From contig NZ_CP014578.1 in the NCBI RefSeq assembly GCF_001634365.1, positions 3,782,001 to 3,846,000 of the forward strand: a stretch of 64,000 bases of DNA, written 5' to 3'. Both the position numbers and the translations under genes were made by a program. Source of the DNA: Paraburkholderia phytofirmans OLGA172. Its GTDB lineage: Bacteria > Pseudomonadota > Gammaproteobacteria > Burkholderiales > Burkholderiaceae. The notes beneath the pieces were generated by a model that did not search any database, was not told where the DNA came from, and saw only the letters and a program-made list of their open reading frames with translations. This document shows, in pieces, positions 1 through 64,000 of the stretch (position 1 is its first letter; every line of letters starts with the position of its first letter).

Positions 1-2109
1 GAGAAACGAGATAGAGCCGACTGCGAATAGTCCGCCGCCGTTCGGGCCGAAGCCGCAGATCATGTGGGCTCGAATACCGCTGTGCACTCTAGGTTTGCCG
101 ACCATTCGATTGAAGAGAAGCTCCTCGGGAACGGTCACGAAACTGGCGTCGTGATTGTCGGAGTACGCGACCACACTCACATAGGCGGGCGTACCGAGGT
201 CGGTCGCAGTTTGATCAATTTCGAAGCCCGCAGCGCCGCCGCCAGACAAGCCGAAGTTTCCAAACAGTTCTCCCGCGCCCGCTTTAACCCCCATGAACAG
301 CCAGGCATATTCGGTGGCAAAGGAGGCAGGTGTGCGGCGATAGAATGTGCCCCGAAAATCTCCCTCCGCTGTAAATCCGACTCCCGCAACTTTTTGCGGC
401 GGCAATCCGTTTCGACGCCACATACCCCCGTACTCGCCGTCCAGCTGGTTATAGTACTCACCCGGCTGACTTTCCCATACCCGCATGCCGGCCTCGGCTC
501 GACGAATTTCAAGCAGATGTGGCGCCGATGCGGTGCGCCCGATCTTCCAGTAGAACCCGTTTCCTCCAAGATACATCAGGCTTCCGCCCGCGGACCGGTA
601 GGCCAGGAGCGCGCCCAGCATTCGGCGTGTATGGTATTCCGGGTGCGATCCGGTTAGGACAACGTCGTAGTGCTTCAACGCGTCCACGCCTCGCTTATCA
701 AGATCCTCGTCGGTAACGACGTCAAATTCAAACCCCTTTTCCCTTAACCAGTTGGTCAGATGAGAGTCTGCGGAAAAGTGGCGCAGGCCCGATCCATGCT
801 CGTCAAGGAACGTCAGATAGCCTGGACGCATGGTGAGAATCGGACGCAAGCGGGAGGAGAGGCTTATACCTGAACCATCGCTGTGATAGTTGTACGTTGA
901 TGTGCCAAATGAGGTTACGACGTCCGGGTTGTGGGGATACGCCCCCCATGCTTCCACGCGAGCAGCAAGCGCCCCCGAAAAATTTCCTCGGGCGTTGTTG
1001 GCGTAGGCGAGGTAAGTCAGTGTGGGCGCGAGGAACGCGATACGCGCATGTTTTCCCTCCGACGCAACCGTGACGTAAAACGGGATTGTGTCGGCTCCTT
1101 CTCCATTGTCCACGCGCAATCCATAGACACCCGATGCCATGTCGGCCGGGATCTTCAGATGTACCGACGTTTGCCAGCCACAGTCCGACAGGTCATCAGA
1201 GTGGAACCGGATCGCGGCGTATTCCTCTGGCGCATGCTTCCAGTCCATCTCCTGTCCGCTCCACCGCGACGACCGAACTGCCCTCATTGGTGCGTTCACA
1301 AGCGTCAATGGCGCGTCGCTATCAAGCCAGTTCGGTACGCTCGTGTGAGCGAGCGTTGGCGTGAAGTCCCAATGCGCCAACAGGGTGCCCTCGTGCCGAT
1401 CGCCGCTTGCGTCGCTGGTGGCCGCGCGCAATTCCGGGCTTTCGATGAAGCCGTTGAAAGCATCCTCCGGGTGTCCTTTCCATATAGCCGCAAAACACAC
1501 GGTTGTAGCGCCGAGCGCGATAACGGAGAACGGTGCGTCAAATTCCACCACGTTTCTGAATGCCTCTTCGCGCGAGTTTGTACCTGAGCTGATTGCCTGA
1601 ATGCGGCCGCCACGATCGAACGATATGTGCAAATTTGTCCACAGATCGGCGGCGACAGCTATGCCTGTGGCGATCTGTTCCCCTGTCGCGAGGCTCTGGA
1701 AAACGAGTTCGCCGCAATTGAGAGCAATCGCTACACCATGCTTCCCATCGTGGTTCTGAAGAGCGACCAATGTTTGAAGGGAGGCGTCCTCAAGCGTGGG
1801 CTGAACCGTCAGGTCGAGCTTGACGCGCTGAATGTCCTCCAGAAGCGGCATTGCGCCGTAAGCGCAGGAGCCGGGAAACACTGGCTGCTCCTGTCCCGGG
1901 TAGGTGCTTTCCAGCTGGACATCGATCGGGACCAGCTTCATCCCGGGCCCGTTCGGGTTTGGGTCACAACAATCTATGCGCTCAACGGTCGCCATAAAAG
2001 CGCGACCGCCGCGCGAACTGATTTTGAACGTCAGTTCCTGACCAGCGTGTGCGCTCCACGGGGTTACATAGCCGATGATCGCGGGAGTTTGGGAGTTGGA
2101 AGTAGTCAT
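1..2109 (-). CDS. N,N-dimethylformamidase-type large (beta) subunit, 3' end cut by window edge
   Basis: Translating the minus strand from an ATG at 2109 gives 703 uninterrupted codons to base 1, so the C-terminus lies outside the window. The protein has an N-terminal jelly-roll/LamG-like half (about residues 1-260, e.g. GYVTPWSAHAGQELTFKISS) and a C-terminal half with YLAYANNARGNF, PGYLTFLDEHGSGLRHFSAD, VLTGSHPEYHTRRML and LGGNGFYW. These match the large subunit of N,N-dimethylformamidase (known members about 760 residues), which hydrolyses DMF to dimethylamine and formate with a mononuclear iron site in the C-terminal half. The small alpha subunit is not seen here. An in-frame ATG at 2127 is an alternative start; neither start has a strong ribosome site. 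It is divergent from the substrate-binding protein at 2271. True substrate is uncertain: many homologues are annotated this way without tested activity. Confidence 0.8.
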   Translation of the reverse strand, partial: MTTSNSQTPAIIGYVTPWSAHAGQELTFKISSRGGRAFMATVERIDCCDPNPNGPGMKLVPIDVQLESTYPGQEQPVFPGSCAYGAMPLLEDIQRVKLDLTVQPTLEDASLQTLVALQNHDGKHGVAIALNCGELVFQSLATGEQIATGIAVAADLWTNLHISFDRGGRIQAISSGTNSREEAFRNVVEFDAPFSVIALGATTVCFAAIWKGHPEDAFNGFIESPELRAATSDASGDRHEGTLLAHWDFTPTLAHTSVPNWLDSDAPLTLVNAPMRAVRSSRWSGQEMDWKHAPEEYAAIRFHSDDLSDCGWQTSVHLKIPADMASGVYGLRVDNGEGADTIPFYVTVASEGKHARIAFLAPTLTYLAYANNARGNFSGALAARVEAWGAYPHNPDVVTSFGTSTYNYHSDGSGISLSSRLRPILTMRPGYLTFLDEHGSGLRHFSADSHLTNWLREKGFEFDVVTDEDLDKRGVDALKHYDVVLTGSHPEYHTRRMLGALLAYRSAGGSLMYLGGNGFYWKIGRTASAPHLLEIRRAEAGMRVWESQPGEYYNQLDGEYGGMWRRNGLPPQKVAGVGFTAEGDFRGTFYRRTPASFATEYAWLFMGVKAGAGELFGNFGLSGGGAAGFEIDQTATDLGTPAYVSVVAYSDNHDASFVTVPEELLFNRMVGKPRVHSGIRAHMICGFGPNGGGLFAVGSISFL

Positions 2110-2270
2110 AGTCAAATGATCAATCATTCTTGGTCGTGGTCCCAGGCGCTGCTCTGCGACCGCTTACGGCCAGGGGAAACCCCTGTGAGGTTTTATTTTT
2201 CAATGGTTGCAAATAGAACCAAAAGTGGTCACTATCGAGTCCAGTGTACTTTAACCACTGGGGGTGTGCG

Positions 2271-3392
2271 ATGAGAAAATTGGTGTCTTCGGTAATGGCG
2301 GTTGCTGCACTTCTCGCCTTCGGCAGCGCGAGCGCTCAAGAGGTTGTTCTTGTTGGCGTTTCTGGGCCGTTGACCGGTCCCCAAGCGTCGGAAGGGAAAG
2401 ACAACGAAAATGGTGCACGCATGGCGGTTGACGAACTAAATAGCGCCGGAACGATGATTGCCGGTAAAAACGTAACATTCAAATTGGTCTCTCAAGATGA
2501 CCAGGCGGATCCTCGGATTGGAGTGCAGGTCGCGCAGAAGCTGGTCGACGCCAAGGTGACTGCCGTTCTTGGCCCATACAATTCTGGAGTGGCCATCCCG
2601 GCCTCGCGGCTCTACCAGAACGCCGGCATCCCGATGCTTTCGGTTGCGTCGAACCCGGCGCTGACTCTTCAAGGTTTCACCGAAGTCTTTCGTATCGGCG
2701 CCAGTGACGGGCAACTCGGCGGAGCGATGGCTAATTTCGCCATCGATACGCTTAAAGCGAAAACAGCGGCAGTCATGGACGACCGGTCGGCCTACGGACA
2801 GGGCGTGGCGGAGGAGTTCATGAGCGTGGCCAAGGCACGCGGGCTGAAGATTATCGACCAGCAATACACGAATGGTCAGGCGGTCGATTTCAAGGGCGTT
2901 CTCTCTCAGATCAAGGCGACGAATCCCGATGTCATCTTCTACGGTGGTTACGCGTCGCAAAGCGGCCCGCTTGTCAAACAGATGCGTCAGCTCGGATTGC
3001 GGGCGAAGCTGCTGGGCGGCGACGGAATCTGTACGTCTGATATGGCCAAAATTGCAGGTCCCGCAGCGACGAATGCGTATTGTTCACAAGGTGGGGTCTC
3101 GCTGGACAAGACACCAGCAGGTAGCGCATTTCTGAAAAAGTACAAGACGACCTTCAACGTCGATACGCAGGTGTATGGCGTGAGTTATTACGACGGCATG
3201 AAGCTGTTGGCCGACGCGATGGTGAAGGCTGGCACAACATCCGACCGCGCCAAAATTGGTGCGCAACTCACCAAGTCCGCCTACACCGGCGTGGCCGGCG
3301 AGTATTCGTTCGACGCACATCATGATCTGAAAAGCTCGGCGACGACCGTGTACACATTCAAGGATGGCGCTGTCGTAACTTACGGCAACTGA
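2271..3392 (+). CDS. Branched-chain amino acid-type ABC transporter substrate-binding protein (LivJ family)
   Basis: A 373-residue protein starting MRKLVSSVMAVAALLAFG, with a Sec signal peptide cleaved after SASA (about residue 22). The mature part begins VVLVGVSGPLTGPQASEGKD, the classic type-1 periplasmic binding fold, with later hallmarks GVQVAQKLVDAKVTAVLGP, AVMDDRSAYGQG and PDVIFYGGY. It captures a small solute in the periplasm for an ABC importer. An ATG 27 bases upstream (2244) is open but would bury the signal peptide, and a GGGGGTG ribosome site fits 2271. No permease or ATPase genes are adjacent, so it must use a transporter encoded elsewhere or be an orphan binder. Context with hydroxyproline genes 36 bases downstream suggests a hydroxyproline or related ligand (inference). 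Confidence 0.88.
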   Translation: MRKLVSSVMAVAALLAFGSASAQEVVLVGVSGPLTGPQASEGKDNENGARMAVDELNSAGTMIAGKNVTFKLVSQDDQADPRIGVQVAQKLVDAKVTAVLGPYNSGVAIPASRLYQNAGIPMLSVASNPALTLQGFTEVFRIGASDGQLGGAMANFAIDTLKAKTAAVMDDRSAYGQGVAEEFMSVAKARGLKIIDQQYTNGQAVDFKGVLSQIKATNPDVIFYGGYASQSGPLVKQMRQLGLRAKLLGGDGICTSDMAKIAGPAATNAYCSQGGVSLDKTPAGSAFLKKYKTTFNVDTQVYGVSYYDGMKLLADAMVKAGTTSDRAKIGAQLTKSAYTGVAGEYSFDAHHDLKSSATTVYTFKDGAVVTYGN

Positions 3393-3428
3393 GGTTTCAA
3401 CGAAAATAGTAAGCAAGACGGAGTATCT

Positions 3429-4436
3429 ATGCGAATAAACAGGACACTTAACACGATTGAAATGCACACCGGTGGTGAGCCGTTTCGCATCATCACCAAT
3501 GGTTTCCCGCGCCTAGCGGGGAAAACCATCGTGGAGCGGCGGGAGTGGATCCAGAAGCATGCGGATGAGTTACGGAGCGCCATGATGCTGGAACCTCGAG
3601 GCCATGCCGATATGTACGGAGGCTTCCTCACTGAGCCGGTCACCGAAGGTGCGGATTTCGGCATCATCTTTACGCAGAATAAAGACTACAGTCCCCATTG
3701 TGGTCACGGGACCATCGCGCTGGCCACCGCGGCGGTTGAACTGGGGTGGATTGAGCGCACGTCGCCGGAAACGCGCGTGGGCATCGACGCGCCTTGCGGA
3801 TTCCTCGAGGCTTTCGTCCAGTGGGACGGCGAAAATGCAGGGAATGTGCGTTTCGTGAATGTGCCGTCATTCGTCTGGAAAAAGGACGTCATCGTCAATA
3901 CGCCGACGTTCGGCCCCGTGTCAGGTGATATCGCTTACGGAGGCGCGTTCTATTTCTACGTCGATGGTGCGCAGTACGATATGGCGGTAGGCGAAAGCAA
4001 CGTTGATCGACTGAAGCAGTTCGGCGACGAGATCACACAGGCGACTAATGCAGCGTTTGACATCGTTCATCCAGAGATTCCGGAAATCAGAGGGCTCTAC
4101 GGCACGATCATTTCGAATGCACCCCGTCATCCGGGATCGACTCAGGCGAACTGCTGCATCTTCGCCGATCGCGAGGTTGACCGATCGCCAACAGGGTCCG
4201 GCACCGCAGGGCGCGTCGCCCAGCTCTACCAGCGCGGCACCCTACCCTCGGATGGAACGCTCGTGAATGAGTCGATCATCGGAACGATTTTCAAGGGCCG
4301 CGTGCTGAGTGAGACGAAATGCGGTGAGTTCGATGCGGTGATTCCCGAGATCGAAGGGAACGCGTTCATCTGCGGCTACGGGACGTGGTTGATCGACGAA
4401 CGCGACCCTTTGACCTACGGATTCCTGGTGCGGTAG
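3429..4436 (+). CDS. trans-3-hydroxy-L-proline dehydratase (proline racemase superfamily)
   Basis: 335 residues, proline racemase/hydroxyproline epimerase fold. The first catalytic position is Cys91 in PHCGHGT, but the second, in DRSPTGSGT, is Thr255 instead of the Cys found in proline racemases and 4-hydroxyproline 2-epimerases. In this superfamily the Cys/Thr pair marks trans-3-hydroxy-L-proline dehydratase (EC 4.2.1.77), which removes water to give delta1-pyrroline-2-carboxylate. The start ATG follows a GACGGAG ribosome site. It sits between a periplasmic binding protein and a GntR regulator, with a fitting imine reductase downstream (5614-6624), which supports the assignment. The substrate call is from motif and context. 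Confidence 0.87.
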   Translation: MRINRTLNTIEMHTGGEPFRIITNGFPRLAGKTIVERREWIQKHADELRSAMMLEPRGHADMYGGFLTEPVTEGADFGIIFTQNKDYSPHCGHGTIALATAAVELGWIERTSPETRVGIDAPCGFLEAFVQWDGENAGNVRFVNVPSFVWKKDVIVNTPTFGPVSGDIAYGGAFYFYVDGAQYDMAVGESNVDRLKQFGDEITQATNAAFDIVHPEIPEIRGLYGTIISNAPRHPGSTQANCCIFADREVDRSPTGSGTAGRVAQLYQRGTLPSDGTLVNESIIGTIFKGRVLSETKCGEFDAVIPEIEGNAFICGYGTWLIDERDPLTYGFLVR

Positions 4437-4587
4437 AGGGTGCAGATTCCAGGCGCTGCTTCCAGGGCAACTGCCACGCTGACGTGACATCTTTTGACCC
4501 ATCTCCTTGGAGCCTTCGCGGCGCATTCTGAAATGGGATGCAGCCGCGCTTTTTTGCCTTGTACGAGCCATGTGGAACACTTCATGC

Positions 4588-4626
4588 GCGGTCGAATCGG
4601 GCGGTCGAATCGGGCGGTCGAACCGG
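4588..4626. repeat. Three tandem 13-bp repeats upstream of the gntR gene
   Basis: Unit GCGGTCGAATCGG at 4588-4600 and 4601-4613, and a third copy with one change (GCGGTCGAACCGG) at 4614-4626. It lies about 90 bases before the chosen gntR start, where an operator or promoter element could sit. Function is not shown by the sequence. Confidence 0.6.
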
Positions 4627-4718
4627 GAGGTGGCATCATGTTGCCGACGTATGATAATGATTCGTCAACGGCAGGAGAATCCCTCCGCATCGGGCGTCAG
4701 GAAATGAAAGGAAGTGAG

Positions 4719-5459
4719 ATGGGTACGACACGGCAGGATCTCGAATCGAATTTCAGACCACTGCAGATTTATGAGCAGGTCGAGGAGAAGATCAAGGAGG
4801 AGATCCGCACGGGACGGTTCTCGGCCGAGTCACGACTGCCATCGGAACGCGAACTTGCGGCGCTCTATGGAGTCGGTCGGCCTGCGGTTCGAGAGGCAAT
4901 AGGGGCACTTCAAAATGAAGGCCTCGTTGTGACGAAACGGAATTCTGGTACCTACGTCTCGTCTGCGGCCTCTGAGCACTTACTCAACGGCGACGGCAAT
5001 CATGGAGCTCAGAATGCGGAGCCGGATTTCAGCCCAACGGGAACGCTCGAAACACGATTCATCCTCGAGCCAGCAATCGCACGTCGAGCCGCCGCACGGG
5101 GCAAGCGCGATCGCCTGGCTGAGCAATACCTTGCTGAGATGGAGACGATCCAGGATATCTCCAATCCTGAGCAGCGTGCGCTTTGGAATAACAGCGACAG
5201 AATGTTCCATCGCCAACTGGCGGTAATGACCGGTGACGCTTTGCTCGTCAAGATCGCAGACGAAGTGGCGAAAACGATGGATCAACCATTGTGGAAAAGG
5301 CTAAAAGACGACGGGATATTCGATCCCTTACGGATACGCCTGTATGCATCCGAACATCGACTTATTTACGAATCAATTGTGAGTGGCGATGCAGACGCGG
5401 CAGCGTTCTACGTGGAGCAGCATATCAAGCGAGTTCGACGGGATATTGCGCCCAGGTAG
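4719..5459 (+). CDS. GntR/FadR-subfamily transcriptional regulator
   Basis: 246 residues from the ATG at 4719, which has a ribosome site (GGAAG) six bases upstream. A longer in-frame reading back to 4494 exists but lacks family similarity. Residues about 15-80 form the winged helix-turn-helix (YEQVEEKIKEEIRTGRF, LPSERELAALYGVGRPAVRE, GLVVTKRNSGTYV); the rest is an all-helical FCD ligand-binding domain with acidic/His metal-site style residues (LETRFILEPAIARRAA, DRMFHRQLAVMTGD, HRLIYESIVSGD). FCD regulators usually repress neighbouring catabolic genes until a carboxylate ligand binds. Placed between the dehydratase and the reductase genes, it most likely controls this 3-hydroxyproline cluster (inference). 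Confidence 0.88.
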   Translation: MGTTRQDLESNFRPLQIYEQVEEKIKEEIRTGRFSAESRLPSERELAALYGVGRPAVREAIGALQNEGLVVTKRNSGTYVSSAASEHLLNGDGNHGAQNAEPDFSPTGTLETRFILEPAIARRAAARGKRDRLAEQYLAEMETIQDISNPEQRALWNNSDRMFHRQLAVMTGDALLVKIADEVAKTMDQPLWKRLKDDGIFDPLRIRLYASEHRLIYESIVSGDADAAAFYVEQHIKRVRRDIAPR

Positions 5460-5613
5460 CGCCGGCGTGATTCATTAGCTGGCTGCGAATCCTCTATTGT
5501 CGTCGGCAAAGAGATCGCAGCAGCGATGCCCCTGATGAGCAGCACCAGACGCAGGGGGCAAATCGAACGCGCGTGGCCGCGCGGCTACTCCTAAACGACG
5601 GACTTCAGAAGAC

Positions 5614-6624
5614 ATGGCAGATATAGTTCTTTCACTTGATCACCTGCACAAGTTGGCCTTTGACGTATTGACATCTAATGGGCTCAGCGCACGTCAATCG
5701 GACGCGATGGCGAAGGTCCTCGTCGCGGGCCAACGGGACGATTGTCACTCGCACGGTGTATGGCGCCTTATCGGGTGTGTAAAGACGCTGAAAACCGGCA
5801 AAATCAACGCGGATGCCGAGCCGCAGATAAAGGATGTCTCGCCTTCGCTTGTTAAAGTCGACGCCCGCTTCGGATTCTCTCCGCTTGCTTTTGAATTGGG
5901 GAGTCGGGTACTTGTTGAGAAGGCGAAGAAATCCGGTATCGCGGCTCTGGCGATCAACAACTGCTTCCACTTCAGCGCTTTGTGGCCGGAGGTTGAGGCA
6001 ATTGCGGCTGAAGGCGTAGTGGCACTAGCCATGACGCCTACCCATAGCTGTGTAGCACCTGCTGGCGGAAACAAGCCGCTATTTGGAACCAACCCGATCG
6101 CGTTCGCCTGGCCACGTCCAGGCCCCTTTCCATTTGTGTTCGACATGGCTACAAGCAGAATCGCCCGTGGCGACATCGAGCTGCACAAGCGGTCCGGCTC
6201 CAGGATTCCGAGCGACTGGGCGATCGACGAAAACGGTCAAGCCACCGATGACCCCGATAAAGCATTAAGGGGGGCCATGCTTACATTCGGAGGCTATAAG
6301 GGTTCCGCGCTTTCAGCGATGGTTGAATTGCTGGCTGGCCCGTTGATCAGCGATATGCTCAGCCCGGAGTCGCTGGCTTTTGACGAAGGCGTAGGAGCGG
6401 CCCCTTGTCACGGTGAAATCGTCATCGCTTTCGACCCTGCAGTCTTCGCTGGCGCGGACTCTACGGAGAACCTGCAGCGCGCTGAGACTCTGTTTGAAGG
6501 AATCGTGGGTCAGGGCGCGCGCCTGCCCTCCCAGCGACGATTCGATGCACGACAGCGCAGCATTGAGCACGGCGTGTCGCTCTCAAAGGAACTCCACGAA
6601 GAGCTTACCCGCTTGATTTCGTGA
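5614..6624 (+). CDS. Ldh2/malate dehydrogenase-family imine reductase, probable delta1-pyrroline-2-carboxylate reductase
   Basis: 336 residues of the Ldh_2 (sulfolactate/malate/piperideine-2-carboxylate reductase) family: DDCHSHGVWRL near residue 43, NNCFHFSALWPEVE near 115, FGTNPIAFAWP near 160, and FDMATSRIARGDIELHKRSG near 175. Members bind NAD(P)H and reduce keto or imino acids. DpkA-type members reduce delta1-piperideine-2-carboxylate and delta1-pyrroline-2-carboxylate; the product of the dehydratase at 3429 is exactly the latter. Together they would turn trans-3-hydroxy-L-proline into L-proline in the cytoplasm. The gene starts 154 bases after gntR, so it may have its own promoter. The family is certain, the substrate is inferred from context. 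Confidence 0.82.
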   Translation: MADIVLSLDHLHKLAFDVLTSNGLSARQSDAMAKVLVAGQRDDCHSHGVWRLIGCVKTLKTGKINADAEPQIKDVSPSLVKVDARFGFSPLAFELGSRVLVEKAKKSGIAALAINNCFHFSALWPEVEAIAAEGVVALAMTPTHSCVAPAGGNKPLFGTNPIAFAWPRPGPFPFVFDMATSRIARGDIELHKRSGSRIPSDWAIDENGQATDDPDKALRGAMLTFGGYKGSALSAMVELLAGPLISDMLSPESLAFDEGVGAAPCHGEIVIAFDPAVFAGADSTENLQRAETLFEGIVGQGARLPSQRRFDARQRSIEHGVSLSKELHEELTRLIS

Positions 6625-7246
6625 GATCCGGTAGGTGACAGGGCCGCATCCTGGCTCTACACCTCAGGTACCGCGACCGGCGCGAACAACCAAGGTATCG
6701 GCACGTTACTTGCGGACGTCCTGTCAGCAATTACATGCGAACGTTCGCCGTTTTCTCTCAACCGGCTCCTATGGGTCGCAAGTACGTATCCGCTTGCGGT
6801 GCGACCGGTCATTCGCATCCGCCGACATGCGAATGACCGGAAAGTGATCCGTAGCCGCCTGACGAACGCCGATACTCGAATGGCAGCAATGGCCGAATCG
6901 CGGACGACCATCTGCGGGAAATCTCGTCGCTCATATCAAATCACATCGGTTCGCAAGGGTCCGGGCCTGTAGGCTCCGATGAGTGTCGGACAGCCCGAGC
7001 AACTACCTGAATTGTTGTATGAGCCCAATGACGTGGGCGCCAACTGCTTTGGAGGTGCACACATGAAAACCGGATCACGCTCAACAGACAACCTTGTCGC
7101 TCGCCAAGACACCAGAAAGCAGAAAGCCCTCACTCGGGAGGGCTTTCATTCTCACTACCGTTTCCAGACTTTATTGCATTGCCTAGTTCGGATTTTCCAA
7201 TCTTTATTGCGCTTTCCAAACTATATTGTCACGGAACACAGCAATC
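6625..7246. other. 622-base non-coding stretch between the catabolic islet and sodB
   Basis: No convincing gene. It holds a perfect 14-bp inverted repeat (6805-6818 and 6827-6840, arms CCGGTCATTCGCAT, 8-base loop), a terminator-like hairpin (7122-7130 and 7139-7147, stem GAAAGCCCT, no clear T run), and three 16-bp repeats near the sodB end, listed separately. A minus-strand reading at 6657-6911 is Arg-rich and not convincing as a gene. Confidence 0.6.
7161..7228. repeat. Three copies of a 16-bp motif beside sodB, possible transposon end
   Basis: On the plus strand: TTTCCAGACTTTATTG (7161-7176), TTTCCAATCTTTATTG (7194-7209) and TTTCCAAACTATATTG (7213-7228). The set lies 18 bases past the sodB stop codon. 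Repeated transposase-binding sites inside one end are known for Tn7- and Tn5053-like elements, so this may be the right end of such an element; a regulatory role is also possible. No second end or transposase was found in the window. Confidence 0.5.
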
Positions 7247-7825
7247 TCACGCGAAGTTCTTCGACGCGAATTCCCAGTTGACGATGTTCCAGTACGCTTC
7301 AACGAACTTCGGACGCGCATTGCGATAGTCGATGTAGTACGCGTGTTCCCACACGTCGATCGTCAGCAGCGCCTTCGCGTCCGTGGTCAGCGGCGTAGCG
7401 GCGTTGCTCGTCGACACGAGGTCGAGCGAACCGTCGGCCTTCTTCACCAGCCATGCCCAGCCCGAGCCGAACGTGCCGACTGCCGTCTTGGCGAATTCTT
7501 CCTTGAACTTGTCGAACGAACCCCACTTGGCGTTGATCGCGTCGGCCAGTGCGCCGGTCGGTGCACCGCCACCTTGCGGCGACAGGCTGTTCCAGAAGAA
7601 CGTGTGGTTCCACACTTGAGCAGCATTGTTGAAGATACCGCCCGATGCCTTCTTGACGATCTCTTCGAGCGACAGGTTCTCGAACTCCGTGCCCTTGATC
7701 AGATTGTTCAGGTTAGTCACATAGGTCTGGTGGTGCTTGCCGTAGTGATACTCGAGCGTCTCTTCCGACATGTTTGGAACGAGTGCGTTTTTTGCAAACG
7801 GCAGCGGCGGGAGCGTATGTTCCAT
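7247..7825 (-). CDS. sodB: Iron superoxide dismutase SodB
   Basis: 192 residues from the ATG at 7825, preceded by an AAGGAAAG ribosome site; a longer reading to 7960 is not needed. Converts superoxide to oxygen and peroxide in the cytoplasm. The four metal ligands are in place: His27 (EYHYGKHH), His74 (VWNHTFFW), Asp157 and His161 ([11 protein letters not shown]). The Gln at NNAAQVWNH and the absence of Mn-type signatures point to the iron form. It stands alone, convergent with the islet on its left and divergent-side neighbour xseA on its right, as in other Burkholderiaceae. Confidence 0.97.
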
Positions 7826-8045
7826 GGTGCTTTCCTTCTGTCTGTATCTGTTGTGGGGGAGTCTGCGGATAACGCTATTGAGCACTGGATTGTAGGCGAG
7901 TTGGAATAACCCCGCAAACCAACGGACTTTATGCCCGGCATCGGCGAACATGCCGCACACATAGCGTAATTAGTGCTTTCGCACGGGTTGTGCCTGCCCC
8001 ATGCGAAGGTCAAAAGCACGCCTTGGCGCTGCTGTCGGCGAAGTG

Positions 8046-9425
8046 TCAGAAACCGTCCGTCAGGCGCGGTTGCACATCCGCGAGAGCAATGTCCGCGGCC
8101 CCTTCGGCGAGATGCACCGTAAGGCGCCGCCCTGGTTTCAGCGATGACGGCGCACGCACGGCGCGGCCGCTCTGTGCATCGAGCACGGCGGCATAGCCGC
8201 GTTCCAGCGTGCGCTGTGGACTCAGTACTTCGAGCCGCGCGGCTAGCGTGTCGATACGCGTGGACTGACGTTCATGCTGGCGCAACAATGCAGCGTCCAG
8301 ACGCTGCGAGAGGTTGCCGAGCTTCGCCTCATACGCGGCGAGATCAGGGCGCCAGCGCTGCCAACGCATCTGCAGCAGAGAAAACCGCGCTCGGGCGTCG
8401 CGCACGGGACGCGCGCCCGCCGATGCCAGCCGCACGCTCAATTGCTGCAGATGCGTGCGCTGCCGCGCGAGCCGCTCAGCCGGCGACACGAGCCGGCGCG
8501 CGAGCCAGTCGAGTTGTTGGGCGCGCCGCTCCATCATGCGGCCAAAACCGCGGGCGAGCGTCGCATGGCGATGATCGAGCTCGCGCAGCAACAGCACGCG
8601 CTGCGGGCTGACGAGTTCGGCGGCGCCAGTGGGCGTCGGTGCGCGCACGTCGGCGGCAAAATCGGCGATCGTGAAATCGGTTTCGTGGCCCACGCCGCTC
8701 ACCACCGGGATCGCGCTTTCAGCGATCGCGCGCGCAAGCACTTCTTCGTTGAACGCCCACAGGTCTTCAATCGAGCCACCGCCGCGGCACACGATCAACA
8801 CATCGACTTCGCGCCGGACGTTGGCCGCGTCGACCATCGCGGCCACCCTGGCGCTGGCGCCCACGCCCTGCACCGGCGCCGGATAGATGATCACAGGAAT
8901 ATGCGGCGCGCGACGCGATAAGGTGGTCAGGACGTCTCGCAATGCAGCGGCGTGGAGCGATGTCACAATGCCGATCGCGCGCGGATGGGCCGGCAAAGCA
9001 CGTTTGCGTTCGGCGGCAAAAAGGCCCTCGGCTTCGAGTTGGGCCTTCAGCTTGAGAAAAGCTTCGTAAAGACGCCCCTGCCCCGTGCGGCGCACCGCTT
9101 CCACATTCAGTTGCAGCTCGCCGCGCGGCTCGTACATCGTCACCAGCGCGCGCACTTCGATGCGGTCGCCTTCGCGCGGCGTGAACTCGGCGTATTGCGC
9201 GCGACCGCGGAACATCACGCAGCGCATCTGCGCCTGAGCGTCCTTGATCGAGAAATACCAGTGGCCGCTCGCGGCACGCGTGAAGTTCGACACTTCCCCC
9301 GCCACCCAGACGAGCGGAAATGAGCGTTCGAGCATCGTGCCAATCGCACGGTTGAGCGCGGAAACGGGGACGACAACTTCACCGCCGGGCGTAGCCGACG
9401 AAGAAAAAGGGCTTTCGGGATTCAT
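8046..9425 (-). CDS. xseA: Exodeoxyribonuclease VII large subunit
   Basis: 459 residues, the usual length. With the small subunit XseB (not in this window) it degrades single-stranded DNA in both directions to oligonucleotides, in repair. The N-terminal OB fold (about 25-120: [38 protein letters not shown]) binds ssDNA; the catalytic part has [40 protein letters not shown] and [20 protein letters not shown]; a long coiled-coil region follows (about 290-400). Same strand as sodB. Confidence 0.97.
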
Positions 9426-10005
9426 GCGAGGAATATCTGTGACTGGCCGGACAGACGATAGACCGAGTGGCCATCGGCGTCTAGCGCGGCAGACGAATTG
9501 TTAAAAGTGTCCACATGTCGTGAGCCGTCAGACGAATGCCGCCAGATCGCCCGCCAGACCGTGCGAATTGGAATCATGTTATTGATTTATATGGGATTTG
9601 CATCTCATTAAAGAGAACGATTGCCGATACGGAGCGCTCGGCGCGGCCCTCTCAGCCCATCGACGGGCAGGTTCTCCACAAAGTTATCCACAGGCTGTGG
9701 GCATCGTTTTACGGAGCGGCCCGCCGCGCCGCCCGAGGCAAGCGACTTGCCGGGCGGGACGCACGCGCGCTAGAGTGGCGAGTTCGGCAGCGCGCCGAAC
9801 GCCCCGCAGCGCGCGCCATTGCGGCACACTGACAGGCACGCTGCGCGAGCGCATCGGATGCCGCCGCTTCACCTTTTCGCTTCACCTTTTCGATTGCCCG
9901 GAGAACTGCGTTGATGCCTGTCCCGCGTATCGCACCTGGCGCTTCCGCGCCGCCGTCCCAGCCCCTTCGGGCGTGCGGCGCATCGCCTGTCCTTGCGGCT
10001 CGCCG
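9426..10005. other. 580-base gap between xseA and lpxK with DnaA-box-like sites
   Basis: No supported gene; the reading frame of lpxK stays open upstream but shows no family similarity before 10006. At 9684-9692 is a perfect DnaA-box consensus TTATCCACA, 12 bases after TTCTCCACA (9672-9680, one mismatch), with a further GTGTCCACA near 9502. The region should also hold the lpxK promoter. In relatives I expect ExbB/ExbD-type genes near here; none is present. Confidence 0.5.
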
Positions 10006-11022
10006 ATGAGCGAACTGAACGACCGTCTCGAAGCACGCCTTGCACGCGAGTGGCAACAGCGTGGCCCGTTTGCGTGGGCGATGACGCCCTTCGCGTGTGT
10101 GTTCGGCGCGATTGCCGCCGCGCGCCGCGCCGCTTTCTCGTTCGGCTGGCTGAAATCCGTGCGCATCGGCGTGCCAGTGGTGGTGGTCGGCAACGTGACC
10201 GTCGGCGGCACCGGCAAGACGCCGACCGTCATCGCGCTGGTCGAAGCATTGCGCGCCGCCGGCTTTAAGCCCGGCGTGGTGTCGCGTGGCTATGGCGCGC
10301 GCGTCAAGGGACCGACGCCGGTCCTCGCAACGTCGGTGGCGAACGTCGGCGGCGACGAACCGCTGCTGATCGCGCGCCGCACCGGCGCACCCGTGTGGGT
10401 CTGCCCGGATCGCGTCGCGGCCGCGCAGGCGCTGTGCGCCGCACATCGCGAAGTCGACGTGATCGTTAGCGACGACGGCTTGCAGCACTACCGCCTCGAG
10501 CGCGACGCCGAACTGGTGGTCTTCGATCATCGGCTCGGCGGCAACGGTTTTCTGCTGCCGGCCGGTCCGCTGCGCGAGCCGCTATCGCGCCGCCGCGATG
10601 CGACGCTGATCAACGATCCTTACGCCCGCACGCTCCCCCCCTGGCCGAACACGTTCGAGCTGCAACTCGCGCCCGCCGACACCTGGCATCTTGACAACCC
10701 CGGTCTGCGCCGCCCGCTCGCGCAATTCAGCGGCGATCGCGTGCTGGCCGCGGCCGGCATCGGCGCGCCGGAGCGTTTTTTCGCGACACTGCGCGCGGCC
10801 GGCCTCACGCCCGCCACCCGTGCGTTGCCGGATCACTACGCGTTCGAGCGCAATCCTTTTGCGGACGTCGACGCGGACGCCATCCTGATAACCGAAAAGG
10901 ATGCGGTAAAATTAGGGTCCTGGCACGACGCGCGCATCTGGGTTGTCCCTGTCGAAGCCGCGCTCGATCATCGCCTCATTGCATTAGTTGTGGAGAAAGT
11001 CCGTGGACGCTCGCCTGCTTGA
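10006..11022 (+). CDS. lpxK: Tetraacyldisaccharide 4'-kinase LpxK
   Basis: 338 residues from ATG 10006 ([12 protein letters not shown]). Inner-membrane-associated kinase that adds the 4'-phosphate to the lipid A precursor, the sixth step of the Raetz pathway. The P-loop GGTGKTP is at residues 67-73 within [18 protein letters not shown], followed by [34 protein letters not shown] and [11 protein letters not shown] near the end, all LpxK hallmarks. An N-terminal hydrophobic stretch (about 23-48) anchors it. The last 20 bases overlap the next gene, implying a translationally coupled lpxK-Trm112-kdsB group for lipid A/KDO synthesis. Confidence 0.96.
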
Positions 11023-11206
11023 AATTCTCGTCTGCCCGATCTGCAAGGGCCCGCTCAGCTACGACCGTTCCGCGCAGGAGTTGATCTGCCATGCGGACAA
11101 GCTTGCCTATCCGATCCGCGACGGCATTCCCGTGATGCTGGTCGACGAAGCGCGGCAGACCGTGGAAGGCACGCCGGTCGATCTGAATCCGGGCTCTGTC
11201 GCCTGA
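11003..11206 (+). CDS. Trm112/YcaR-family small zinc-ribbon-like protein
   Basis: 67 residues from a GTG at 11003 with ribosome site GGAGAAAG inside the end of lpxK. The sequence ([38 protein letters not shown]) is the bacterial Trm112-like/UPF0434 family. CPIC is present but the second Cys pair is reduced to one Cys, as usual in the bacterial branch. In eukaryotes Trm112 activates methyltransferases; the bacterial role is unsettled. The lpxK-ycaR-kdsB order is conserved in many proteobacteria. Confidence 0.9.
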
Positions 11207-11375
11207 GTCAGCTTTTGCCCGACGCGGGGCGGGTGCGGCGCGAGACCATTCAACGCGCCGCGCGTGCCTGATCCGCAATTTCCGCATTTGCCGTGTTGTT
11301 TGCCATCTTCCCCATCAGCGCCCGCACTGCACTTGCGAGCGCTTTCTTCCGGTTTCATCGCCGCTCGTCCTTCCG

Positions 11376-12176
11376 ATGACCAACGCTAACGCCACCACTC
11401 CTCCGTTCATCGCCGTCGTGCCGGCCCGGCTCGCCTCGACGCGTCTGCCCAACAAGCCGCTCGCCGATATCGGCGGCAAGCCGATGGTGGTGCGGGTCGC
11501 CGAACGCGCACGCGAATCGGGCGCGCAGCAGGTGCTGATCGCCTCCGACGCGCAAGCGGTGCTGGACGTAGCCCGCGAGCACGGCTTCGAAGCCGTGCTG
11601 ACGCGTGCCGATCATCCGTCGGGCACCGACCGTCTCGCGGAAGTGGCGGCGCAGTTCGGCTGGAGCGACGAGACGATCGTGGTGAACGTACAGGGCGACG
11701 AGCCGCTGATCGACCCGGTGCTCGTGTGCGGCGTGGCGTCGCACCTGGCTTCGAGCCACGGCTGCGCGATCGCCACCGCCGCGCATCCGATCACCGACCC
11801 CGCGGAAATTTTCAATCCGAACGTCGTCAAGGTCGTGCTCGACGCGCGCGGCGTCGCACTGTATTTCTCGCGCGCGCCGATTCCATGGGCACGCGACGCG
11901 TATCAGCCGCATTGGCCCGACGTGGCCTCGATGCCCGCGCCGCCGGCCCTCGCGGTCGTCCATCGGCATATCGGCCTGTACGCGTATCGTGCCCAATTCC
12001 TGCGCACATATCCGAGCCTCGCGATCTCGCCGATCGAGCAGGTCGAAGCGCTCGAACAATTGCGCGCGATGTGGCACGGCGAGCGAATCGCGGTGCTCGT
12101 CACACAGAATGCGCCGCTGCCCGGCGTCGACACGCCCGCCGATCTCGCGCGCGTGCAGGCTTTATTCGGGGCTTGA
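11376..12176 (+). CDS. kdsB: 3-deoxy-manno-octulosonate cytidylyltransferase (CMP-KDO synthetase)
   Basis: 266 residues. Activates KDO with CTP so that WaaA can transfer it to lipid A. The N-terminal nucleotide-binding signature [20 protein letters not shown] (residues about 14-33) is exact, followed by [36 protein letters not shown] and [13 protein letters not shown]. It starts 170 bases after the Trm112-like gene and is the third member of the lipid A/KDO group. The start ATG at 11376 gives a short Asn/Thr-rich leader before the conserved core. Confidence 0.97.
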
Positions 12177-12375
12177 GCTTAAAAACCCATGGCATAATCG
12201 GACGGTTGTGCGCGCCTCCCGTTAAACGCGAGAGTCAGGGTTTGCCCCGGTCGCCCCGTTGTCGCCTTGCAGCGCCGTCGTTGCCGACGTGCAGCGCGAG
12301 ACTCGAAACGGCAGCCGACGCGGGTCCCTCGACGAATCGTGGGATGCCTGCAGCGCCACCAAAGAATTCACATAG

Positions 12376-13056
<681 letters not shown>

Positions 13057-13087
13057 TCTCGCGTCGCCCGTTGTCGGTTGTCGGTTG

Positions 13088-13117
13088 AAAAACCCGCCCA
13101 TGCCGGCGGGTTTTTTA
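13088..13117 (+). terminator. Rho-independent terminator after adk
   Basis: Stem AAAAACCCGCC (13088-13098) pairs with GGCGGGTTTTTT (13105-13116), six-base loop, ending in a T run. Confidence 0.9.
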
Positions 13118-13241
13118 TTGCGCGCGGCGTGGCATGCGCGCTCCCACGATCTCCGTGGGCCGCCATGCCCAGCATTAATTAGCCATCCGTATCAGTTTGG
13201 CGGTGCAATGAGTCGCCGGCAAGGACCCCATGCGTGCGGCG

Positions 13242-13253
13242 CCCCCCCCCCCC
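13242..13253. repeat. Run of 12 cytosines between adk and the SDR gene
   Basis: An uninterrupted C12 tract about 97 bases before the SDR start. Such tracts slip during replication. It lies in the likely promoter region of the next gene, so length changes might alter promoter spacing (inference); it is also a site prone to sequencing error. Confidence 0.7.
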
Positions 13254-13349
13254 GCCACTTCGCTTTCCGCATTGCAGCACAGCCGTTACAATCGATCATC
13301 GAAAAAATATTCGATCGAGACATTACCGAACTGAAGCAAAGGAGAAGAC

Positions 13350-14108
13350 ATGGAGATTCGTGACAACGTATTCCTGATCACCGGCGGTGCATCGGGCCTC
13401 GGCGCGGCGACAGCGCGCCTTCTCGTCGAGAATGGCGGCAAGGTGGTGCTCGCCGATCTGAATCAGGATGCCGGTGAGGCGCTCGCGAAGGAACTGGGCG
13501 GCGTGTTCGTCAAATGCGACGTGAGCCGCGAAGACGACGCCACCCAAGCCGTTGAAGCCGCCACGAAGCTCGGCACGCTGCGCGGCCTCGTCAATTGCGC
13601 GGGCGTTGCGCCCGCCATCAAGACGGTCGGCAAAGACGGTCCGCATCCGCTCGAGTCGTTTGCCCGCACCATCTCCATCAATCTCATCGGCACCTTCAAC
13701 ATGATCCGGCTCGCCGCCGCAACCATGTCGAAGAACGAACCGAATACGAATGGCGAGCGTGGCGTGATTATCAATACGGCGTCGGTGGCAGCATATGACG
13801 GCCAGATCGGCCAGGCCGCTTATGCGGCATCCAAGAGCGGTGTGGTCGGCATGACGCTGCCGATCGCGCGCGACCTGTCGCGCAACGCGATCCGCGTAAT
13901 GACGATCGCACCGGGCATCTTCGAAACGCCGATGCTGCTCGGCATGCCGCAGGAAGTGCAGGACGCGCTCGGCGCGATGGTGCCGTTCCCCCCGCGCCTC
14001 GGCAAACCGGCAGAGTACGCGATGCTGGCCAAGCAGATCTTCGACAATCCGATGCTCAACGGCGAAGTGATTCGTCTGGACGGCGCGATCCGGATGCAGC
14101 CGAAGTAA
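13350..14108 (+). CDS. SDR-family dehydrogenase, 3-hydroxyacyl-CoA dehydrogenase type-2 like
   Basis: 252 residues. Classical short-chain dehydrogenase: cofactor motif TGGASGLG (11-18), Asp36 in VLADLN pointing to NAD(H), NCAG (82-85), catalytic Ser145, Tyr158 and Lys162 (YAASK). The C-terminus ([57 protein letters not shown]) is that of the HSD10/FabG-like 3-hydroxyacyl-CoA dehydrogenases of beta-oxidation. Preceded by a GGAGAAG ribosome site and followed by a long hairpin shared with the convergent SirB1-type gene. Confidence 0.9.
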
Positions 14109-14149
14109 CGAGGTGTCCTGCGTGCCGCTTTACGCGGCCGCGCCAATGA

Positions 14150-14194
14150 AAAACGCCTGCACGCGACTCAACATGAGTCACGTGCAGGCGTTTT
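14150..14194. terminator. Bidirectional terminator between the SDR gene and the SirB1-like gene
   Basis: Outer stem AAAACGCCTGCACG (14150-14163) with CGTGCAGGCGTTTT (14181-14194), and an inner GACTCA/TGAGTC stem. A and T runs on both sides suit termination from either direction between two convergent genes. Confidence 0.88.
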
Positions 14195-14221
14195 GTTTGA
14201 CTGGCCGGCCGGCAAGCGTTC

Positions 14222-15064
14222 TTAGCCGCGGTCGTCGTACTGGGTGCGTTGACGCAGTTCATGCAACTGCGACTCCACCATCGTCGCGTCCTCAGCGTCG
14301 GGCCGGTCGCCGAGATATCGTTCGAGGTCCTCGAGTGCCGGACGCAGATAGTCAAGCCGCGCATAGGCGAAACCGCGATCGCGCACCTCCTCGATACTTT
14401 CCGGCAACAGAATGACGAGACGCTGCTGCACCGCCAGCAGACGCTGCCAGCGTTCTGTCTGAAGATAAGTCGACTTCAGATTGCGCAGCATGCGAGCGAT
14501 GATCTCGCGGCGCGTGGCCGGTTGCAGCAACATGCGCAGCGCCCGGCTCACCGACTCGCCCGCCGACGCCACATACGGCTCCAGCATGTCCACCATCTGC
14601 GATTCGGACAGCGAATGCCCACTGGTCGGGTCGAGCATCACGTCGCCATCCGGTGTTGTCACGCGTAACAGGAAGTGGCCCGGAAACGACACGCCGCGCG
14701 CCGGGATACCGATCTGCTCGGCCATCTCCAGATACAGCACCGCCAGCGAAATCGGAATGCCGCGGCGCCGCTTGAGCACCGCATTCAGATGGCTGTTGTC
14801 GGGGTCGTAATAATCGTTGAGGTTGCTGGCGAAACCCAGCTCACGGAAGAAGAAACGGTTCAGAATGCCGACCTTCTGCCTGATGTCGGCGGCGTCCGGC
14901 ATGCGGCGCTGCAAGCGCACGACCAGCTCGTCGATCTCGGCTAACGTGCCTTGCATATCGAGATCGGGATAAGCGTCCTGCGCGAGCGAGAGCGCCGCCT
15001 CGGTCAGCGGCAAGCTGTCGTCCTCGGCAACCAGCGTGCTGAAATAATCGAGAACCCGCGTCAT
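14222..15064 (-). CDS. SirB1-family protein with transglutaminase-like and tetratricopeptide regions
   Basis: 280 residues from ATG 15064 (MTRVLDYFSTLVAEDDSLPL). The SirB1/transglutaminase-like core holds LNRFFFRELGFASNLNDYYD, SHLNAVLKRRRGIPISLAV, RGVSFPGHFLLRV and MLDPTSGHSLSE; the tail (ERWQRLLAVQQRLVILLPES, LRPALEDLERYLGD) is TPR-like. Biochemical role is unknown; the family was named near an invasion regulator in Salmonella but is a conserved housekeeping-type protein. It starts 5 bases after the murJ stop on the same strand, so it is co-transcribed with murJ. Confidence 0.88.
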   Translation of the reverse strand: MTRVLDYFSTLVAEDDSLPLTEAALSLAQDAYPDLDMQGTLAEIDELVVRLQRRMPDAADIRQKVGILNRFFFRELGFASNLNDYYDPDNSHLNAVLKRRRGIPISLAVLYLEMAEQIGIPARGVSFPGHFLLRVTTPDGDVMLDPTSGHSLSESQMVDMLEPYVASAGESVSRALRMLLQPATRREIIARMLRNLKSTYLQTERWQRLLAVQQRLVILLPESIEEVRDRGFAYARLDYLRPALEDLERYLGDRPDAEDATMVESQLHELRQRTQYDDRG

Positions 15065-15069
15065 CGTGA

Positions 15070-16620
15070 TCACTTCACTCGCCTTTTGAAATACGCGTAC
15101 TTGAAGCCCATCAGCCAAAGCATACCGAAATATAGCGCGGCGAACAGAACGAGGCACGCCCCCAGCAACACGATGCGGTCGACCGGCCGATTATGCATGC
15201 CGATCCAGTCGAAGCTGATCGCGAGCCAATGCATCGTGCCGGCCAGCACCAGGCAGGCGCCGAACAGCTGTACGAAAAACTTCAGCCAGCCGCTAGAGGG
15301 CGTATAGATGCCGCGCTTGCGCAAGCCGAGGAACAGAAACAAGGCGTTGACACACGCGCCGAGCCCGACGCTAAGCGTGAGACCCGCATGCGCGAAAATC
15401 GGCACGAACAGGTAGTTGCTCAACTGCGTGACGATCAGCACGCCAACGCCGATCTTCACCGGCGTCTTGATGTCCTGCTTTGCGTAAAAACCGGGCGCGA
15501 GGATCTTGATGAGGATCAGGCCGATCAGGCCGATGCCGTAGGCCGACAGCGCGCGGCCGACCATCACCACCGAGTTGCCGTCGAACTTGCCGTAGTGAAA
15601 CAGTGTCGCGGTGAGCGGCTGGGCGAAGAAGAACAGCGCGACGGCGCTCGGTGCGGCCAGCAGGAAGGTGACGCGCAGCCCCCAGTCGAGCAGCGACGAA
15701 TACTCGTGCGGATCGGCGTCCACGTGCGCCTTCGAGAGGCTCGGCAGCAGGATCGTGCCGAGCGCGACGCCGAGCAGCGCGGTCGGAAACTCCATCAGCC
15801 GGTCGGCGTAGTTGATCCAGGAGACGGCACCCGGGCCGATGCGCGACGCGATGTTGGTGTTGATGATCAGGCTGATCTGCGCGACCGACACGGCGAACAT
15901 CGCCGGCACCATCTTCGACAGCACCCGCTTGACGCCGCGGTGCGCGAGCGCCTTCAGCGGATTCAGACCGATGCGCGGCAGCATATCGATCTTCTTCAGA
16001 CCGGGCAGTTGCACGATGAATTGCAGCACGCCGCCAGCGATCACCGCCCAGGCAAGGGCATAAACCGGCGTGTGCAGGCGCGGCGCGACGAACACCGCCG
16101 CGACGATGAAAGCGACGTTCAGCAGGACCGGGGCGAAGGCAGGCAGCGAAAAGTTCTTGTACGTATTCAGCACGCCGGACGCCAGCGACGTCAGCGAGAT
16201 GAAAATGATGTACGGGAACATGATGCGCGTCATCGTGACCGCGAGCGCGTACGCCTGGCCTTCATGCGCAAGCCCTGACGCGACGATGAACACCACGCCC
16301 GACGCCCCCACCACGCCGATCAACGAGAGAATCGCGAGCGCCCAGGCAAGCACGGTCGACGTGGCGTCGACGAGCGCTTTGGTGGCGTCGTGTCCTTGCT
16401 GGTTCTTGAACTCGGCGAGGATCGGCACGAAGGCCTGCGAGAAGGCACCCTCGGCGGAAATGCGGCGCAGCAGGTTCGGAATGCGGAAGGCGACGTAAAA
16501 CGCGTCAGTGTATTGACTGGCGCCGAACGCGCGTGCGATCAGCGTTTCGCGGGCCAGTCCGGTCACGCGCGACAGCAGCGTGAAGCCGCTGACCGTCAGC
16601 AGGGCTCGGAATAGATTCAT
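15070..16620 (-). CDS. murJ: Lipid II flippase MurJ
   Basis: 516 residues from ATG 16620 (MNLFRALLTVSGFTLLSRVT). An integral inner-membrane protein of the MVF/MOP superfamily, about 14 membrane helices, that flips lipid II for peptidoglycan synthesis. Hallmarks: GLARETLIARAFGAS, DAFYVAFRIPNLLRRISAEG, AFSQAFVPILAEF. The open frame runs upstream to 16854 but the extra part is Arg-rich and lacks similarity. It is divergent from rpsT, as in other Burkholderiaceae. Confidence 0.97.
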   Translation of the reverse strand: MNLFRALLTVSGFTLLSRVTGLARETLIARAFGASQYTDAFYVAFRIPNLLRRISAEGAFSQAFVPILAEFKNQQGHDATKALVDATSTVLAWALAILSLIGVVGASGVVFIVASGLAHEGQAYALAVTMTRIMFPYIIFISLTSLASGVLNTYKNFSLPAFAPVLLNVAFIVAAVFVAPRLHTPVYALAWAVIAGGVLQFIVQLPGLKKIDMLPRIGLNPLKALAHRGVKRVLSKMVPAMFAVSVAQISLIINTNIASRIGPGAVSWINYADRLMEFPTALLGVALGTILLPSLSKAHVDADPHEYSSLLDWGLRVTFLLAAPSAVALFFFAQPLTATLFHYGKFDGNSVVMVGRALSAYGIGLIGLILIKILAPGFYAKQDIKTPVKIGVGVLIVTQLSNYLFVPIFAHAGLTLSVGLGACVNALFLFLGLRKRGIYTPSSGWLKFFVQLFGACLVLAGTMHWLAISFDWIGMHNRPVDRIVLLGACLVLFAALYFGMLWLMGFKYAYFKRRVK

Positions 16621-17175
16621 GGGGCGCTTATTATACGGGTGCCGCAGGTGCGGACGACGAGCCGGAACGCGAATCGGACCGATTTGCGCCGCGGACGTTC
16701 GCTCGGAGGTGCGGATCGGGCCGTTTTTTGTTGCTTGCCGCGCGCCTTGCGTGCCGAGCCCGCCGTCCGTTCGTCCGTTGCGCAGTCGGCGGCATGCCCT
16801 CCCCGTCCCCGTTGGCCCACGGAATCCCGGACCTTGCGTGGCAACCCGGCACATCAGGACTGGCGATTCCCCGTTGCCACGTGCCTGATTTTGTTGCTAT
16901 AATCGCCGGTTTCGAAGCTCGCTCAATTTTCGGACGGGGTTCAGGCGCGCCGCAGTACGCAAGCTCGAGCAGCATGCAAGCCGTATTGAGGCGCAGACCG
17001 CCAGCCTCGGAAAACACCGGAACACGGGCCCGCCTTCGCGTAGTCCGATCGATTTTTCGAATTATTTCGACACTTTTGCGCTCTTGGGCAATCGCTTCCA
17101 AGAGTTCGATCTAAAAGCAGCACCTCACCACTTGAAGGTCAGGTACTGGAAACAGGAACAGGATAAGGAACCGTC
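16621..17175. other. 555-base divergent intergenic region murJ / rpsT
   Basis: No gene. It carries the rpsT promoter (listed separately) and a long rpsT leader of roughly 260 bases. Leaders of S20 genes are often the site of autogenous control; no particular fold could be confirmed by eye. Confidence 0.6.
16874..16903 (+). promoter_or_regulatory. Sigma-70-type promoter of rpsT
   Basis: TTGCCA at 16874-16879, 18-base spacer, perfect TATAAT at 16898-16903. Start of transcription would be near 16910, about 265 bases before the rpsT start codon. Confidence 0.75.
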
Positions 17176-17454
17176 ATGGCTAACTCCGCACAAGCACGCA
17201 AGCGCGCCCGCCAGGCCGCCAAGGCAAACTCGCACAACTCGGCACTGCGCTCGAAGTTCCGCACGGCTATCAAGGCTGTCCGCAAGGCTATCGAAGCCGG
17301 CGACAAGGCTAAGGCCGCCGAGATCTTCCAGGCATCGTCGAAGACCATCGACATCATCGCCGACAAGAAAATCGTTCACAAGAACAAGGCAGCTCGTAAC
17401 AAGAGCCGCCTGGCTGCAGCCCTCAAGGGTCTGCAAGCACCCGCAGCGCAGTAA
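17176..17454 (+). CDS. rpsT: 30S ribosomal protein S20
   Basis: 92 residues, Ala/Lys/Arg-rich helical protein that binds 16S rRNA in early 30S assembly. Starts [20 protein letters not shown] and contains [20 protein letters not shown], both family-typical. Ribosome site AAGGA upstream. Single-gene unit with its own promoter and terminator. In relatives the next genes are DUF3579 and argF; here a roughly 5.5-kb islet separates rpsT from DUF3579. Confidence 0.98.
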
Positions 17455-17462
17455 ATTCGGTC

Positions 17463-17529
17463 AGCCCGCTTCGGTGGGCTACCTCCTGTTTCCGCTGCAA
17501 CAGAAAGGCTCGCTTCGGCGGGCTTTTTT
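17463..17529 (+). terminator. rpsT terminator region with two hairpins
   Basis: First hairpin AGCCCGCT-TCGG-TGGGCT at 17463-17480; second AAGGCTCGC-TTCG-GCGGGCTT near 17505-17525 followed by a T run, the likely true terminator. Confidence 0.85.
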
Positions 17530-17632
17530 GCTTGGTGCGACAAACAGACCTTCCTTCAGAAGACTGCAACAGACATGCATAGTCCCGCGCGTACGTGGGA
17601 CTACTCGGCACATGTGCAGGCGAGGGAGCTGA

Positions 17633-17810
17633 CTAATGTCCGGAAGCCACGAGTTGAATCTCCGGATTCACTGGTGCCGTGGTGAGAGACGTCTGTGCGG
17701 ATGATTCTGGCGCATAAGCAGCCATCGCCTGGATCAGTTGCGCTGCGCGCTGGTCCGCAGCACCTAGGGCAGATACATTCGATCGGGTATCCCAATCTCT
17801 CCGGGAAAAT
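17633..17810 (-). pseudogene. Out-of-frame C-terminal extension of the toxin-like gene
   Basis: Beyond the stop at 17764-17766 the -1 frame encodes a protein-like tail: SNVSALGAADQRAAQLIQAM, then AAYAPESSAQTSLTTAPVNP and IQLVASGH before a TAG at 17633-17635. An amphipathic Leu-Ile-Gln-Ala-Met helix near the C-terminus is common in large RTX-like secreted proteins. The crossing point is near 17790-17810, where a TTTTCCC run is read. It may be a real mutation, a sequencing error, or -1 recoding. Confidence 0.6.
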
Positions 17811-19158
17811 CCGCGATGACTGCGGTGCCCTGATTGATTTCAGTTTCGACTCCAACCCTATCGCTCGCGCTCATCCGGACTGAAGCAAGAGGGCGGTAGA
17901 CATTCTCCACGGAACCATCAGCGTGGATGTCGTTTATCGCTATAAGGCCTCCTTCGGAATCTTGGATGAACTGGCGACCCGATCCGTCCGACGCGTAGCT
18001 GGTCTGCTCCGTCTGGCCGGCCGAATCCCATCTCCAAACGTTGCGTGAGCCGTCGTCGAAGTTCAAATGCAGCCCCGCCATGATCCCGGTTTGCTCATCA
18101 TAGAATTCGTGCACGGATGTTCCGCCATTCATGATCGACAATCTATCTGTTTTCACACCCGCAGCGTTGTACGCGACCACGTCCTGCGAGCCGTCGTCAA
18201 AACTAGTCACGCTGCCCGTCGCGGCCCCGGAAATTACGCCACGTTGCCCCCATGTGGTGATGGTACCGTTCGCGACGTGAATTTCGTTTCCGGTTGCACG
18301 GTCCAGAATGACATTGTCATCGGCAAAGTTGAACGTTACCGCGGCGCCGGCTCCAACGTTAATGGTATTTCCCTTGCCATTAATCGAAGCACTTGCGCCA
18401 TCTTCAAGATCGATCAGGAAATTGTCGACGTTCGAGACTATGTTCGAGCCAGTGATCTTTATATTAATCTTTGAACCACTCATATCGAGGATGACGCGGC
18501 CAGTTTCCACACCGTTTTCCTCGACCTGAAAGCTGCTCCCTCCAGCGAGGCTTCCAGTAAAACTGTCGGTAGCGTTTCCGGGTACAAAGATCTCCGCGTT
18601 GCCGTGCATGTCGCCCAGGATGATCTGTAATTCTTCGCTTTGTTTAAACGCCCCATCTATTAGCGCCTGGCTTAAAGCGTTGAGATAATTCTGCAGCCAG
18701 TTCACGCCTCCGATAGTGTTCTGCGCTGTACCCGCAAACAATGCGACAACGCCGCCCGCAGTTCCGATTACAAGCATTGCAGGTGCCGTCGTTGGAGCCA
18801 CCTCTGCGACAACGCCTGCGACACCCGCGCCAATTGCGGCACCGTCAGCTATCAAGCCGGCCACAGCTGCCGCTTGCGCCATGCTGTCCTTTCTGAACGT
18901 CGCATCGTCCAATGCCCGCCTGTCCGCATCGACCCCCATTTTCCCTGCTATAAGACCGGCTACTCCCGAAATGGCGGAGAAACCAGGAACCTCGGAAAGT
19001 GCCGTCGCCGCCGACGCTAACGCGATGGTGGCCGCTTCAACATTCTCCGGTGTCGCGTCCCCATGAACATAGTCGCGAACCGCGGTTGCAAAATCAACCC
19101 ACGCTTTGGTGAATGAAGCCACATTTACATTAGTTTCAATTACCGTTATTCCACTCAT
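17764..19158 (-). CDS. Unknown secreted/toxin-like protein with glycine-zipper hydrophobic segments; 3' end shifted out of frame
   Basis: 464 residues in the open frame. Residues 1-130 are helical and Ala-rich; about 90-150 hold Gly/Ala hydrophobic segments (AAAVAGLIADGAAIGAGVAG, APAMLVIGTAGGVVALFAG) able to insert in membranes. The middle is beta-rich with Asp/Asn/Gly repeats (SGSKINIKITGSNIVSNV, GNTINVGAGAAVTFNFADD), and the last third repeats DDGSxxVxxxxxAG-type units, similar in style to RTX or RHS-like secreted proteins. No signal peptide. It is the last gene after two exported SUMF1-like genes on the same strand, 19 bases apart. I do not recognise a named family. Coding similarity continues in the -1 frame to 17633 (see separate entry), so the natural protein is probably about 507 residues. 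Confidence 0.7.
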   Translation of the reverse strand: MSGITVIETNVNVASFTKAWVDFATAVRDYVHGDATPENVEAATIALASAATALSEVPGFSAISGVAGLIAGKMGVDADRRALDDATFRKDSMAQAAAVAGLIADGAAIGAGVAGVVAEVAPTTAPAMLVIGTAGGVVALFAGTAQNTIGGVNWLQNYLNALSQALIDGAFKQSEELQIILGDMHGNAEIFVPGNATDSFTGSLAGGSSFQVEENGVETGRVILDMSGSKINIKITGSNIVSNVDNFLIDLEDGASASINGKGNTINVGAGAAVTFNFADDNVILDRATGNEIHVANGTITTWGQRGVISGAATGSVTSFDDGSQDVVAYNAAGVKTDRLSIMNGGTSVHEFYDEQTGIMAGLHLNFDDGSRNVWRWDSAGQTEQTSYASDGSGRQFIQDSEGGLIAINDIHADGSVENVYRPLASVRMSASDRVGVETEINQGTAVIADFPGEIGIPDRMYLP

Positions 19159-19177
19159 GATTCACCTTTTCGTTAAA

Positions 19178-20161
19178 TTAATTTGATAGATCAACAGCAA
19201 GTCGAAATCCGATAGCACTATCACGCGTTTCGGTCTTATATGCGTGTCGAACGGATGAGCGAACGCCAATCGGAATCGTTGCCCAACTGGCCCCTCGCGC
19301 TGTCTTCTTTGAACAATCCGGAAAATGAAAATCCTCTGGATCATTTGAGTAGGTAAATTGGAAACAATCGGAAACCCACTGATACGCGTTGCCGAGCATG
19401 TCGTACAAACCCCATGGGTTTGGCCTGAACGATCCGACCGGCGAAGTTTCGACGTATCCGTCTTCGCAATCTACGTAGGCGGCCGCTGGGTCTAGATCTC
19501 GCGCGGACACATCTCTTGCATTTTCATATGCGCATTGCTCAGAACGCTTACCATCCCAATATGAACGGGTAACCGTACCGGCACGCGCCGCATACTCCCA
19601 CTCGGCCTCGGTCGGCAGCCGGTATTTTCTAGCCTTGCCAGCGGGCAATTTTGAATTCAGCCACGCGATAAACTTCTGCGCGTCCGCCCATGAAACACAG
19701 ACAACCGGATCATCATCACTCTGGCTGAACCCCGGATCTTTCCAGTCCGCACGGGAGTTAGGCCACCATCCCTCGCCGTTGTAAACAGAACATCCCCTAC
19801 CATCAAATTCGGTCTCTTTTGCGAAAATCGAAAACTGTTTCCTCGTCACGTCGAATTTAGCAATACCAAATGACTTGACAGACACGGAATGCTGCGGAGT
19901 TTCGTCCTCGTACATCGATGCATAATTCTTTTCACCCTCGAAGTCTTCCTTCCTCGCGCCCATCATGTATTCACCAGCCGGAATAACAACCATCTCAGAG
20001 CAGACGTCACAGTCCTTAAAATGCTTCAACGCATTAAGGGCTTCTTTCCCCTCAGATGTCACGGAAATCAGGCAGAATGCCACTGGCAAAATAATTTTCC
20101 ATAAGCCCGGCATCGACACTCTCAAGCGGCAAAGCGCATGAAACATCAAATATTTTTTCAT
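19178..20161 (-). CDS. Exported SUMF1/formylglycine-generating-enzyme-like protein, copy 2, lacking the catalytic cysteines
   Basis: 327 residues with an N-terminal signal sequence (MPGLWKIILPVAFCLISVTS, starting at residue 17; that ATG is an alternative start). The rest is the SUMF1/FGE-sulfatase fold: EMVVIPAGEYMMGARKEDFE, VKSFGIAKFDVTRKQFSIFA, VVCVSWADAQKFIAWLNSK, YRLPTEAEWEYAARAGTV, NPWGLYDMLGNAYQW and GFRLAV. In true FGE the two copper-binding Cys lie after the GGSW motif; here that stretch reads GASWATIPIGVRSS with none, so formylglycine formation is unlikely. Other Cys pairs (CDVC, CFQF, DCSKK) may form disulfides in the periplasm. Tandem paralog of the gene at 20248. Such proteins sit beside secreted toxins in some proteobacteria; an immunity or accessory role is a guess. 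Confidence 0.82.
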   Translation of the reverse strand: MKKYLMFHALCRLRVSMPGLWKIILPVAFCLISVTSEGKEALNALKHFKDCDVCSEMVVIPAGEYMMGARKEDFEGEKNYASMYEDETPQHSVSVKSFGIAKFDVTRKQFSIFAKETEFDGRGCSVYNGEGWWPNSRADWKDPGFSQSDDDPVVCVSWADAQKFIAWLNSKLPAGKARKYRLPTEAEWEYAARAGTVTRSYWDGKRSEQCAYENARDVSARDLDPAAAYVDCEDGYVETSPVGSFRPNPWGLYDMLGNAYQWVSDCFQFTYSNDPEDFHFPDCSKKTARGASWATIPIGVRSSVRHAYKTETRDSAIGFRLAVDLSN

Positions 20162-20247
20162 TCCAGTTCTTCCAAAAACTGCAGTCCTACAGTGTCCGCA
20201 TTCGATTTAGACTACCGTTACTCCATTCACGGTCACCACTTGATCAA

Positions 20248-21273
20248 CTACCTTGATAGATCAACAGCAAGTCGAAATCCAATAGTGCTCCGACGCGCCT
20301 CTGTCTTATACGCAATTCGGTTCGCCGCGCGAACGCCGATGGGAATCGTCGCCCAACTGCCTCCCCGCGCTGTCTTCATTGAACAATCCGGAAAATGGAA
20401 ATCTTCTGGATCAGTTGAATAGGTAAATTGCGAACAATCGAAAACCCACTGATAGGCGTTACCAAGCATGTCGTACAGGCCCCATGGGTTCGGCCGGAAT
20501 GATCCAACCGGCGATGTTTCTATGTATCCGTCCTTGCAATCTACGTATGGCGCAGTGGGGTCCAGATCTCGTGCGGACACGTCTCGTGTATTCTCATACG
20601 CGCATTGTTCTGAACGCTTATCACCCCAATAAGTACGGGCGACCGTGCCGGCGCGCGCGGCATATTCCCACTTGGCCTCGGTCGGCAACCGATGTTTTCC
20701 GGCCTTGCCATCGGGTGTTTTAGAATTCAACCATACGATAAATTTCTGAGCATCCGCCCAGGAAACACAGACAACCGGATCATCATCGCTCTGGCTGAAC
20801 CCAGGATTCTTCCAGTCCGCGTGGGAGTCGAACACCCACCATCTTCCGTTATAAGTTGTGCAGCCCCTGCCATCAAATGCGGTTTCGTTTGAGAATATCG
20901 AAAATTGCTTCCTCGTCACATCGAACTTCGCGAAGCCAAATGATTTAACGGACACCGGATGACGCGACGTTTCGTCCCTGTACATCGATGCATAATTCTT
21001 TTCACCCTCTAAGTCCTCCTCCCTGGCGCCCATCATGTATTCGCCAGCCGGGATAACAACCATCTCCGAGCAGACGTCACAGCCCTTAAAATGCCTTAAC
21101 GCATTAATGGCTTCTTTCCCCTCAGATGTCACAGAAACCAGACAGAATGCCACCGGCAATAAAATTCTCCACAAACGCGGCATCGATACCATCAGGCTGC
21201 AAAGTTCAGGAAATGCCAGCTTCTCTTTGATTCTGTCTTTTACAAACCAAACACCTGCGCACGCCGCTTGCAT
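20248..21273 (-). CDS. Exported SUMF1/formylglycine-generating-enzyme-like protein, copy 1, lacking the catalytic cysteines
   Basis: 341 residues as opened, but the likely start is the ATG pair inside MVSMPRLWRILLPVAFCLVS (about 21183-21192), giving a signal peptide identical in style to copy 2. The two copies share long near-identical stretches (SEGKEAINALRHFKGCDVCS, EMVVIPAGEYMMGA, GLYDMLGNAYQWV), so they arose by tandem duplication. The segment after the active-site GGSW reads ATIPIGVRAANR and has no Cys. First gene of a minus-strand row: copy 1, copy 2, toxin-like gene. Its base composition is clearly lower in GC than murJ or argG, suggesting transfer. Confidence 0.82.
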   Translation of the reverse strand: MQAACAGVWFVKDRIKEKLAFPELCSLMVSMPRLWRILLPVAFCLVSVTSEGKEAINALRHFKGCDVCSEMVVIPAGEYMMGAREEDLEGEKNYASMYRDETSRHPVSVKSFGFAKFDVTRKQFSIFSNETAFDGRGCTTYNGRWWVFDSHADWKNPGFSQSDDDPVVCVSWADAQKFIVWLNSKTPDGKAGKHRLPTEAKWEYAARAGTVARTYWGDKRSEQCAYENTRDVSARDLDPTAPYVDCKDGYIETSPVGSFRPNPWGLYDMLGNAYQWVFDCSQFTYSTDPEDFHFPDCSMKTARGGSWATIPIGVRAANRIAYKTEARRSTIGFRLAVDLSR

Positions 21274-21563
21274 ATACAGACCTTTTATTTCTGGACAGGT
21301 GTGTCTTGATCCCGACTCAGAGTTGATGTTAGTTCTTATCCTCTTGCATTCTGAAACACAATCTGGACTTTCAATCGCTCAATTAGCGAACTAGATAGGC
21401 TTGAGAAACTCTGCGACACAAGAATATGTGTGGAAATCGCCAGAATCTCCTCTTGTATAGATCGCTTGGGTTGCGACCCTTTTACTGATTTGTTGATTTT
21501 ATTTACGATCAGTGGCGCCTCTATCGGACAAATCCGAAAAATGCATTGCGCGCAAGGCCATCC
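21274..21563. other. AT-richer gap between SUMF1-like copy 1 and the ISAs1 element
   Basis: 290 bases with no gene. It should contain the promoter of the minus-strand SUMF1-like row. The last ten bases (21554-21563) are the left target-site duplication of the IS. Confidence 0.5.
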
Positions 21564-22802
21564 CAGGGCGATTGCACGAAACGTTACAGAGGGTTGCGAA
21601 ATGCTTGTGAGCCCGGTTGAAAGCGCGTTTACGCCAGCTTTTGTGCCCGGGAAAAGCGATGCAGGAAGACGTGCTCAGTATCGAAGAGGCGTTTGGCGAT
21701 TTGCGCGATCCGCGCAGCCGCACGCCGGCCCATGATCCGACTGAGATGCTGGTGGTGGCGCTGTGTGCAGTCCTGTCGGGCGCCGATAGCTGGGTGGCGA
21801 TCCAGACGTGGGCCGAGGCGAAGCTGGAGTGGCTGCGACGCTACCTGCCGCTGGTCAACGGCATCCCGTCGCACGATACATTTGGGCGCGTATTTGCCGC
21901 GCTCGACGCGCAGCAGTTCGAAGCCTGCTTCATACGCTGGACTGCACATCTGTGCCCGGCACTGGTCGATCAGGTGGTGGCCATTGATGGCAAGACCGTG
22001 CGCGGCTCGCATCGTGGCCAGGAGCGCGCGCTTCACCTGGTGTCGGCCTACGGCAGTGGCCTGGGTATGGCGCTGGGACAGGTGCGCACGGCGGACAAAA
22101 GCAACGAGATCACGGCAATTCCGGAGTTGCTCGATGCGCTGCTGCTCAAGGGTGCGATCGTGACGATCGACGCGATGGGTTGCCAGCAACGCATTGCCGG
22201 GAAAATTATCGAGGCGCAGGCCGACTACGTGCTGGCGGTTAAGGACAACCAGCGGGCACTTGCGCGCCTGGTGCGTGGCGTCTTTGATTCATTGGAGCGC
22301 TGCCCAGAACTGCACGCGGGCACGTTTGACGAATACCGCGAGATCGACAAGGATCACGGCCGTATCGAGACACGGCGTTGCGTGGCCCAGGATATCTCCT
22401 CGCGCTGGCCCGGCAAGGTGGACGGGCGCTGGCCGGCACTGCGCTCGGTGGTCATGGTCGAGGCGACGCGCGAAATCGCCGGGGTCGCCTCGACGCAGCG
22501 CCGCTATTACATCAGTAGCCTGCCCGCTGACGCCTGCCGCATCGCTCATGCAGTACGTTCTCACTGGCGCATCGAAAACAACATGCACTGGGTGCTGGAC
22601 ATGGCCTTTGGCGAAGATCAATGCCGCGTGAGAGTTGAAAATGCAGCGCAGAACTTTGCGATCCTGCGTCGCATCACCATGAACCTGCTCAAGCGCGATA
22701 CGAAAACCAAGGTCGGGCTGAAGATACGCCGCCTCAAGGCCGGTGCCAACGATCAATACCGAGCCAGCCTGCTGGGCCTATGAGCTTCATGCAATCGCCC
22801 TG
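21564..22802 (+). mobile_element. ISAs1-family insertion sequence, intact ends and target duplication
   Basis: 1,239 bases. Terminal inverted repeats CAGGGCGATTGCACGAA (21564-21580) and TTCATGCAATCGCCCTG (22786-22802) match in all but one base. The element is flanked by a perfect 10-bp direct repeat AAGGCCATCC (21554-21563 and 22803-22812), the target-site duplication. With an intact transposase this looks like a recent insertion. Confidence 0.93.
21659..22783 (+). CDS. ISAs1-family transposase
   Basis: 374 residues from ATG 21659 (ribosome site GGAAAAG); the frame is open from 21617. DDE transposase of the ISAs1 family: N-terminal FGDLRDPRSRTPAHDPTEML, VVALCAVLSGADSW, then DQVVAIDGKTVRGSHRG (first Asp), VTIDAMGCQQRIAGKI (second Asp), DYVLAVKDNQ, and SHWRIENNMHWVLDMAFGED (Glu). 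Full length with no disruption, so probably active. Confidence 0.95.
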   Translation: MQEDVLSIEEAFGDLRDPRSRTPAHDPTEMLVVALCAVLSGADSWVAIQTWAEAKLEWLRRYLPLVNGIPSHDTFGRVFAALDAQQFEACFIRWTAHLCPALVDQVVAIDGKTVRGSHRGQERALHLVSAYGSGLGMALGQVRTADKSNEITAIPELLDALLLKGAIVTIDAMGCQQRIAGKIIEAQADYVLAVKDNQRALARLVRGVFDSLERCPELHAGTFDEYREIDKDHGRIETRRCVAQDISSRWPGKVDGRWPALRSVVMVEATREIAGVASTQRRYYISSLPADACRIAHAVRSHWRIENNMHWVLDMAFGEDQCRVRVENAAQNFAILRRITMNLLKRDTKTKVGLKIRRLKAGANDQYRASLLGL

Positions 22803-23160
22803 AAGGCCATCCGGACAGTCACCCATGCCGGTGGTTGAGGGGAATCATGTTGAGGAGAGGGGCATCCGAATGTCTGTCGGCGGCGTGGTTACGGTCGACA
22901 CCCGTAACGCAATCAGGCGCCCCATTAACGCGAAGAGTAAATCGCGGCCAAGCGGAATTGAGTGGCACGGCGAATGCGGTGCCAGTGCTGAACGGCCGAA
23001 CGATCCGCATAGCCGGCTATCCCACCGCAAAGCGCGCCGAATGCGAATACTTCCAAAGAAACGGGCGACGTGGAATTTTTGCTGCTACCTCCAGCACAGT
23101 GTGAATACTGCGCCGTCACCCAGAACCGCTGTTGAATGCGGCAACCGGCAGCGCCGCTCC
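22803..23160. other. 358-base gap between the IS and the DUF3579 gene
   Basis: Begins with the right target duplication (22803-22812). Several short readings exist on both strands but none looks like a protein family. Probably the decayed outer edge of the islet inserted between rpsT and DUF3579. Confidence 0.45.
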
Positions 23161-23505
23161 TTAGCGCGCGCTCCTGGCTTGCTGCGTGGCGTACTCGGGA
23201 GGCAACTCACACGCCTCAGTCACGAGGAGATCATTGTCTTTCGCAAAGTTGAGAACGAAATCGAAGGCCATCGGCTCGATGTCGCGCAAGCGCGAATCGA
23301 GAATCACGCATTTGAGGCCACCGATAATGGTGGGCCGGACGTACAAGGAGTATTGCAGGTAAGCGTTCGGTCCCTTGCCGCCCGGGCTGGGACCGAAGCA
23401 TGCCATTACGCCTGCGAGCCGCTCCGACCAATCACTCGGCCGAAATTTTTTCCCGGTCGACGTGATGCCTTGAATGAAATATTCGGTTGGAGCTGCTTCG
23501 GCCAT
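23161..23505 (-). CDS. DUF3579 domain-containing protein
   Basis: 114 residues from ATG 23505 (MAEAAPTEYFIQGITSTGKK). Conserved signature FRPSDWSERLAGVMACFGP, YSPYV-type stretch YLQYSLYVRPTIIGGLKCVI, DIEPMAFDFVLNFAKDNDL. A small cytoplasmic protein of unknown function, widespread in Burkholderiales, usually found between rpsT and argF, where it also lies here after the islet is subtracted. Longer readings upstream lack similarity. Confidence 0.88.
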   Translation of the reverse strand: MAEAAPTEYFIQGITSTGKKFRPSDWSERLAGVMACFGPSPGGKGPNAYLQYSLYVRPTIIGGLKCVILDSRLRDIEPMAFDFVLNFAKDNDLLVTEACELPPEYATQQARSAR

Positions 23506-23975
23506 GTAGGAATACCTGTGTGACTGCCCAGCGGGATGACGGCAAAGCTGACTGCAAAACGGCTTTGGGATGCCTGACACATCGGCCACGCCTGAATGGC
23601 GAGCGGTGCCGCCAGAAACCGCGAAGGGCCGCACAAGCCGCCTCGGCGCTCATCATGACGGCGCACCACGAGGAAACTTTCCGGAGCGCGCAAGCCGTGT
23701 CCCGCAAGCTCAATACCGGCCTGCCAAGCTTAGGGATAACCGGCAGATTATAGCGCAGCGGACCCTTTCCCGCAGCGCACACAAGCCTCGTTTGAGGGTT
23801 TCGAAAGGCTTTCAGACAGCTTGCCCAGCCTTTTGGCCGACTCGTCAAACGGGGCGAAATCCTTTATGCTGCATTGAGTTGTGCGACACGCATGCTCGTG
23901 TCCGTTAGCCCACGTTACGGGCATCGACCGCAGTAGATGTGCTTTAGGCCCCTAGGGGCAATTTCTAGTAGCTGA
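23506..23975. other. 470-base divergent region DUF3579 / argF leader (5' exon of the group II intron)
   Basis: No gene. It should hold the argF promoter, but no clean -35/-10 pair could be fixed by eye (TTTATGCT near 23863 is a candidate -10 area). A hairpin GACACG-CATGCT-CGTGTC lies at 23885-23902 and a perfect palindrome GCCCCTAGGGGC at 23948-23959, just before the likely intron start. Confidence 0.5.
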
Positions 23976-24782
23976 GTGTGTGGTCCTTCGGGACTACGCC
24001 CCATATTTGTGAAGCGTGACCCGGGCATTTCCAGCCGGAGGATCGCATTGTATTGACCTGATTACCGTCAGGTCCCGCCCAGTCAGCGGCTTCATCCCCG
24101 CCGACAAGGCGGGATGTCGTGTGCAATTCCTGTGCTTTCAACGGCAACGGATTCGCAAGCCGATACGAGCGAAAGCTCGGTGTGTCATTGTTTTGCCTCG
24201 TCTGAGTCCGGGTGAGGAAGTGAACCTGCTGTACGACCAGCAGTAGCCTAGGAAGACATGCGTCACTGGCAACGGTGGGGTGTGAAGCTCTTCTGACAAT
24301 GTAGCCCCCGGATGTTTCGGGCAGGTCTTTTCCGTGAGGGATCGACTTGGAGACTCCTAGCAGCGATGGGGTTGAGGAGCTAGGCTGACTGATAAGGTTA
24401 ACAGATGTGAACTGCTGATAAACCTCGTAAGCAGCGTTGTGCCTAAGCTGCTATCAGGCACTGACCAAAAGGTATGTGGTCGGATAACCCGTTGACTCAT
24501 CGGGTTACGTCGTCGTGACGACCACCGGGGAATAGGCAGAACCTAAGTCAGTCGTGTGACATGCCGGGAACGTGGTAAGCCTGTATGGTTGCCAGCGCAG
24601 TTGGCTGGCAGGCGAACCGTAAGGGACGCTGTTGATTGTGCAGGTATGGGAGGACGGAGAAAGCGAATGCCGGGCTGTAACGGTCCGGATAGGGGTTGAG
24701 ACATTACCTCACGCGATAAGCGGGCAGACTTCCGTCTGGTCTACCGTCGCAAGACGGCTGACTACCCTCTGTAACTTGGTTA

Positions 24783-24890
24783 GATACGGGTGCATGCGCC
24801 CGTATTGAGGTGTTTGTCCGAGATATGGGTGCATGCGCTCATATTGAGGTGTCTGTTGTTCCCCAGCGGGGTGTGTCTTCCCCGCTGGGG
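24783..24890 (+). repeat. Two covarying tandem hairpins plus a GC hairpin ahead of the intron ORF
   Basis: Two 35-base repeats with 39-base period (24783-24817 and 24822-24856). Each folds as a hairpin: ATACGGG/CCCGTAT in copy 1, ATATGGG/CTCATAT in copy 2, where C-G became U-A and a G-C became G-U, so pairing is kept. Next is an 11-bp perfect stem CCCCAGCGGGG/CCCCGCTGGGG (24861-24871, 24880-24890) about 46 bases before the RT start codon. Confidence 0.75.
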
Positions 24891-24936
24891 GAGATGCGCC
24901 TTCTGCCGGGGATCTAATCCAAGGTAGGAGAGCAGC

Positions 24937-26637
24937 ATGAAAGTATCTGGTCGAAAGACTGGATCTGCGCTTTCCCACGCGCCGGACAGCTGGTACGCCG
25001 TAGATTGGCGTCGGGTTGAGCGGAACGTGAGAGGGATGCAGATTCGAATTGCGAAGGCGACGCGGGAAGGCAAATGGCGCAGGGTGAAAGCCCTGCAACG
25101 GATGCTGACCCGCACGTTGTCCGCGAAGTTGTATGCGGTACGACGTGTTACGCAGAACCAGGGTGCGCGAACGGCTGGAGTCGATCGCGAGCTATGGGAT
25201 TCGCCTGAAAGCCGGTGGGAAGCCATCGGCAGGTTGAAGCGGCGCGGATACAGGCCTCTGCCATTACGGAGAGTCTTTATCCCCAAGGCCAATGGGAAGG
25301 AACGCCCGCTGGGCATTCCGACCATGCGGGACAGGGCGATGCAAGCTCTGTATCTGCTGGCATTGGAGCCAGTGTCGGAATCGACGAGCGACCCGAATTC
25401 GTATGGATTCAGGCTAAACCGCTCGACGGCTGACGCCATGTCCCAGATTTTTCTCCTCACGTGCCGCAGCGTTTCGTCGCAATGGGTACTGGAGGCGGAT
25501 ATCAAGGGCTGCTTTGACCACATCAACCATGAGTGGCTGGAAAACAATGTCCCGATGGACAGGGAAATTCTCCGCAAGTGGTTGAAGGCTGGCCTGATTT
25601 ACAAGGGGCAGCTACAGGCGACTGAGGCCGGTACGCCGCAGGGAGGGATCATCTCCCCGACGTTGGCTAATGTGACGCTGAACGGGCTGGAACGGGAACT
25701 GATTGCGCACCTCGTTGCGAAATTTGGGGTCGCGAAGGCCAAGAAGCTGAAAGTGAATGTGGTGCGGTACGCGGATGACTTCGTGATTACCGGCGACTCG
25801 CAAGAGGTGCTGAAAAGCGAAGTCCGCCCTTGGGTGGAGGCATTCCTCGCAGTTCGAGGTCTGCAATTGTCCGAGGAGAAAACGCGGGTCACGCACATTG
25901 ACCACGGCTTCGACTTCCTTGGGTGGAATTTCCGGAAGTATTCGGGAACGCTGCTCATCAAGCCAAGCAAGAAAAACGCGCAAGCGTTCTATCGCAAGGT
26001 GGTGGAAACGATCAGCGGTAACAAGACGGTGAAGCAGGAGGACCTGATCCGGCTGCTGAACCCGATGCTACGAGGCTGGGCGCAGTATCACAGTCCCGTG
26101 GTTGCCAAGCAGGCGTACACACGCATGGAGTATCTGGTCTATCAGAGGCTCTGGCGATGGTCGAAGCGGAGGCATCCAAACAAGAACGCCGACTGGGTGA
26201 GAAAGAAGTACTTTCACACTGTGGGTGAGCGGAATTGGGTGTTTGGCGCTCCCGTGGTACGGGACGATGGCAGCAAAGGGTTGCTGGAGTTGTACCAAAT
26301 TAGCGGTACGACTATCAGGCGCCACAAGAAGATCAAGGGAGATTTCACCCCCTTTGATCCCATGTGGGAGCAATATGGCGAGCAGTTGCGGCAGGAGCGC
26401 CTGTGGGAATCAATGCGTTACCGCAAGCAATGGGCGAGCTTGTACATGTCGCAGAGCGGGCTTTGTGCGCACTGCGGCTGTCCCTTGACGGACGAAACGG
26501 GTTGGCACGATCATCATCTGGAATATCGGATGCATGGCGGGTCAGATGGTTTGTCTAACCGGGTTTTGCTTCACCCACACTGTCACCAGCAGGTACACGT
26601 TGGTAATATTGCAGTAGCTAAGCCGGTCTTATCGTAG
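24937..26637 (+). CDS. ltrA: Group II intron-encoded reverse transcriptase/maturase with HNH endonuclease domain
   Basis: 566 residues. Helps the intron RNA fold and splice, and copies it into new DNA sites. Reverse transcriptase about 75-340: VFIPKANGKERPLGIPTMRD, DPNSYGFRLNRSTADAM, VLEADIKGCFDHINHEWL, AGTPQGGIISPTLAN and the catalytic YADD at 278-281. Maturase X domain about 370-470 (LNPMLRGWAQYHSPV, YQRLWRWSKRRHPNKN). HNH domain 510-553: CAHCG, WHDHHLEYRMHGGSDGLSN, HPHCHQQVH, with all expected Cys and His. Intact, hence the intron is probably splicing- and mobility-competent. Ribosome site GTAGGAGAG before the ATG. Confidence 0.95.
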   Translation: MKVSGRKTGSALSHAPDSWYAVDWRRVERNVRGMQIRIAKATREGKWRRVKALQRMLTRTLSAKLYAVRRVTQNQGARTAGVDRELWDSPESRWEAIGRLKRRGYRPLPLRRVFIPKANGKERPLGIPTMRDRAMQALYLLALEPVSESTSDPNSYGFRLNRSTADAMSQIFLLTCRSVSSQWVLEADIKGCFDHINHEWLENNVPMDREILRKWLKAGLIYKGQLQATEAGTPQGGIISPTLANVTLNGLERELIAHLVAKFGVAKAKKLKVNVVRYADDFVITGDSQEVLKSEVRPWVEAFLAVRGLQLSEEKTRVTHIDHGFDFLGWNFRKYSGTLLIKPSKKNAQAFYRKVVETISGNKTVKQEDLIRLLNPMLRGWAQYHSPVVAKQAYTRMEYLVYQRLWRWSKRRHPNKNADWVRKKYFHTVGERNWVFGAPVVRDDGSKGLLELYQISGTTIRRHKKIKGDFTPFDPMWEQYGEQLRQERLWESMRYRKQWASLYMSQSGLCAHCGCPLTDETGWHDHHLEYRMHGGSDGLSNRVLLHPHCHQQVHVGNIAVAKPVLS

Positions 26638-26795
26638 ATAGGACTCTGTTTGTAGGCTCGAGCTGTATGCGGTGAAAGCCGCACGTACAGTTCCTAGGGG
26701 GCTCCTCTTCCGTAAGGAAGGGGGGCTACCCTCCACCACAAACGACGGCGGCGCCGTCCGGCAATCCTGCCGGGTGAGACCGCCGTATTTGTTTC

Positions 26796-27725
26796 ATGAC
26801 CGCCAAGAAAATTCGCCACTACCTGCAGTTCAAGGATTTCTCGCTGGAAGACTACGAGTACGTGCTGGAACGCGCGCGCATTCTGAAACGCAAATTCAAG
26901 AACTACGAGACCTACCACCCGCTGCACGACCGCACGCTGGCGATGATCTTCGAGAAAAACTCCACGCGCACGCGCCTGTCGTTCGAAGCCGGCATCTTCC
27001 AGCTGGGCGGCCACGCCGTCTTCATGAGCACGCGCGACACGCAGCTCGGCCGCGGCGAGCCGATCGAAGACGCAGCGCAAGTGATCTCGCGCATGGTCGA
27101 CATCATCATGATCCGCACGTTCGGCCAGGACATCCTCGAGCGCTTCGCCGAGAATTCGCGCGTGCCGGTGATCAACGGGTTGACCAACGAATATCACCCT
27201 TGCCAGGTGTTGGCGGACATCTTCACGTACTTCGAGCATCGCGGTCCGATTCGCGGCAAGACGGTCGCGTGGGTCGGCGACGCGAACAACATGCTGTACA
27301 CGTGGATCGAAGCCGCCCAGATTCTCGGTTTCAAGCTGCGCCTGTCCACACCGCCGGGCTACACGCTCGACCACGCCATGGTCGCTGCTGAAAGCGCACC
27401 GTTCTATCAGGAATTCGACGACCCGAACGAAGCCTGCACGGGCGCCGATCTGGTCACCACGGACGTATGGACCAGCATGGGCTTCGAGGCCGAAAACGAA
27501 GCCCGCAAGAAAGCCTTCGCGGACTGGTGCGTAGACGCCGATATGATGGCGCTCGCCAATTCTGATGCACTGTTCATGCACTGCCTGCCGGCCCACCGCG
27601 GCGAGGAAGTCAGCGCGGAAGTGATCGACGGCCCGCAAAGCGTTGTGTGGGACGAAGCGGAAAATCGGCTGCACGTGCAAAAGGCGTTAATGGAATATCT
27701 GCTGCTCGGCAAGCTCAATCACTGA
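26796..27725 (+). CDS. argF: Ornithine carbamoyltransferase (anabolic)
   Basis: 309 residues. Makes citrulline from ornithine and carbamoyl phosphate in arginine synthesis. Carbamoyl-phosphate loop FEKNSTRTRLSFEAGI (about 50-65), MVDIIMIRTFGQDILERFAE, NGLTNEYHPCQVLAD, and the ornithine loop LFMHCLPAHRGEEVSAEV near 250-267 are all present. The ribosome site before ATG 26796 is weak. A group II intron lies immediately upstream in the same direction, so the argF transcript from the ancestral promoter must be spliced or read from inside the intron. argG follows after 238 bases. Confidence 0.97.
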   Translation: MTAKKIRHYLQFKDFSLEDYEYVLERARILKRKFKNYETYHPLHDRTLAMIFEKNSTRTRLSFEAGIFQLGGHAVFMSTRDTQLGRGEPIEDAAQVISRMVDIIMIRTFGQDILERFAENSRVPVINGLTNEYHPCQVLADIFTYFEHRGPIRGKTVAWVGDANNMLYTWIEAAQILGFKLRLSTPPGYTLDHAMVAAESAPFYQEFDDPNEACTGADLVTTDVWTSMGFEAENEARKKAFADWCVDADMMALANSDALFMHCLPAHRGEEVSAEVIDGPQSVVWDEAENRLHVQKALMEYLLLGKLNH

Positions 27726-27963
27726 GCGAGTTGCTACACAGCACCTGCGTGAAGCGTGACGGGGCCTTGAATACGAGGCAAGGCATCCACGTTTAACGCC
27801 ACGCATCGAGCCGGCGTCCGCGAATGCAAACGGAACCGGCTCACCCACCGCACTGCCCCAAAAACGCAGGGAAGCGGCGGTTTAGTGTCAAAATAGTGGT
27901 TTCCCGCGCTCCGGAACCGCCGGCGCGCCTTGTTTTCCAGCTTTCTCCAGCTACGAGTTCACC

Positions 27964-29190
27964 ATGAGCGATATCAAGAAAGTCGTGCTCGCCTATTCGG
28001 GCGGCCTCGACACCTCAGTCATCCTGAAGTGGTTGCAGGACAACTACGACGCCGAAGTCGTCACGTTTACGGCCGACATCGGCCAGGGCGAAGAGCTGGA
28101 ACCGGCGCGCAAAAAAGCCCTGCAACTCGGCATCAAGCAGGAAAACATCTTCATTGAAGACCTGCGCGAAGAATTCGTGCGCGACTACGTGTTCCCGATG
28201 TTCCGCGCCAACACGATCTATGAAGGCGAGTATCTGCTGGGCACGTCGATCGCGCGCCCGCTGATCGCCAAGCGTCAGATCGAAATCGCCCGCGCCACCG
28301 GCGCGCAAGCGGTCTCGCACGGCGCAACCGGCAAGGGCAACGACCAGGTTCGCTTCGAACTCGGGTACTACGCGCTGGAACCGGGCATCAAGGTGATCGC
28401 ACCGTGGCGCGAATGGGATCTGCTCTCGCGCGAAAAGCTGCTCGCCTACGCCGAAAAGGCCGGCATTCCGATCGAAATGAAGCACAAGCAAGGCGGCGCG
28501 CCGTATTCGATGGACGCGAACCTGCTGCACATCTCGTTCGAAGGCCGTCACCTGGAAGACCCGAAGGCCGAAGCCGAAGCCGATATGTGGCGTTGGACGG
28601 TGTCGCCGGAACAGGCGCCGGACCAGGCTGAATACCTCGACATCGAGTACGAGCACGGCGATCCGGTCGCGATCAACGGCAAGCGTCTGTCGGCGGCTGA
28701 AATGCTGACCGAGTTGAATCGTTTGGGCGGAAAGCACGGCATCGGCCGTCTGGATCTGGTGGAAAACCGCTACGTCGGCATGAAGTCGCGCGGCTGCTAT
28801 GAAACGCCGGGCGGCACGATCATGCTGAAGGCGCACCGCGGCATCGAGTCGATCACGCTCGACCGCGAAGTGGCCCACCTGAAAGACGACCTGATGGCGC
28901 GTTACGCTGCGCTGATTTACAACGGTTACTGGTGGAGCCCGGAGCGCCGCGCAATCCAGGTGCTGATCGACCACACGCAAGAAAAGGTCAACGGCTGGGT
29001 GCGTGTGAAGCTGTACAAGGGCAGTGTGTCGGTTGTCGCGCGCGATTCGAAGGAAACGCTGTTCGACAAGACCATCGCCACGTTCGACGACGACGGCGGT
29101 GCTTACAATCAAGCCGACGCTGGCGGGTTCATCAAGCTGAACGCGCTGCGTATGCGGATTGCTGAAAACGCGCGTCGTCAGCGCGGCTGA
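27964..29190 (+). CDS. argG: Argininosuccinate synthase
   Basis: 408 residues. Joins citrulline and aspartate with ATP to argininosuccinate. ATP pyrophosphatase motif [15 protein letters not shown] (residues 10-24), [38 protein letters not shown], and [10 protein letters not shown] are in place. Follows argF on the same strand; the remaining step ArgH is not in this window. A strong hairpin terminator lies after a smaller hairpin downstream. Confidence 0.98.
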
Positions 29191-29211
29191 CGACATGCGT
29201 TTCGGTCAAGC

Positions 29212-29309
29212 CTAACTTCGCGTAAGCGAAATTAGGCGTCGTGAGGCGCGGGCGGAACCGAAGCGCAGATGCGAAAAAGGCGCCAGGAGACAACTCCTGG
29301 CGCCTTTTT
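29212..29309. terminator. Hairpin and bidirectional terminator between argG and murB
   Basis: A hairpin GCCTAAcTTCGC / GCGAAaTTAGGC at 29212-29239, then a 16-bp perfect stem AAAAAGGCGCCAGGAG (29274-29289) with CTCCTGGCGCCTTTTT (29294-29309) and T/A runs on both sides, serving the convergent argG and murB. Confidence 0.9.
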
Positions 29310-29445
29310 CTATTGCAACGTCCCACTTATCCTGTCGCGACGAACCTGCTCCGTGTTCGGCTCCAAACCGCTTCTGCGAGCGCGAGTACCAACGCCCCTG
29401 CGCAAATCGCTGCACCACCATTGACCAACGTTTGCGGCTGCCGCG

Positions 29446-30486
29446 TCACAAACAAACCGGCTCAGCCTCCAACTCCACCCCAAACCGCGCCAGCACATCC
29501 CGCTGAACCGCCTTCGCGAGCGCCAACACCTCCGCTCCGTTCGCTCCGCCGAGATTCACCAGCACCAGCGCCTGCCGCTCATGCACGGCCGCGGCGCCCA
29601 TCGCGCGGCCTTTCCAGCCACATCGATCGATCAACCAGCCCGCCGCGAGCTTCACCCGGCCGTCCGGTTGCGGATAAGACACGACCTCGGGCTCCTTAAG
29701 CTTCAGCGCCTCGAACTGCGTTGCCTCCACGACCGGATTCTTGAAGAAACTCCCGGCGTTCCCTAGCTGAAGCGGGTCGGGCAGCTTGGCGCGCCGCACC
29801 GCGACGACCGCGGCGAAAATCGCCTGTGCACTCGGCGCTGCACTGGCATGCTCACTCGCAGCCAGTTCACGCGCGATATCCGCATACCCGGCGCGCGGCT
29901 GCCACACCTTCGGCAAACGGAAAGTGACCGAAGTAATCACAAAACGGTCGCGCCCTTCCCGCTTGAAAAAACTATCGCGGTAACCGAATCGGCAAGCGTC
30001 GGCATCGAGCTCGACTACGGCGCCCGTTTCCAGCTCAATCGCCCGCAGCGACGCAAACCGCTCGCACATCTCCAGACCATACGCGCCGATATTCTGAATC
30101 GGCGCCGCCCCCACCGTCCCCGGGATCAGCGCGAGATTCTCCAACCCAGGCAGCCCTTGCGCCAAAGTCCATGCGACAAAGTCATGCCACGGCTCGCCGG
30201 CGGCCGCCTCGACGTACCATGCGTCGTGGTCCTCGCGCACGACGCGGCGGCCTTGCAGCGCCACCAGCAGCACCAGACCGGCGAAGTCATCCGTCAGCAC
30301 GACATTGCTGCCGCCGCCCAGCACCAGCCGCGGCAAGCCGGCGGCACGCGGATCGCGCACGGCAGCCATCAATTGCGCTTCACGCTCGATCCGGCACGCA
30401 AACTGCGCGCGAACCTCGAAACCGAAGGTGTTATGCGCCTTCAGCGGATAGCCGGCAATGAACGCGGCGGAGTCGGATTGGGACAT
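29446..30486 (-). CDS. murB: UDP-N-acetylenolpyruvoylglucosamine reductase
   Basis: 346 residues, type I MurB. FAD enzyme that reduces the enolpyruvyl group to make UDP-MurNAc for peptidoglycan. Hallmarks: [32 protein letters not shown] (FAD binding), [29 protein letters not shown], catalytic Ser in [26 protein letters not shown], and the terminal acidic residue region ELEAEPVCL. Start ATG 30486 fits the family length. Divergent from the YajQ-like gene. Confidence 0.97.
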
Positions 30487-30671
30487 CAGAATGAGAAGAA
30501 TGGAACGACGAACGAAACGGCATCTGGCCCCGGGCCGCGCGACAATGCGCGGCGGCCTTAGGCAAAAGAGAGTGGCGTCGGTAAAATGACGCCAGGTTCG
30601 TGATTATAGCGAGTGCCCCGTGAGCAGCCGACCGGCCGCGCCACGCACCGCAGCACTATTGGGAGAAAACA

Positions 30672-31157
30672 ATGCCATCGTTTGACGTCGTCTGCGAAGC
30701 GGACATGATCGAAGTCAAGAACGCGATCGAGCAGTCCAACAAGGAAATTTCAACCCGCTTCGACTTCAAAGGGTCGGACGCCCGCGTCGAGCACAAGGAA
30801 AGCGAAATCACCGCCTACGCCGACGACGATTTCAAGCTCGGCCAGGTCAAAGACGTCCTGCTGTCGAAAATGGCCAAGCGCAATGTGGACGTGCGCTTTC
30901 TCGATTACGGCAAGGTCGAGAAGATCGGCGGCGACAAGGTCAAGCAGGTCATCAAGATCAAGAAAGGCGTGTCCGGCGATCTGTCGAAGAAAATCGTGCG
31001 TCTCGTGAAGGACAGCAAGATCAAGGTCCAGGCGAGCATTCAGGGCGACGCGGTGCGCATCACCGGCGGCAAGCGCGACGATCTGCAAAGCGTGATAGCG
31101 ATGCTGCGCAAGGACGTGACCGATACGCCGCTCGACTTCAACAACTTCCGCGACTGA
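30672..31157 (+). CDS. YajQ-family nucleotide-binding protein
   Basis: 161 residues: [38 protein letters not shown] and [20 protein letters not shown] are family signatures. Two ferredoxin-like folds. In Xanthomonas and Pseudomonas members bind cyclic di-GMP and modulate a LysR regulator; in others GTP or tRNA binding was reported, so the precise role here is unclear. Ribosome site GGGAGAAAAC before ATG. Single gene. Confidence 0.95.
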
Positions 31158-31375
31158 ACGCGCGTCACGCCCGGTACCGGGCGCGGGTTGACGCTCGGCA
31201 ATGGACGTGCGTTGCGGCTCACCACGGAACGCTTAGCTGCGTTGAGCCTCAGCACCCGGCACGGGTCGAACGCTCAGCACACAGGTGGTGCGCCTTCAGT
31301 ACGCCTTCAGCGCGCAGTCCGCGAACGAACTAAGGCGCGCCGGCTAGAGCCCGCTTTGGCGCGCCCCGCCCGCAC

Positions 31376-32020
31376 TTAAGGTTCGTTGCCGCCCGCCGCG
31401 CTGGCCGCTGCGTCGGCTTTCTTCTTGTCGCCTATGCGGCTTTCCTGGCCATGCATCAGTTTGGCGATATTGCCGCGGTGGCGCCATACCAGCAGCGAGC
31501 TCATCACGACAATCGCCAGTGCGATGACATGTGGCCCGAACAGAAAGCCGTCGAAGAGCGGCGCGAACACCGCCGCGGCCAAAGCCGCCAGCGAAGAATA
31601 ACGTGTGAAGAACGCTACGATCAGCCACGTCAGCAAGGTGGCAATGCCGAGGATCGGGTTGATCGCGATCAGCACGCCGGCTGCGGTCGCCACGCCCTTG
31701 CCGCCCTTGAAACGGAAGAAGATCGGATACAGGTGGCCGAGAAACACGGCAACGGACGCAATCGCAACCGACGTATCGTCGAGGCCGTAACGCGCGCCGA
31801 AGTGCACCACGAACCACACCGGCAGCCAGCCTTTGAAGGCGTCGCCGATCAGGGTGAGTATCGCAGCCTTCTTGCTGCCGCTGCGCAGCACGTTGGTGGC
31901 GCCCGGGTTGCCCGAGCCGTATGAGCGCGGGTCGTCCAGCCCCATCGCGGCGCTCACGATCACGGCAAACGACACCGAGCCGATCAGGTAGGCAACGACA
32001 GCAACGATCAGGTTTTGCAT
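31376..32020 (-). CDS. plsY: Glycerol-3-phosphate acyltransferase PlsY
   Basis: 214 residues, inner-membrane protein with about five helices. Transfers an acyl group from acyl phosphate to glycerol-3-phosphate, the first step of phospholipid synthesis. Family motifs: [40 protein letters not shown] and the helix-rich ends. The C-terminal tail is Lys/Ala-rich ([13 protein letters not shown]), cytoplasmic. Divergently next to YbaK-like gene only by a short gap; both are on the minus strand, ybaK upstream. Confidence 0.95.
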
Positions 32021-32133
32021 CTGGGACTCTTATAAGGATCGGCGGTCTGAAACTCGATACCCCAACCGCAACAGGGAACAAGGCGGCGCACATTCTACCG
32101 AACCCACCTGCCCGGAAAACATTCACGCAAACG

Positions 32134-32625
32134 TCAATCGACGCTCGCGCACTGAACCGGCTTCGCCGCCAGCAGGTCGGTCAATACCTTGGGCTGGATG
32201 CTGACCAGAAAACCGCGTCGGCCGCCGTTCAGCCAGATCTTGTCCATCACGAGGATGCTCGACTCGACGTACACCGGCATCTGTTTGCGCGTACCGAACG
32301 GCGACGTGCCGCCGATCAGATAGCCCGAATGCCGGTTCGCCACCTCGGGCTTGCACGGCTCGACGCGTTTCGCGCCGATCTGCCGCGCCAGATTCTTGGT
32401 GCTGACAGTGCGGTCGCCGTGCATCAGCACGATCAGCGGCTTGGCGTGCTCGTCTTCCATCACCAAAGTCTTGACGACATGATGTTCATCCACGCTAAGC
32501 TGGCGCGCCGATTCCTCGGTGCCGCCGTGCTCGACGTAATCGTAAGGATGTTCGCCGAAAGTGACGCCGTGACGGCGCAGAAACTGCGTCGCGGGCGTTT
32601 CGGAGACGTGTCTGGATTTGCTCAT
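32134..32625 (-). CDS. ybaK: YbaK-type Cys-tRNA(Pro) deacylase
   Basis: 163 residues from ATG 32625 (MSKSRHVSETPATQFLRRHG). Removes cysteine wrongly loaded on tRNA-Pro. Family features: DYVEHGGTEESARQLSVDEH, VVKTLVMEDEHAKPLIVLMH, LARQIGAKRVEPCKPEVANR, HSGYLIGGTSPFGTRKQMPV (conserved GGxSPxG), and KIWLNGGRRGFLVSI. Upstream in-frame codons to 32676 are open but lack similarity. Next on the strand is plsY, 113 bases on. Confidence 0.94.
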   Translation of the reverse strand: MSKSRHVSETPATQFLRRHGVTFGEHPYDYVEHGGTEESARQLSVDEHHVVKTLVMEDEHAKPLIVLMHGDRTVSTKNLARQIGAKRVEPCKPEVANRHSGYLIGGTSPFGTRKQMPVYVESSILVMDKIWLNGGRRGFLVSIQPKVLTDLLAAKPVQCASVD

Positions 32626-32759
32626 CGGCGCATTGTAATGGCGAGTTTGCACGACGGCTATTTGCCGAATGGCCAATTGTGCGAGTCCGGCGATTGTGGC
32701 ACGATCGTTCGCAAATCTTCCGGAGCACAGTATGCTGGGCGCCGAATACGTTTAGCAAC

Positions 32760-32960
32760 CATGTTGCATGGGACCAGCGTTAGACGCTAAGGCGTGTCGA
32801 CCAGAGTTCGCGCTTTAGCGCGCTACTCTGGTCCCATGCAGAGCACTTACTCTGGTCGACCGCTTTGCATGGGACCAGAGTAAGACGCTAAAGCGTCAAC
32901 TCTGGTCGACCGCTTTGCATGGGACCAGAGTAAGACGCTAAAGCGTCAACTCTGGTCGAC
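32760..32960. repeat. Palindromic tandem repeats (50-bp unit) upstream of the AMP-ligase gene
   Basis: Two perfect head-to-tail 50-bp copies (32849-32898 and 32899-32948) plus the first 12 bases of a third (32949-32960). Each unit holds ACTCTGGTCGAC, its near-inverse GGGACCAGAGT, and the palindrome GACGCTAAAGCGTC. Degenerate parts in both orientations extend left to about 32760 (e.g. GTCGACCAGAGT, ACTCTGGTCCCATGCA). It ends three bases before the ribosome site of the ligase gene. This looks like an intergenic REP/BIME-type family. Confidence 0.85.
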
Positions 32961-32970
32961 ACAGGAGACA

Positions 32971-34536
32971 GTGTTGAGACTCGATTCATCCACCCGTTCC
33001 ACGATCGATATTCCCGCGCTGCTGGCAGCCCTGCCCGCGCGTATCGCCGACATTCCAGCGCTCGCCGCCGCGCGCGATCCGCAGCACGTCGCCTTGATCG
33101 AGGATGCGCGCCGCCTCACCAATGCGCAACTTCTGGAAGCCGTCGATGCCGCCGCCGCGCTACTGCGCAATTGGGGCGTGCGTGGCGGCGATCGCGTGAT
33201 GATCGTGGCCGAGAACAGCATCGTGCAGATCGTGCTGCTGTTCGCGACCGCGAAACTCGACGCGTGGGCGCTGGTGTCGAATGCACGCCTGTCAGCAGCC
33301 GAACTCGACGCGATCCGTGCGCATGCGCAGCCTCGCGTGGTCGCGTATGCGGTCGAAAGCTCCGCGGATGCCCAACAGCATGCGCAGCGGCTTCAAGCCA
33401 TCACAGCGCCCGCTATCACACCGGATATCGGTGCCTGGTCGTACACGATCGACACCATCGCGAAAGCCGAACCGGTCGAAGCCGCCAATCACCGCCAATG
33501 CGCCGCACTGATCTACACCACGGGAACCACGGGCGCGCCGAAAGGCGTGATGCTGTCGCATCGCAATCTGCTCTTCATCGCGGCCGTGTCGAGCCGCTTG
33601 CGCAAAATCGGCCCGGACGATATCGCGTACGCCGTTCTGCCGATCTCGCACGTGTATGGCTTTGCCTCGGTTTGTCTCGGCAGCCTGCACGCCGGCGCCA
33701 CCTTGCGCCTCGCGCCACGTTTCGCACCGGAAGCGGTGCGTCGCGCGCTCGCCGAAGAACGCGTTTCGATCTTCCAGGGCGTTCCGGCCATGCACGCCAA
33801 ACTGCTCGAACATCTGCAAACACATGGCCACACGTGGTCCGCGCCGCACCTGCGCTTTGCCTATTCGGGCGGCTCGCCGCTCGACGCCGCGTTGAAAGCG
33901 CACGTCGAAAGCGTCTACGGCCTGCCGCTCCACAACGGCTACGGCATGACCGAGAGCAGCCCGACCGTCTCCCACACCATGCTCGATGCGCCACGCAGCG
34001 ATTGCTCGGTCGGCGAGGTCATCCCTGGCGTTGAGGTGCGATTCGTCGGGCTCGATGGTGTGGATGCCGCGCCGGGCGAAATCGGCGAACTATGGGTGCG
34101 TGGCCCGAACGTGATGCTCGGCTACTACCGCAGCCCGGAGCAGACCCGCGCTGCAGTCACCGAAGACGGCTGGCTCAAGACCGGCGATCTCGCGCGGCAG
34201 GACACGGACGGTGCGTTGCATATCGTCGGGCGCAGCAAGGAGCTGATCATCCGCTCAGGCTTCAACGTGTATCCCGCGGAGGTCGAGCATGTGTTGAACG
34301 CGCATCCGCAGGTGGTGCAGTCGGCGGTGATCGGGCGCGCGGTAGAGGGTAACGAGGAAGTGGTCGCGTTCGTCGAATTGATCGCAGGCGCGAAGGTGTC
34401 GCCGGCTGAACTGATCGCGTGGTGCGGCGAGCGTCTCGCGCCATATAAGCGCCCCGCCGAAGTGAAGGTGCTGGCTGCGCTGCCGGCTGCGTCGACGGGC
34501 AAGATTCTCAAGCACCGACTGCGCGATTTCGTCTGA
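32971..34536 (+). CDS. AMP-dependent acyl-CoA synthetase/ligase (ANL superfamily)
   Basis: 521 residues from a GTG at 32971, eight bases after AGGAGA. Activates a carboxylic acid with ATP and usually transfers it to CoA. Motifs: AALIYTTGTTGAPKGVMLSH (P-loop, near 185), PISHVYGFASV, LHNGYGMTESSPTVSH (A5), GELWVRGPNVMLGYYRSPEQ, DGWLKTGDLARQD (A7), IVGRSKELIIRSGFNVYPAE, and the catalytic Lys in STGKILKHRLRD. Substrate is unclear; it resembles medium/long-chain fatty acid or aromatic acid CoA ligases. The palindromic repeats lie directly upstream, so promoter activity must come from within or above them. Confidence 0.9.
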   Translation: MLRLDSSTRSTIDIPALLAALPARIADIPALAAARDPQHVALIEDARRLTNAQLLEAVDAAAALLRNWGVRGGDRVMIVAENSIVQIVLLFATAKLDAWALVSNARLSAAELDAIRAHAQPRVVAYAVESSADAQQHAQRLQAITAPAITPDIGAWSYTIDTIAKAEPVEAANHRQCAALIYTTGTTGAPKGVMLSHRNLLFIAAVSSRLRKIGPDDIAYAVLPISHVYGFASVCLGSLHAGATLRLAPRFAPEAVRRALAEERVSIFQGVPAMHAKLLEHLQTHGHTWSAPHLRFAYSGGSPLDAALKAHVESVYGLPLHNGYGMTESSPTVSHTMLDAPRSDCSVGEVIPGVEVRFVGLDGVDAAPGEIGELWVRGPNVMLGYYRSPEQTRAAVTEDGWLKTGDLARQDTDGALHIVGRSKELIIRSGFNVYPAEVEHVLNAHPQVVQSAVIGRAVEGNEEVVAFVELIAGAKVSPAELIAWCGERLAPYKRPAEVKVLAALPAASTGKILKHRLRDFV

Positions 34537-34582
34537 CGCCATGGTGATGGCCGCGGCGGTGGCAAAGACAGCGACTGCGGTG

Positions 34583-34666
34583 GTGGCTGTGGCTGTGGCT
34601 GTGGCTGTGGCTGCGGCTGTGGCTGTGGCTGCGGCTGTGGCTGTGGCTGCGGTGGTGGCTGTGGCT
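34583..34666. repeat. Hexanucleotide repeat, 14 units
   Basis: Fourteen tandem units, mostly GTGGCT with interspersed GCGGCT and one GCGGTG, between the ligase stop and the xerD end. It is followed by an inverted GCGGCCGCC/GCCTTAGCCGC-like stretch. A frame through it reads only Ala/Val repeats, so it is treated as a microsatellite, not a gene. Confidence 0.85.
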
Positions 34667-34741
34667 TTGGTAGCGGCCGCCTTAGCCGCTACCAGCCGCA
34701 GCAACGGCAAGCGCATCGCCCCGCGCAGCCGCTAACGAGCC

Positions 34742-35677
34742 TCACCCCCGCGGGTGATGCTGCGCATGCAACGACTTCAGCCGTTCGCGGGCCACGTGCG
34801 TATAGATCTGCGTGGTCGAGATATCCGTATGGCCGAGCAGCAATTGCACGACGCGCAAATCGGCACCATGGTTCAGCAGGTGCGTCGCGAACGCATGCCG
34901 CAGCGTATGCGGCGAGAGCGGCGCGTGCACGTCGGCCGCTGCCGCGTGACGCTTGATGATGTTCCAGAACTGCTGGCGGGTCATGCCCTCCGCGCGGCTG
35001 GTGACGAACAGCGCATCCGTCGCCCGCGCTCCCAGCAAAGCAGGACGCGCTTCGCGCAGATAGCGTTCGATCCAGCCGTGCGCCTCTTCGCCGAACGGAA
35101 TCAGGCGCTCTTTCGAACCCTTGCCCATTACGCGCACGACGCCTTCGTTCAGGCCCACTTCCACCGTCTTCAGCGTGACGAGTTCGGTGACACGCAAACC
35201 GCTCGCGTACATCAACTCCAGCATGGTGCGGTCGCGCAGGCCCAAGGGCGTGTCGATATCCGGAGCACCGAGCAGCGCTTCGACTTGCGCTTCAGTGAGC
35301 GTCGACGGAAAACGCGGAGGTTGCCTGGCTGAACGGATGCGTACCGTCGGATCGATCTTCGTGCGATGCTCGCGCACCGCCCAGCCGTAGTAGCGGCGAA
35401 ACACCGAGAGCCGCCGGTTCGCCGAGGTGGATTTGTCTTTCTGGCGCGCCGCGCTATAGGCGTCGAGATCGACCTCGCTGGCGGTGTCGAGCGACTTGTC
35501 GCGGGTTTGCACAAGCCATTCGCAGAACAGCCGCAGATCGCGGCGGTACGCGTCGAGCGTGTTGCGCGACAAGCCGTGCTCGAGCCACAACGCGTCGCAG
35601 AACGCATCGATCGAGGCCGAGCTCGCCACAAACAAAGGTGACGCGGCCGGCGCGTCTTCAGTCACGGTGTCGCTCAT
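34742..35677 (-). CDS. xerD: Tyrosine recombinase XerD
   Basis: 311 residues. With XerC it resolves chromosome dimers at dif during division. SAM-like N-terminal domain (about 20-105: SIDAFCDALWLEHGLSRNTL) and catalytic domain with Arg162 (SGLRVTELVTL), Lys186 (GKGSKERLIP), His257 and Arg260 (SPHTLRHAFATHLL), His283 (LGHTDISTTQIYTH) and Tyr292. Full catalytic set. Its start overlaps the ogt stop in an ATGA, so the two are translationally coupled. Confidence 0.95.
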   Translation of the reverse strand: MSDTVTEDAPAASPLFVASSASIDAFCDALWLEHGLSRNTLDAYRRDLRLFCEWLVQTRDKSLDTASEVDLDAYSAARQKDKSTSANRRLSVFRRYYGWAVREHRTKIDPTVRIRSARQPPRFPSTLTEAQVEALLGAPDIDTPLGLRDRTMLELMYASGLRVTELVTLKTVEVGLNEGVVRVMGKGSKERLIPFGEEAHGWIERYLREARPALLGARATDALFVTSRAEGMTRQQFWNIIKRHAAAADVHAPLSPHTLRHAFATHLLNHGADLRVVQLLLGHTDISTTQIYTHVARERLKSLHAQHHPRG

Positions 35678-36144
35678 GCGTAGGGAATGCCTTCATGCGC
35701 CAGAAGCCAGCGCTTGACGTTGCGAAAGAAACCATCTCCGGCGTGATGCGCGAATCCGCCGATGCCGCTCGAACTGACCACCCGATGACACGGAATCACG
35801 ATCGGGAAGTAATTTGCCCCGCACGCCTGACCGACCGCGCGAGGAGCGCTACCGAGCTGCCTTGCCAGTTGCCCATAGGTCAGTACGACGCCCGGCGGAA
35901 TGTCGCTGATCGCTTGCCATACGCGCCGCTGAAACGCGGTGCCAACCGCTGCCAGCGGCAATTCGAACTTCGCGGACGCACGTTCGAAATATCGCTCGAG
36001 CTGCTCTACGACCTGCTTTGCCAGAAGCGTGTCCGGCGCGACACTCGGCGTCGACTCCGGCAGATAGACGATTTCGCGCACGGCCTCGCCTTCGAGGCGG
36101 ATGCCGACCTTGCCGAACGGTGCATCGATCACTGCGTTGAACAT
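35674..36144 (-). CDS. ogt: Methylated-DNA-[protein]-cysteine S-methyltransferase
   Basis: 156 residues from ATG 36144. Repairs O6-alkylguanine by taking the alkyl group on Cys119 in the exact motif IPCHRVV. Also FQRRVWQAISDIPPGVVLTY (recognition helix approach) and GQLARQLGSAPRAVGQACG. The frame is open to 36240 but the extension lacks similarity. Suicide enzyme in the cytoplasm; coupled to xerD by a 4-base overlap. Confidence 0.94.
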   Translation of the reverse strand: MFNAVIDAPFGKVGIRLEGEAVREIVYLPESTPSVAPDTLLAKQVVEQLERYFERASAKFELPLAAVGTAFQRRVWQAISDIPPGVVLTYGQLARQLGSAPRAVGQACGANYFPIVIPCHRVVSSSGIGGFAHHAGDGFFRNVKRWLLAHEGIPYA

Positions 36145-36294
36145 GGTTGCTTGCTCCGTGATTGGCGGGGCATCTTTCAGATCGCACGGCGGCGCATTTG
36201 AATGAGCGCGCGGGTAGTTTGCAAACGCGCTACGCGCCATGACTCGCCGCTTATTTCTGGCACAGCCCCCGGCCCCCGCCCGATTGCCGCTACT

Positions 36295-37536
36295 TTACGC
36301 CGCTTCCAACGCCCATTCCACATGCTCGCGCACCACGACGGAGGGGTCATCGACGCGTAACTTCAGCGCGCTAACAATCGCCTCACGCGCATCCGCACTC
36401 AAACTTTCCGACGAGGCCCGCAGCGCATTACCCATCCCCACCGCCAGATTGCGCAGCCAGCTCTCATAGCCGATGCGGCGAATCGCACTGCCCTGCATGC
36501 GCGTATCGAACTCCTCCGCGCTCCATGCAAACAACTCGACCAGCGTCGCGCGATCGAGCCCATGCCGCACATCGAAATCCGCGACCGGCGCGGCCTGCGC
36601 AAACTTGTTCCAGGGACAGACGAGCTGGCAATCGTCGCAGCCATACACACGATTACCGATCAGCGGCCGCATTTCCAGGGGAATCTTGCCCTTCAATTCG
36701 ATCGTCAGATACGAAATACAGCGGCGTGCGTCGACCTTGTAGGGCGCCACAATCGCACCCGTCGGGCATGCGCCGATGCAGCGCGTGCAACTGCCGCAAT
36801 GCGAACCCGGCGTTTCGGGCGCATTGTCGGGCGAGGTCTCGGCATCGGTGGGCAGCGGCACGTCGACGTAGATTTCGCCGAGAAAAAACAGCGAACCGGC
36901 ATCGCGCTGCAGCAACAGCGTGTGTTTGCCGCGCCAGCCGATTCCGGCCTTCTGGGCAAGTTCTACTTCGAGCACCGGCGCCGAATCGGTAAATACGCGG
37001 TAGCCGAACGCGCCGATCTCCGCCTCGATTTTCTCGGCCAGATGTTGCAGACGGTTACGCATTACCTTGTGATAATCGCGGCCCCGCGCATAGATCGACA
37101 CCACCGCAGCCGACGGGTCCGCAATCCGCGCATGCTCGGCTGCGCGCCAGTCTGGCGGTGCCAGCGGCGTGTCCTGCAATGCGCTTTCGTGCGCCTTTCC
37201 ACTCAACGTCTGAGCGGGCAAATAGGCGATGCGCGCGGTAATCACACGTCGCGTGCCGGCCACAAGCTCGGCGGGGCGCGCGCGTTTCATGCCGTGTTTC
37301 GCCATATAATCCATCTCGCCGTGGCAACCCGCGTCCAGCCATGCTGCGAGCGGCGCCTCGGCAGCGGAGAGATCGGTGTCGCTGATACCGATCGCCCCGA
37401 AACCCAGTTCACGGCCCCACGTTTTGATGTTCAGCGCGAGCGCATTCAGCGCCGCTTCATCGAAATGACGTTCGGCACGCGCATCGTCGTTAGACGCAGG
37501 CGTGCAGGAAACTGGGGACTCCGGACTTCGGTTCAT
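36295..37536 (-). CDS. queG: Epoxyqueuosine reductase QueG
   Basis: 413 residues from ATG 37536 (a GTG directly before it is also possible). Last step of queuosine synthesis in tRNA: reduces epoxyqueuosine with cobalamin and two 4Fe-4S clusters. Cluster ligands: CGSCTRCIGACPTGAI and GCDDCQLVCPWNK. Other signatures: LGFGAIGISDTDLSAAEAPL, HGEMDYMAKH, YARGRDYHKVMRNRLQ, GWRGKHTLLLQRDAGSLFFL. Divergent from tsaE with only 17 bases between start codons, so the promoters must overlap the coding starts. Confidence 0.95.
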   Translation of the reverse strand: MNRSPESPVSCTPASNDDARAERHFDEAALNALALNIKTWGRELGFGAIGISDTDLSAAEAPLAAWLDAGCHGEMDYMAKHGMKRARPAELVAGTRRVITARIAYLPAQTLSGKAHESALQDTPLAPPDWRAAEHARIADPSAAVVSIYARGRDYHKVMRNRLQHLAEKIEAEIGAFGYRVFTDSAPVLEVELAQKAGIGWRGKHTLLLQRDAGSLFFLGEIYVDVPLPTDAETSPDNAPETPGSHCGSCTRCIGACPTGAIVAPYKVDARRCISYLTIELKGKIPLEMRPLIGNRVYGCDDCQLVCPWNKFAQAAPVADFDVRHGLDRATLVELFAWSAEEFDTRMQGSAIRRIGYESWLRNLAVGMGNALRASSESLSADAREAIVSALKLRVDDPSVVVREHVEWALEAA

Positions 37537-37553
37537 CACGCCATTTTACGAGA

Positions 37554-38162
37554 ATGCCCGTCAATTCCGATCTCGCGATCCAACCGCCCGCCGATGTCCT
37601 GCTCGAACGCTCCTTCGCGCTCGCGGACGAGGCCGCCACCAACGCATTCGGCGAGCGCTTTGCACGGGCAATCGAAAGCGCGCGCGGGTTTCAGCAAACC
37701 CCGCAGCAAAACCCGCAGCAAGCAGCGCAACAACACACGCCAGGCGCCGCAGGTCATCAGGCATTCCACGGACTGCAAGTCCAACTAGTCGGCGACCTCG
37801 GCGCCGGCAAAACCACACTCGTGCGCGCGACCTTGCGCGGCCTCGGCCACACCGGCCGCGTGCGCAGTCCCACCTACACACTCGTCGAACCCTACGTGCT
37901 TGAGCGGGCCGCCGGGGAACTCGCGCTCTATCACTTCGATCTGTACAGATTCACCGACCCGGCCGAATGGGCTGACGCGGGCTTTCGCGAGTACTTCGAT
38001 AGCGGCGCCATCTGCCTCGTCGAATGGCCAGAGCGCGCCGGGCGTCTCCTTGGCGTGCCGGATCTCGTCTTCGCGCTCGACCTGGACCACGAGGGCGACG
38101 GCCGGGTACTCGTCGCGCGGGCATACAGCGAATCAGGAAAGGCATGTCTCGAAAGATGTTGA
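37554..38162 (+). CDS. tsaE: tRNA threonylcarbamoyladenosine synthesis ATPase TsaE
   Basis: 202 residues. Small P-loop ATPase that works with TsaB/TsaD to make t6A37 on tRNA. Walker A GDLGAGKTTLVRATLRGLG, RSPTYTLVEPY, LYHFDLYRFTDPAEW and LVEWPERAG are family hallmarks. Longer than usual (about 155): the N-terminal part carries a Gln-rich insertion (QQTPQQNPQQAAQQ near 50-65). The last 19 bases overlap amiC. Confidence 0.94.
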   Translation: MPVNSDLAIQPPADVLLERSFALADEAATNAFGERFARAIESARGFQQTPQQNPQQAAQQHTPGAAGHQAFHGLQVQLVGDLGAGKTTLVRATLRGLGHTGRVRSPTYTLVEPYVLERAAGELALYHFDLYRFTDPAEWADAGFREYFDSGAICLVEWPERAGRLLGVPDLVFALDLDHEGDGRVLVARAYSESGKACLERC

Positions 38163-39730
38163 TCAAACCGTTCCGCTCGATCGAATCGGCGGCTACCGCA
38201 ACGCATAACTGGCGGCGCCGGCAGATTCTGCGCGCGGGCGCGTCCACGCTGGTGCTCGGCCTGGTCGCTCCGCGTCTCGCGTGGGCGAGCTCGGTGCTGG
38301 GCGTGCGGGTTTGGCCGGCGCGCGATTACACGCGCGTGACGATCGAGTCGGATCAGCCTTTGCAGAACACGCAGCAGTTGCTGCAGGGTCCGGACCGGCT
38401 GGTGGTCGATCTGAGCGGCCTCGATCTCGATCAGGCGCTGAAGGACCTGGTATCGAAGATTACGCCGAACGATCCGCAGATCCAGTCGGTGCGCGTCGGC
38501 CAATATCAGCCGCACGTCGTGCGGATGGTGTTCGATCTGAAGGGCTCGGTGAAACCGCAGGTGTTCACGCTGCCGCCGGTCGGCGCGTACAAATACCGGC
38601 TGGTGTTCGACCTGTACCCCGCCGTCGCGCCCGATCCGCTGATGGATCTGCTCGCGCAGACCGAGCGCAAGCAGCAAACGCTGGATGAAAACAACGCTCC
38701 GCCCGCCACGTTAAGCGGCCCGGGCACCACACCGCCCACCGCCGATAACAGCGAAGCCTTCTTCGAGCGTTATGCGCAGAACGGCAGCGGCGGAACGGCG
38801 CCGAGCGCGCCGCGTCCACCGGTGCATATTACGCCGGCGCCTGCTCCCCCTATCCTCGGCAAGCCTTCGACGCCGACGGCGCCCAGCGCGCCGCCCACGG
38901 CGCTTGCCCGCAACAAAGGCAGCAATAGCAGTGGCAGCAGCGCCGGCAACCTCGGTGATGACAGCAACGGCGACGATAGCTACGCCTTCACCAACCCGAA
39001 AACCGGCAAGAGCAACACGGTGCGTCTGCTCACCGTCGCGATCGATCCGGGTCACGGCGGCGAGGACCCGGGCGCGATCGGCGGCTCGGGCACTTACGAG
39101 AAGCACGTCGCACTCGACATCGCGAAGAAGCTGCGCGCGAAGATCGACGCACAGCCGAACATGCGCGCCATGATGACGCGCGACGCCGACTTCTTCGTGC
39201 CGCTTAACGTGCGGGTGCAGAAGGCACGGCGCGTGGGTGCGGACCTGTTCGTGTCGATCCATGCGGACGCGTTCACCACACCCGAAGCGAAGGGCTCGTC
39301 GGTGTTCGCCTTGTCGGAGCATGGCGCGTCGAGCGCCGCGGCGCGCTGGATGGCGAACAAGGAGAACTCGTCGGATCAGATCGGCGGTATCAACATCAAG
39401 TCCGCCGACGCCTCCGTCAACCGCGCGCTATTCGATATGTCGACCACCGCGCAGATCCGCGATTCGATGCGCTACGGCAATTTCGTGCTCAACGAGATCG
39501 GCGGTATCAACAAACTGCACAAAGGTTCGGTCGAGCAGGCCGGGTTTGCCGTGCTGAAGGCGCCGGACATTCCGTCGATCCTCGTGGAGACCGCCTTCAT
39601 CAGCAATCCGGACGAAGAGCGCCGCCTGAACGACGACGCGTATCGCGACAAGATGGCCGACGCGATCATGAACGGCATCAAGCGCTATTTCGCGGCGAAC
39701 CCGCCATTGGCGAAGAACCGCATGACCTGA
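38144..39730 (+). CDS. amiC: N-acetylmuramoyl-L-alanine amidase AmiC
   Basis: 528 residues from ATG 38144, preceded by CAGGAAAGG. Cleaves septal peptidoglycan to separate daughter cells. Twin-arginine signal peptide (RRRQILRAGASTLVLGL, cleaved near WA-SS). AMIN domain about 50-160 (VRVWPARDYTRVTIESDQPL) targets the septum. A long Ser/Pro/Gly linker follows (about 215-300). Amidase_3 domain from about 310: zinc ligands in AIDPGHGGEDPGAIG, EKHVALDIAKK and VSIHADAF, and Glu in SILVETAFISN. The gene overlaps tsaE, a common order in proteobacteria. Confidence 0.96.
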   Translation: MSRKMLIKPFRSIESAATATHNWRRRQILRAGASTLVLGLVAPRLAWASSVLGVRVWPARDYTRVTIESDQPLQNTQQLLQGPDRLVVDLSGLDLDQALKDLVSKITPNDPQIQSVRVGQYQPHVVRMVFDLKGSVKPQVFTLPPVGAYKYRLVFDLYPAVAPDPLMDLLAQTERKQQTLDENNAPPATLSGPGTTPPTADNSEAFFERYAQNGSGGTAPSAPRPPVHITPAPAPPILGKPSTPTAPSAPPTALARNKGSNSSGSSAGNLGDDSNGDDSYAFTNPKTGKSNTVRLLTVAIDPGHGGEDPGAIGGSGTYEKHVALDIAKKLRAKIDAQPNMRAMMTRDADFFVPLNVRVQKARRVGADLFVSIHADAFTTPEAKGSSVFALSEHGASSAAARWMANKENSSDQIGGINIKSADASVNRALFDMSTTAQIRDSMRYGNFVLNEIGGINKLHKGSVEQAGFAVLKAPDIPSILVETAFISNPDEERRLNDDAYRDKMADAIMNGIKRYFAANPPLAKNRMT

Positions 39731-39782
39731 CGCCAACGCGGCATGACATCGCATCACGCCGGGTCATGCCGCGTTGGCGTCA
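39728..39782. terminator. 20-bp perfect inverted repeat right after amiC
   Basis: TGACGCCAACGCGGCATGAC (39728-39747) and its exact reverse complement at 39763-39782, 15-base loop. The left arm starts with the amiC stop codon itself. No T run follows, so it may be a weak or factor-assisted terminator, or a transcript-end stabiliser. Confidence 0.7.
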
Positions 39783-39825
39783 GTTGAGCGGACGTCGCCT
39801 CACGCGACAGTGCGTTAAAGCGTAA

Positions 39826-40227
39826 CTAGCCGTTCAGCCAGTTTTCCACGCGCAGCCCCGGATACGCGGCGAAGTCACGTTCGTTGTTGGTCACCAGCAC
39901 CACGCCGAGCGCCACGGCATGTGCCGCGATTAGCTCGTCGAACTGATCCTTCTTATGCTCACGCGTCGCCTCGCGAATCGGACCATACGCGCTTGCTGCA
40001 GCGCTGTCGAACGGCATGACCAGAATATCTTCGGCGAGTGCCGCCAGATTGCGGCGCTCGCGCGCACGGTTCGCCGATACCGCCACGCCGTATTCGAGTT
40101 CTGCAAAAGTAATGGCAGACATCACCACATCGCCGACGAAACATTCCGCAAAGCGCTTCGCAACCTGTTCCGGCTGGTTCTTCATCAGGTAGATGCAGAT
40201 ATTCGTGTCGAGCATGTAGCGCGGCAT
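39826..40227 (-). CDS. vapC: VapC-type PIN-domain toxin ribonuclease
   Basis: 133 residues. PIN-domain RNase of a type II toxin-antitoxin pair; family members cut initiator tRNA or rRNA. Acidic active-site residues: Asp7 (YMLDTNICIY), Glu43 (ITFAELEYGV), Asp97 (KKDQFDELIAAHA), and a late polar cluster VTNNERDF where the usual Asp is Asn. Start ATG overlaps the vapB stop by one base (TAATG), a coupled arrangement. Confidence 0.93.
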   Translation of the reverse strand: MPRYMLDTNICIYLMKNQPEQVAKRFAECFVGDVVMSAITFAELEYGVAVSANRARERRNLAALAEDILVMPFDSAAASAYGPIREATREHKKDQFDELIAAHAVALGVVLVTNNERDFAAYPGLRVENWLNG

Positions 40228-40460
40228 TACAAATCCTCGCGCTCGGGCTGCTCGTGATCTCCACGTCCTTCGGACATGAAGTCTGGCCCGAATTTGGCGA
40301 ATTTCTTGAGCACGCCGGTCAGCGGACGCCGGGTTGGACGGATCCGCAATTCTTCGCCAACTCGTTCGATTTCAACCTCGACGTCGGCGCGGTCGAATGC
40401 CAATTCGGCTGGAATACGCACCGCTTGCGAATTGCCGTTGCGAAAGACTTTGGTGAGCAT
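40227..40460 (-). CDS. vapB: VapB-type antitoxin (AbrB/SpoVT fold)
   Basis: 77 residues from ATG 40460, with ribosome site AGGAGTT. N-terminal swapped-hairpin DNA-binding fold: MLTKVFRNGNSQAVRIPAEL, typical of VapB/MazE antitoxins; the C-terminal part (RPLTGVLKKFAKFGPDFMSE) would wrap the VapC active site. The pair autoregulates in known systems. A longer reading to 40547 ignores the good ribosome site. Confidence 0.92.
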   Translation of the reverse strand: MLTKVFRNGNSQAVRIPAELAFDRADVEVEIERVGEELRIRPTRRPLTGVLKKFAKFGPDFMSEGRGDHEQPEREDL

Positions 40461-40479
40461 GCTGAACTCCTGCTGCGGA

Positions 40480-40526
40480 TGTACGCCGGATGTACAAGCT
40501 AATACTATAGCCATCCGCACCGTCAA
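40480..40526 (-). promoter_or_regulatory. Putative vapBC promoter and operator
   Basis: On the minus strand, TTGACG (40526-40521), 16-base spacer and TATTAG (40504-40499). Just downstream is an inverted repeat TGTAC-N7-GTACA (40480-40496) within a direct repeat GTACATCCG; this is placed where a VapBC complex would bind. Confidence 0.5.
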
Positions 40527-40629
40527 TGTAAATACATGTGTGTACATGACATGCGGAATGCGGGCGTAGCCTTAACCGCAGTAGAATCATCCATTAAGCA
40601 AATCCCCCCCCTTTCAGCCGAGCCTGCCC

Positions 40630-41505
40630 ATGTCTTCCTCGATCAAAGCAGTTCTCAAACCCCATCTGCGCGACGTCGGCAACCTCAGCGTGCGCCGTGT
40701 GCTGCCGGCCATGGCGGCACGCCTGATCGGCCCGTTCATCTTCTTCGATCATATGGGTCCCGCCGCGCTCGAACCCGGTGTCGGGCTCGATGTGCGTCCG
40801 CACCCGCATATCGGCCTCGCCACCGTCACGTATCTGTTCGAGGGCTCGATCATGCATCGCGACAGCCTCGGCTCCGAGCAGAAGATCGTCCCGGGCGACG
40901 TCAACTGGATGACGGCGGGCCGCGGCATCGTCCATTCCGAACGCACGCCGCCTGAAGACCGCGCGAGCGGCCAAACCGTGCACGGCATCCAGACCTGGGT
41001 CGCGCTGCCGCTCGAGGACGAAGACATCGCACCGTCCTTCTCGCATCACGCGGCAAACACACTGCCGGTGGTCGAGCGCAACGGCGTCACGCTGCGCGTG
41101 ATCGCCGGCACGGCGTTCGGCGAAACCTCGCCGGTCGCGACCTTTTCCGGCACGCTGTATGTGGCCGCGGAATTCGCCCCGGGCGGCGCCTTCGCGCTCG
41201 AACCGGAGCACGAGGAACGCGGTGTCTACCTGGTGGACGGCGATCTGGAGATCGACGGTACGCCGCTCGAAGTGGGGCAGATGGCCGTGCTCGCGCTCGA
41301 CGAAACCGTCACGCTTGCCAGCAGCCACGGCGCACGCGCAATGCTGCTGGGTGGCGAGAAGCTGGATGGCGAGCGCTTTATCGAATGGAACTTCGTCGCC
41401 AGTTCGCGCGAGAAGATCGAAGCCGCGAAGCTGGCTTGGACCAATCAGGAGATGGGCCAGGTGCCTGGCGAAACCGAATGGATTCCGCTGCCGACAAGAA
41501 AATAA
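40630..41505 (+). CDS. Pirin-family bicupin protein
   Basis: 291 residues. Double-stranded beta-helix (cupin) protein with metal ligands in the N-terminal domain: GPFIFFDHMGPAALEPG, VRPHPHIGLATVTYLFEG (His-x-His), DVNWMTAGRGIVHSERTPPE and a Glu in the same motif. The C-terminal half has EERGVYLVDGDLEIDGTPL. Bacterial pirins include quercetin 2,3-dioxygenases and regulators; the substrate here is unknown. Single gene, starting after a poly-C run (C8, 40604-40611). Confidence 0.93.
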   Translation: MSSSIKAVLKPHLRDVGNLSVRRVLPAMAARLIGPFIFFDHMGPAALEPGVGLDVRPHPHIGLATVTYLFEGSIMHRDSLGSEQKIVPGDVNWMTAGRGIVHSERTPPEDRASGQTVHGIQTWVALPLEDEDIAPSFSHHAANTLPVVERNGVTLRVIAGTAFGETSPVATFSGTLYVAAEFAPGGAFALEPEHEERGVYLVDGDLEIDGTPLEVGQMAVLALDETVTLASSHGARAMLLGGEKLDGERFIEWNFVASSREKIEAAKLAWTNQEMGQVPGETEWIPLPTRK

Positions 41506-41661
41506 GTGAACGTGGCGGCACCCCGTGCGCTCGCCACCGGCAAGCTCGCAGTCTGTGCGGGCATGTGCGGCCCCGGCGGCCTGCATCCGCCGCGTTGAAT
41601 CATTGAATTCGCGGCACTCGGCCCCAACTAGCCAACAAACCGTTTTATCGACGAGGACGCA

Positions 41662-42510
41662 ATGGACACCACTCTGGCCACTTTCGAACAGGACGTCATC
41701 ACGGCGTCGACACTGGCCCCTGTGCTGGTCGATTTCTGGGCGCCGTGGTGCGGCCCCTGCAAGACGCTCGGCCCGATGCTGGAGAAGCTCGAAGCCGAAG
41801 CCGCCGGCAAATGGAAGCTGGTAAAGGTAAACGTGGACGAGAACCAGGAACTGGCCGGACACTTCCAGGTACGCAGCATTCCGCACGTCATGGCGTTTGC
41901 CGACGGCCAGCCGGTCGATCAATTCGTCGGCGTGCTGCCGGAAGGTCAGTTGCGCGAGTTTATCGAGCGCCTCGTGCCGCAAGGCGCGGACGCGGCACGT
42001 CTTGACGCGCAAGCCGCGTTGGCTGACGGCCGCCGCGAGGATGCCTACAACGCGCTGCAAGCCGCACTCGCCTACGACCCAGGCTTCGACGAAGCACGCA
42101 TGGACCTCATCGAGATGCTGCTCGAAGATCATCGCATCGACGAAGCGCGCAATGAAGTCGACCTGCTGTCGCCGAAAACCACGCAGGGGATCGACGCCCG
42201 CTTCAACGCGATCAAGACCCGGCTCGATGCGGTGGACGCCGCGGCTGATCTGCCGCCCACGGATGCGCTCGAAGCCAAAGTCGCAGCGAATCCGGACGAT
42301 CTCGAAGCACGCTTCGATCTGGCTAGCGCACTTATCGCCCGGCGCAAATACGAAGGCGCGCTCGAACACTTGTTGGCGATCGTGCAACGCGACCGCACGT
42401 TCCGCGACGACATCGGCCGTAAAACGATGCTGTCGGTGTTCGATCTCGCCACGCATCAGCCGGAACTGGTGTCGCAATGGCGGCGCAAGCTGAGCGCGTT
42501 GTTGTTCTAA
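41662..42510 (+). CDS. cnoX: Thioredoxin-TPR chaperedoxin (CnoX/YbbN type)
   Basis: 282 residues. Thioredoxin domain 1-110 with active site WCGPC (LVDFWAPWCGPCKTLGPMLE), cis-Pro in SIPHVMAFADG, then TPR-like helices (120-282: ARLDAQAALADGRREDAYNA, RFDLASALIARRKYEGALEH). E. coli CnoX is a holdase feeding GroEL, with an altered active site; here the full CGPC suggests redox activity as well. Single gene with ribosome site GAGGACG. Confidence 0.93.
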   Translation: MDTTLATFEQDVITASTLAPVLVDFWAPWCGPCKTLGPMLEKLEAEAAGKWKLVKVNVDENQELAGHFQVRSIPHVMAFADGQPVDQFVGVLPEGQLREFIERLVPQGADAARLDAQAALADGRREDAYNALQAALAYDPGFDEARMDLIEMLLEDHRIDEARNEVDLLSPKTTQGIDARFNAIKTRLDAVDAAADLPPTDALEAKVAANPDDLEARFDLASALIARRKYEGALEHLLAIVQRDRTFRDDIGRKTMLSVFDLATHQPELVSQWRRKLSALLF

Positions 42511-42691
42511 TCGGTACTGTGTTCAGGTGCGGCGACGGTGCCGCGCCTGAATGCGCTGCGGCATACGCTGCAACGACTCGCTCCCTCGCAGTCGCTTAAT
42601 GCCTTGCGGCCCGCTCGTGTCTTTATTGCCTTCCAGCTTTACCGCCTCACCACACACCTGCCCGGCTCCCGGCTTCAAACACCCCACCACT

Positions 42692-43549
42692 TCAACCCGC
42701 AGCCTGCCTGGCCAACGCCCGCAACACATGCGCGGCCGCGGCAAAACCGAAGCTCGCGGTCACGCACACGCTCGATCCAAATCCCGCACAGTTCAAACCC
42801 ACCGGTCCCGTATGCCCCGGCGACGTCGTGACGTGCTCCGCTTCCTCGTCGATATCGCACACGGCGGCCTCCGGATAGATCAGCGGCTCATCGGAATACA
42901 CCGCGCTCACCTTGAACTTCGCCTTCGGGCCGCGCGGAAAGCCATGCTGCTTACGCAACTGCCCGCGCACTTTCGATAACAACGGGTCCTGGGTGGTCAA
43001 CGCGAGATCGTCGATCCGAATGCGCGTCGGATCCAGTTGGCCACCCGCGCCGCCCACCGTAATCAACGGCTGCTTCTTCTCGACGCACCACGCGATCAAC
43101 GCGGTCTTGGTGCGCACGCTGTCGATCGCGTCGATCACGTAGTCGAAACCGCCGCCGAGCGTCGCCGCGAAATTGTCCGGCTCCACAAAGTCTTCCACCA
43201 GCCGCACGTCGCAGAACGGATTGATTGCCGCGATGCGTTCGGCCATCGCCTCGACCTTCGGTTTTCCATAATTACCGTCCAGCGCATGGATCTGGCGGTT
43301 AGTGTTGCTCTCGGCGACATTGTCCAGATCGATCAAGGTCAGCGTGCCCACCGCGCTGCGCGCCAACGCCTCCGCCACCCAGGAACCGACCCCGCCGATG
43401 CCGATCACGGCGACGTGTGCCCCTTCGAACGCAGCGAGCGCCGGTGCGCCGTACAGGCGGGCAATGCCGCCGAAGCGCCGCGCGCGGTCGGCGGTTTCAC
43501 TCCCGTCGAGGCTGGTAGTAAGATCGGAATGCGCGGTGGTGCTGGACAT
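42692..43549 (-). CDS. tcdA: tRNA threonylcarbamoyladenosine dehydratase TcdA
   Basis: 285 residues from ATG 43549. E1/ThiF-like enzyme that adenylates t6A37 and cyclises it to ct6A in tRNA. RFGGIARLYGAPALAAFEGA, nucleotide loop VAVIGIGGVGSWVAEALARS, LIDLDNVAESNTNRQIHALD, DYVIDAIDSVRTKTALIAWC and the C-terminal GLNCAGFGSSVCVTASFGF fit TcdA (CsdL). Upstream frame to 43708 is open but unrelated. Divergent from pdxH. Confidence 0.95.
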   Translation of the reverse strand: MSSTTAHSDLTTSLDGSETADRARRFGGIARLYGAPALAAFEGAHVAVIGIGGVGSWVAEALARSAVGTLTLIDLDNVAESNTNRQIHALDGNYGKPKVEAMAERIAAINPFCDVRLVEDFVEPDNFAATLGGGFDYVIDAIDSVRTKTALIAWCVEKKQPLITVGGAGGQLDPTRIRIDDLALTTQDPLLSKVRGQLRKQHGFPRGPKAKFKVSAVYSDEPLIYPEAAVCDIDEEAEHVTTSPGHTGPVGLNCAGFGSSVCVTASFGFAAAAHVLRALARQAAG

Positions 43550-43793
43550 GGTGGAAGGCTCGTTCAAAGCAGGCAAAACACAAAGTGGTACAAACTGGTA
43601 CAAACGCTCAGGCGTTCGCAGCCCGTATTTTGCCTGATCGCGACGATCCGCACGGCCGCACCCACTTATGCACGAATGGCCGCAGAACGTAGGGGCGTCG
43701 ATGTCCACACAGTGCGGCGGGCCTTGATCTGGTCGCGCGCAAAGAGTTCACGCCTTGGCTATACTGGTTGTACTGTAGCGTTCGCATAAGAAT

Positions 43794-44435
43794 ATGACCT
43801 CACTCGCCGAACTTCGAAAAAACTATTCGCTGGGTTCTTTGGACGTTGCCGATATCAACCGCAACCCGTTTCGTCAATTCGACACGTGGTTTCAGCAAGC
43901 GGTAGACGCCCAATTGCCCGAACCGAATACGATGACGCTGGCCACTGTCGACTCGCGCGGCCGGCCGTCGGCGCGCATTGTGCTGATCAAAGGCGTCGAC
44001 GAGCGCGGCTTTGTGTTCTTCACCAACTACGAAAGCCGCAAGGGCCGCGAACTGGCCGCCAATCCCTATGCGAGCCTGCTGTTCTACTGGATCGAACTTG
44101 AACGCCAGGTGCGCGTTGAAGGCCGCATCGCCAAAACCAGCGCGGAAGAAAGCGATACGTATTTCGCGTCGCGTCCGCTCGGTTCACGCATCGGCGCGTG
44201 GGCATCCAATCAAAGTCAGGTAATTGAAAGCCGTTCGCAGCTCGAAACACGCGAACGCGAAATCATCCTGCAATACGGCGACCAACCGCCGCGCCCACCG
44301 CACTGGGGCGGCTATCGTTTGGTACCCGAAGCAATCGAATTCTGGCAGGGCCGGCCGTCGCGTTTGCACGATCGTTTGCTCTACACGCGTTCAAGCGAAA
44401 ACAGCAACTGGCAAATCTCCCGCCTTTCGCCTTGA
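43794..44435 (+). CDS. pdxH: Pyridoxamine 5'-phosphate oxidase
   Basis: 213 residues. FMN enzyme making pyridoxal phosphate from [115 protein letters not shown] and the C-terminal [16 protein letters not shown] are all typical. The start ATG at 43794 fits the family length. Confidence 0.97.
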
Positions 44436-44576
44436 ATCGAAATACAAGACCGTACGCGCGTTGCCAACGCAGTAGCGCGCGCCGGTCGGAGTGCGTCTCG
44501 CGGCATGGGAGTTGCGCCGCACCGAGCCGCAATCCACACAGGCTTTGCTTTAATTCAACGGACACGGAGAGATCAC

Positions 44577-45791
44577 ATGTTCTGGGAGAAAAAGCTGGCG
44601 CAGTGGGTGGAGGACGTAAAAACCAAGGCTAACCTGCCAGCACGCCTTGTGCTGTGGGACGGTCAGCAACATGACTTCGGGCAGTTCGCCGCGCCTCGGG
44701 TCACGCTACATGTCAAAAGCGCTACGGCGCTGCCTTATCTGCTCGAACCGAGCCTCGACAATCTGGGCGAGGCATATGTGAAGGGCAAGATCGACATCGA
44801 AGGCAAGCTGTCGGACATTATCAACGTCAGCTATCAGCTGGCGCGCAACACCGTCACCAGCGCAAGCAAGCTGGCGCGCGTGCGGCGCTACTTCCAGCAC
44901 TCGAAGTCGTCGGACAAGAAGGCCATTCAGTACCACTACGACGTCTCGAACGAATTCTACAAACTGTGGCTCGACGAGAACATGGTGTACTCGTGTGCGT
45001 ACTTCGAGAATGGCACTGAAGATCTCGCCACCGCGCAGATCAAGAAGATCGACCACATCCTCACCAAGATCCAGTTGCAACCGGGGCAGCGCCTGCTCGA
45101 TATCGGCTGCGGCTGGGGCGCGCTCGTCCTGCGTGCAGCGCAGAAGTTCGGCGCGAAGTGCGTCGGCGTGACGCTGTCGCAGAACCAGTTCGATCTCGCT
45201 ACCGCACGCGTGAAAGCCGCGGGCCTGGAAAATCAGATCGAGATTCGTCTGCAGGATTATCGCGACATCGACGGGCAGTTCGACCGCATCACCAGCGTCG
45301 GCATGTTCGAGCATGTCGGCCGCAAGAATCTGCCGGGCTACTTTGAGAAGATCCACGATCTGCTCGTCGACGACGGCGTCGCCATGAATCACGGCATCAC
45401 GTCGAGCGATTCGGACAGCGGCGAAACCGCGCTCGGCGGCGGCGAATTCATCGACCGTTATGTATTCCCTGACGGCGAACTGCCGCACATCAGCCTTGCG
45501 CTCGAAGCGATGCAGCGCGGCGGGCTTGAAGCGGTTGACGTCGAAAGCCTGCGCCGTCACTATGCGCACACGCTGACCATCTGGGCGGAAAACTTCGAGG
45601 CGCATGCGGAGGAAGCCCGCAAGCTGGTCGATGACGAAAAATTCCGCATTTGGCGCGTGTACCTCGCCGGCTGCGCGTACGCGTTCGAGAACGACGACGT
45701 CTCGATCTACCAGGTGGTGTGCCGCAGAGCCGGCCGCAGCGCGAGAACCTTGCCGTGGTCGCGCCACTATATGTACGACAAAACGTTGTGA
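44577..45791 (+). CDS. cfa: Cyclopropane-fatty-acyl-phospholipid synthase
   Basis: 404 residues from ATG 44577, with GGAGAG upstream. Uses S-adenosylmethionine to cyclopropanate unsaturated acyl chains in membrane phospholipids. SAM site LLDIGCGWGALVLRAAQKFG (about 190-210); substrate helices QYHYDVSNEFYKLWLDENMV, YSCAYFENGTEDLATAQIKK; EHVGRKNLPGYFEKIHDLL; and the terminal RRHYAHTLTIWAENFEAHAE. In relatives Cfa rises in stationary phase and acid stress. A longer frame to 44505 is not supported. Confidence 0.96.
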   Translation: MFWEKKLAQWVEDVKTKANLPARLVLWDGQQHDFGQFAAPRVTLHVKSATALPYLLEPSLDNLGEAYVKGKIDIEGKLSDIINVSYQLARNTVTSASKLARVRRYFQHSKSSDKKAIQYHYDVSNEFYKLWLDENMVYSCAYFENGTEDLATAQIKKIDHILTKIQLQPGQRLLDIGCGWGALVLRAAQKFGAKCVGVTLSQNQFDLATARVKAAGLENQIEIRLQDYRDIDGQFDRITSVGMFEHVGRKNLPGYFEKIHDLLVDDGVAMNHGITSSDSDSGETALGGGEFIDRYVFPDGELPHISLALEAMQRGGLEAVDVESLRRHYAHTLTIWAENFEAHAEEARKLVDDEKFRIWRVYLAGCAYAFENDDVSIYQVVCRRAGRSARTLPWSRHYMYDKTL

Positions 45792-45894
45792 TACGGTTGC
45801 GCCGCGGCGATTTGCCGTCGCTGCGCGCCATGGCTCGTGCATCGCATGGGCGGCCCGACGTGGCGCAAACCTTAAACAGCAGGTTCGAACATCG

Positions 45895-47331
45895 ATGGAC
45901 CAGAGCGGGACAAACGAAGTTGAACAGCCGGTAAGCGGCGGGCAAGACGCACCAGCCGACGCCGTGCAGTTCGATCTGTTCGGGATGCCGGTGGAGCAGA
46001 CACCGGCGCCGGCATCGAAACCTGATGTGGGCGCGAAACCACCGCGCGCGATTGCCGAAGCCGACGTGACGCTAGCAAGCTCGGCTGCAGCACCAACACC
46101 CGCGACCGCGGCGCAAGTTGAACGGCGGCGCCAGCCGCGCGCAAAAGCAAGCAGCGCTGCCCCGCTCTGGCAGGAAGACGACGCACCGGCGCCATCCGAA
46201 GCCGAGACCGCAGCCAGAGCCAATGCAGCAACCGCCGAAACGCCGAGGAAACGCCGCTCACGCGACGTTCTCGCCGCCCCCCCCTCTTCTGAAGTCCTGG
46301 CGCTCGCCGCCGAACTGCCGCCGCAGGTCCATCTCGGTACGTCGACATGGTCGTTTCCAGGCTGGAATGGCATCGTCTACGGCGACGACTACAGCAACAG
46401 CAAACTCTCGCGCGAAGGCTTGACGGCCTATGGCGCACATCCGCTGTTAAAGACCGTCAGCATCGACCGGTCGTTTTATCAGGCGCTCACCGTCACCGAA
46501 TACTTGCGCTACGCACAGCAGGTGCCGGAGCACTTCCGCTTCATCGTCAAAGCGCCGATGACGATTACCGATGCCACCGTGCGCGCCGAACGCGGCGAGC
46601 CGGTCTCGCTAAACCCGTGCTTTCTGAACGCGCAAATGGCAACCGACGAATTCGTCACGCCATGCCTCGAAGGCCTCGGTGCGAAAGCCGGTGCGCTGGT
46701 GTTCCAGCTCTCACCGCTGCCCGACCAGATGCTCGCGCAACCGGCGGTGTTCATCGAGCGCCTCGCCGAGTTCCTCACAGCGCTGCCCAAGCTGCCTGAA
46801 GGCACCTGCTATGCGATCGAAATCCGCGACGCGAGTTTGCTCACGCCGCGCTTTATCCGCTCGTTGAAAGCGGCGGGCGTGCGGTATTGCGTGGGCATTC
46901 ATGCACGGATGCCGGACCCGCTGCGCCAGGCGGCGGCGCTCGCGCTGCTGGACGGCGAGCCGGCCGGCCCTCTGATCGTGCGCTGGAGTTTGCACGGCGG
47001 CTTCAAATACGAACAGGCGAAGGCCAAGTATGAACCGTTCAACCAGCTGGTCGATCAGGACCCGGCGACCCGCGCCGCGCTCGCCGAACTGGCTGCACGT
47101 TACGCGCTGGCCGGCCAGCCGGTGGTGATCGCGATCAACAACAAGGCCGAAGGTTCGGCGCCGTTAAGCTGCGTGGAATTGGCGCGGGCGATTATTGAAG
47201 CGTATGCGCACCTTGCTCATGAGCACGAGCAGGACCCTACGCAACCGGCGTCGGACGCGGAAGCGGAAGCGGAGCTGCAGCCAGACCACGGCGAGCGGCA
47301 TGATGGCGGCGAACCCGGTGGCCGGATCTGA
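45895..47331 (+). CDS. DUF72 domain-containing protein with long Ala/Pro-rich N-terminal region
   Basis: 478 residues from ATG 45895 (MDQSGTNEVEQPVSGGQDAP). The first 140 residues are low-complexity Ala/Pro/Glu. The DUF72 TIM-barrel starts at VHLGTSTWSFPGWNGIVYG and continues with LLKTVSIDRSFYQALTVTEY, FRFIVKAPMTITDA, LVFQLSPLPDQM, CYAIEIRDASLLT, and VRWSLHGGFKYEQAKAKYEP. Function unknown; structurally like a sugar isomerase-type barrel. The frame runs on upstream through cfa to 45604 but in a non-cfa frame, so the inner ATG is preferred. Confidence 0.88.
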   Translation: MDQSGTNEVEQPVSGGQDAPADAVQFDLFGMPVEQTPAPASKPDVGAKPPRAIAEADVTLASSAAAPTPATAAQVERRRQPRAKASSAAPLWQEDDAPAPSEAETAARANAATAETPRKRRSRDVLAAPPSSEVLALAAELPPQVHLGTSTWSFPGWNGIVYGDDYSNSKLSREGLTAYGAHPLLKTVSIDRSFYQALTVTEYLRYAQQVPEHFRFIVKAPMTITDATVRAERGEPVSLNPCFLNAQMATDEFVTPCLEGLGAKAGALVFQLSPLPDQMLAQPAVFIERLAEFLTALPKLPEGTCYAIEIRDASLLTPRFIRSLKAAGVRYCVGIHARMPDPLRQAAALALLDGEPAGPLIVRWSLHGGFKYEQAKAKYEPFNQLVDQDPATRAALAELAARYALAGQPVVIAINNKAEGSAPLSCVELARAIIEAYAHLAHEHEQDPTQPASDAEAEAELQPDHGERHDGGEPGGRI

Positions 47332-47381
47332 CTACTACAAGGCGGGTCAGACAAAGCCGTCATCACGCCACCGCCAAACGC

Positions 47382-47930
47382 TCAGCTCGCCTTGATCCGA
47401 TGCGCGAACTTCTGACGGAACTTCGCGACCTTCGGCGCCACCACGAACGAGCAGTACCCCTGATTCGGATGCTGCGCAAAGTAGTTCTGGTGATACGCCT
47501 CGGCCGGCCAGTAGTTGCCGTCGAGCGGCAGCACCTGGGTGACGATCTGACCGTCGTAGATGCCCTGTTCGCCGATCTCGCGGATCGCCTGCAGTGACGC
47601 TTCACGCTGTGCGTCGGAGTGGGTAAAAATCACTGAGCGGTATTGCGTGCCAACGTCGTTGCCCTGCCGGTTCAGCTGGGTCGGATCGTGAATCGCGAAG
47701 AAAATATCGAGAATCTCGCGATAGCTGATCTTCGCCGGATCGAAGTCGACGTTCACGACTTCCGCGTGGCCCGTCACGCCGTCGCACACCTGTTCATAGG
47801 TCGGGCGTTGGGTCTGGCCGCCCGCATAGCCCGACTCCACCGAGTTCACGCCTTCGACGCCCAGATACACCGCTTCAAGACACCAGAAACACCCGCCACC
47901 GAGGGTGGCGACTTCGCCTATCTGACTCAT
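47382..47930 (-). CDS. msrA: Peptide methionine sulfoxide reductase MsrA
   Basis: 182 residues. Reduces methionine-S-sulfoxide in proteins. Catalytic Cys in ATLGGGCFWCLEAVYLGVEG (GCFWC at 15-19), GYAGGQTQRPTYEQVCDGVT, GHAEVVNVDFDPAKISY, FFAIHDPTQLNRQGNDVGTQ, YRSVIFTHSDAQ and YWPAEAYHQNYFAQHP are textbook. Recycling Cys near the C-terminus is GYCSFVV. Converges with the DUF72 gene. Confidence 0.97.
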   Translation of the reverse strand: MSQIGEVATLGGGCFWCLEAVYLGVEGVNSVESGYAGGQTQRPTYEQVCDGVTGHAEVVNVDFDPAKISYREILDIFFAIHDPTQLNRQGNDVGTQYRSVIFTHSDAQREASLQAIREIGEQGIYDGQIVTQVLPLDGNYWPAEAYHQNYFAQHPNQGYCSFVVAPKVAKFRQKFAHRIKAS

Positions 47931-48186
47931 GCTGCTTGCTCCTTGATACTCATAGTCGGCCGATGCCGGTCCCAGTTAACCGCAACGCTCATGCCACCAC
48001 CAAGACTTTCCAGCTTAGCGGTTTTTCCACAAACCGGCAGGGGTCGCGGCCAGTCCACCGCGATTGCAGTTAAAATTGGGGCAAATCGACGATTTTCACT
48101 ATGACTTTTGAATCATTTGTTTCCGGCCGCATGCGCGATGGGTTCAGCCCGGGGTTCACCCGGCTTGGCACCAAGGCTTCCGCCCG

Positions 48187-48696
48187 ATGAAGCGCGCCAG
48201 CCCGCCCAACTTCGACCAGGTCGCCTTTAAACAGGCGCTCGGCCAATTCGCCACCGGGGTCACTGTCATTACAACGCGCGCAGCGTCCGGCCAATTGATC
48301 GGCATCACGGCCAGCTCGTTCAATTCGGTTTCGCTCAATCCGCCGCTGGTGCTGTGGAGCCTCGCCACGCGCTCGGCGTCGATGCCGGTGTTCCGGGCCA
48401 ACAGTCACTATGTGGTCAACGTGCTGGCCGCGTCGCAGCTCGATCTATGCAAGCGCTTTGCCACGGTGAAGGGCGATCGTTTCGAAGGGGTGTCGCACGC
48501 CGAAGGCGACACCGGCATGCCGGTGCTCGACGGCGCGCTCGCCTGGTTCGAATGCCATAACCGCAGCCGCTACGAAGAAGGCGACCACGTGATTTTCGTC
48601 GGCGAAGTGGAGCGCTGCGGCGTCCACGAGAATGCCGCGGAGATTGCGCCGCTGGTCTTCCAGAACGGGCAGTTCCACGGACTCAAGTCACTCTGA
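48187..48696 (+). CDS. Flavin reductase-like (FMN-binding) protein
   Basis: 169 residues. HpaC/RutF-type flavin reductase fold: FKQALGQFATGVTVITTRAA, GITASSFNSVSLNPPLVLWS, SHYVVNVLAASQLDLCKRFA, CHNRSRYEEGDHVIFVGEVE. Such proteins supply reduced FMN to two-component monooxygenases, but no oxygenase partner is adjacent, so the partner is unknown. Convergent with the Lrp-type regulator downstream. Confidence 0.9.
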   Translation: MKRASPPNFDQVAFKQALGQFATGVTVITTRAASGQLIGITASSFNSVSLNPPLVLWSLATRSASMPVFRANSHYVVNVLAASQLDLCKRFATVKGDRFEGVSHAEGDTGMPVLDGALAWFECHNRSRYEEGDHVIFVGEVERCGVHENAAEIAPLVFQNGQFHGLKSL

Positions 48697-48770
48697 ATGC
48701 GGGCGCCGCTGTGTATCAACAGCGGCCGCAAGCGGGTTCAAGCCGACGCAAGCTGCCCCGCCGCCCGCAC

Positions 48771-49280
48771 TCAGCTATGCGGCGTGCTGTGGCCGCTGGC
48801 TTTCTTCACTAGCGACACCGGTACGCCCGAATCTTCCTTCAGCGTCTGCAGCACGATATTCGAGCGAATATCCATCACGCCCGGCGCCTTATAGAGGCGT
48901 TGCAGCACGAAATCCGAATAGTGTTTGAGATTGTGGGCGAGCACCCGCAGCAGATAGTGGGTTTCGCCGGTCACGACAAACGCGCCGACCACTTCCGGCC
49001 AATCCCGCACCGCCTCCGCAAAACGCTCGTGCCAGTTCTCCTGGTCGTTGCGCATCGACACCTGCACGAACGCTTCCAGTTCGAAACCCAGCACTTCGCG
49101 GTTCAGACACGCGCGGTAATGTTCGATGACGCCCTGCTCTTCCAGCAGGCGCAGGCGTCGTAAACAGGCCGATGGCGAAAGCGAAATGCGCTCCGCCAAA
49201 TCGAGATTGCTGATCCTTCCTTCTTGCTGAAGCACCGTCAAGATACGGCAATCGGTGGCGTCGAGCGAGATCGCGTTCAT
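48771..49280 (-). CDS. kynR: Lrp/AsnC-family regulator, probable KynR
   Basis: 169 residues. N-terminal helix-turn-helix (LDATDCRILTVLQQEGRISN, LAERISLSPSACLRRLRLLE) and RAM ligand domain (FVQVSMRNDQENWHERFAEA, VVGAFVVTGETHYLLRVLAH). It is divergent from kynB with 130 bases between. In Pseudomonas and Burkholderia an Lrp-type KynR in this place activates kyn genes in response to kynurenine; role by analogy of position and family. Confidence 0.88.
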   Translation of the reverse strand: MNAISLDATDCRILTVLQQEGRISNLDLAERISLSPSACLRRLRLLEEQGVIEHYRACLNREVLGFELEAFVQVSMRNDQENWHERFAEAVRDWPEVVGAFVVTGETHYLLRVLAHNLKHYSDFVLQRLYKAPGVMDIRSNIVLQTLKEDSGVPVSLVKKASGHSTPHS

Positions 49281-49410
49281 ATTCGGTCTCCCTTTCCCAT
49301 TTGACTCAAATTATGTTCCAAGACACGGCTCCGAAGGAGATTTTTTCGCAATCACATTTCGCGTCAAGCCACCTATCATTCCTGGATAGAGACAATTTGC
49401 CGATGGAGAC

Positions 49411-50049
49411 ATGGAAACACTCTGGGACATCACCCCCGCTGTCGATACCACGACGCCGGTCTGGCCTGGCGACACGCCGGTCGGAATCGAACGCGTGTGG
49501 CGCATGGAAGCGGGCTCGCCCGTCAACGTCGCGCGGTTGACGCTATCGCCGCACACCGGCGCCCACACCGATGCCCCGCTTCACTACGACGCCGAAGGCG
49601 CGGCGATCGGCCAGGTCGCGCTCGATGCGTACCTGGGACGCTGCCGCGTGATTCATTGCATCGGTGCCTCGCCTGTTGTGACGCCACAACACCTGACCGG
49701 CTGGCTCGACGACCTGCCACCGCGAGTCTTACTACGTACTTACAGGAACGCGCCGACGGCGGTCTGGGACAGCGCGTTCTGCGCCGTTGCGCCGGAGACG
49801 ATCGATCTGCTCGCTGCTCGCGGCGTCCAGCTGATTGGCATCGATACGCCCTCGCTCGATCCGCAGGAATCGAAGACGATGGACGCGCACCACCGGATTC
49901 GCGCGCACCGCATGGCGATCCTCGAAGGCATCGTGCTGGACGCCGTCGCACCCGGCGACTACGAATTGATCGCGCTGCCGCTCAAGCTGACCACGCTCGA
50001 TGCGAGCCCCGTGCGCGCGGTGTTGCGGGCGCTACCCGGATCTCACTGA
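49411..50049 (+). CDS. kynB: Kynurenine formamidase KynB
   Basis: 212 residues. Metal-dependent cyclase/formamidase that hydrolyses N-formylkynurenine to kynurenine and formate. Motif [16 protein letters not shown] (HxGxHxDxPxH, about 49-62), [20 protein letters not shown] and [20 protein letters not shown] are family-specific. First gene of kynB-kynU-kynA, separated by 68 and 10 bases, forming an operon for tryptophan breakdown to anthranilate. Confidence 0.97.
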
Positions 50050-50117
50050 TCACCGACGCTCTGCAAAACTGAATCACCGCATTCACCGAACTCCTTGATC
50101 TCACTCACTGGACCATC

Positions 50118-51368
50118 ATGAACCACCGTGACGAAGCACTGGCGCTCGATAGCGCCGACCCACTCGCGCCGCTGCGCGACCAGTTCGCGCTATCGCCGGG
50201 CACCATCTATCTCGACGGCAACTCCCTCGGTGTGCCGCCAGCCGCCGCCGCACAACGGGCGCAGACCGTGATCGGCGCCGAATGGGGCGAAGGCCTGATC
50301 CGCAGCTGGAACACCGCCGGATGGTTCGAATTGCCGCGCCGCCTCGGCAACAAGCTTGCGCCGCTGATCGGTGCGGCCGACAACGAAGTAGTCGTCACGG
50401 ATACGATTTCGATCAACCTGTTCAAGCTTTTGTCGGCTGCCGTGCGGTTGGCGAATGCGCGCGATCCGAAGCGACGCGTGATCGTCTCCGAGCGCTCGAA
50501 TTTCCCGACTGATCTGTACATCGCGCAGGGGCTGATCGAACAGCTCGACCGCGGTTATGAATTGCGCCTCGTCGACGATCCGTCCGAACTGCCCGCCGCG
50601 ATCGGCGACGACACCGCAATCGCGATGATCACGCACGTGAACTACCGCACCGGCTACATGCACGACATGGCCGCGCTGACCCAACTCATCCACGACAAGG
50701 GCGCGCTCGCGCTGTGGGACCTCGCGCACTCGGCGGGCGCGGTGCCGGTCGACCTGAATGGCGTTGGCGCCGACTGCGCAGTGGGGTGCACGTACAAGTA
50801 TCTGAATGGCGGCCCGGGTTCGCCGGCGTTCGTATGGGTGCCGAAGCGGCATCAAAACGATTTCGCGCAGCCGCTGTCCGGCTGGTGGGGTCATCGCGCG
50901 CCGTTCAAAATGGACCCGGCCTATCAACCCGATGACGGTATTGGCCGCTTCTTGTGCGGCACGCAGCCAATGGTGTCGATGTCGCTGGTCGAATGCGGTC
51001 TCGATGTGTTCCTGCAGACGGACATGCAGACGATCCGCGCGAAGTCGCTCGCGCTGACCGATCTGTTCATCAAACTGGTCGAAGCGCGTTGCAGCGAGTT
51101 TCCTTTGCAGCTCGTGACGCCGCGTGAACATGCGCAGCGAGGTTCGCATGCGAGCTTCGAGCATCCGCACGGCTACGAAGTAATGCAGGCATTGATCGCG
51201 CGTGGCGTGATCGGCGACTATCGCGAGCCTCATGTGTTGCGGTTCGGCTTTACGCCGCTGTACACGCGCTTTGTCGATGTATGGGATGCGGTGGAGACGC
51301 TGCGCGATGTGCTTGTGCAAAAGACCTGGCGAGCCCCTGAATTTGCCGCCCGCGGCGCAGTGACCTGA
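50118..51368 (+). CDS. kynU: Kynureninase KynU
   Basis: 416 residues. PLP enzyme that splits kynurenine to anthranilate and alanine. [80 protein letters not shown] and the PLP lysine in [15 protein letters not shown] (about residue 227) are all present; [17 protein letters not shown] and the C-terminal [19 protein letters not shown] agree. Middle gene of the kyn operon. Confidence 0.97.
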
Positions 51369-51378
51369 GGAGCGCGCG

Positions 51379-52335
51379 ATGACCGATCACATGCAAACGC
51401 CGGGATTGCCGGAAGAAAAACCGGCGCAAGGATGTCCGTTTGGGCATGGCAGTGTGGCTGCCCAACCCGCGGCCCCTGCTTCCGCGGCTCCCTCGGCTTT
51501 GGCGTCCGATTCCGGCGATGGCTGGCATGACGCGCAGCTCGATTTTTCGGAGTCGATGAGTTACGGCGACTATCTGTCGCTGGGGACGGTGCTGGATGCA
51601 CAGCATCCGTTGTCGCCGGATCACAACGAGATGCTGTTCATCATTCAGCATCAGACGAGCGAGTTGTGGATGAAGCTCGCGCTGTATGAGTTGCGCGCGG
51701 CGTTGAAGGCGGTGCATCGCGATGAGTTGCCGCCGGCGTTCAAGATGCTCGCTCGCGTGTCGCGGATCATGGAGCAACTCGTGCAGGCATGGAGTGTTCT
51801 CGCGACGATGACGCCGTCCGAGTACACGGCAATGCGGCCTTATCTGGGTAGCTCCTCCGGGTTCCAGTCCTATCAGTATCGGCAGATCGAGTTTTTGCTC
51901 GGCAATAAGAACGAGCAGATGCTGAAGCCGCATGCGCATCGGGCGGATGTGTATGCAGAGGTGAAGGCTTCGCTAGAATCGCCGTCTTTCTATGACGAAG
52001 TCGTGCGCTTGCTGTCGCGGCGAGGGTTTGCGATTTCACCTTCCAGGCTGGAGCGGGATTGGTCGCAGCCGACCACGCATGATGCTTCCGTCGAAGCAGC
52101 CTGGCTGGAGGTCTATCGGAATCCTTCGCAGCATTGGGAGCTGTACGAGATGGCGGAAGAGCTTGTCGATCTCGAGGATGCATTTCGACAGTGGCGGTTC
52201 AGGCATGTAACGACAGTCGAGCGGATTATTGGATTCAAGCAAGGCACCGGCGGCACGAGTGGTGCGCCTTATTTGCGGAAGATGCTGGATGTGGTTTTGT
52301 TTCCTGAGCTTTGGCATGTGCGGACGATGCTTTAA
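51379..52335 (+). CDS. kynA: Tryptophan 2,3-dioxygenase KynA
   Basis: 318 residues. Haem enzyme that opens the indole ring of tryptophan to N-formylkynurenine, the first step. Starts 10 bases after kynU behind GAGGAGCG. A variable N-terminal 40 residues holds a Cys-containing CPFGHG; then [40 protein letters not shown] (substrate/haem pocket His), [37 protein letters not shown] and the haem His region [20 protein letters not shown]. Confidence 0.97.
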
Positions 52336-52732
52336 GCGGCTCTTTGCCTTTTACTCTGGGAGAGGCATTGACTTCGTTCGCGCGCTGCATGGTGACTTGA
52401 AGACGCATCGGCTCAAATGTAAAGATTGGTTATAATTCGCGCGTTTAGCTTGTGTGGTTGCCCGTCTTAAAAAACGGTTGGGTTAGATTTCTATTTGCCG
52501 CTGGATAAAGCGGCCGGGTGTGAGAGCCCGAAGCGTAAAACCGCACTACCTGCGAAAGTGGGTAGTGCACAACCATGCACGTCTGTTTCTATGGGCGGGC
52601 TGTGGTGAGGGAGCCGCGAGGCTCGCCGGTTTTGGTTTTACGCCCGGTCTCTCAAACTCGCTACGTGCCCGCTCACCCCAGCTGTTAGTCGGCGAGTATC
52701 GGGTAATTCAGGAATCCACCGGAAATCTCACC
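52336..52732 (+). ncRNA. Structured RNA leader resembling phage C4 antisense RNA
   Basis: 397 bases without a protein gene. After a TATAAT at 52431-52436, the transcript would hold a closed domain. The outer stem is GCGTAAAACC (52533-52542) with GGTTTTACGC (52634-52643), a perfect 10 bp. Inside are hairpins CACTACC/GGTAGTG (52544-52550, 52561-52567), GTGCA/TGCAC and GAGCC-GCGA-GGCTC (52611-52624), and outside TGAGAG/CTCTCA. This order, including the ACCGCACTA... and GGGCGG-CTGTGGTGAGGG elements, is that of leaders ahead of Icd/Ash-type prophage genes controlled by C4 antisense RNA (P1/P7). Match is from memory and by eye. Confidence 0.55.
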
Positions 52733-53212
52733 ATGAGCAAACCCGCTAAAGAGAATCAAACTGCAACACGCCCGCCTGTTGATGCGCTCCAGTACGAAAA
52801 ACTTGCACTGTCGGCGTTTGGAGCATGCGACCGGCAAATCCGGCAGCTTGAAACACTAATTAATCTCGCGGCGAGCATCGCCCGAAGCCCGGCTACGACG
52901 GTTGAGGAAAGACGCCGTGAGCGCAACCTGCTGGAACACCTGCTCTATACCGTCGAGCAATACCAGCAGGAAGCTGAATGCGACCGCGATCTGTACCAGG
53001 TGATCGCGCTCGACGCGAAGGGGGTTCCCCACAGTCGCATCACGGCCAAACTTGCGGCGCAACTTCTTTCAGATGCTGCGCAGGCAGGACGAGAAGCAGC
53101 CGAAACCGAAGCTGAAGCTGCGCCGGACAAAGCTGTGACGCGCAAGCAGGAGCGTGTGAGGACTGCTGCGTGTGCGCGCGCAGATGCGAAGCAGGCGGCA
53201 ATGAAGCACTAG
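52733..53212 (+). CDS. Unknown helical protein behind the C4-like leader
   Basis: 159 residues from ATG 52733, with CCGGAAA upstream. Mostly helical and charged: YEKLALSAFGACDRQIRQLE, VEERRRERNLLEHLLYTVEQ, QEAECDRDLYQVIALDAKGV; the C-terminal 50 residues are Ala/Glu/Lys-rich (AAETEAEAAPDKAVTRKQER). No signal peptide or membrane segment. I do not recognise the family. The leader is like those of prophage genes that inhibit host division (Icd-like), which suggests a phage-satellite origin, but no integrase, capsid or other phage gene is nearby. Confidence 0.65.
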   Translation: MSKPAKENQTATRPPVDALQYEKLALSAFGACDRQIRQLETLINLAASIARSPATTVEERRRERNLLEHLLYTVEQYQQEAECDRDLYQVIALDAKGVPHSRITAKLAAQLLSDAAQAGREAAETEAEAAPDKAVTRKQERVRTAACARADAKQAAMKH

Positions 53213-53334
53213 GGTGAAGTAGCGGCCACCACGCCGCTGTAAAGAAAAAGGCGCGGTAGCGAACTAGCCTCTAAGTCGGAAACATGTCCATGCATTCGAG
53301 GTGCAGTTTGCTGCTCGCGCTTTTTTGTTATCTG

Positions 53335-53589
53335 TTATCGATTACCTTTCTTCTTTGACGGAGGGTTCATGTCCAAGCCTTCCGGAGCCAGACAAGGGTG
53401 TTCCAACCACAGTTCCCGAAGTACATACGCAAATAGGTACCCCATAGCCTTACCGGTTCCAGCACGGAAGGCTTTGAATTCATCATCGGAACAGCGTTGT
53501 TGAACCAGCGCGATAGATTCGTCCATCAGACGCGTTGCCGCCAGAAGACGGTCGCTGACCTCTGCGGCCACATCATTGTCACCAATCAC
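53335..53589 (-). CDS. Small RHS-linked paralog 1 (putative immunity family)
   Basis: 84 residues from GTG 53589, after AAGGGAG; the open frame begins at 53625 with another GTG. Helical core AAEVSDRLLAATRLMDESIA, LVQQRCSDDEFKAFRAGTGK, LWLEHPCLAPEGLDMNPPSK and a basic end KKKGNR. It shares with four upstream genes the pattern (A/T)xE(V/L)...LLxA, ....C/GS..E...FR...G...G.L, and LW...P.LA. Last of five tandem paralogs after the RHS gene. No known family recognised; immunity role is inferred from context. Confidence 0.7.
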   Translation of the reverse strand: MIGDNDVAAEVSDRLLAATRLMDESIALVQQRCSDDEFKAFRAGTGKAMGYLFAYVLRELWLEHPCLAPEGLDMNPPSKKKGNR

Positions 53590-53693
53590 CACATTCTCCC
53601 TTAAGAGTCGTTGTCCACTTTGCACGTTTCAAACCTGCGCCCACCTAGGCTAAAACAATAGAAAGGCGCGATTGCTTGCGCCTTGTGTGCGTC

Positions 53694-53966
53694 TTATCGC
53701 TTAGCTTTCTTCGTCGGCGGGGGGCTCATATCCAGCCCCTCCAGCGCGAGTTCGGGACGCGCTTGCCACAGCGGCCTTAGGAGAAAACCATATAGATGCC
53801 CTGCAGCATTCGCGGCTCCAGCACGAAATGCTTGAATTTCTCGCTTGGAGCCCCGCTCCTCAGCAAGTCTCAGGGCATTAACAATCGAGTAATGTGCTGA
53901 CAGCAATTTCTCGTTGACCTCTGTCGCAAGTTTCTTTTCCTCAATCAAGATGTTGTTCCTTAGCAT
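53694..53966 (-). CDS. Small RHS-linked paralog 2 (putative immunity family)
   Basis: 90 residues from ATG 53966 (MLRNNILIEEKKLATEVNEK). By analogy with the others, which start just after CTAAGGA, a TTG at 53948 could be the real start. Core LATEVNEKLLSAHYSIVNAL, EIQAFRAGAANAAGHLYGFL, LRPLWQARPELALEGLDMSP, and tail TKKAKR. The most divergent copy (the conserved Cys is Gly). A decayed RHS-tip fragment lies upstream (54119-54202), so the pair looks like an old tip/immunity module. Confidence 0.68.
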   Translation of the reverse strand: MLRNNILIEEKKLATEVNEKLLSAHYSIVNALRLAEERGSKREIQAFRAGAANAAGHLYGFLLRPLWQARPELALEGLDMSPPPTKKAKR

Positions 53967-54118
53967 CCTTGTCTGCCATGTTCGCATTCTTGCATGTGAA
54001 GAATGCAACTCAATAGTCGGCATTTGGCGATAGATCGCTCATGAATTGCGGCACAGCGCTTCGTTATCGATTAGCCGCACGCGCACTTGAGTAAGCTCGG
54101 ATCAAAACGGCCGTTTTC

Positions 54119-54202
54119 CGAAATAGTTGGACAGGTACCCTCGCACGTTTCGATTGGCCGCTCTGATCGAGCATCAGGTAGGGAACGGCACCTGTTGCTG
54201 GT
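54119..54202 (-). pseudogene. Decayed RHS C-terminal tip fragment, relic 2
   Basis: Minus-strand reading DQSGQSKRARVPVQLFRKT aligns with PEQNGQSKRAILYAQLFQNT of the intact RHS C-terminus (55760-55840), and a frame-shifted QVPFP matches the residues just before it. No open frame spans it. It lies between paralogs 3 and 2. Confidence 0.75.
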
Positions 54203-54215
54203 GTCTTCTTTATTG

Positions 54216-54470
54216 CTACCGCCTAGCCTTTTTCTTCCGCCTGGTCATTTCGAGACCAGCGGGAGCAAGATCTGGATATGCTCTCCACAGGGGTTCAAGC
54301 AGCAGGTACAGACCGCCCGCGACTCTGCCGGCCTCAGAGCGAAAGCACTCAAATTCCTTCCTTGAGCACTTTTCTTGAATTATTTTTGTCGCTTTTTCGA
54401 CAGACAAATACGCGTCTAATAACTGCTCGCATACTTCCGAAGTCACGTCCTTGTCTATTTCCTTATCCAC
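54216..54470 (-). CDS. Small RHS-linked paralog 3 (putative immunity family)
   Basis: 84 residues from GTG 54470 with CTAAGGATAGGAAA upstream. The open frame reaches 54593, but those extra codons are the decayed RHS tip read in another frame, so the inner GTG is preferred. Core VTSEVCEQLLDAYLSVEKAT, EKCSRKEFECFRSEAGRVAG, GLYLLLEPLWRAYPDLAPAG, tail RRKKKARR. Same pattern as the other four copies; closest to paralogs 4 and 5. Confidence 0.72.
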   Translation of the reverse strand: MDKEIDKDVTSEVCEQLLDAYLSVEKATKIIQEKCSRKEFECFRSEAGRVAGGLYLLLEPLWRAYPDLAPAGLEMTRRKKKARR

Positions 54471-54513
54471 TTTCCTATCCTTAGCAGGATTGATCGACCT
54501 TTCACTTGTTTTT

Positions 54514-54620
54514 TCACCTATCACGCACTTCTCGATGGTGCTTCGTGGCTGGCTGGCCATAACTACAGTTGACGAAACCAGCTTTCGACTCACCGTTGTT
54601 CACTTCTCGCCCTGTTCCGC
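54514..54620 (-). pseudogene. Decayed RHS C-terminal tip fragment, relic 1
   Basis: Minus strand reads NNGESKAGFVNCSYGQPATK then HHREVRDR and a stop at 54514-54516. The intact RHS end reads NTGDADAGFVKCSYGRPATK then RCREVRERC, so the match is close and in frame over about 28 residues. It is truncated on both sides and sits directly before paralog 3. Confidence 0.82.
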
Positions 54621-54718
54621 ACTCCCGTCCCCCTCGCAGTCTCCATCGAATTGATGCTGCCTCTGAATCGACGGAACAGGAAAGAAGCGCCCCTGATTAC
54701 TAGCGCTTTTCCAATATC

Positions 54719-54967
54719 TTACGACCCTTCCTTCGATGGCAAGGTGGCTTGATCAGGTTTCGGAGGTGCGAGGTCTGGGTATGCTTTCCATAACGGTCCA
54801 AGAAGCAGGTACAAGCTTCCTGCCACCTTTCCCGCTTCAGCGCGAAATGCTACAAATTCCTCATCAGAGCATTGCTCTTGAACTAACCGGATCGCGTTCT
54901 CCACCGAGCAAAACGCGGCAAATAGTTGCTTGCTAACCTCCGACGCCACAGCCTTGTCTTTGTCCAC
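54719..54967 (-). CDS. Small RHS-linked paralog 4 (putative immunity family)
   Basis: 82 residues from GTG 54967 (ribosome site TTAAGGAGAG). Core VASEVSKQLFAAFCSVENAI, RLVQEQCSDEEFVAFRAEAG, KVAGSLYLLLGPLWKAYPDL, ending PSKEGS without the Lys/Arg tail of the others. No signal peptide, so cytoplasmic, as expected for immunity to a toxin acting inside cells. Confidence 0.72.
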   Translation of the reverse strand: MDKDKAVASEVSKQLFAAFCSVENAIRLVQEQCSDEEFVAFRAEAGKVAGSLYLLLGPLWKAYPDLAPPKPDQATLPSKEGS

Positions 54968-55112
54968 AGATACTCTCCTTAACAGTCTTGATCAGCTTTA
55001 CACTGATCTAGGCAATTGAAATAGTTCAAGCCATTGTTTCAGATTGGAGTGGGGAGTTTTTGATCAGTACATTTAATTTGATATCTTTCATGTACTTCTC
55101 AGCATCGCCTGG

Positions 55113-55241
55113 TTATGGACTTACCAATAGTCGCGCACTTGCTCCGCACACAGGCGAGAAGGCAAGCACGATGCAGGCGGCAACGGTGCCGGCAATTGCC
55201 TCGACAATAGCGAACATGACGAACGCCGCTAGCATTTTCAT
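55113..55241 (-). CDS. Possible 42-residue membrane peptide
   Basis: From ATG 55241: MKMLAAFVMFAIVEAIAGTV then AACIVLAFSPVCGASARLLV. Two hydrophobic stretches separated by a Glu could span the membrane. No good ribosome site. It may be an old signal-anchor piece or chance. Confidence 0.3.
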   Translation of the reverse strand: MKMLAAFVMFAIVEAIAGTVAACIVLAFSPVCGASARLLVSP

Positions 55242-55278
55242 TTTATTGGCCAAAATAATGTCTGCTCTAATTTGCGCT

Positions 55279-55309
55279 AAAGAAGGCGCGAATTACTCGC
55301 GCCTTCTTT
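55279..55309. terminator. Terminator after paralog 5
   Basis: Perfect 12-bp stem AAAGAAGGCGCG (55279-55290) with CGCGCCTTCTTT (55298-55309), 7-base loop; A/T ends suit either direction. It would end the rhs-paralog 5 transcript. A shorter similar hairpin (GGCGC...GCGCC near 53664-53682) follows paralog 2. Confidence 0.8.
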
Positions 55310-55314
55310 ATGTG

Positions 55315-55560
55315 TTACCGCTTGCCCTTTCTCTTCTTAGGTGGATTTACGATAACCCCTGCGGGCGCCAAGTCCGGATAGTCCTCCCAGAGAGGCAGCA
55401 AGAGCAGACTTATGCCACCCGCCACTCTTCCGGCTTCAGTGCGAAAGAACTCAAATTCCTCCACCGAGCAGCGCTCCTGAACGAGCCTGATTGAATCCTC
55501 AACCAACCGAAAGGCATCGCGCAGTAGTCTGTCAAGTTCCGTGGCAATTTCTTTATTCAT
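55315..55560 (-). CDS. Small RHS-linked paralog 5, cognate partner of the RHS protein (putative immunity)
   Basis: 81 residues from ATG 55560 (MNKEIATELDRLLRDAFRLV), ribosome site CTAAGGAAAC. It begins nine bases after the RHS stop, so it is co-translated with it; cognate immunity genes take this position in RHS and CDI systems. Core EDSIRLVQERCSVEEFEFFR, TEAGRVAGGISLLLLPLWED, YPDLAPAGVIVNP, basic tail KKRKGKR. Confidence 0.78.
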   Translation of the reverse strand: MNKEIATELDRLLRDAFRLVEDSIRLVQERCSVEEFEFFRTEAGRVAGGISLLLLPLWEDYPDLAPAGVIVNPPKKRKGKR

Positions 55561-55569
55561 TGTGTTTCC

Positions 55570-57939
55570 TTAGCAGCCGTTATCAGCCAAGCACATGGTG
55601 AAACATTTGTGGAAGTTTCGCCCGTCGTTTGTCGCTGGGGTCGGCAGCGTCTGCATCGTGCATTTGTCGATACACCTTTCACGCACCTCTCGACAACGTT
55701 TCGTCGCGGGTCTGCCATAACTGCACTTAACGAAACCCGCATCGGCGTCGCCGGTGTTCTGGAACAGTTGAGCGTATAGGATCGCGCGTTTCGACTGGCC
55801 ATTCTGCTCGGGTATAAGAATAGGAAACGGCACCTGCTCCTGCGCCGCTATTTGCAATTCGGGCACGTCACCCCGAACAGGCTGACCTGTCTGGGTGATG
55901 GTAAGTCCGCGATAAAAGAGCTTCCATGCCAGCTTGGCCTTCGTGAAAACATAACACTCCGCGCATACCGGTGTGATTGTCGCTGGGGCGTCCGCCTTTA
56001 GATATCTACGCGAGCCAGAGAGATTGGCGGGGGGGCCGACCGGATCAGCACCGATCTCGTAGTTGCTAATCCACTGGTCTATCTCATCGCCAGTGATCGG
56101 TTGTGCCGTCCCGCCATTCCTGGCTACCGTGCCCGTCCGACCCGCCACACGACCATCAGGGGTATAGGTGTAGTCCACAGCCAGGAAGCGCTTCAGACCC
56201 GCCGTCAGTGCAGTCGCATCTTCGTTGTAGGTGAACCGGCTGACGCGTCCACGTTTGTCATACGTGAAGCGTGCTTCACGATAGTTCCCGGTAGCTCTCG
56301 TTACACGGTTCGACGCGTCGCGATCGACTGCACCAAGTAGCCACCGTGAGATCAATTCCTGAGCGGTCTGCAGGTTCCCAGTTTCGTCTGGGAAATACAC
56401 CCAATCTTCGGTTTTGACACCATTCACATAGACGGTTGCCTGCGCCAAGCGGTTATTGGCATCGTAGCGCGCGCCGACAGTCAACTTGTTGCCTGTGCTA
56501 GCAGCGTCGAAGCCGCTAGCGCCTGTTGTGTCAGACGTGTCGAATTCGCTGTATCCAGTGACGTTGCCACCTGCGTCATACACGAACGCACGCATCTTGC
56601 CGGGGGTTGCAACAAGTGACGGATGCAGGCTCGTCGCATCGGCATAGCGCACTGACGTTATCACCGTGCCACTAGGGCTAGTCACCGCAGCGCGAACCGG
56701 TCGGCCTGCAGCGTCGTACGAATATGCCGCGCTTCCGTCCGGTGCGGTTTTTTGCAGCAAATTCCCGCTCGTGTCCAACGTCCGACTCTCGACGCCATCA
56801 GCAGTACTGCCACCGGTCATGCGTAACATGCCCGCGACTGACGCAAAGTTAACCGTGCCCGAACCGTCCGCCCAGGACATGGTCGTTGAACCGTTGCCGT
56901 AGGCGAATCGGACGTTCTGCGTCGTATCCGGATGCGTTGCCGAGGTAGCACGTCCTCTCGCATCATAGGTCCACGTCGCAATCCGTGAGCCGGATTCGTC
57001 AATCACACCCGTTAGTGCGTTCTTGAAGCGCGAGTCGTCGTAGACGTAACGCCGCACGTAACCATCGGGCCATGTGACCGACACGAGGTTGCTGCTCCCG
57101 TCATAACCGTATTGCGTAAGACCGCCGCTTGGGTCTGTCATGCGGTAAATACGGCCTGACGTGTCGTACTCAAGCTTGATCGACAATAACTCATACTTCG
57201 GAACCGCACCTGCCGCGCGCTGGTTGATGGCCGTGAGCCGCCCCGCGCCGTCATAGGTGAGCGTTCGGGTGAAACCGGTATGCGGTGTTTCGGACAGCAG
57301 GACGCCCTGTGCTGAATACGACTCAACGGTGTCTGTCGTTAGGTCTGTCAAAGCCCATCCAGAGCCATTCTGGGCGAGAGCGAGACCACTGAAGCTGGAT
57401 GTTTTCCACTGTCCGTTGGTAAACAGGAAAGTGAGCGGTTGGCCGTTTGCACGATAGGCAATGACTTTGGGTGAACTACCGCTGGTCCCGGCCACGTTGA
57501 GTTGTCGCTGCCAGTTACTCATCCATACCGGTCCCATGGCGGTCGCCGATTTGAGAAACGGTGAGGATAAGTAGCTTCGAGTGAATGTCAGCGGCACTCC
57601 ATCGCCGCTACGGAAGTCGTTTTCGGAGAGCGTCACCTTGCCGTTGGCCGGATAGACCGGATCGGCAACCGGACAAGATTCGTCATGGTCCGTCGGCGTG
57701 GCGCACCACTCGTCAATCGCTGCCATGTCGTTTCTACATCCGAAACTACCCATACCGCTTGGGGTATTGCTTGCGACGTCCAGTCGGCAGCTCGCTGTAC
57801 CCGGCGTCGCACCTGACTTCGAATAAAGCGTCCAGCAGTCGTCTGCACGCGCGGTTGAAGCCATTAGTAGCAAAGCACCCGCGACCACTAGACGGGCTAA
57901 CTTGTCTCCAAGCCCGCAAGATGGGATTTTTATTCTCAT
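55570..57939 (-). CDS. Secreted RHS/YD-repeat protein with cysteine-rich C-terminal tip
   Basis: 789 residues. Sec signal peptide (LVVAGALLLMASTARA, cut near 32). DUF6531-like start NGKVTLSENDFRSGDGVPLT followed by about a dozen YD repeats (LTYDGAGRLTAINQR, YGYDGSSNLVSVTWPDGYVR, AYSYDAAGRPVRAA, FTYDKRGRVSRFTYN). The usual RHS core end (PxxxxDPxGL) is absent; from about 645 a distinct tip follows with nine Cys (PVCAEC, VKCSYG, KRCREVRERCIDKC, HKC, MC, NGC). No PAAR or VgrG partner. Lower GC than neighbours. The ribosome site GGGAG precedes ATG 57939. It heads the five-paralog row. A contact toxin is likely; no catalytic motif was recognised in the tip. Confidence 0.85.
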   Translation of the reverse strand: MRIKIPSCGLGDKLARLVVAGALLLMASTARADDCWTLYSKSGATPGTASCRLDVASNTPSGMGSFGCRNDMAAIDEWCATPTDHDESCPVADPVYPANGKVTLSENDFRSGDGVPLTFTRSYLSSPFLKSATAMGPVWMSNWQRQLNVAGTSGSSPKVIAYRANGQPLTFLFTNGQWKTSSFSGLALAQNGSGWALTDLTTDTVESYSAQGVLLSETPHTGFTRTLTYDGAGRLTAINQRAAGAVPKYELLSIKLEYDTSGRIYRMTDPSGGLTQYGYDGSSNLVSVTWPDGYVRRYVYDDSRFKNALTGVIDESGSRIATWTYDARGRATSATHPDTTQNVRFAYGNGSTTMSWADGSGTVNFASVAGMLRMTGGSTADGVESRTLDTSGNLLQKTAPDGSAAYSYDAAGRPVRAAVTSPSGTVITSVRYADATSLHPSLVATPGKMRAFVYDAGGNVTGYSEFDTSDTTGASGFDAASTGNKLTVGARYDANNRLAQATVYVNGVKTEDWVYFPDETGNLQTAQELISRWLLGAVDRDASNRVTRATGNYREARFTYDKRGRVSRFTYNEDATALTAGLKRFLAVDYTYTPDGRVAGRTGTVARNGGTAQPITGDEIDQWISNYEIGADPVGPPANLSGSRRYLKADAPATITPVCAECYVFTKAKLAWKLFYRGLTITQTGQPVRGDVPELQIAAQEQVPFPILIPEQNGQSKRAILYAQLFQNTGDADAGFVKCSYGRPATKRCREVRERCIDKCTMQTLPTPATNDGRNFHKCFTMCLADNGC

Positions 57940-58430
57940 ACATCTCCCTTCCGCAATACGTCGTTAGAAATGCGTAGTAATTCGACGTTGCATCAAAGAG
58001 GGCTGAAGCCAGAATAGGAACACTCTGAAAATGCCGGTTGCGCGACAAATCTTCACAAATGGGCTGAAATCAGGAGCATCAATACAGGAGTGGCGCTAAG
58101 CGGGCGCCCCAACAACGCCCGCATGGGGACCATTCAAGGAAGGTGACAAGCACCAAAATGACTGCCTAAGATGGCGGCAACGTGCCGTGCGCGACATCGC
58201 CTCTTGACAGTCCGAACCGCAAGGTATCTGAGGCTGGCAATGCGACGATCTTGCGCCTACGTAACGAGAACAAAGGGGGCGCGCAGAATCCAGAATGAAC
58301 TGCGACTCCACTGTGCGGCGATATTGATCAAAACCAGCCGGAAAATCCAGGCCCCATTTTCATCCCGCGTACAAGCTCGCTTGATGGAATGGGGGCTCAA
58401 GTTGAGAACATTGCCTCGCGTACGCGAGAA
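57940..58430. other. 491-base gap between the RHS and LPMO genes
   Basis: No gene. It includes the RHS promoter region. Several short Arg-rich readings look random. The stretch AAAACCAGCCGGAAAATCC near 58329 may be debris of an insertion sequence, but this could not be settled. Confidence 0.4.
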
Positions 58431-59135
58431 TTAAAACGGTCTCATCACGGGGCTACCCTTCGCCGAAGTGAAATAGGTATCGACGACCTGATAGAAGCCC
58501 ATCTGCGAATCGGCAACTTCCCATACGGCGAGAATTACCTGATAGCCGCTGCGATTCGGCAACTGACATTGATGAATCGTCGGCTGAGGGGGCTGAAGGT
58601 TGGCTTGCCAATAGGGTTGTCCGTTGTTCTGGTACATGCAGAACGGCTTTTCTTCGAACTGCGCTCGCGTGAGAGGTTTGGCCGGATTCCAGTCTGAACG
58701 CGTGATGAAGTAGTTCCAGCGCCGCGTCGCGTGCAACGCTGCATAGTCCCACCTGAAGGTCTGCAGCGAATTGGCCCGCATCGGAATCTTGGTCCATCGG
58801 TCTGCAGACTGTTCATTCAGCACCGGAACGTTCCCATTGACGCTCGAGCCGGCGATCTCGCCATCCTTCGGCGGCAGTGCGTTCCGAACGTCCTGGGGCG
58901 CGAAAGAATCCGGCAGGCCCGCCTGCGTAGCGGGAAAGAATTTGCCATTCTCCATGGCGTTTGCCTGCCACGCTTCGACATTGCAATTTGAATTCTTTTT
59001 CGCCGCACACAACACGATACGGGAGGCAGGTTCGGTCAGACGCCCATGAGCGTGAACGAGGGTGGCGCCGAATAGCGCAACTAGCGCGAAAGCCAGATGG
59101 CGTTTGGTGAATGAGCGATGCGTGCTTTTGTACAT
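58431..59135 (-). CDS. AA10 lytic polysaccharide monooxygenase (chitin-binding type)
   Basis: 234 residues from ATG 59135 (ribosome site GGAGAA). Signal peptide 1-29 ending LVHA; the mature protein begins with His30 (HGRLTEPASR), which with His135 (ALHATRRWNYFITRSDWNP) forms the copper histidine brace. Copper enzyme secreted to oxidise chitin or cellulose chains. Further AA10 signatures: GKFFPATQAGLPDSF, NGQPYWQANLQPPQP, GYQVILAVWEVADSQMGFYQ with late aromatic VVDTYF. Single domain with no extra binding module. Confidence 0.93.
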   Translation of the reverse strand: MYKSTHRSFTKRHLAFALVALFGATLVHAHGRLTEPASRIVLCAAKKNSNCNVEAWQANAMENGKFFPATQAGLPDSFAPQDVRNALPPKDGEIAGSSVNGNVPVLNEQSADRWTKIPMRANSLQTFRWDYAALHATRRWNYFITRSDWNPAKPLTRAQFEEKPFCMYQNNGQPYWQANLQPPQPTIHQCQLPNRSGYQVILAVWEVADSQMGFYQVVDTYFTSAKGSPVMRPF

Positions 59136-59701
59136 GATTGATTCTCCATAACATCCCTCGCCTATCACGCAATGCGATCTGCGAAGCGCGGCAAGGAAAA
59201 GCGTTGGACTACTATCGAACAGGATCTGCAACGAAGCCCCTGCGCAAAGGTGAACGAACCAGTGATCCTTCTGAAGATCCGACGGTGATGCGAGGTCCGA
59301 CATGGGTGCGCCAATCGCAAAGTGCTAAATTGTTCGCCCTTCTGCCGACCTCAAGGTCAAAGCTAACGCAGCCGGCAAAATGTGCGTCTGAGAAACATCT
59401 CAAAATTTGGCGCCGGCATCGGCGGCACGATCTGACTCACACCTCGCAGACGGTCAACTGCGCATGCAAGCGAAACTCGCTGCTGTGGCCCATGTGCAGC
59501 GTTGTAGCGGCCTCGATGGCCCGCATCACACGTGACCGCTCGTCACGTCCCCGCCTCGAGCGCGAAAAACATGACCGTCGATGCCGCGACCGCGATGGGA
59601 TTCGACGAATGGTCGCACGCGGCATTCGGAGGCAGCCGTTCGCGAATACCGACCGCAAAATGAACAAGGGAGCAACGAAACGGATTTAAGTGGGGAATGA
59701 T
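59136..59701. other. 566-base gap upstream of the response regulator
   Basis: No supported gene. A 30-codon reading at 59571-59663 (MTVDAATAMGFDEWSHAAFG) resembles the N-terminus of IS4/Tn5-type transposases (DEW..AAFG) and may be a relic; this is a weak match. A longer plus-strand reading (59138-59689) has random composition. Confidence 0.4.
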
Positions 59702-60379
59702 GTGCAGTTGGACAAGCTACGAATTGTGCTAGCCGATGATCATCCGTTATTCGTACTCGGCGTCAAAGGGCTGATTGCCCAGCGGCGCATTGGTATTGGC
59801 GCCGCGATTCAGGTGGCATCGGATTCTGATGCCTTGATCGATATGCTTGGCACGATACCGTGCGATCTGTTGGTGACCGAGTATGTGATGCCGGGTCTGA
59901 GGTACGGAGACGGGATGCGTTTGCTCGGTTATGTGCGCCGGACTTTTCCCGAATTGCGGGTGATCGTGCTGACGACGGTCCACAACATCGGCGTGCGCGG
60001 TTCGATCTGGCGAACTGGGGTAGCGGGACTGGTGAGCAAGGCGGACCTGACGGAAGCGCTCCCTATTGCGATTCAAGCGGTCGCGGGTGGTCGCCGCTAC
60101 CTGTCGCCGATGATGCGGGCGAGTCTGATCGCAGGCGACACGACGGCAGACGGATCGGCCGTGCGACTGTCACCACGCGAATCTGAGGTGTTGAGATTAT
60201 TTGCATCGGGATTGTCGGCGGCGGAAGTAGCCGATCGCCTGCAGCGCAGCCGAAAGACGATCAGCCGCCACAAGCGCTCGGGCATGGCGCGCCTCGGCAT
60301 TACGACGGACAGCGCGTTGTTTCAGTACATGAGCGCATACGACGCCAGTCAGACAGCGAGGCGGCGCGGTCTGACCTGA
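59702..60379 (+). CDS. NarL/RcsB-type response regulator with Glu in place of the phospho-acceptor Asp
   Basis: 225 residues from GTG 59702 (GGGGAA upstream); a GTG at 59690 is also possible. Receiver domain 5-125: RIVLADDHPLFVLGVKGL with the acidic pair Asp12-Asp13, then LLVTEYVMPGLRYGDGM where the expected phospho-Asp is Glu60, and LTTVHNIGVRGSIWRTGVAG with Lys in VSKADL. Effector LuxR helix-turn-helix 150-210: LSPRESEVLRLFASGLSAAE, VADRLQRSRKTISRHKRSGM. RcsB-like. Glu can mimic phosphate, so the protein may be always on or use another signal. No histidine kinase is adjacent. Confidence 0.88.
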   Translation: MQLDKLRIVLADDHPLFVLGVKGLIAQRRIGIGAAIQVASDSDALIDMLGTIPCDLLVTEYVMPGLRYGDGMRLLGYVRRTFPELRVIVLTTVHNIGVRGSIWRTGVAGLVSKADLTEALPIAIQAVAGGRRYLSPMMRASLIAGDTTADGSAVRLSPRESEVLRLFASGLSAAEVADRLQRSRKTISRHKRSGMARLGITTDSALFQYMSAYDASQTARRRGLT

Positions 60380-60701
60380 TACCGCCGGCACGACCGCAAG
60401 GTCCGTTCTGCTTACCCGATCGCGAAACTCGCTCTCGACCGACAGCAAGTCCTGACGCGGTGAAAGTCAAATTTGATGCAACGCAATACGCACTGCGCGA
60501 CACGTCCCATAACGTACTGACACCTCGCGACTCGCCCCCGCAAGTCCCGCCACGCCGCGCTGCGCCACGAAAAGCCGCTTACGTCGCCTTGACATTCGTT
60601 TCGCCCGGTACGATCATTCGCTCACAGACAGAGCAAATGCTCCACCCAAAGAAAAAACGCACGCTCCGAGCCGTGCGAACGAAGACATTCAGGAGACGCA
60701 C
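60380..60701. other. 322-base gap before the arabinitol dehydrogenase gene
   Basis: A plus-strand reading at 60460-60705 is basic and Pro-rich and not convincing. The region should hold the promoter of the polyol cluster; AGGAGACGC at 60691-60699 is the ribosome site of the next gene. Confidence 0.45.
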
Positions 60702-62114
60702 ATGAACAGCGGGCAAGGCAGCGGCGCGGCCGCACACGTGATCCTGCACATCGGCGCGGGATCGTTTCATCGCGCGCATCAGGCGTGGTATCTGCATCGG
60801 TTGAACGAGGCGAAGGTGGCGGGCGAGCCGCATTGGTCGCTGACGGTGTGCAATATCCGCGGCGACATGAACGCGGTGCTCGAAGCGCTCGCCGCGCAAA
60901 ACGGCGTCTACACGCTCGAGACCGTGACGCCACAGGGCCAGCGCGCGTACGAGACGATTCGCTCGATCGAGCGCGTGGTGCCATGGACCGAGAGTCTCGA
61001 TGCGCTGATTGCGGCAGGCGCCGATCCGGCCTGCAAGATCATTGCGTTCACCGTCACCGAAGGCGGCTATTACCTCGACGAGCAGGACGCGCTCGACACG
61101 GCCAACGCCGATCTCGCGGCTGACCTGAAAGGCGGCCACACCACCATTTACGGCGCGCTCGCGGCAATTCTCGACGCACGCATGAAGCGCGGCGCCGGCC
61201 CGGTCACGCTGCAGACCTGCGATAACCTGCGCAGCAACGGCGAGCGCTTTCATGCGGGCATGAGCGAGTTTCTCGAACGGCGCGGCGCGATCGAACTGGC
61301 GCAATGGTTCGACGACCACACCGCGTGCCCGAGTTCGATGGTCGATCGCATCACGCCGCGCCCGACGCCCGACGTGCGCGAACGCGTCAAAGCCGCCACC
61401 GGCGTCGACGATGCCTGCCCGGTGATGGGCGAATCCTTCATCCAATGGGTGATCGAAGACCGCTTCATCGCCGGACGCCCCGCGTGGGAAAAGGTCGGCG
61501 CGGAACTGGTCGACTCGGTACTGCCGTACGAGGAAGCGAAGATCCGCATTCTCAACGCGACGCATAGTTGCATTGCGTGGGCGGGTACGCTGGTCGGACT
61601 GAACTTCATCCACGAAGGCACGCTCGACCCGGACATCAACCAATTCGCCTTCGACTACGTGACCGAAGACGTGATTCCGTGCCTCACGCCGAGCCCGCTC
61701 GATCTCGAACGCTATCGCGACGTGGTGCTCGAACGCTTCGGCAATCCCTACATCCAGGACACCAACCAGCGCGTTGCGGCCGACGGCTTTTCGAAGCTGC
61801 CCGGCTTTATCGCGCCGACGCTCGCCGAATGCTTCGAGCGTGGCGTCACACCTGCGGCGACGGCGATGTTGCCGGCGCTGTTCTTCCGCTTCCTCGAACG
61901 CTGGAACGCCGGCAAGCTGCCGTATGCGTATCAGGATGGCGTGATGGACGAGCGCGTCGCCCGCGGTTTCTTTAGCGCGCCCGATCCGCTAAAGGCGTTC
62001 GCCGCTGACCGGCTGCTATGGGGCAGCATGGCGCAGACACCGGAATTGGAATCGGCGTTGGCAGGCGCGTTGGCGCGTGTCGACGTGTGGCTGGCCAAAC
62101 GCGGCGCGGCTTGA
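60702..62114 (+). CDS. dalD: D-arabinitol 4-dehydrogenase (mannitol dehydrogenase family)
   Basis: 470 residues. Long-chain polyol dehydrogenase oxidising D-arabinitol to D-xylulose with NAD. N-terminal [20 protein letters not shown] (cofactor site), [80 protein letters not shown], and the catalytic region [17 protein letters not shown] (family Lys position occupied by KIR). The next gene, xylulokinase, would phosphorylate the product, which fits the D-arabinitol route; mannitol or others cannot be excluded. Confidence 0.92.
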
Positions 62115-62300
62115 CCCGCGTGCCGGCAGCCGGCGTCGTCCCAGTGTGACTCATGTGCGCCGGCAGCAACGGACATCGCACCACTCGGTGCCGCTCAGCG
62201 CGCGGCATCGAACCACACCGATGCCAGGCGTAATTCGCATAGCAGCGGGCGCCATGTGCGGCTAAAGTAGCGCATCCCTAACGACGAAGGTTTCGCGCCC

Positions 62301-63782
62301 ATGTATCTCGGCATCGACCTCGGCACGTCCGAAGTGAAAGTCCTGCTGCTCGCCTCCAATGGACGCGTGATCGGCACCGCAGGCTCACCCTTTACCGTCT
62401 CGCGTCAGCATCAGCGCTGGGCCGAACAGAATCCCGAAGACTGGTGGGCTGGCACGCGCACGGCGTTGGCCGCGTTGCGCGCCAAACATCCCGACGAGTT
62501 CGCGCAGATTCGCGGCATCGGTCTCTCCGGGCAGATGCACGGGGCCGTGCTGCTGGATGCGCAGGACCGCGTTTTACGGCCCGCGATCCTGTGGAACGAC
62601 ATGCGCAGCGACAAGGAGTGCGCAGAGTTCACCGAGCGAGCGCCGGAGTTGCACACCGTAGCCGGCAATCTCGCGATGCCCGGTTTCACCGCGCCGAAGC
62701 TGCTATGGGTTGCGCGCCACGAACCGGACATCTTCGCGCAGACCGCCTGTGTGCTGCTGCCGAAGGACTACCTGCGCCTGCAACTGACTGGCGGCAAGGT
62801 GTCCGATCCATCGGACGCAGCGGGCACGTTGTGGCTCGACGTCGCCAAACGCGACTGGTCCGATTCGCTGCTCGCCGCCTGCAACATGACGCGCGCGCAG
62901 ATGCCAAGCCTATGCGAAGGCAGCGCGCCGTCCGGCACCCTGCTGCCCAACGTGGCGCGCGAGTTCGGTTTGAGCGACGGCGTGATCGTCGCGGCCGGCG
63001 GCGGCGACAACGCCACGAGTGCAATCGGCATCGGCGCGACGCAACCGGGCGACGGCTTCGTCTCGCTCGGCACCTCGGGGGTGTTGTGCGTGGTCGGCGA
63101 CAGTTTCCGGCCGAACCCCGCTTCCGCGGTGCACGCGTTCTGTCATGCGATTCCGGATCGCTGGCATCAGATGAGCGTGGTGCTGTCGGCGGCAAGTTGT
63201 TTGCGCTGGGTCTGCAAGCTCACCTCAACCGACGAGCCGACCCTGCTCGCCGAAATCGAGGCGCTGCCCGCGGAGGCGTTGACGACCGCACCGCTCTTTC
63301 TGCCCTATCTGTCCGGTGAACGCACACCGCACAACGACCCGTACGCGCAAGGCGTGTTCTTCGGCATGAATCACGCCACCGATCGCGCGTTGCTCGGCTA
63401 CGCGGTGCTCGAAGGCGTGACGCTCGCGCTCGCCGACGGCCTCGACGCGTTGCGCGCGGCCGGCACCGAAGCGAAGGCGCTGTCCCTGCTCGGCGGCGGC
63501 GCGCGCAGCGACTACTGGGCACAACTGCTCGCCGATGCGCTCGACACCGCCACCCGCAAGCACGGCGGCGGCGAAACCGGCGCGGCGCTCGGCGCGGCCC
63601 GCCTCGGCTGGTTAGCCGCCGGCGGCGACCCGGCCAAGGTGCTGACCAAACCGCCGATCGAAAAGGAATTCACGCCGAACCCGCGACGGCACGCCGAACT
63701 GCGCAACCGGCTCGAGGCGTATCGCGCGCTCTACCGCCACGTGCGGCCGCTGTTCGACCCTGCGCGGCAACCGCTCGCCTAA
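62301..63782 (+). CDS. xylB: Xylulokinase
   Basis: 493 residues, FGGY kinase. Phosphorylates D-xylulose to the 5-phosphate for the pentose phosphate pathway. MYLGIDLGTSEVKVLLLASN (phosphate 1), GIGLSGQMHGAVLLDAQDR (catalytic-type QMHG), AILWNDMRSDKECAEF, FTAPKLLWVARHEP, LPKDYLRLQLTGG, VSDPSDAAGTLWLDVAKRDW, FVSLGTSGVLCVV, and FLPYLSGERTPHNDPYAQGV with LLGGGARSDYWAQLLADAL. Pairs with the dehydrogenase upstream. Confidence 0.96.
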   Translation: MYLGIDLGTSEVKVLLLASNGRVIGTAGSPFTVSRQHQRWAEQNPEDWWAGTRTALAALRAKHPDEFAQIRGIGLSGQMHGAVLLDAQDRVLRPAILWNDMRSDKECAEFTERAPELHTVAGNLAMPGFTAPKLLWVARHEPDIFAQTACVLLPKDYLRLQLTGGKVSDPSDAAGTLWLDVAKRDWSDSLLAACNMTRAQMPSLCEGSAPSGTLLPNVAREFGLSDGVIVAAGGGDNATSAIGIGATQPGDGFVSLGTSGVLCVVGDSFRPNPASAVHAFCHAIPDRWHQMSVVLSAASCLRWVCKLTSTDEPTLLAEIEALPAEALTTAPLFLPYLSGERTPHNDPYAQGVFFGMNHATDRALLGYAVLEGVTLALADGLDALRAAGTEAKALSLLGGGARSDYWAQLLADALDTATRKHGGGETGAALGAARLGWLAAGGDPAKVLTKPPIEKEFTPNPRRHAELRNRLEAYRALYRHVRPLFDPARQPLA

Positions 63783-63860
63783 CCGGCAAACCACAGCCGG
63801 CTCCCGTTGAGAGGCGAGGACCGGCTCCTATCATCGGCGCACTTCAAGCGAACCGTCACC

Positions 63861-64000
63861 GTGCCCAAGTCCACAGAAAAATTAGATCTTGCTACCCGCG
63901 CCGCGTGGCTGTACTACGTCGCAGGCAACACCCAGAACGAGATCGCCGAGAAACTGCAGGTGTCACGCCCGGTGGCGCAGCGGCTGGTCGCCTTCGCTGT
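63861..64000 (+). CDS. SorC-type transcriptional regulator, 5' end only
   Basis: From GTG 63861 the frame reads MPKSTEKLDLATRAAWLYYV, AGNTQNEIAEKLQVSRPVAQ, RLVAFAV to the window edge (46 codons). This is the N-terminal helix-turn-helix of SorC/DeoR-like sugar regulators, which bind phosphorylated sugars or polyols through a C-terminal domain lying outside the window. It follows xylB by 78 bases and likely regulates the polyol cluster. Confidence 0.82.
   Translation, partial: MPKSTEKLDLATRAAWLYYVAGNTQNEIAEKLQVSRPVAQRLVAFA

What the first reader, a model, noticed from the sequence alone, without database searches (positions are those of the whole stretch)
53335..57939. RHS protein followed by five paralogous small genes with two decayed RHS-tip copies between them
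On the minus strand the order is rhs, paralog 5 (nine bases later), paralog 4, tip relic 1, paralog 3, tip relic 2, paralog 2, paralog 1. The relics match the intact C-terminus in protein sequence (GFVNCSYGQPATK against GFVKCSYGRPATK; GQSKRA in both). RHS and CDI loci are known to gain new tip/immunity pairs by displacing older ones downstream; here the displaced tips are homologous to the present tip, so the locus seems to have diversified one toxin-immunity family in place and kept the immunity genes while the tips decayed. The small family is not one I can name.
Basis: partly seen in the sequence, partly recalled or inferred. Interest (0 to 1): 0.85.

Follow-up and report, generated by a model that had tools for sequence, protein, structure and literature searches.

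The report
Toxin-fossil array of RHS immunity genes
A bacterium carries one apparently intact toxin-like gene followed by five related probable protection genes, three of them still sitting next to the decayed stump of a toxin tail, so the locus reads like a layered record of past rounds of bacterial warfare.

Summary
An RHS protein (789 aa, signal-peptide-like N-terminus) ends in a 125-aa tip whose last ~50 residues form a cysteine-rich tail. Nine bases later comes the first of five homologous ~82-aa genes (family F1, unnamed). Three fossil tails, not two, lie upstream of paralogs 4, 3 and 2; upstream of paralog 1 none is significant. In 144 Paraburkholderia genomes, 21 of 22 matches that reach the end of this tail have F1 directly downstream. 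A second tail class on the same chassis is followed by an unrelated small family (F2), also in arrays with fossils. Tail and F1 identity correlate independently of the core. F1 genes, orphans included, evolve under purifying selection, and 10 of 28 orphans keep a fossil tail, mostly of the type that fits. Paralogs 1, 2, 3 and 5 have closer relatives in other species than in this array, so it grew by serial displacement by imported tail-immunity cassettes, not by diversification in place. Sequential displacement is known from Vibrio cholerae T6SS. New here: two unnamed immunity-like families, two strictly patterned cysteine tails on a non-PAAR RHS chassis, and fossil pairing. Toxicity, export and binding are untested.

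The parts
55570..57939 (-). RHS/YD-repeat protein, 789 aa: signal-peptide-like N-terminus, DUF6531, RHS repeats, variable tip
   Evidence: RHS_repeat E 1.6e-25, DUF6531 E 9.7e-11; signal peptide read by eye, no predictor run
55729..55947 (-). tip, conserved middle part (MID, residues 665-737), shared with class B loci at 37-45% identity over about 60 residues
55570..55728 (-). tip, variable cysteine-rich tail (residues 738-789, 7 Cys: C-x9-C-x6-C-x3-C-x18-C-x3-C-x5-C) and stop
55315..55560 (-). paralog 5 (F1 family), next to the present tip, 81 aa, predicted two-helix hairpin
55278..55310 (-). 14-bp hairpin resembling an intrinsic terminator directly after paralog 5
   Evidence: -23 kcal/mol, z -6.3, 0 of 200 shuffles fold as well; not listed by the consensus scan
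   Evidence: score 170, null max 44
54719..54967 (-). paralog 4 (F1), GTG start
54499..54600 (-). fossil tail upstream of paralog 3
   Evidence: score 106, null max 56
54216..54467 (-). paralog 3 (F1), start inferred from relatives
54014..54183 (-). fossil tip (MID and tail, in different frames) upstream of paralog 2
   Evidence: score 100, null max 49
53694..53948 (-). paralog 2 (F1), TTG start inferred from relatives
53335..53589 (-). paralog 1 (F1), GTG start inferred from relatives; no significant fossil tail upstream

Best explanation
The locus is a polymorphic toxin/immunity site. An RHS protein, exported by Sec (inferred from its N-terminus), carries a C-terminal tip of which the ~50-residue cysteine-rich tail sets specificity, and the small gene immediately downstream encodes the cognate, cytoplasmic immunity protein (inferred from position, co-variation and retention). 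New tail-plus-immunity cassettes from other strains recombine into the 3' end of rhs and replace the old tip; the old tail stump and its immunity gene are pushed downstream. Tails then decay, while immunity genes are kept under selection, presumably because they still protect against relatives that carry the matching tail. The window shows one live pair and four displaced units, three of them with recognisable stumps.
For: Searching with the tip alone, 22 matches in 144 genomes reach the tail end (query residue 161 or more), and 21 of them have an F1 gene directly downstream in the independent F1 search (searches compared by eye; 3 of the 21 are fossils). Class B tails are followed at once by F2 in 19 of 19 distinct fetched loci. 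Over 16 tip/F1 pairs tail and F1 identity correlate (r 0.83; partial r 0.80 given the core; 0 of 5000 permutations reach either), while core versus F1 given the tail is -0.16; it also holds inside the 7 closer pairs (0.89, 5 of 5000) and the other 9 (0.74, 2 of 5000). Cassette exchange is visible: against the window G043 has 92% core, 54% tail, 50% F1 identity, G005 76%, 83%, 78%. 10 of 28 orphan F1 genes keep a tail stump above all 100 shuffles; of the 9 with a defined type 7 best match a tail paired with that type in relatives. dN/dS is 0.04-0.24 in the 15 of 18 comparisons with unsaturated dS. At the same kynB-TDO site relatives hold RHS+3, RHS+1, or 3, 2, 1 and 1 F1 genes without an RHS gene found beside them. 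The same chassis elsewhere carries other tips followed by Imm8 (E 1.5e-35) or DUF6984 (E 5.7e-12).
Against: No toxicity, export or binding data. The tip has no family in Pfam (as part of the RHS protein) and no PDB sequence match. A ~50-residue tail is small for a toxin domain, and the RHS model has low confidence (mean pLDDT 48). 18 of 28 orphan F1 genes have no stump above their shuffles. The stump upstream of paralog 3 scores slightly better against the present tip (106) than against the tail paired with type 3 (99), and that of paralog 2 fits type 2 only with the longer stretch (100 against 90; best match is type 3). One class A-like tip (G104:C257, L107) and the truncated tip of G124 have no F1 gene beside them.
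Confidence: 0.83

Rival explanations
1. Tandem duplication and divergence in place of one immunity gene (with tail end) produced the array.
For: All five are homologous and in one orientation; a duplicated unit of tail end plus gene would leave similar stumps; the stump upstream of paralog 3 is closest to the present tip.
Against: Paralogs 1, 2, 3 and 5 have closer relatives in other species than in the array (groups with 100/99, 100/93, 96/89 and 100/99 support); the best-preserved stump (upstream of paralog 4) matches G043's tail (170) better than the present one (134).
Confidence: 0.07
2. F1 is not immunity but an accessory of the RHS protein (export chaperone, folding partner or regulator).
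For: Small helical proteins encoded next to an exported protein can be chaperones; paralog 5 is a predicted two-helix hairpin.
Against: F1 persists under purifying selection away from an intact RHS gene; its type follows the tail rather than the core; an unrelated family F2 takes its place when the tail class changes.
Confidence: 0.06
3. Orphan F1 genes were domesticated for another role, such as regulation or an intracellular toxin-antitoxin function, and their retention says nothing about defence.
For: Five of six diverged F1 copies found in another genus of the family sit behind a tautomerase-like gene (read and named by eye).
Against: One of those five and the sixth copy still show a tail stump by eye; in Paraburkholderia many orphans remain at RHS sites and keep types that match tails in circulation.
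Confidence: 0.1

Closest known systems
Immunity gene arrays by sequential displacement of T6SS effectors in Vibrio cholerae (PMC5361080; passages seen)
   Same: Live effector/immunity pair followed by orphan immunity genes; in one described step the 3' end of an older effector is shifted back; alleles of one genome do not cluster together.
   Different: Those arrays belong to T6SS clusters; here the chassis is an RHS protein with a signal-peptide-like N-terminus, the array holds one homologous family, and three stumps remain.
Polyimmunity loci (PMC3482391; passages, and section 39)
   Same: Tandem paralogous immunity-like genes in one orientation, suggested there to cover foreign toxins.
   Different: That section says the genes are never interrupted by toxin genes or cassettes; here fossil tails lie between genes and an intact RHS gene heads the array.
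Bacterial teneurin-like YD-shell proteins with immunity genes (PMC13018210; passages seen)
   Same: YD-repeat chassis, some with predicted signal peptides, short C-terminal toxin domain, immunity gene in the same operon, a disulfide in one C-terminal domain.
   Different: The example discussed has more than 2200 residues; the C-terminal domains named there are others; immunity arrays were not in the passages seen.
Orphan rhs toxins in Salmonella (PMC3967940; title and start of abstract in a listing) and esaG/tsaI/tipC immunity strings (PMC9484751; abstract and outline)
   Same: Orphan rhs tips, or strings of non-identical immunity paralogues.
   Different: Different families and secretion routes; esaG copy changes are ascribed there to recombination between tandem paralogues.

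Membership tests
RHS polymorphic toxin system | RHS/YD-repeat chassis | tested here: met
   RHS_repeat E 1.6e-25, DUF6531 E 9.7e-11
RHS polymorphic toxin system | conserved chassis with exchangeable C-terminal tips | tested here: met
   same chassis with tail classes A and B and several other tips
RHS polymorphic toxin system | tip-specific gene immediately downstream | tested here: met
   21 of 22 matches that reach the class A tail end; 19 of 19 distinct fetched class B loci
RHS polymorphic toxin system | tip is toxic and the neighbour protects | not testable with these tools
   needs expression assays
RHS polymorphic toxin system | autocleavage site at the end of the RHS core | tested here: inconclusive
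   a DPVGPP stretch precedes the tip and is partly conserved, but no cleavage motif was tested formally
T6SS-delivered RHS effector | PAAR domain at the N-terminus | tested here: not met
   Pfam and NCBIfam show only RHS/YD repeats and DUF6531 above cut-off
Sequential-displacement immunity array (V. cholerae kind) | displaced immunity genes closer to other strains' genes than to each other | tested here: met
   for paralogs 1, 2 and 3 (and the live paralog 5); paralog 4 has no close relative
Sequential-displacement immunity array (V. cholerae kind) | 3' remnants of displaced effectors next to immunity genes | tested here: met
   3 of 4 displaced units of the window, 10 of 28 orphans in all
Sequential-displacement immunity array (V. 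cholerae kind) | located in a T6SS cluster | tested here: inconclusive
   neighbours read by eye are kynB, TDO, a hypothetical gene and sugar-metabolism genes, plus an LPMO gene; the rest of the window was not annotated
Polyimmunity locus (Zhang et al. 2012 description) | no intervening toxin genes or cassettes | tested here: not met
   fossil tails between genes and an intact RHS gene at the head

The most novel reading that the evidence does not exclude
The specificity module of these proteins is a new kind of polymorphic effector: a ~50-residue, disulfide-locked helical hairpin on an exported mini-RHS, existing in at least two frameworks (class A with paired C-x3-C, class B with paired C-x10-C), each opposed by its own unnamed cytoplasmic immunity family, with genomes keeping libraries of outdated immunity genes whose fossil tails record which attack each one answered.
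Probability: 0.35. Interest if true: 0.75.

Novelty: new variant of a known kind. Interest (0 to 1): 0.57.

Why it matters
It adds two unnamed immunity-like families and two tail classes to polymorphic toxins. Because stumps still lie next to their genes, one can ask directly which orphan immunity gene answered which tail, and whether keeping it still pays. I did not check how often published arrays keep such stumps.

Tried and rejected

Structure of the RHS protein: mean pLDDT 48, so no fold search was made; the helical hairpin in the tail (pLDDT blocks of 49-74) is only a hint.

A fossil upstream of paralog 1: not significant (162 of 200 shuffles; 80 of 100); by eye a short C-x5-S-stop resembles the tail end, suggestive only. 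Promoter and terminator scans did not exceed shuffles (4 against a mean of 2.8; 6 against 5.3). Of five folds after the genes, the one after paralog 5 stands out (z -6.3); after paralogs 3 and 2 they are moderate (3 and 4 of 200 shuffles fold as well), after 4 and 1 weak (22 and 10 of 200).

In-place duplication was set aside on the tree, which has few columns: 17 of 43 inner branches reach its star level. Three of 18 dN/dS pairs were saturated. In one search six F1 rows ran past their own stop through my coordinates; one search repeats the test with these cut and gives nearly the same figures, which the report uses. One search shows F1 beside 18 of 19 class A tips, but 32 of its 40 loci were fetched because they hold F1, so I rely instead. 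Of the tip matches I fetched only part (and the automatic loci); class B counts are for those. The family-wide searches scored 13 candidates a genome, so their counts are lower bounds. In one search the control stretch downstream scored 42 or less in 24 of 28 cases; the other four (90-222) overlap another unit's stump.

In print: searches of the held library listed nothing that by title or abstract start describes these two families; this covers only that library and those terms.
Full report
Observation. Reading the minus strand confirms an RHS gene (55570-57939), then five homologous small genes. They share 39-51% identity with paralog 5 and match nothing useful in Pfam or NCBIfam (54 aligned rows). 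Three stretches between them resemble the tip: upstream of paralog 4 (54982-55140), paralog 3 (54499-54600) and paralog 2 (54014-54183). Their scores (170, 106, 100) were reached by 0 of 200 dinucleotide shuffles each; upstream of paralog 1 nothing significant was found (162 of 200 shuffles reach the score). The scores fall with distance from rhs, which suits successive displacement, though the stretches also differ in length.

Anatomy of the tip. The window lies in an 8.57-Mb genome; named relatives of its proteins are mostly Paraburkholderia, so I call the genus that. Alignment of 17 RHS relatives and of tips across loci divides the tip into a conserved middle part and a variable tail. All 17 class A tails printed (the broken ones of L070 and L076 were left out) have seven cysteines with spacing x(5 or 9), 6, 3, 15-18, 3, 5. 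Of 21 class B rows 20 have five with spacing 9 or 12, 10, 14-23, 10; the remaining row looks frameshifted, and three of the places appear twice among the 21. The N-terminus of the RHS protein looks like a Sec signal peptide; the paralogs show none (both by eye).

Linkage. In 144 genomes of the genus F1 occurs in 24, and the tip query, which includes 40 residues of the core, in 42. Of the 22 matches that reach query residue 161 or more, 21 have an F1 match directly downstream; three of the 21 are fossils, and the exception is G104:C257, a class A-like variant (L107). Class B tails on the same chassis are followed by an unrelated family, F2, in 19 of 19 distinct fetched loci, often in arrays with class B tail stumps; one such array of three units is in the window's own genome (L101). 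F2 has no Pfam match in 14 of 14 rows. F2 occurs in at least 68 of 398 sampled genomes of the family, 7 of 25 genera; F1 in at least 11 of 398, 2 of 25 genera. Of 21 further loci inspected for other tips, two are class B-like or class A-like variants and 19 carry other tips. Of four downstream genes scanned from these, one is Imm8 (E 1.5e-35), one DUF6984 (E 5.7e-12) and two have no family. So by gene organisation the chassis is a polymorphic toxin chassis.

Co-variation. For 16 tip/F1 pairs tail and F1 identity correlate at 0.83 (partial 0.80 given the core; 0 of 5000 permutations for each). Inside the 7 closer class A pairs the values are 0.89 (5 of 5000) and 0.89 (11 of 5000); inside the other 9, 0.74 (2 of 5000) and 0.74 (2 of 5000) (which mends the ends of six F1 rows). 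Against the window, G043 has 92% core, 54% tail and 50% F1 identity, G005 76%, 83% and 78%: core and cassette have different histories.

History. In the tree of 46 F1 sequences paralog 1 groups with G055 and G037, paralog 2 with G055, G037, G087 and G124, paralog 3 with G043, G090, G105, G016, G142 and G065, and paralog 5 with G005 and G124; paralog 4 stands alone on a long branch. In G037 a type-2 gene is next to the intact tip, in G043 a type-3 gene, in G005 a type-5 gene. Thus the array collects types that are current elsewhere. Types were assigned by eye from the tree.

Retention. dN/dS is 0.11 and 0.18 for paralog 1 against its two relatives, 0.10-0.24 for paralog 2 (four comparisons), 0.10-0.13 for paralog 3 where dS is not saturated (three of five), 0.12 for paralog 4 against G043 (dS 2.4, rough) and 0.09 for paralog 5 (simple counting method on about 80 codons). 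Paralog 1's type is not next to a tip in any of the three species in which it was found. At the kynB-TDO site six relatives hold RHS plus three F1 (G037), RHS plus one (G043), three F1 (G055), two (G087), one with a tail stump (G074) and one (G127). In G065 and G105 an N-terminal RHS remnant lies directly before an orphan F1 gene. Of 28 orphan F1 genes taken from the fetched loci, 10 have a stump above all 100 shuffles. Leaving out paralog 4 (no type), 7 of 9 best match a tail paired with their own type; paralog 2 does so only with the longer stretch (100 against 90), and paralog 3 does not (106 against 99).

Mechanism. Shown: linkage, co-variation, exchange, stumps, retention. Inferred: export by Sec, disulfides, toxicity, immunity, and protection against relatives. 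Paralog 5 is predicted as a two-helix hairpin (pLDDT 91.6); the RHS model is too weak to use. A strong terminator-like hairpin follows paralog 5, so the orphan genes may need their own promoters; the promoter scan did not exceed chance.

Comparison. The displacement model was proposed for V. cholerae T6SS arrays (PMC5361080, passages). Polyimmunity loci as described by Zhang et al. are not interrupted by toxin cassettes (PMC3482391, section 39), so this is not a member, though it may work like one. YD-shell toxins with signal peptides and immunity genes are known (PMC13018210, passages). I therefore rate the locus as a new variant of a known kind.

Noticed in passing
L101 (G000:C2:2986435-2998851): The same genome holds a second array: class B tip followed by three F2 genes with class B tail stumps between them.
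   Followed up: partly
L131-L136 (another genus of the same family): Diverged F1 copies; five of six sit behind a tautomerase-like gene, and L131 and L133 show a tail stump by eye. Possible domesticated immunity genes.
   Followed up: partly
window 52520-53212 (+): 230-aa protein without a significant family hit between TDO and the array, also found at five of the six syntenic sites in relatives.
   Followed up: no
L105, L110, L112, L124: Same chassis with another tip; the downstream gene of L105 is DUF6984, and the others look alike by eye. DUF6984 may be an immunity family.
   Followed up: partly
L076 (G124:C2:2926799-2944958): Orphan type-5 gene with tail stump; its protein is 99% identical to the one next to the intact tip in G005, suggesting recent transfer.
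   Followed up: partly
window 58431-59303 (-): Lytic polysaccharide monooxygenase (LPMO_10, E 6.8e-35) upstream of rhs.
   Followed up: no
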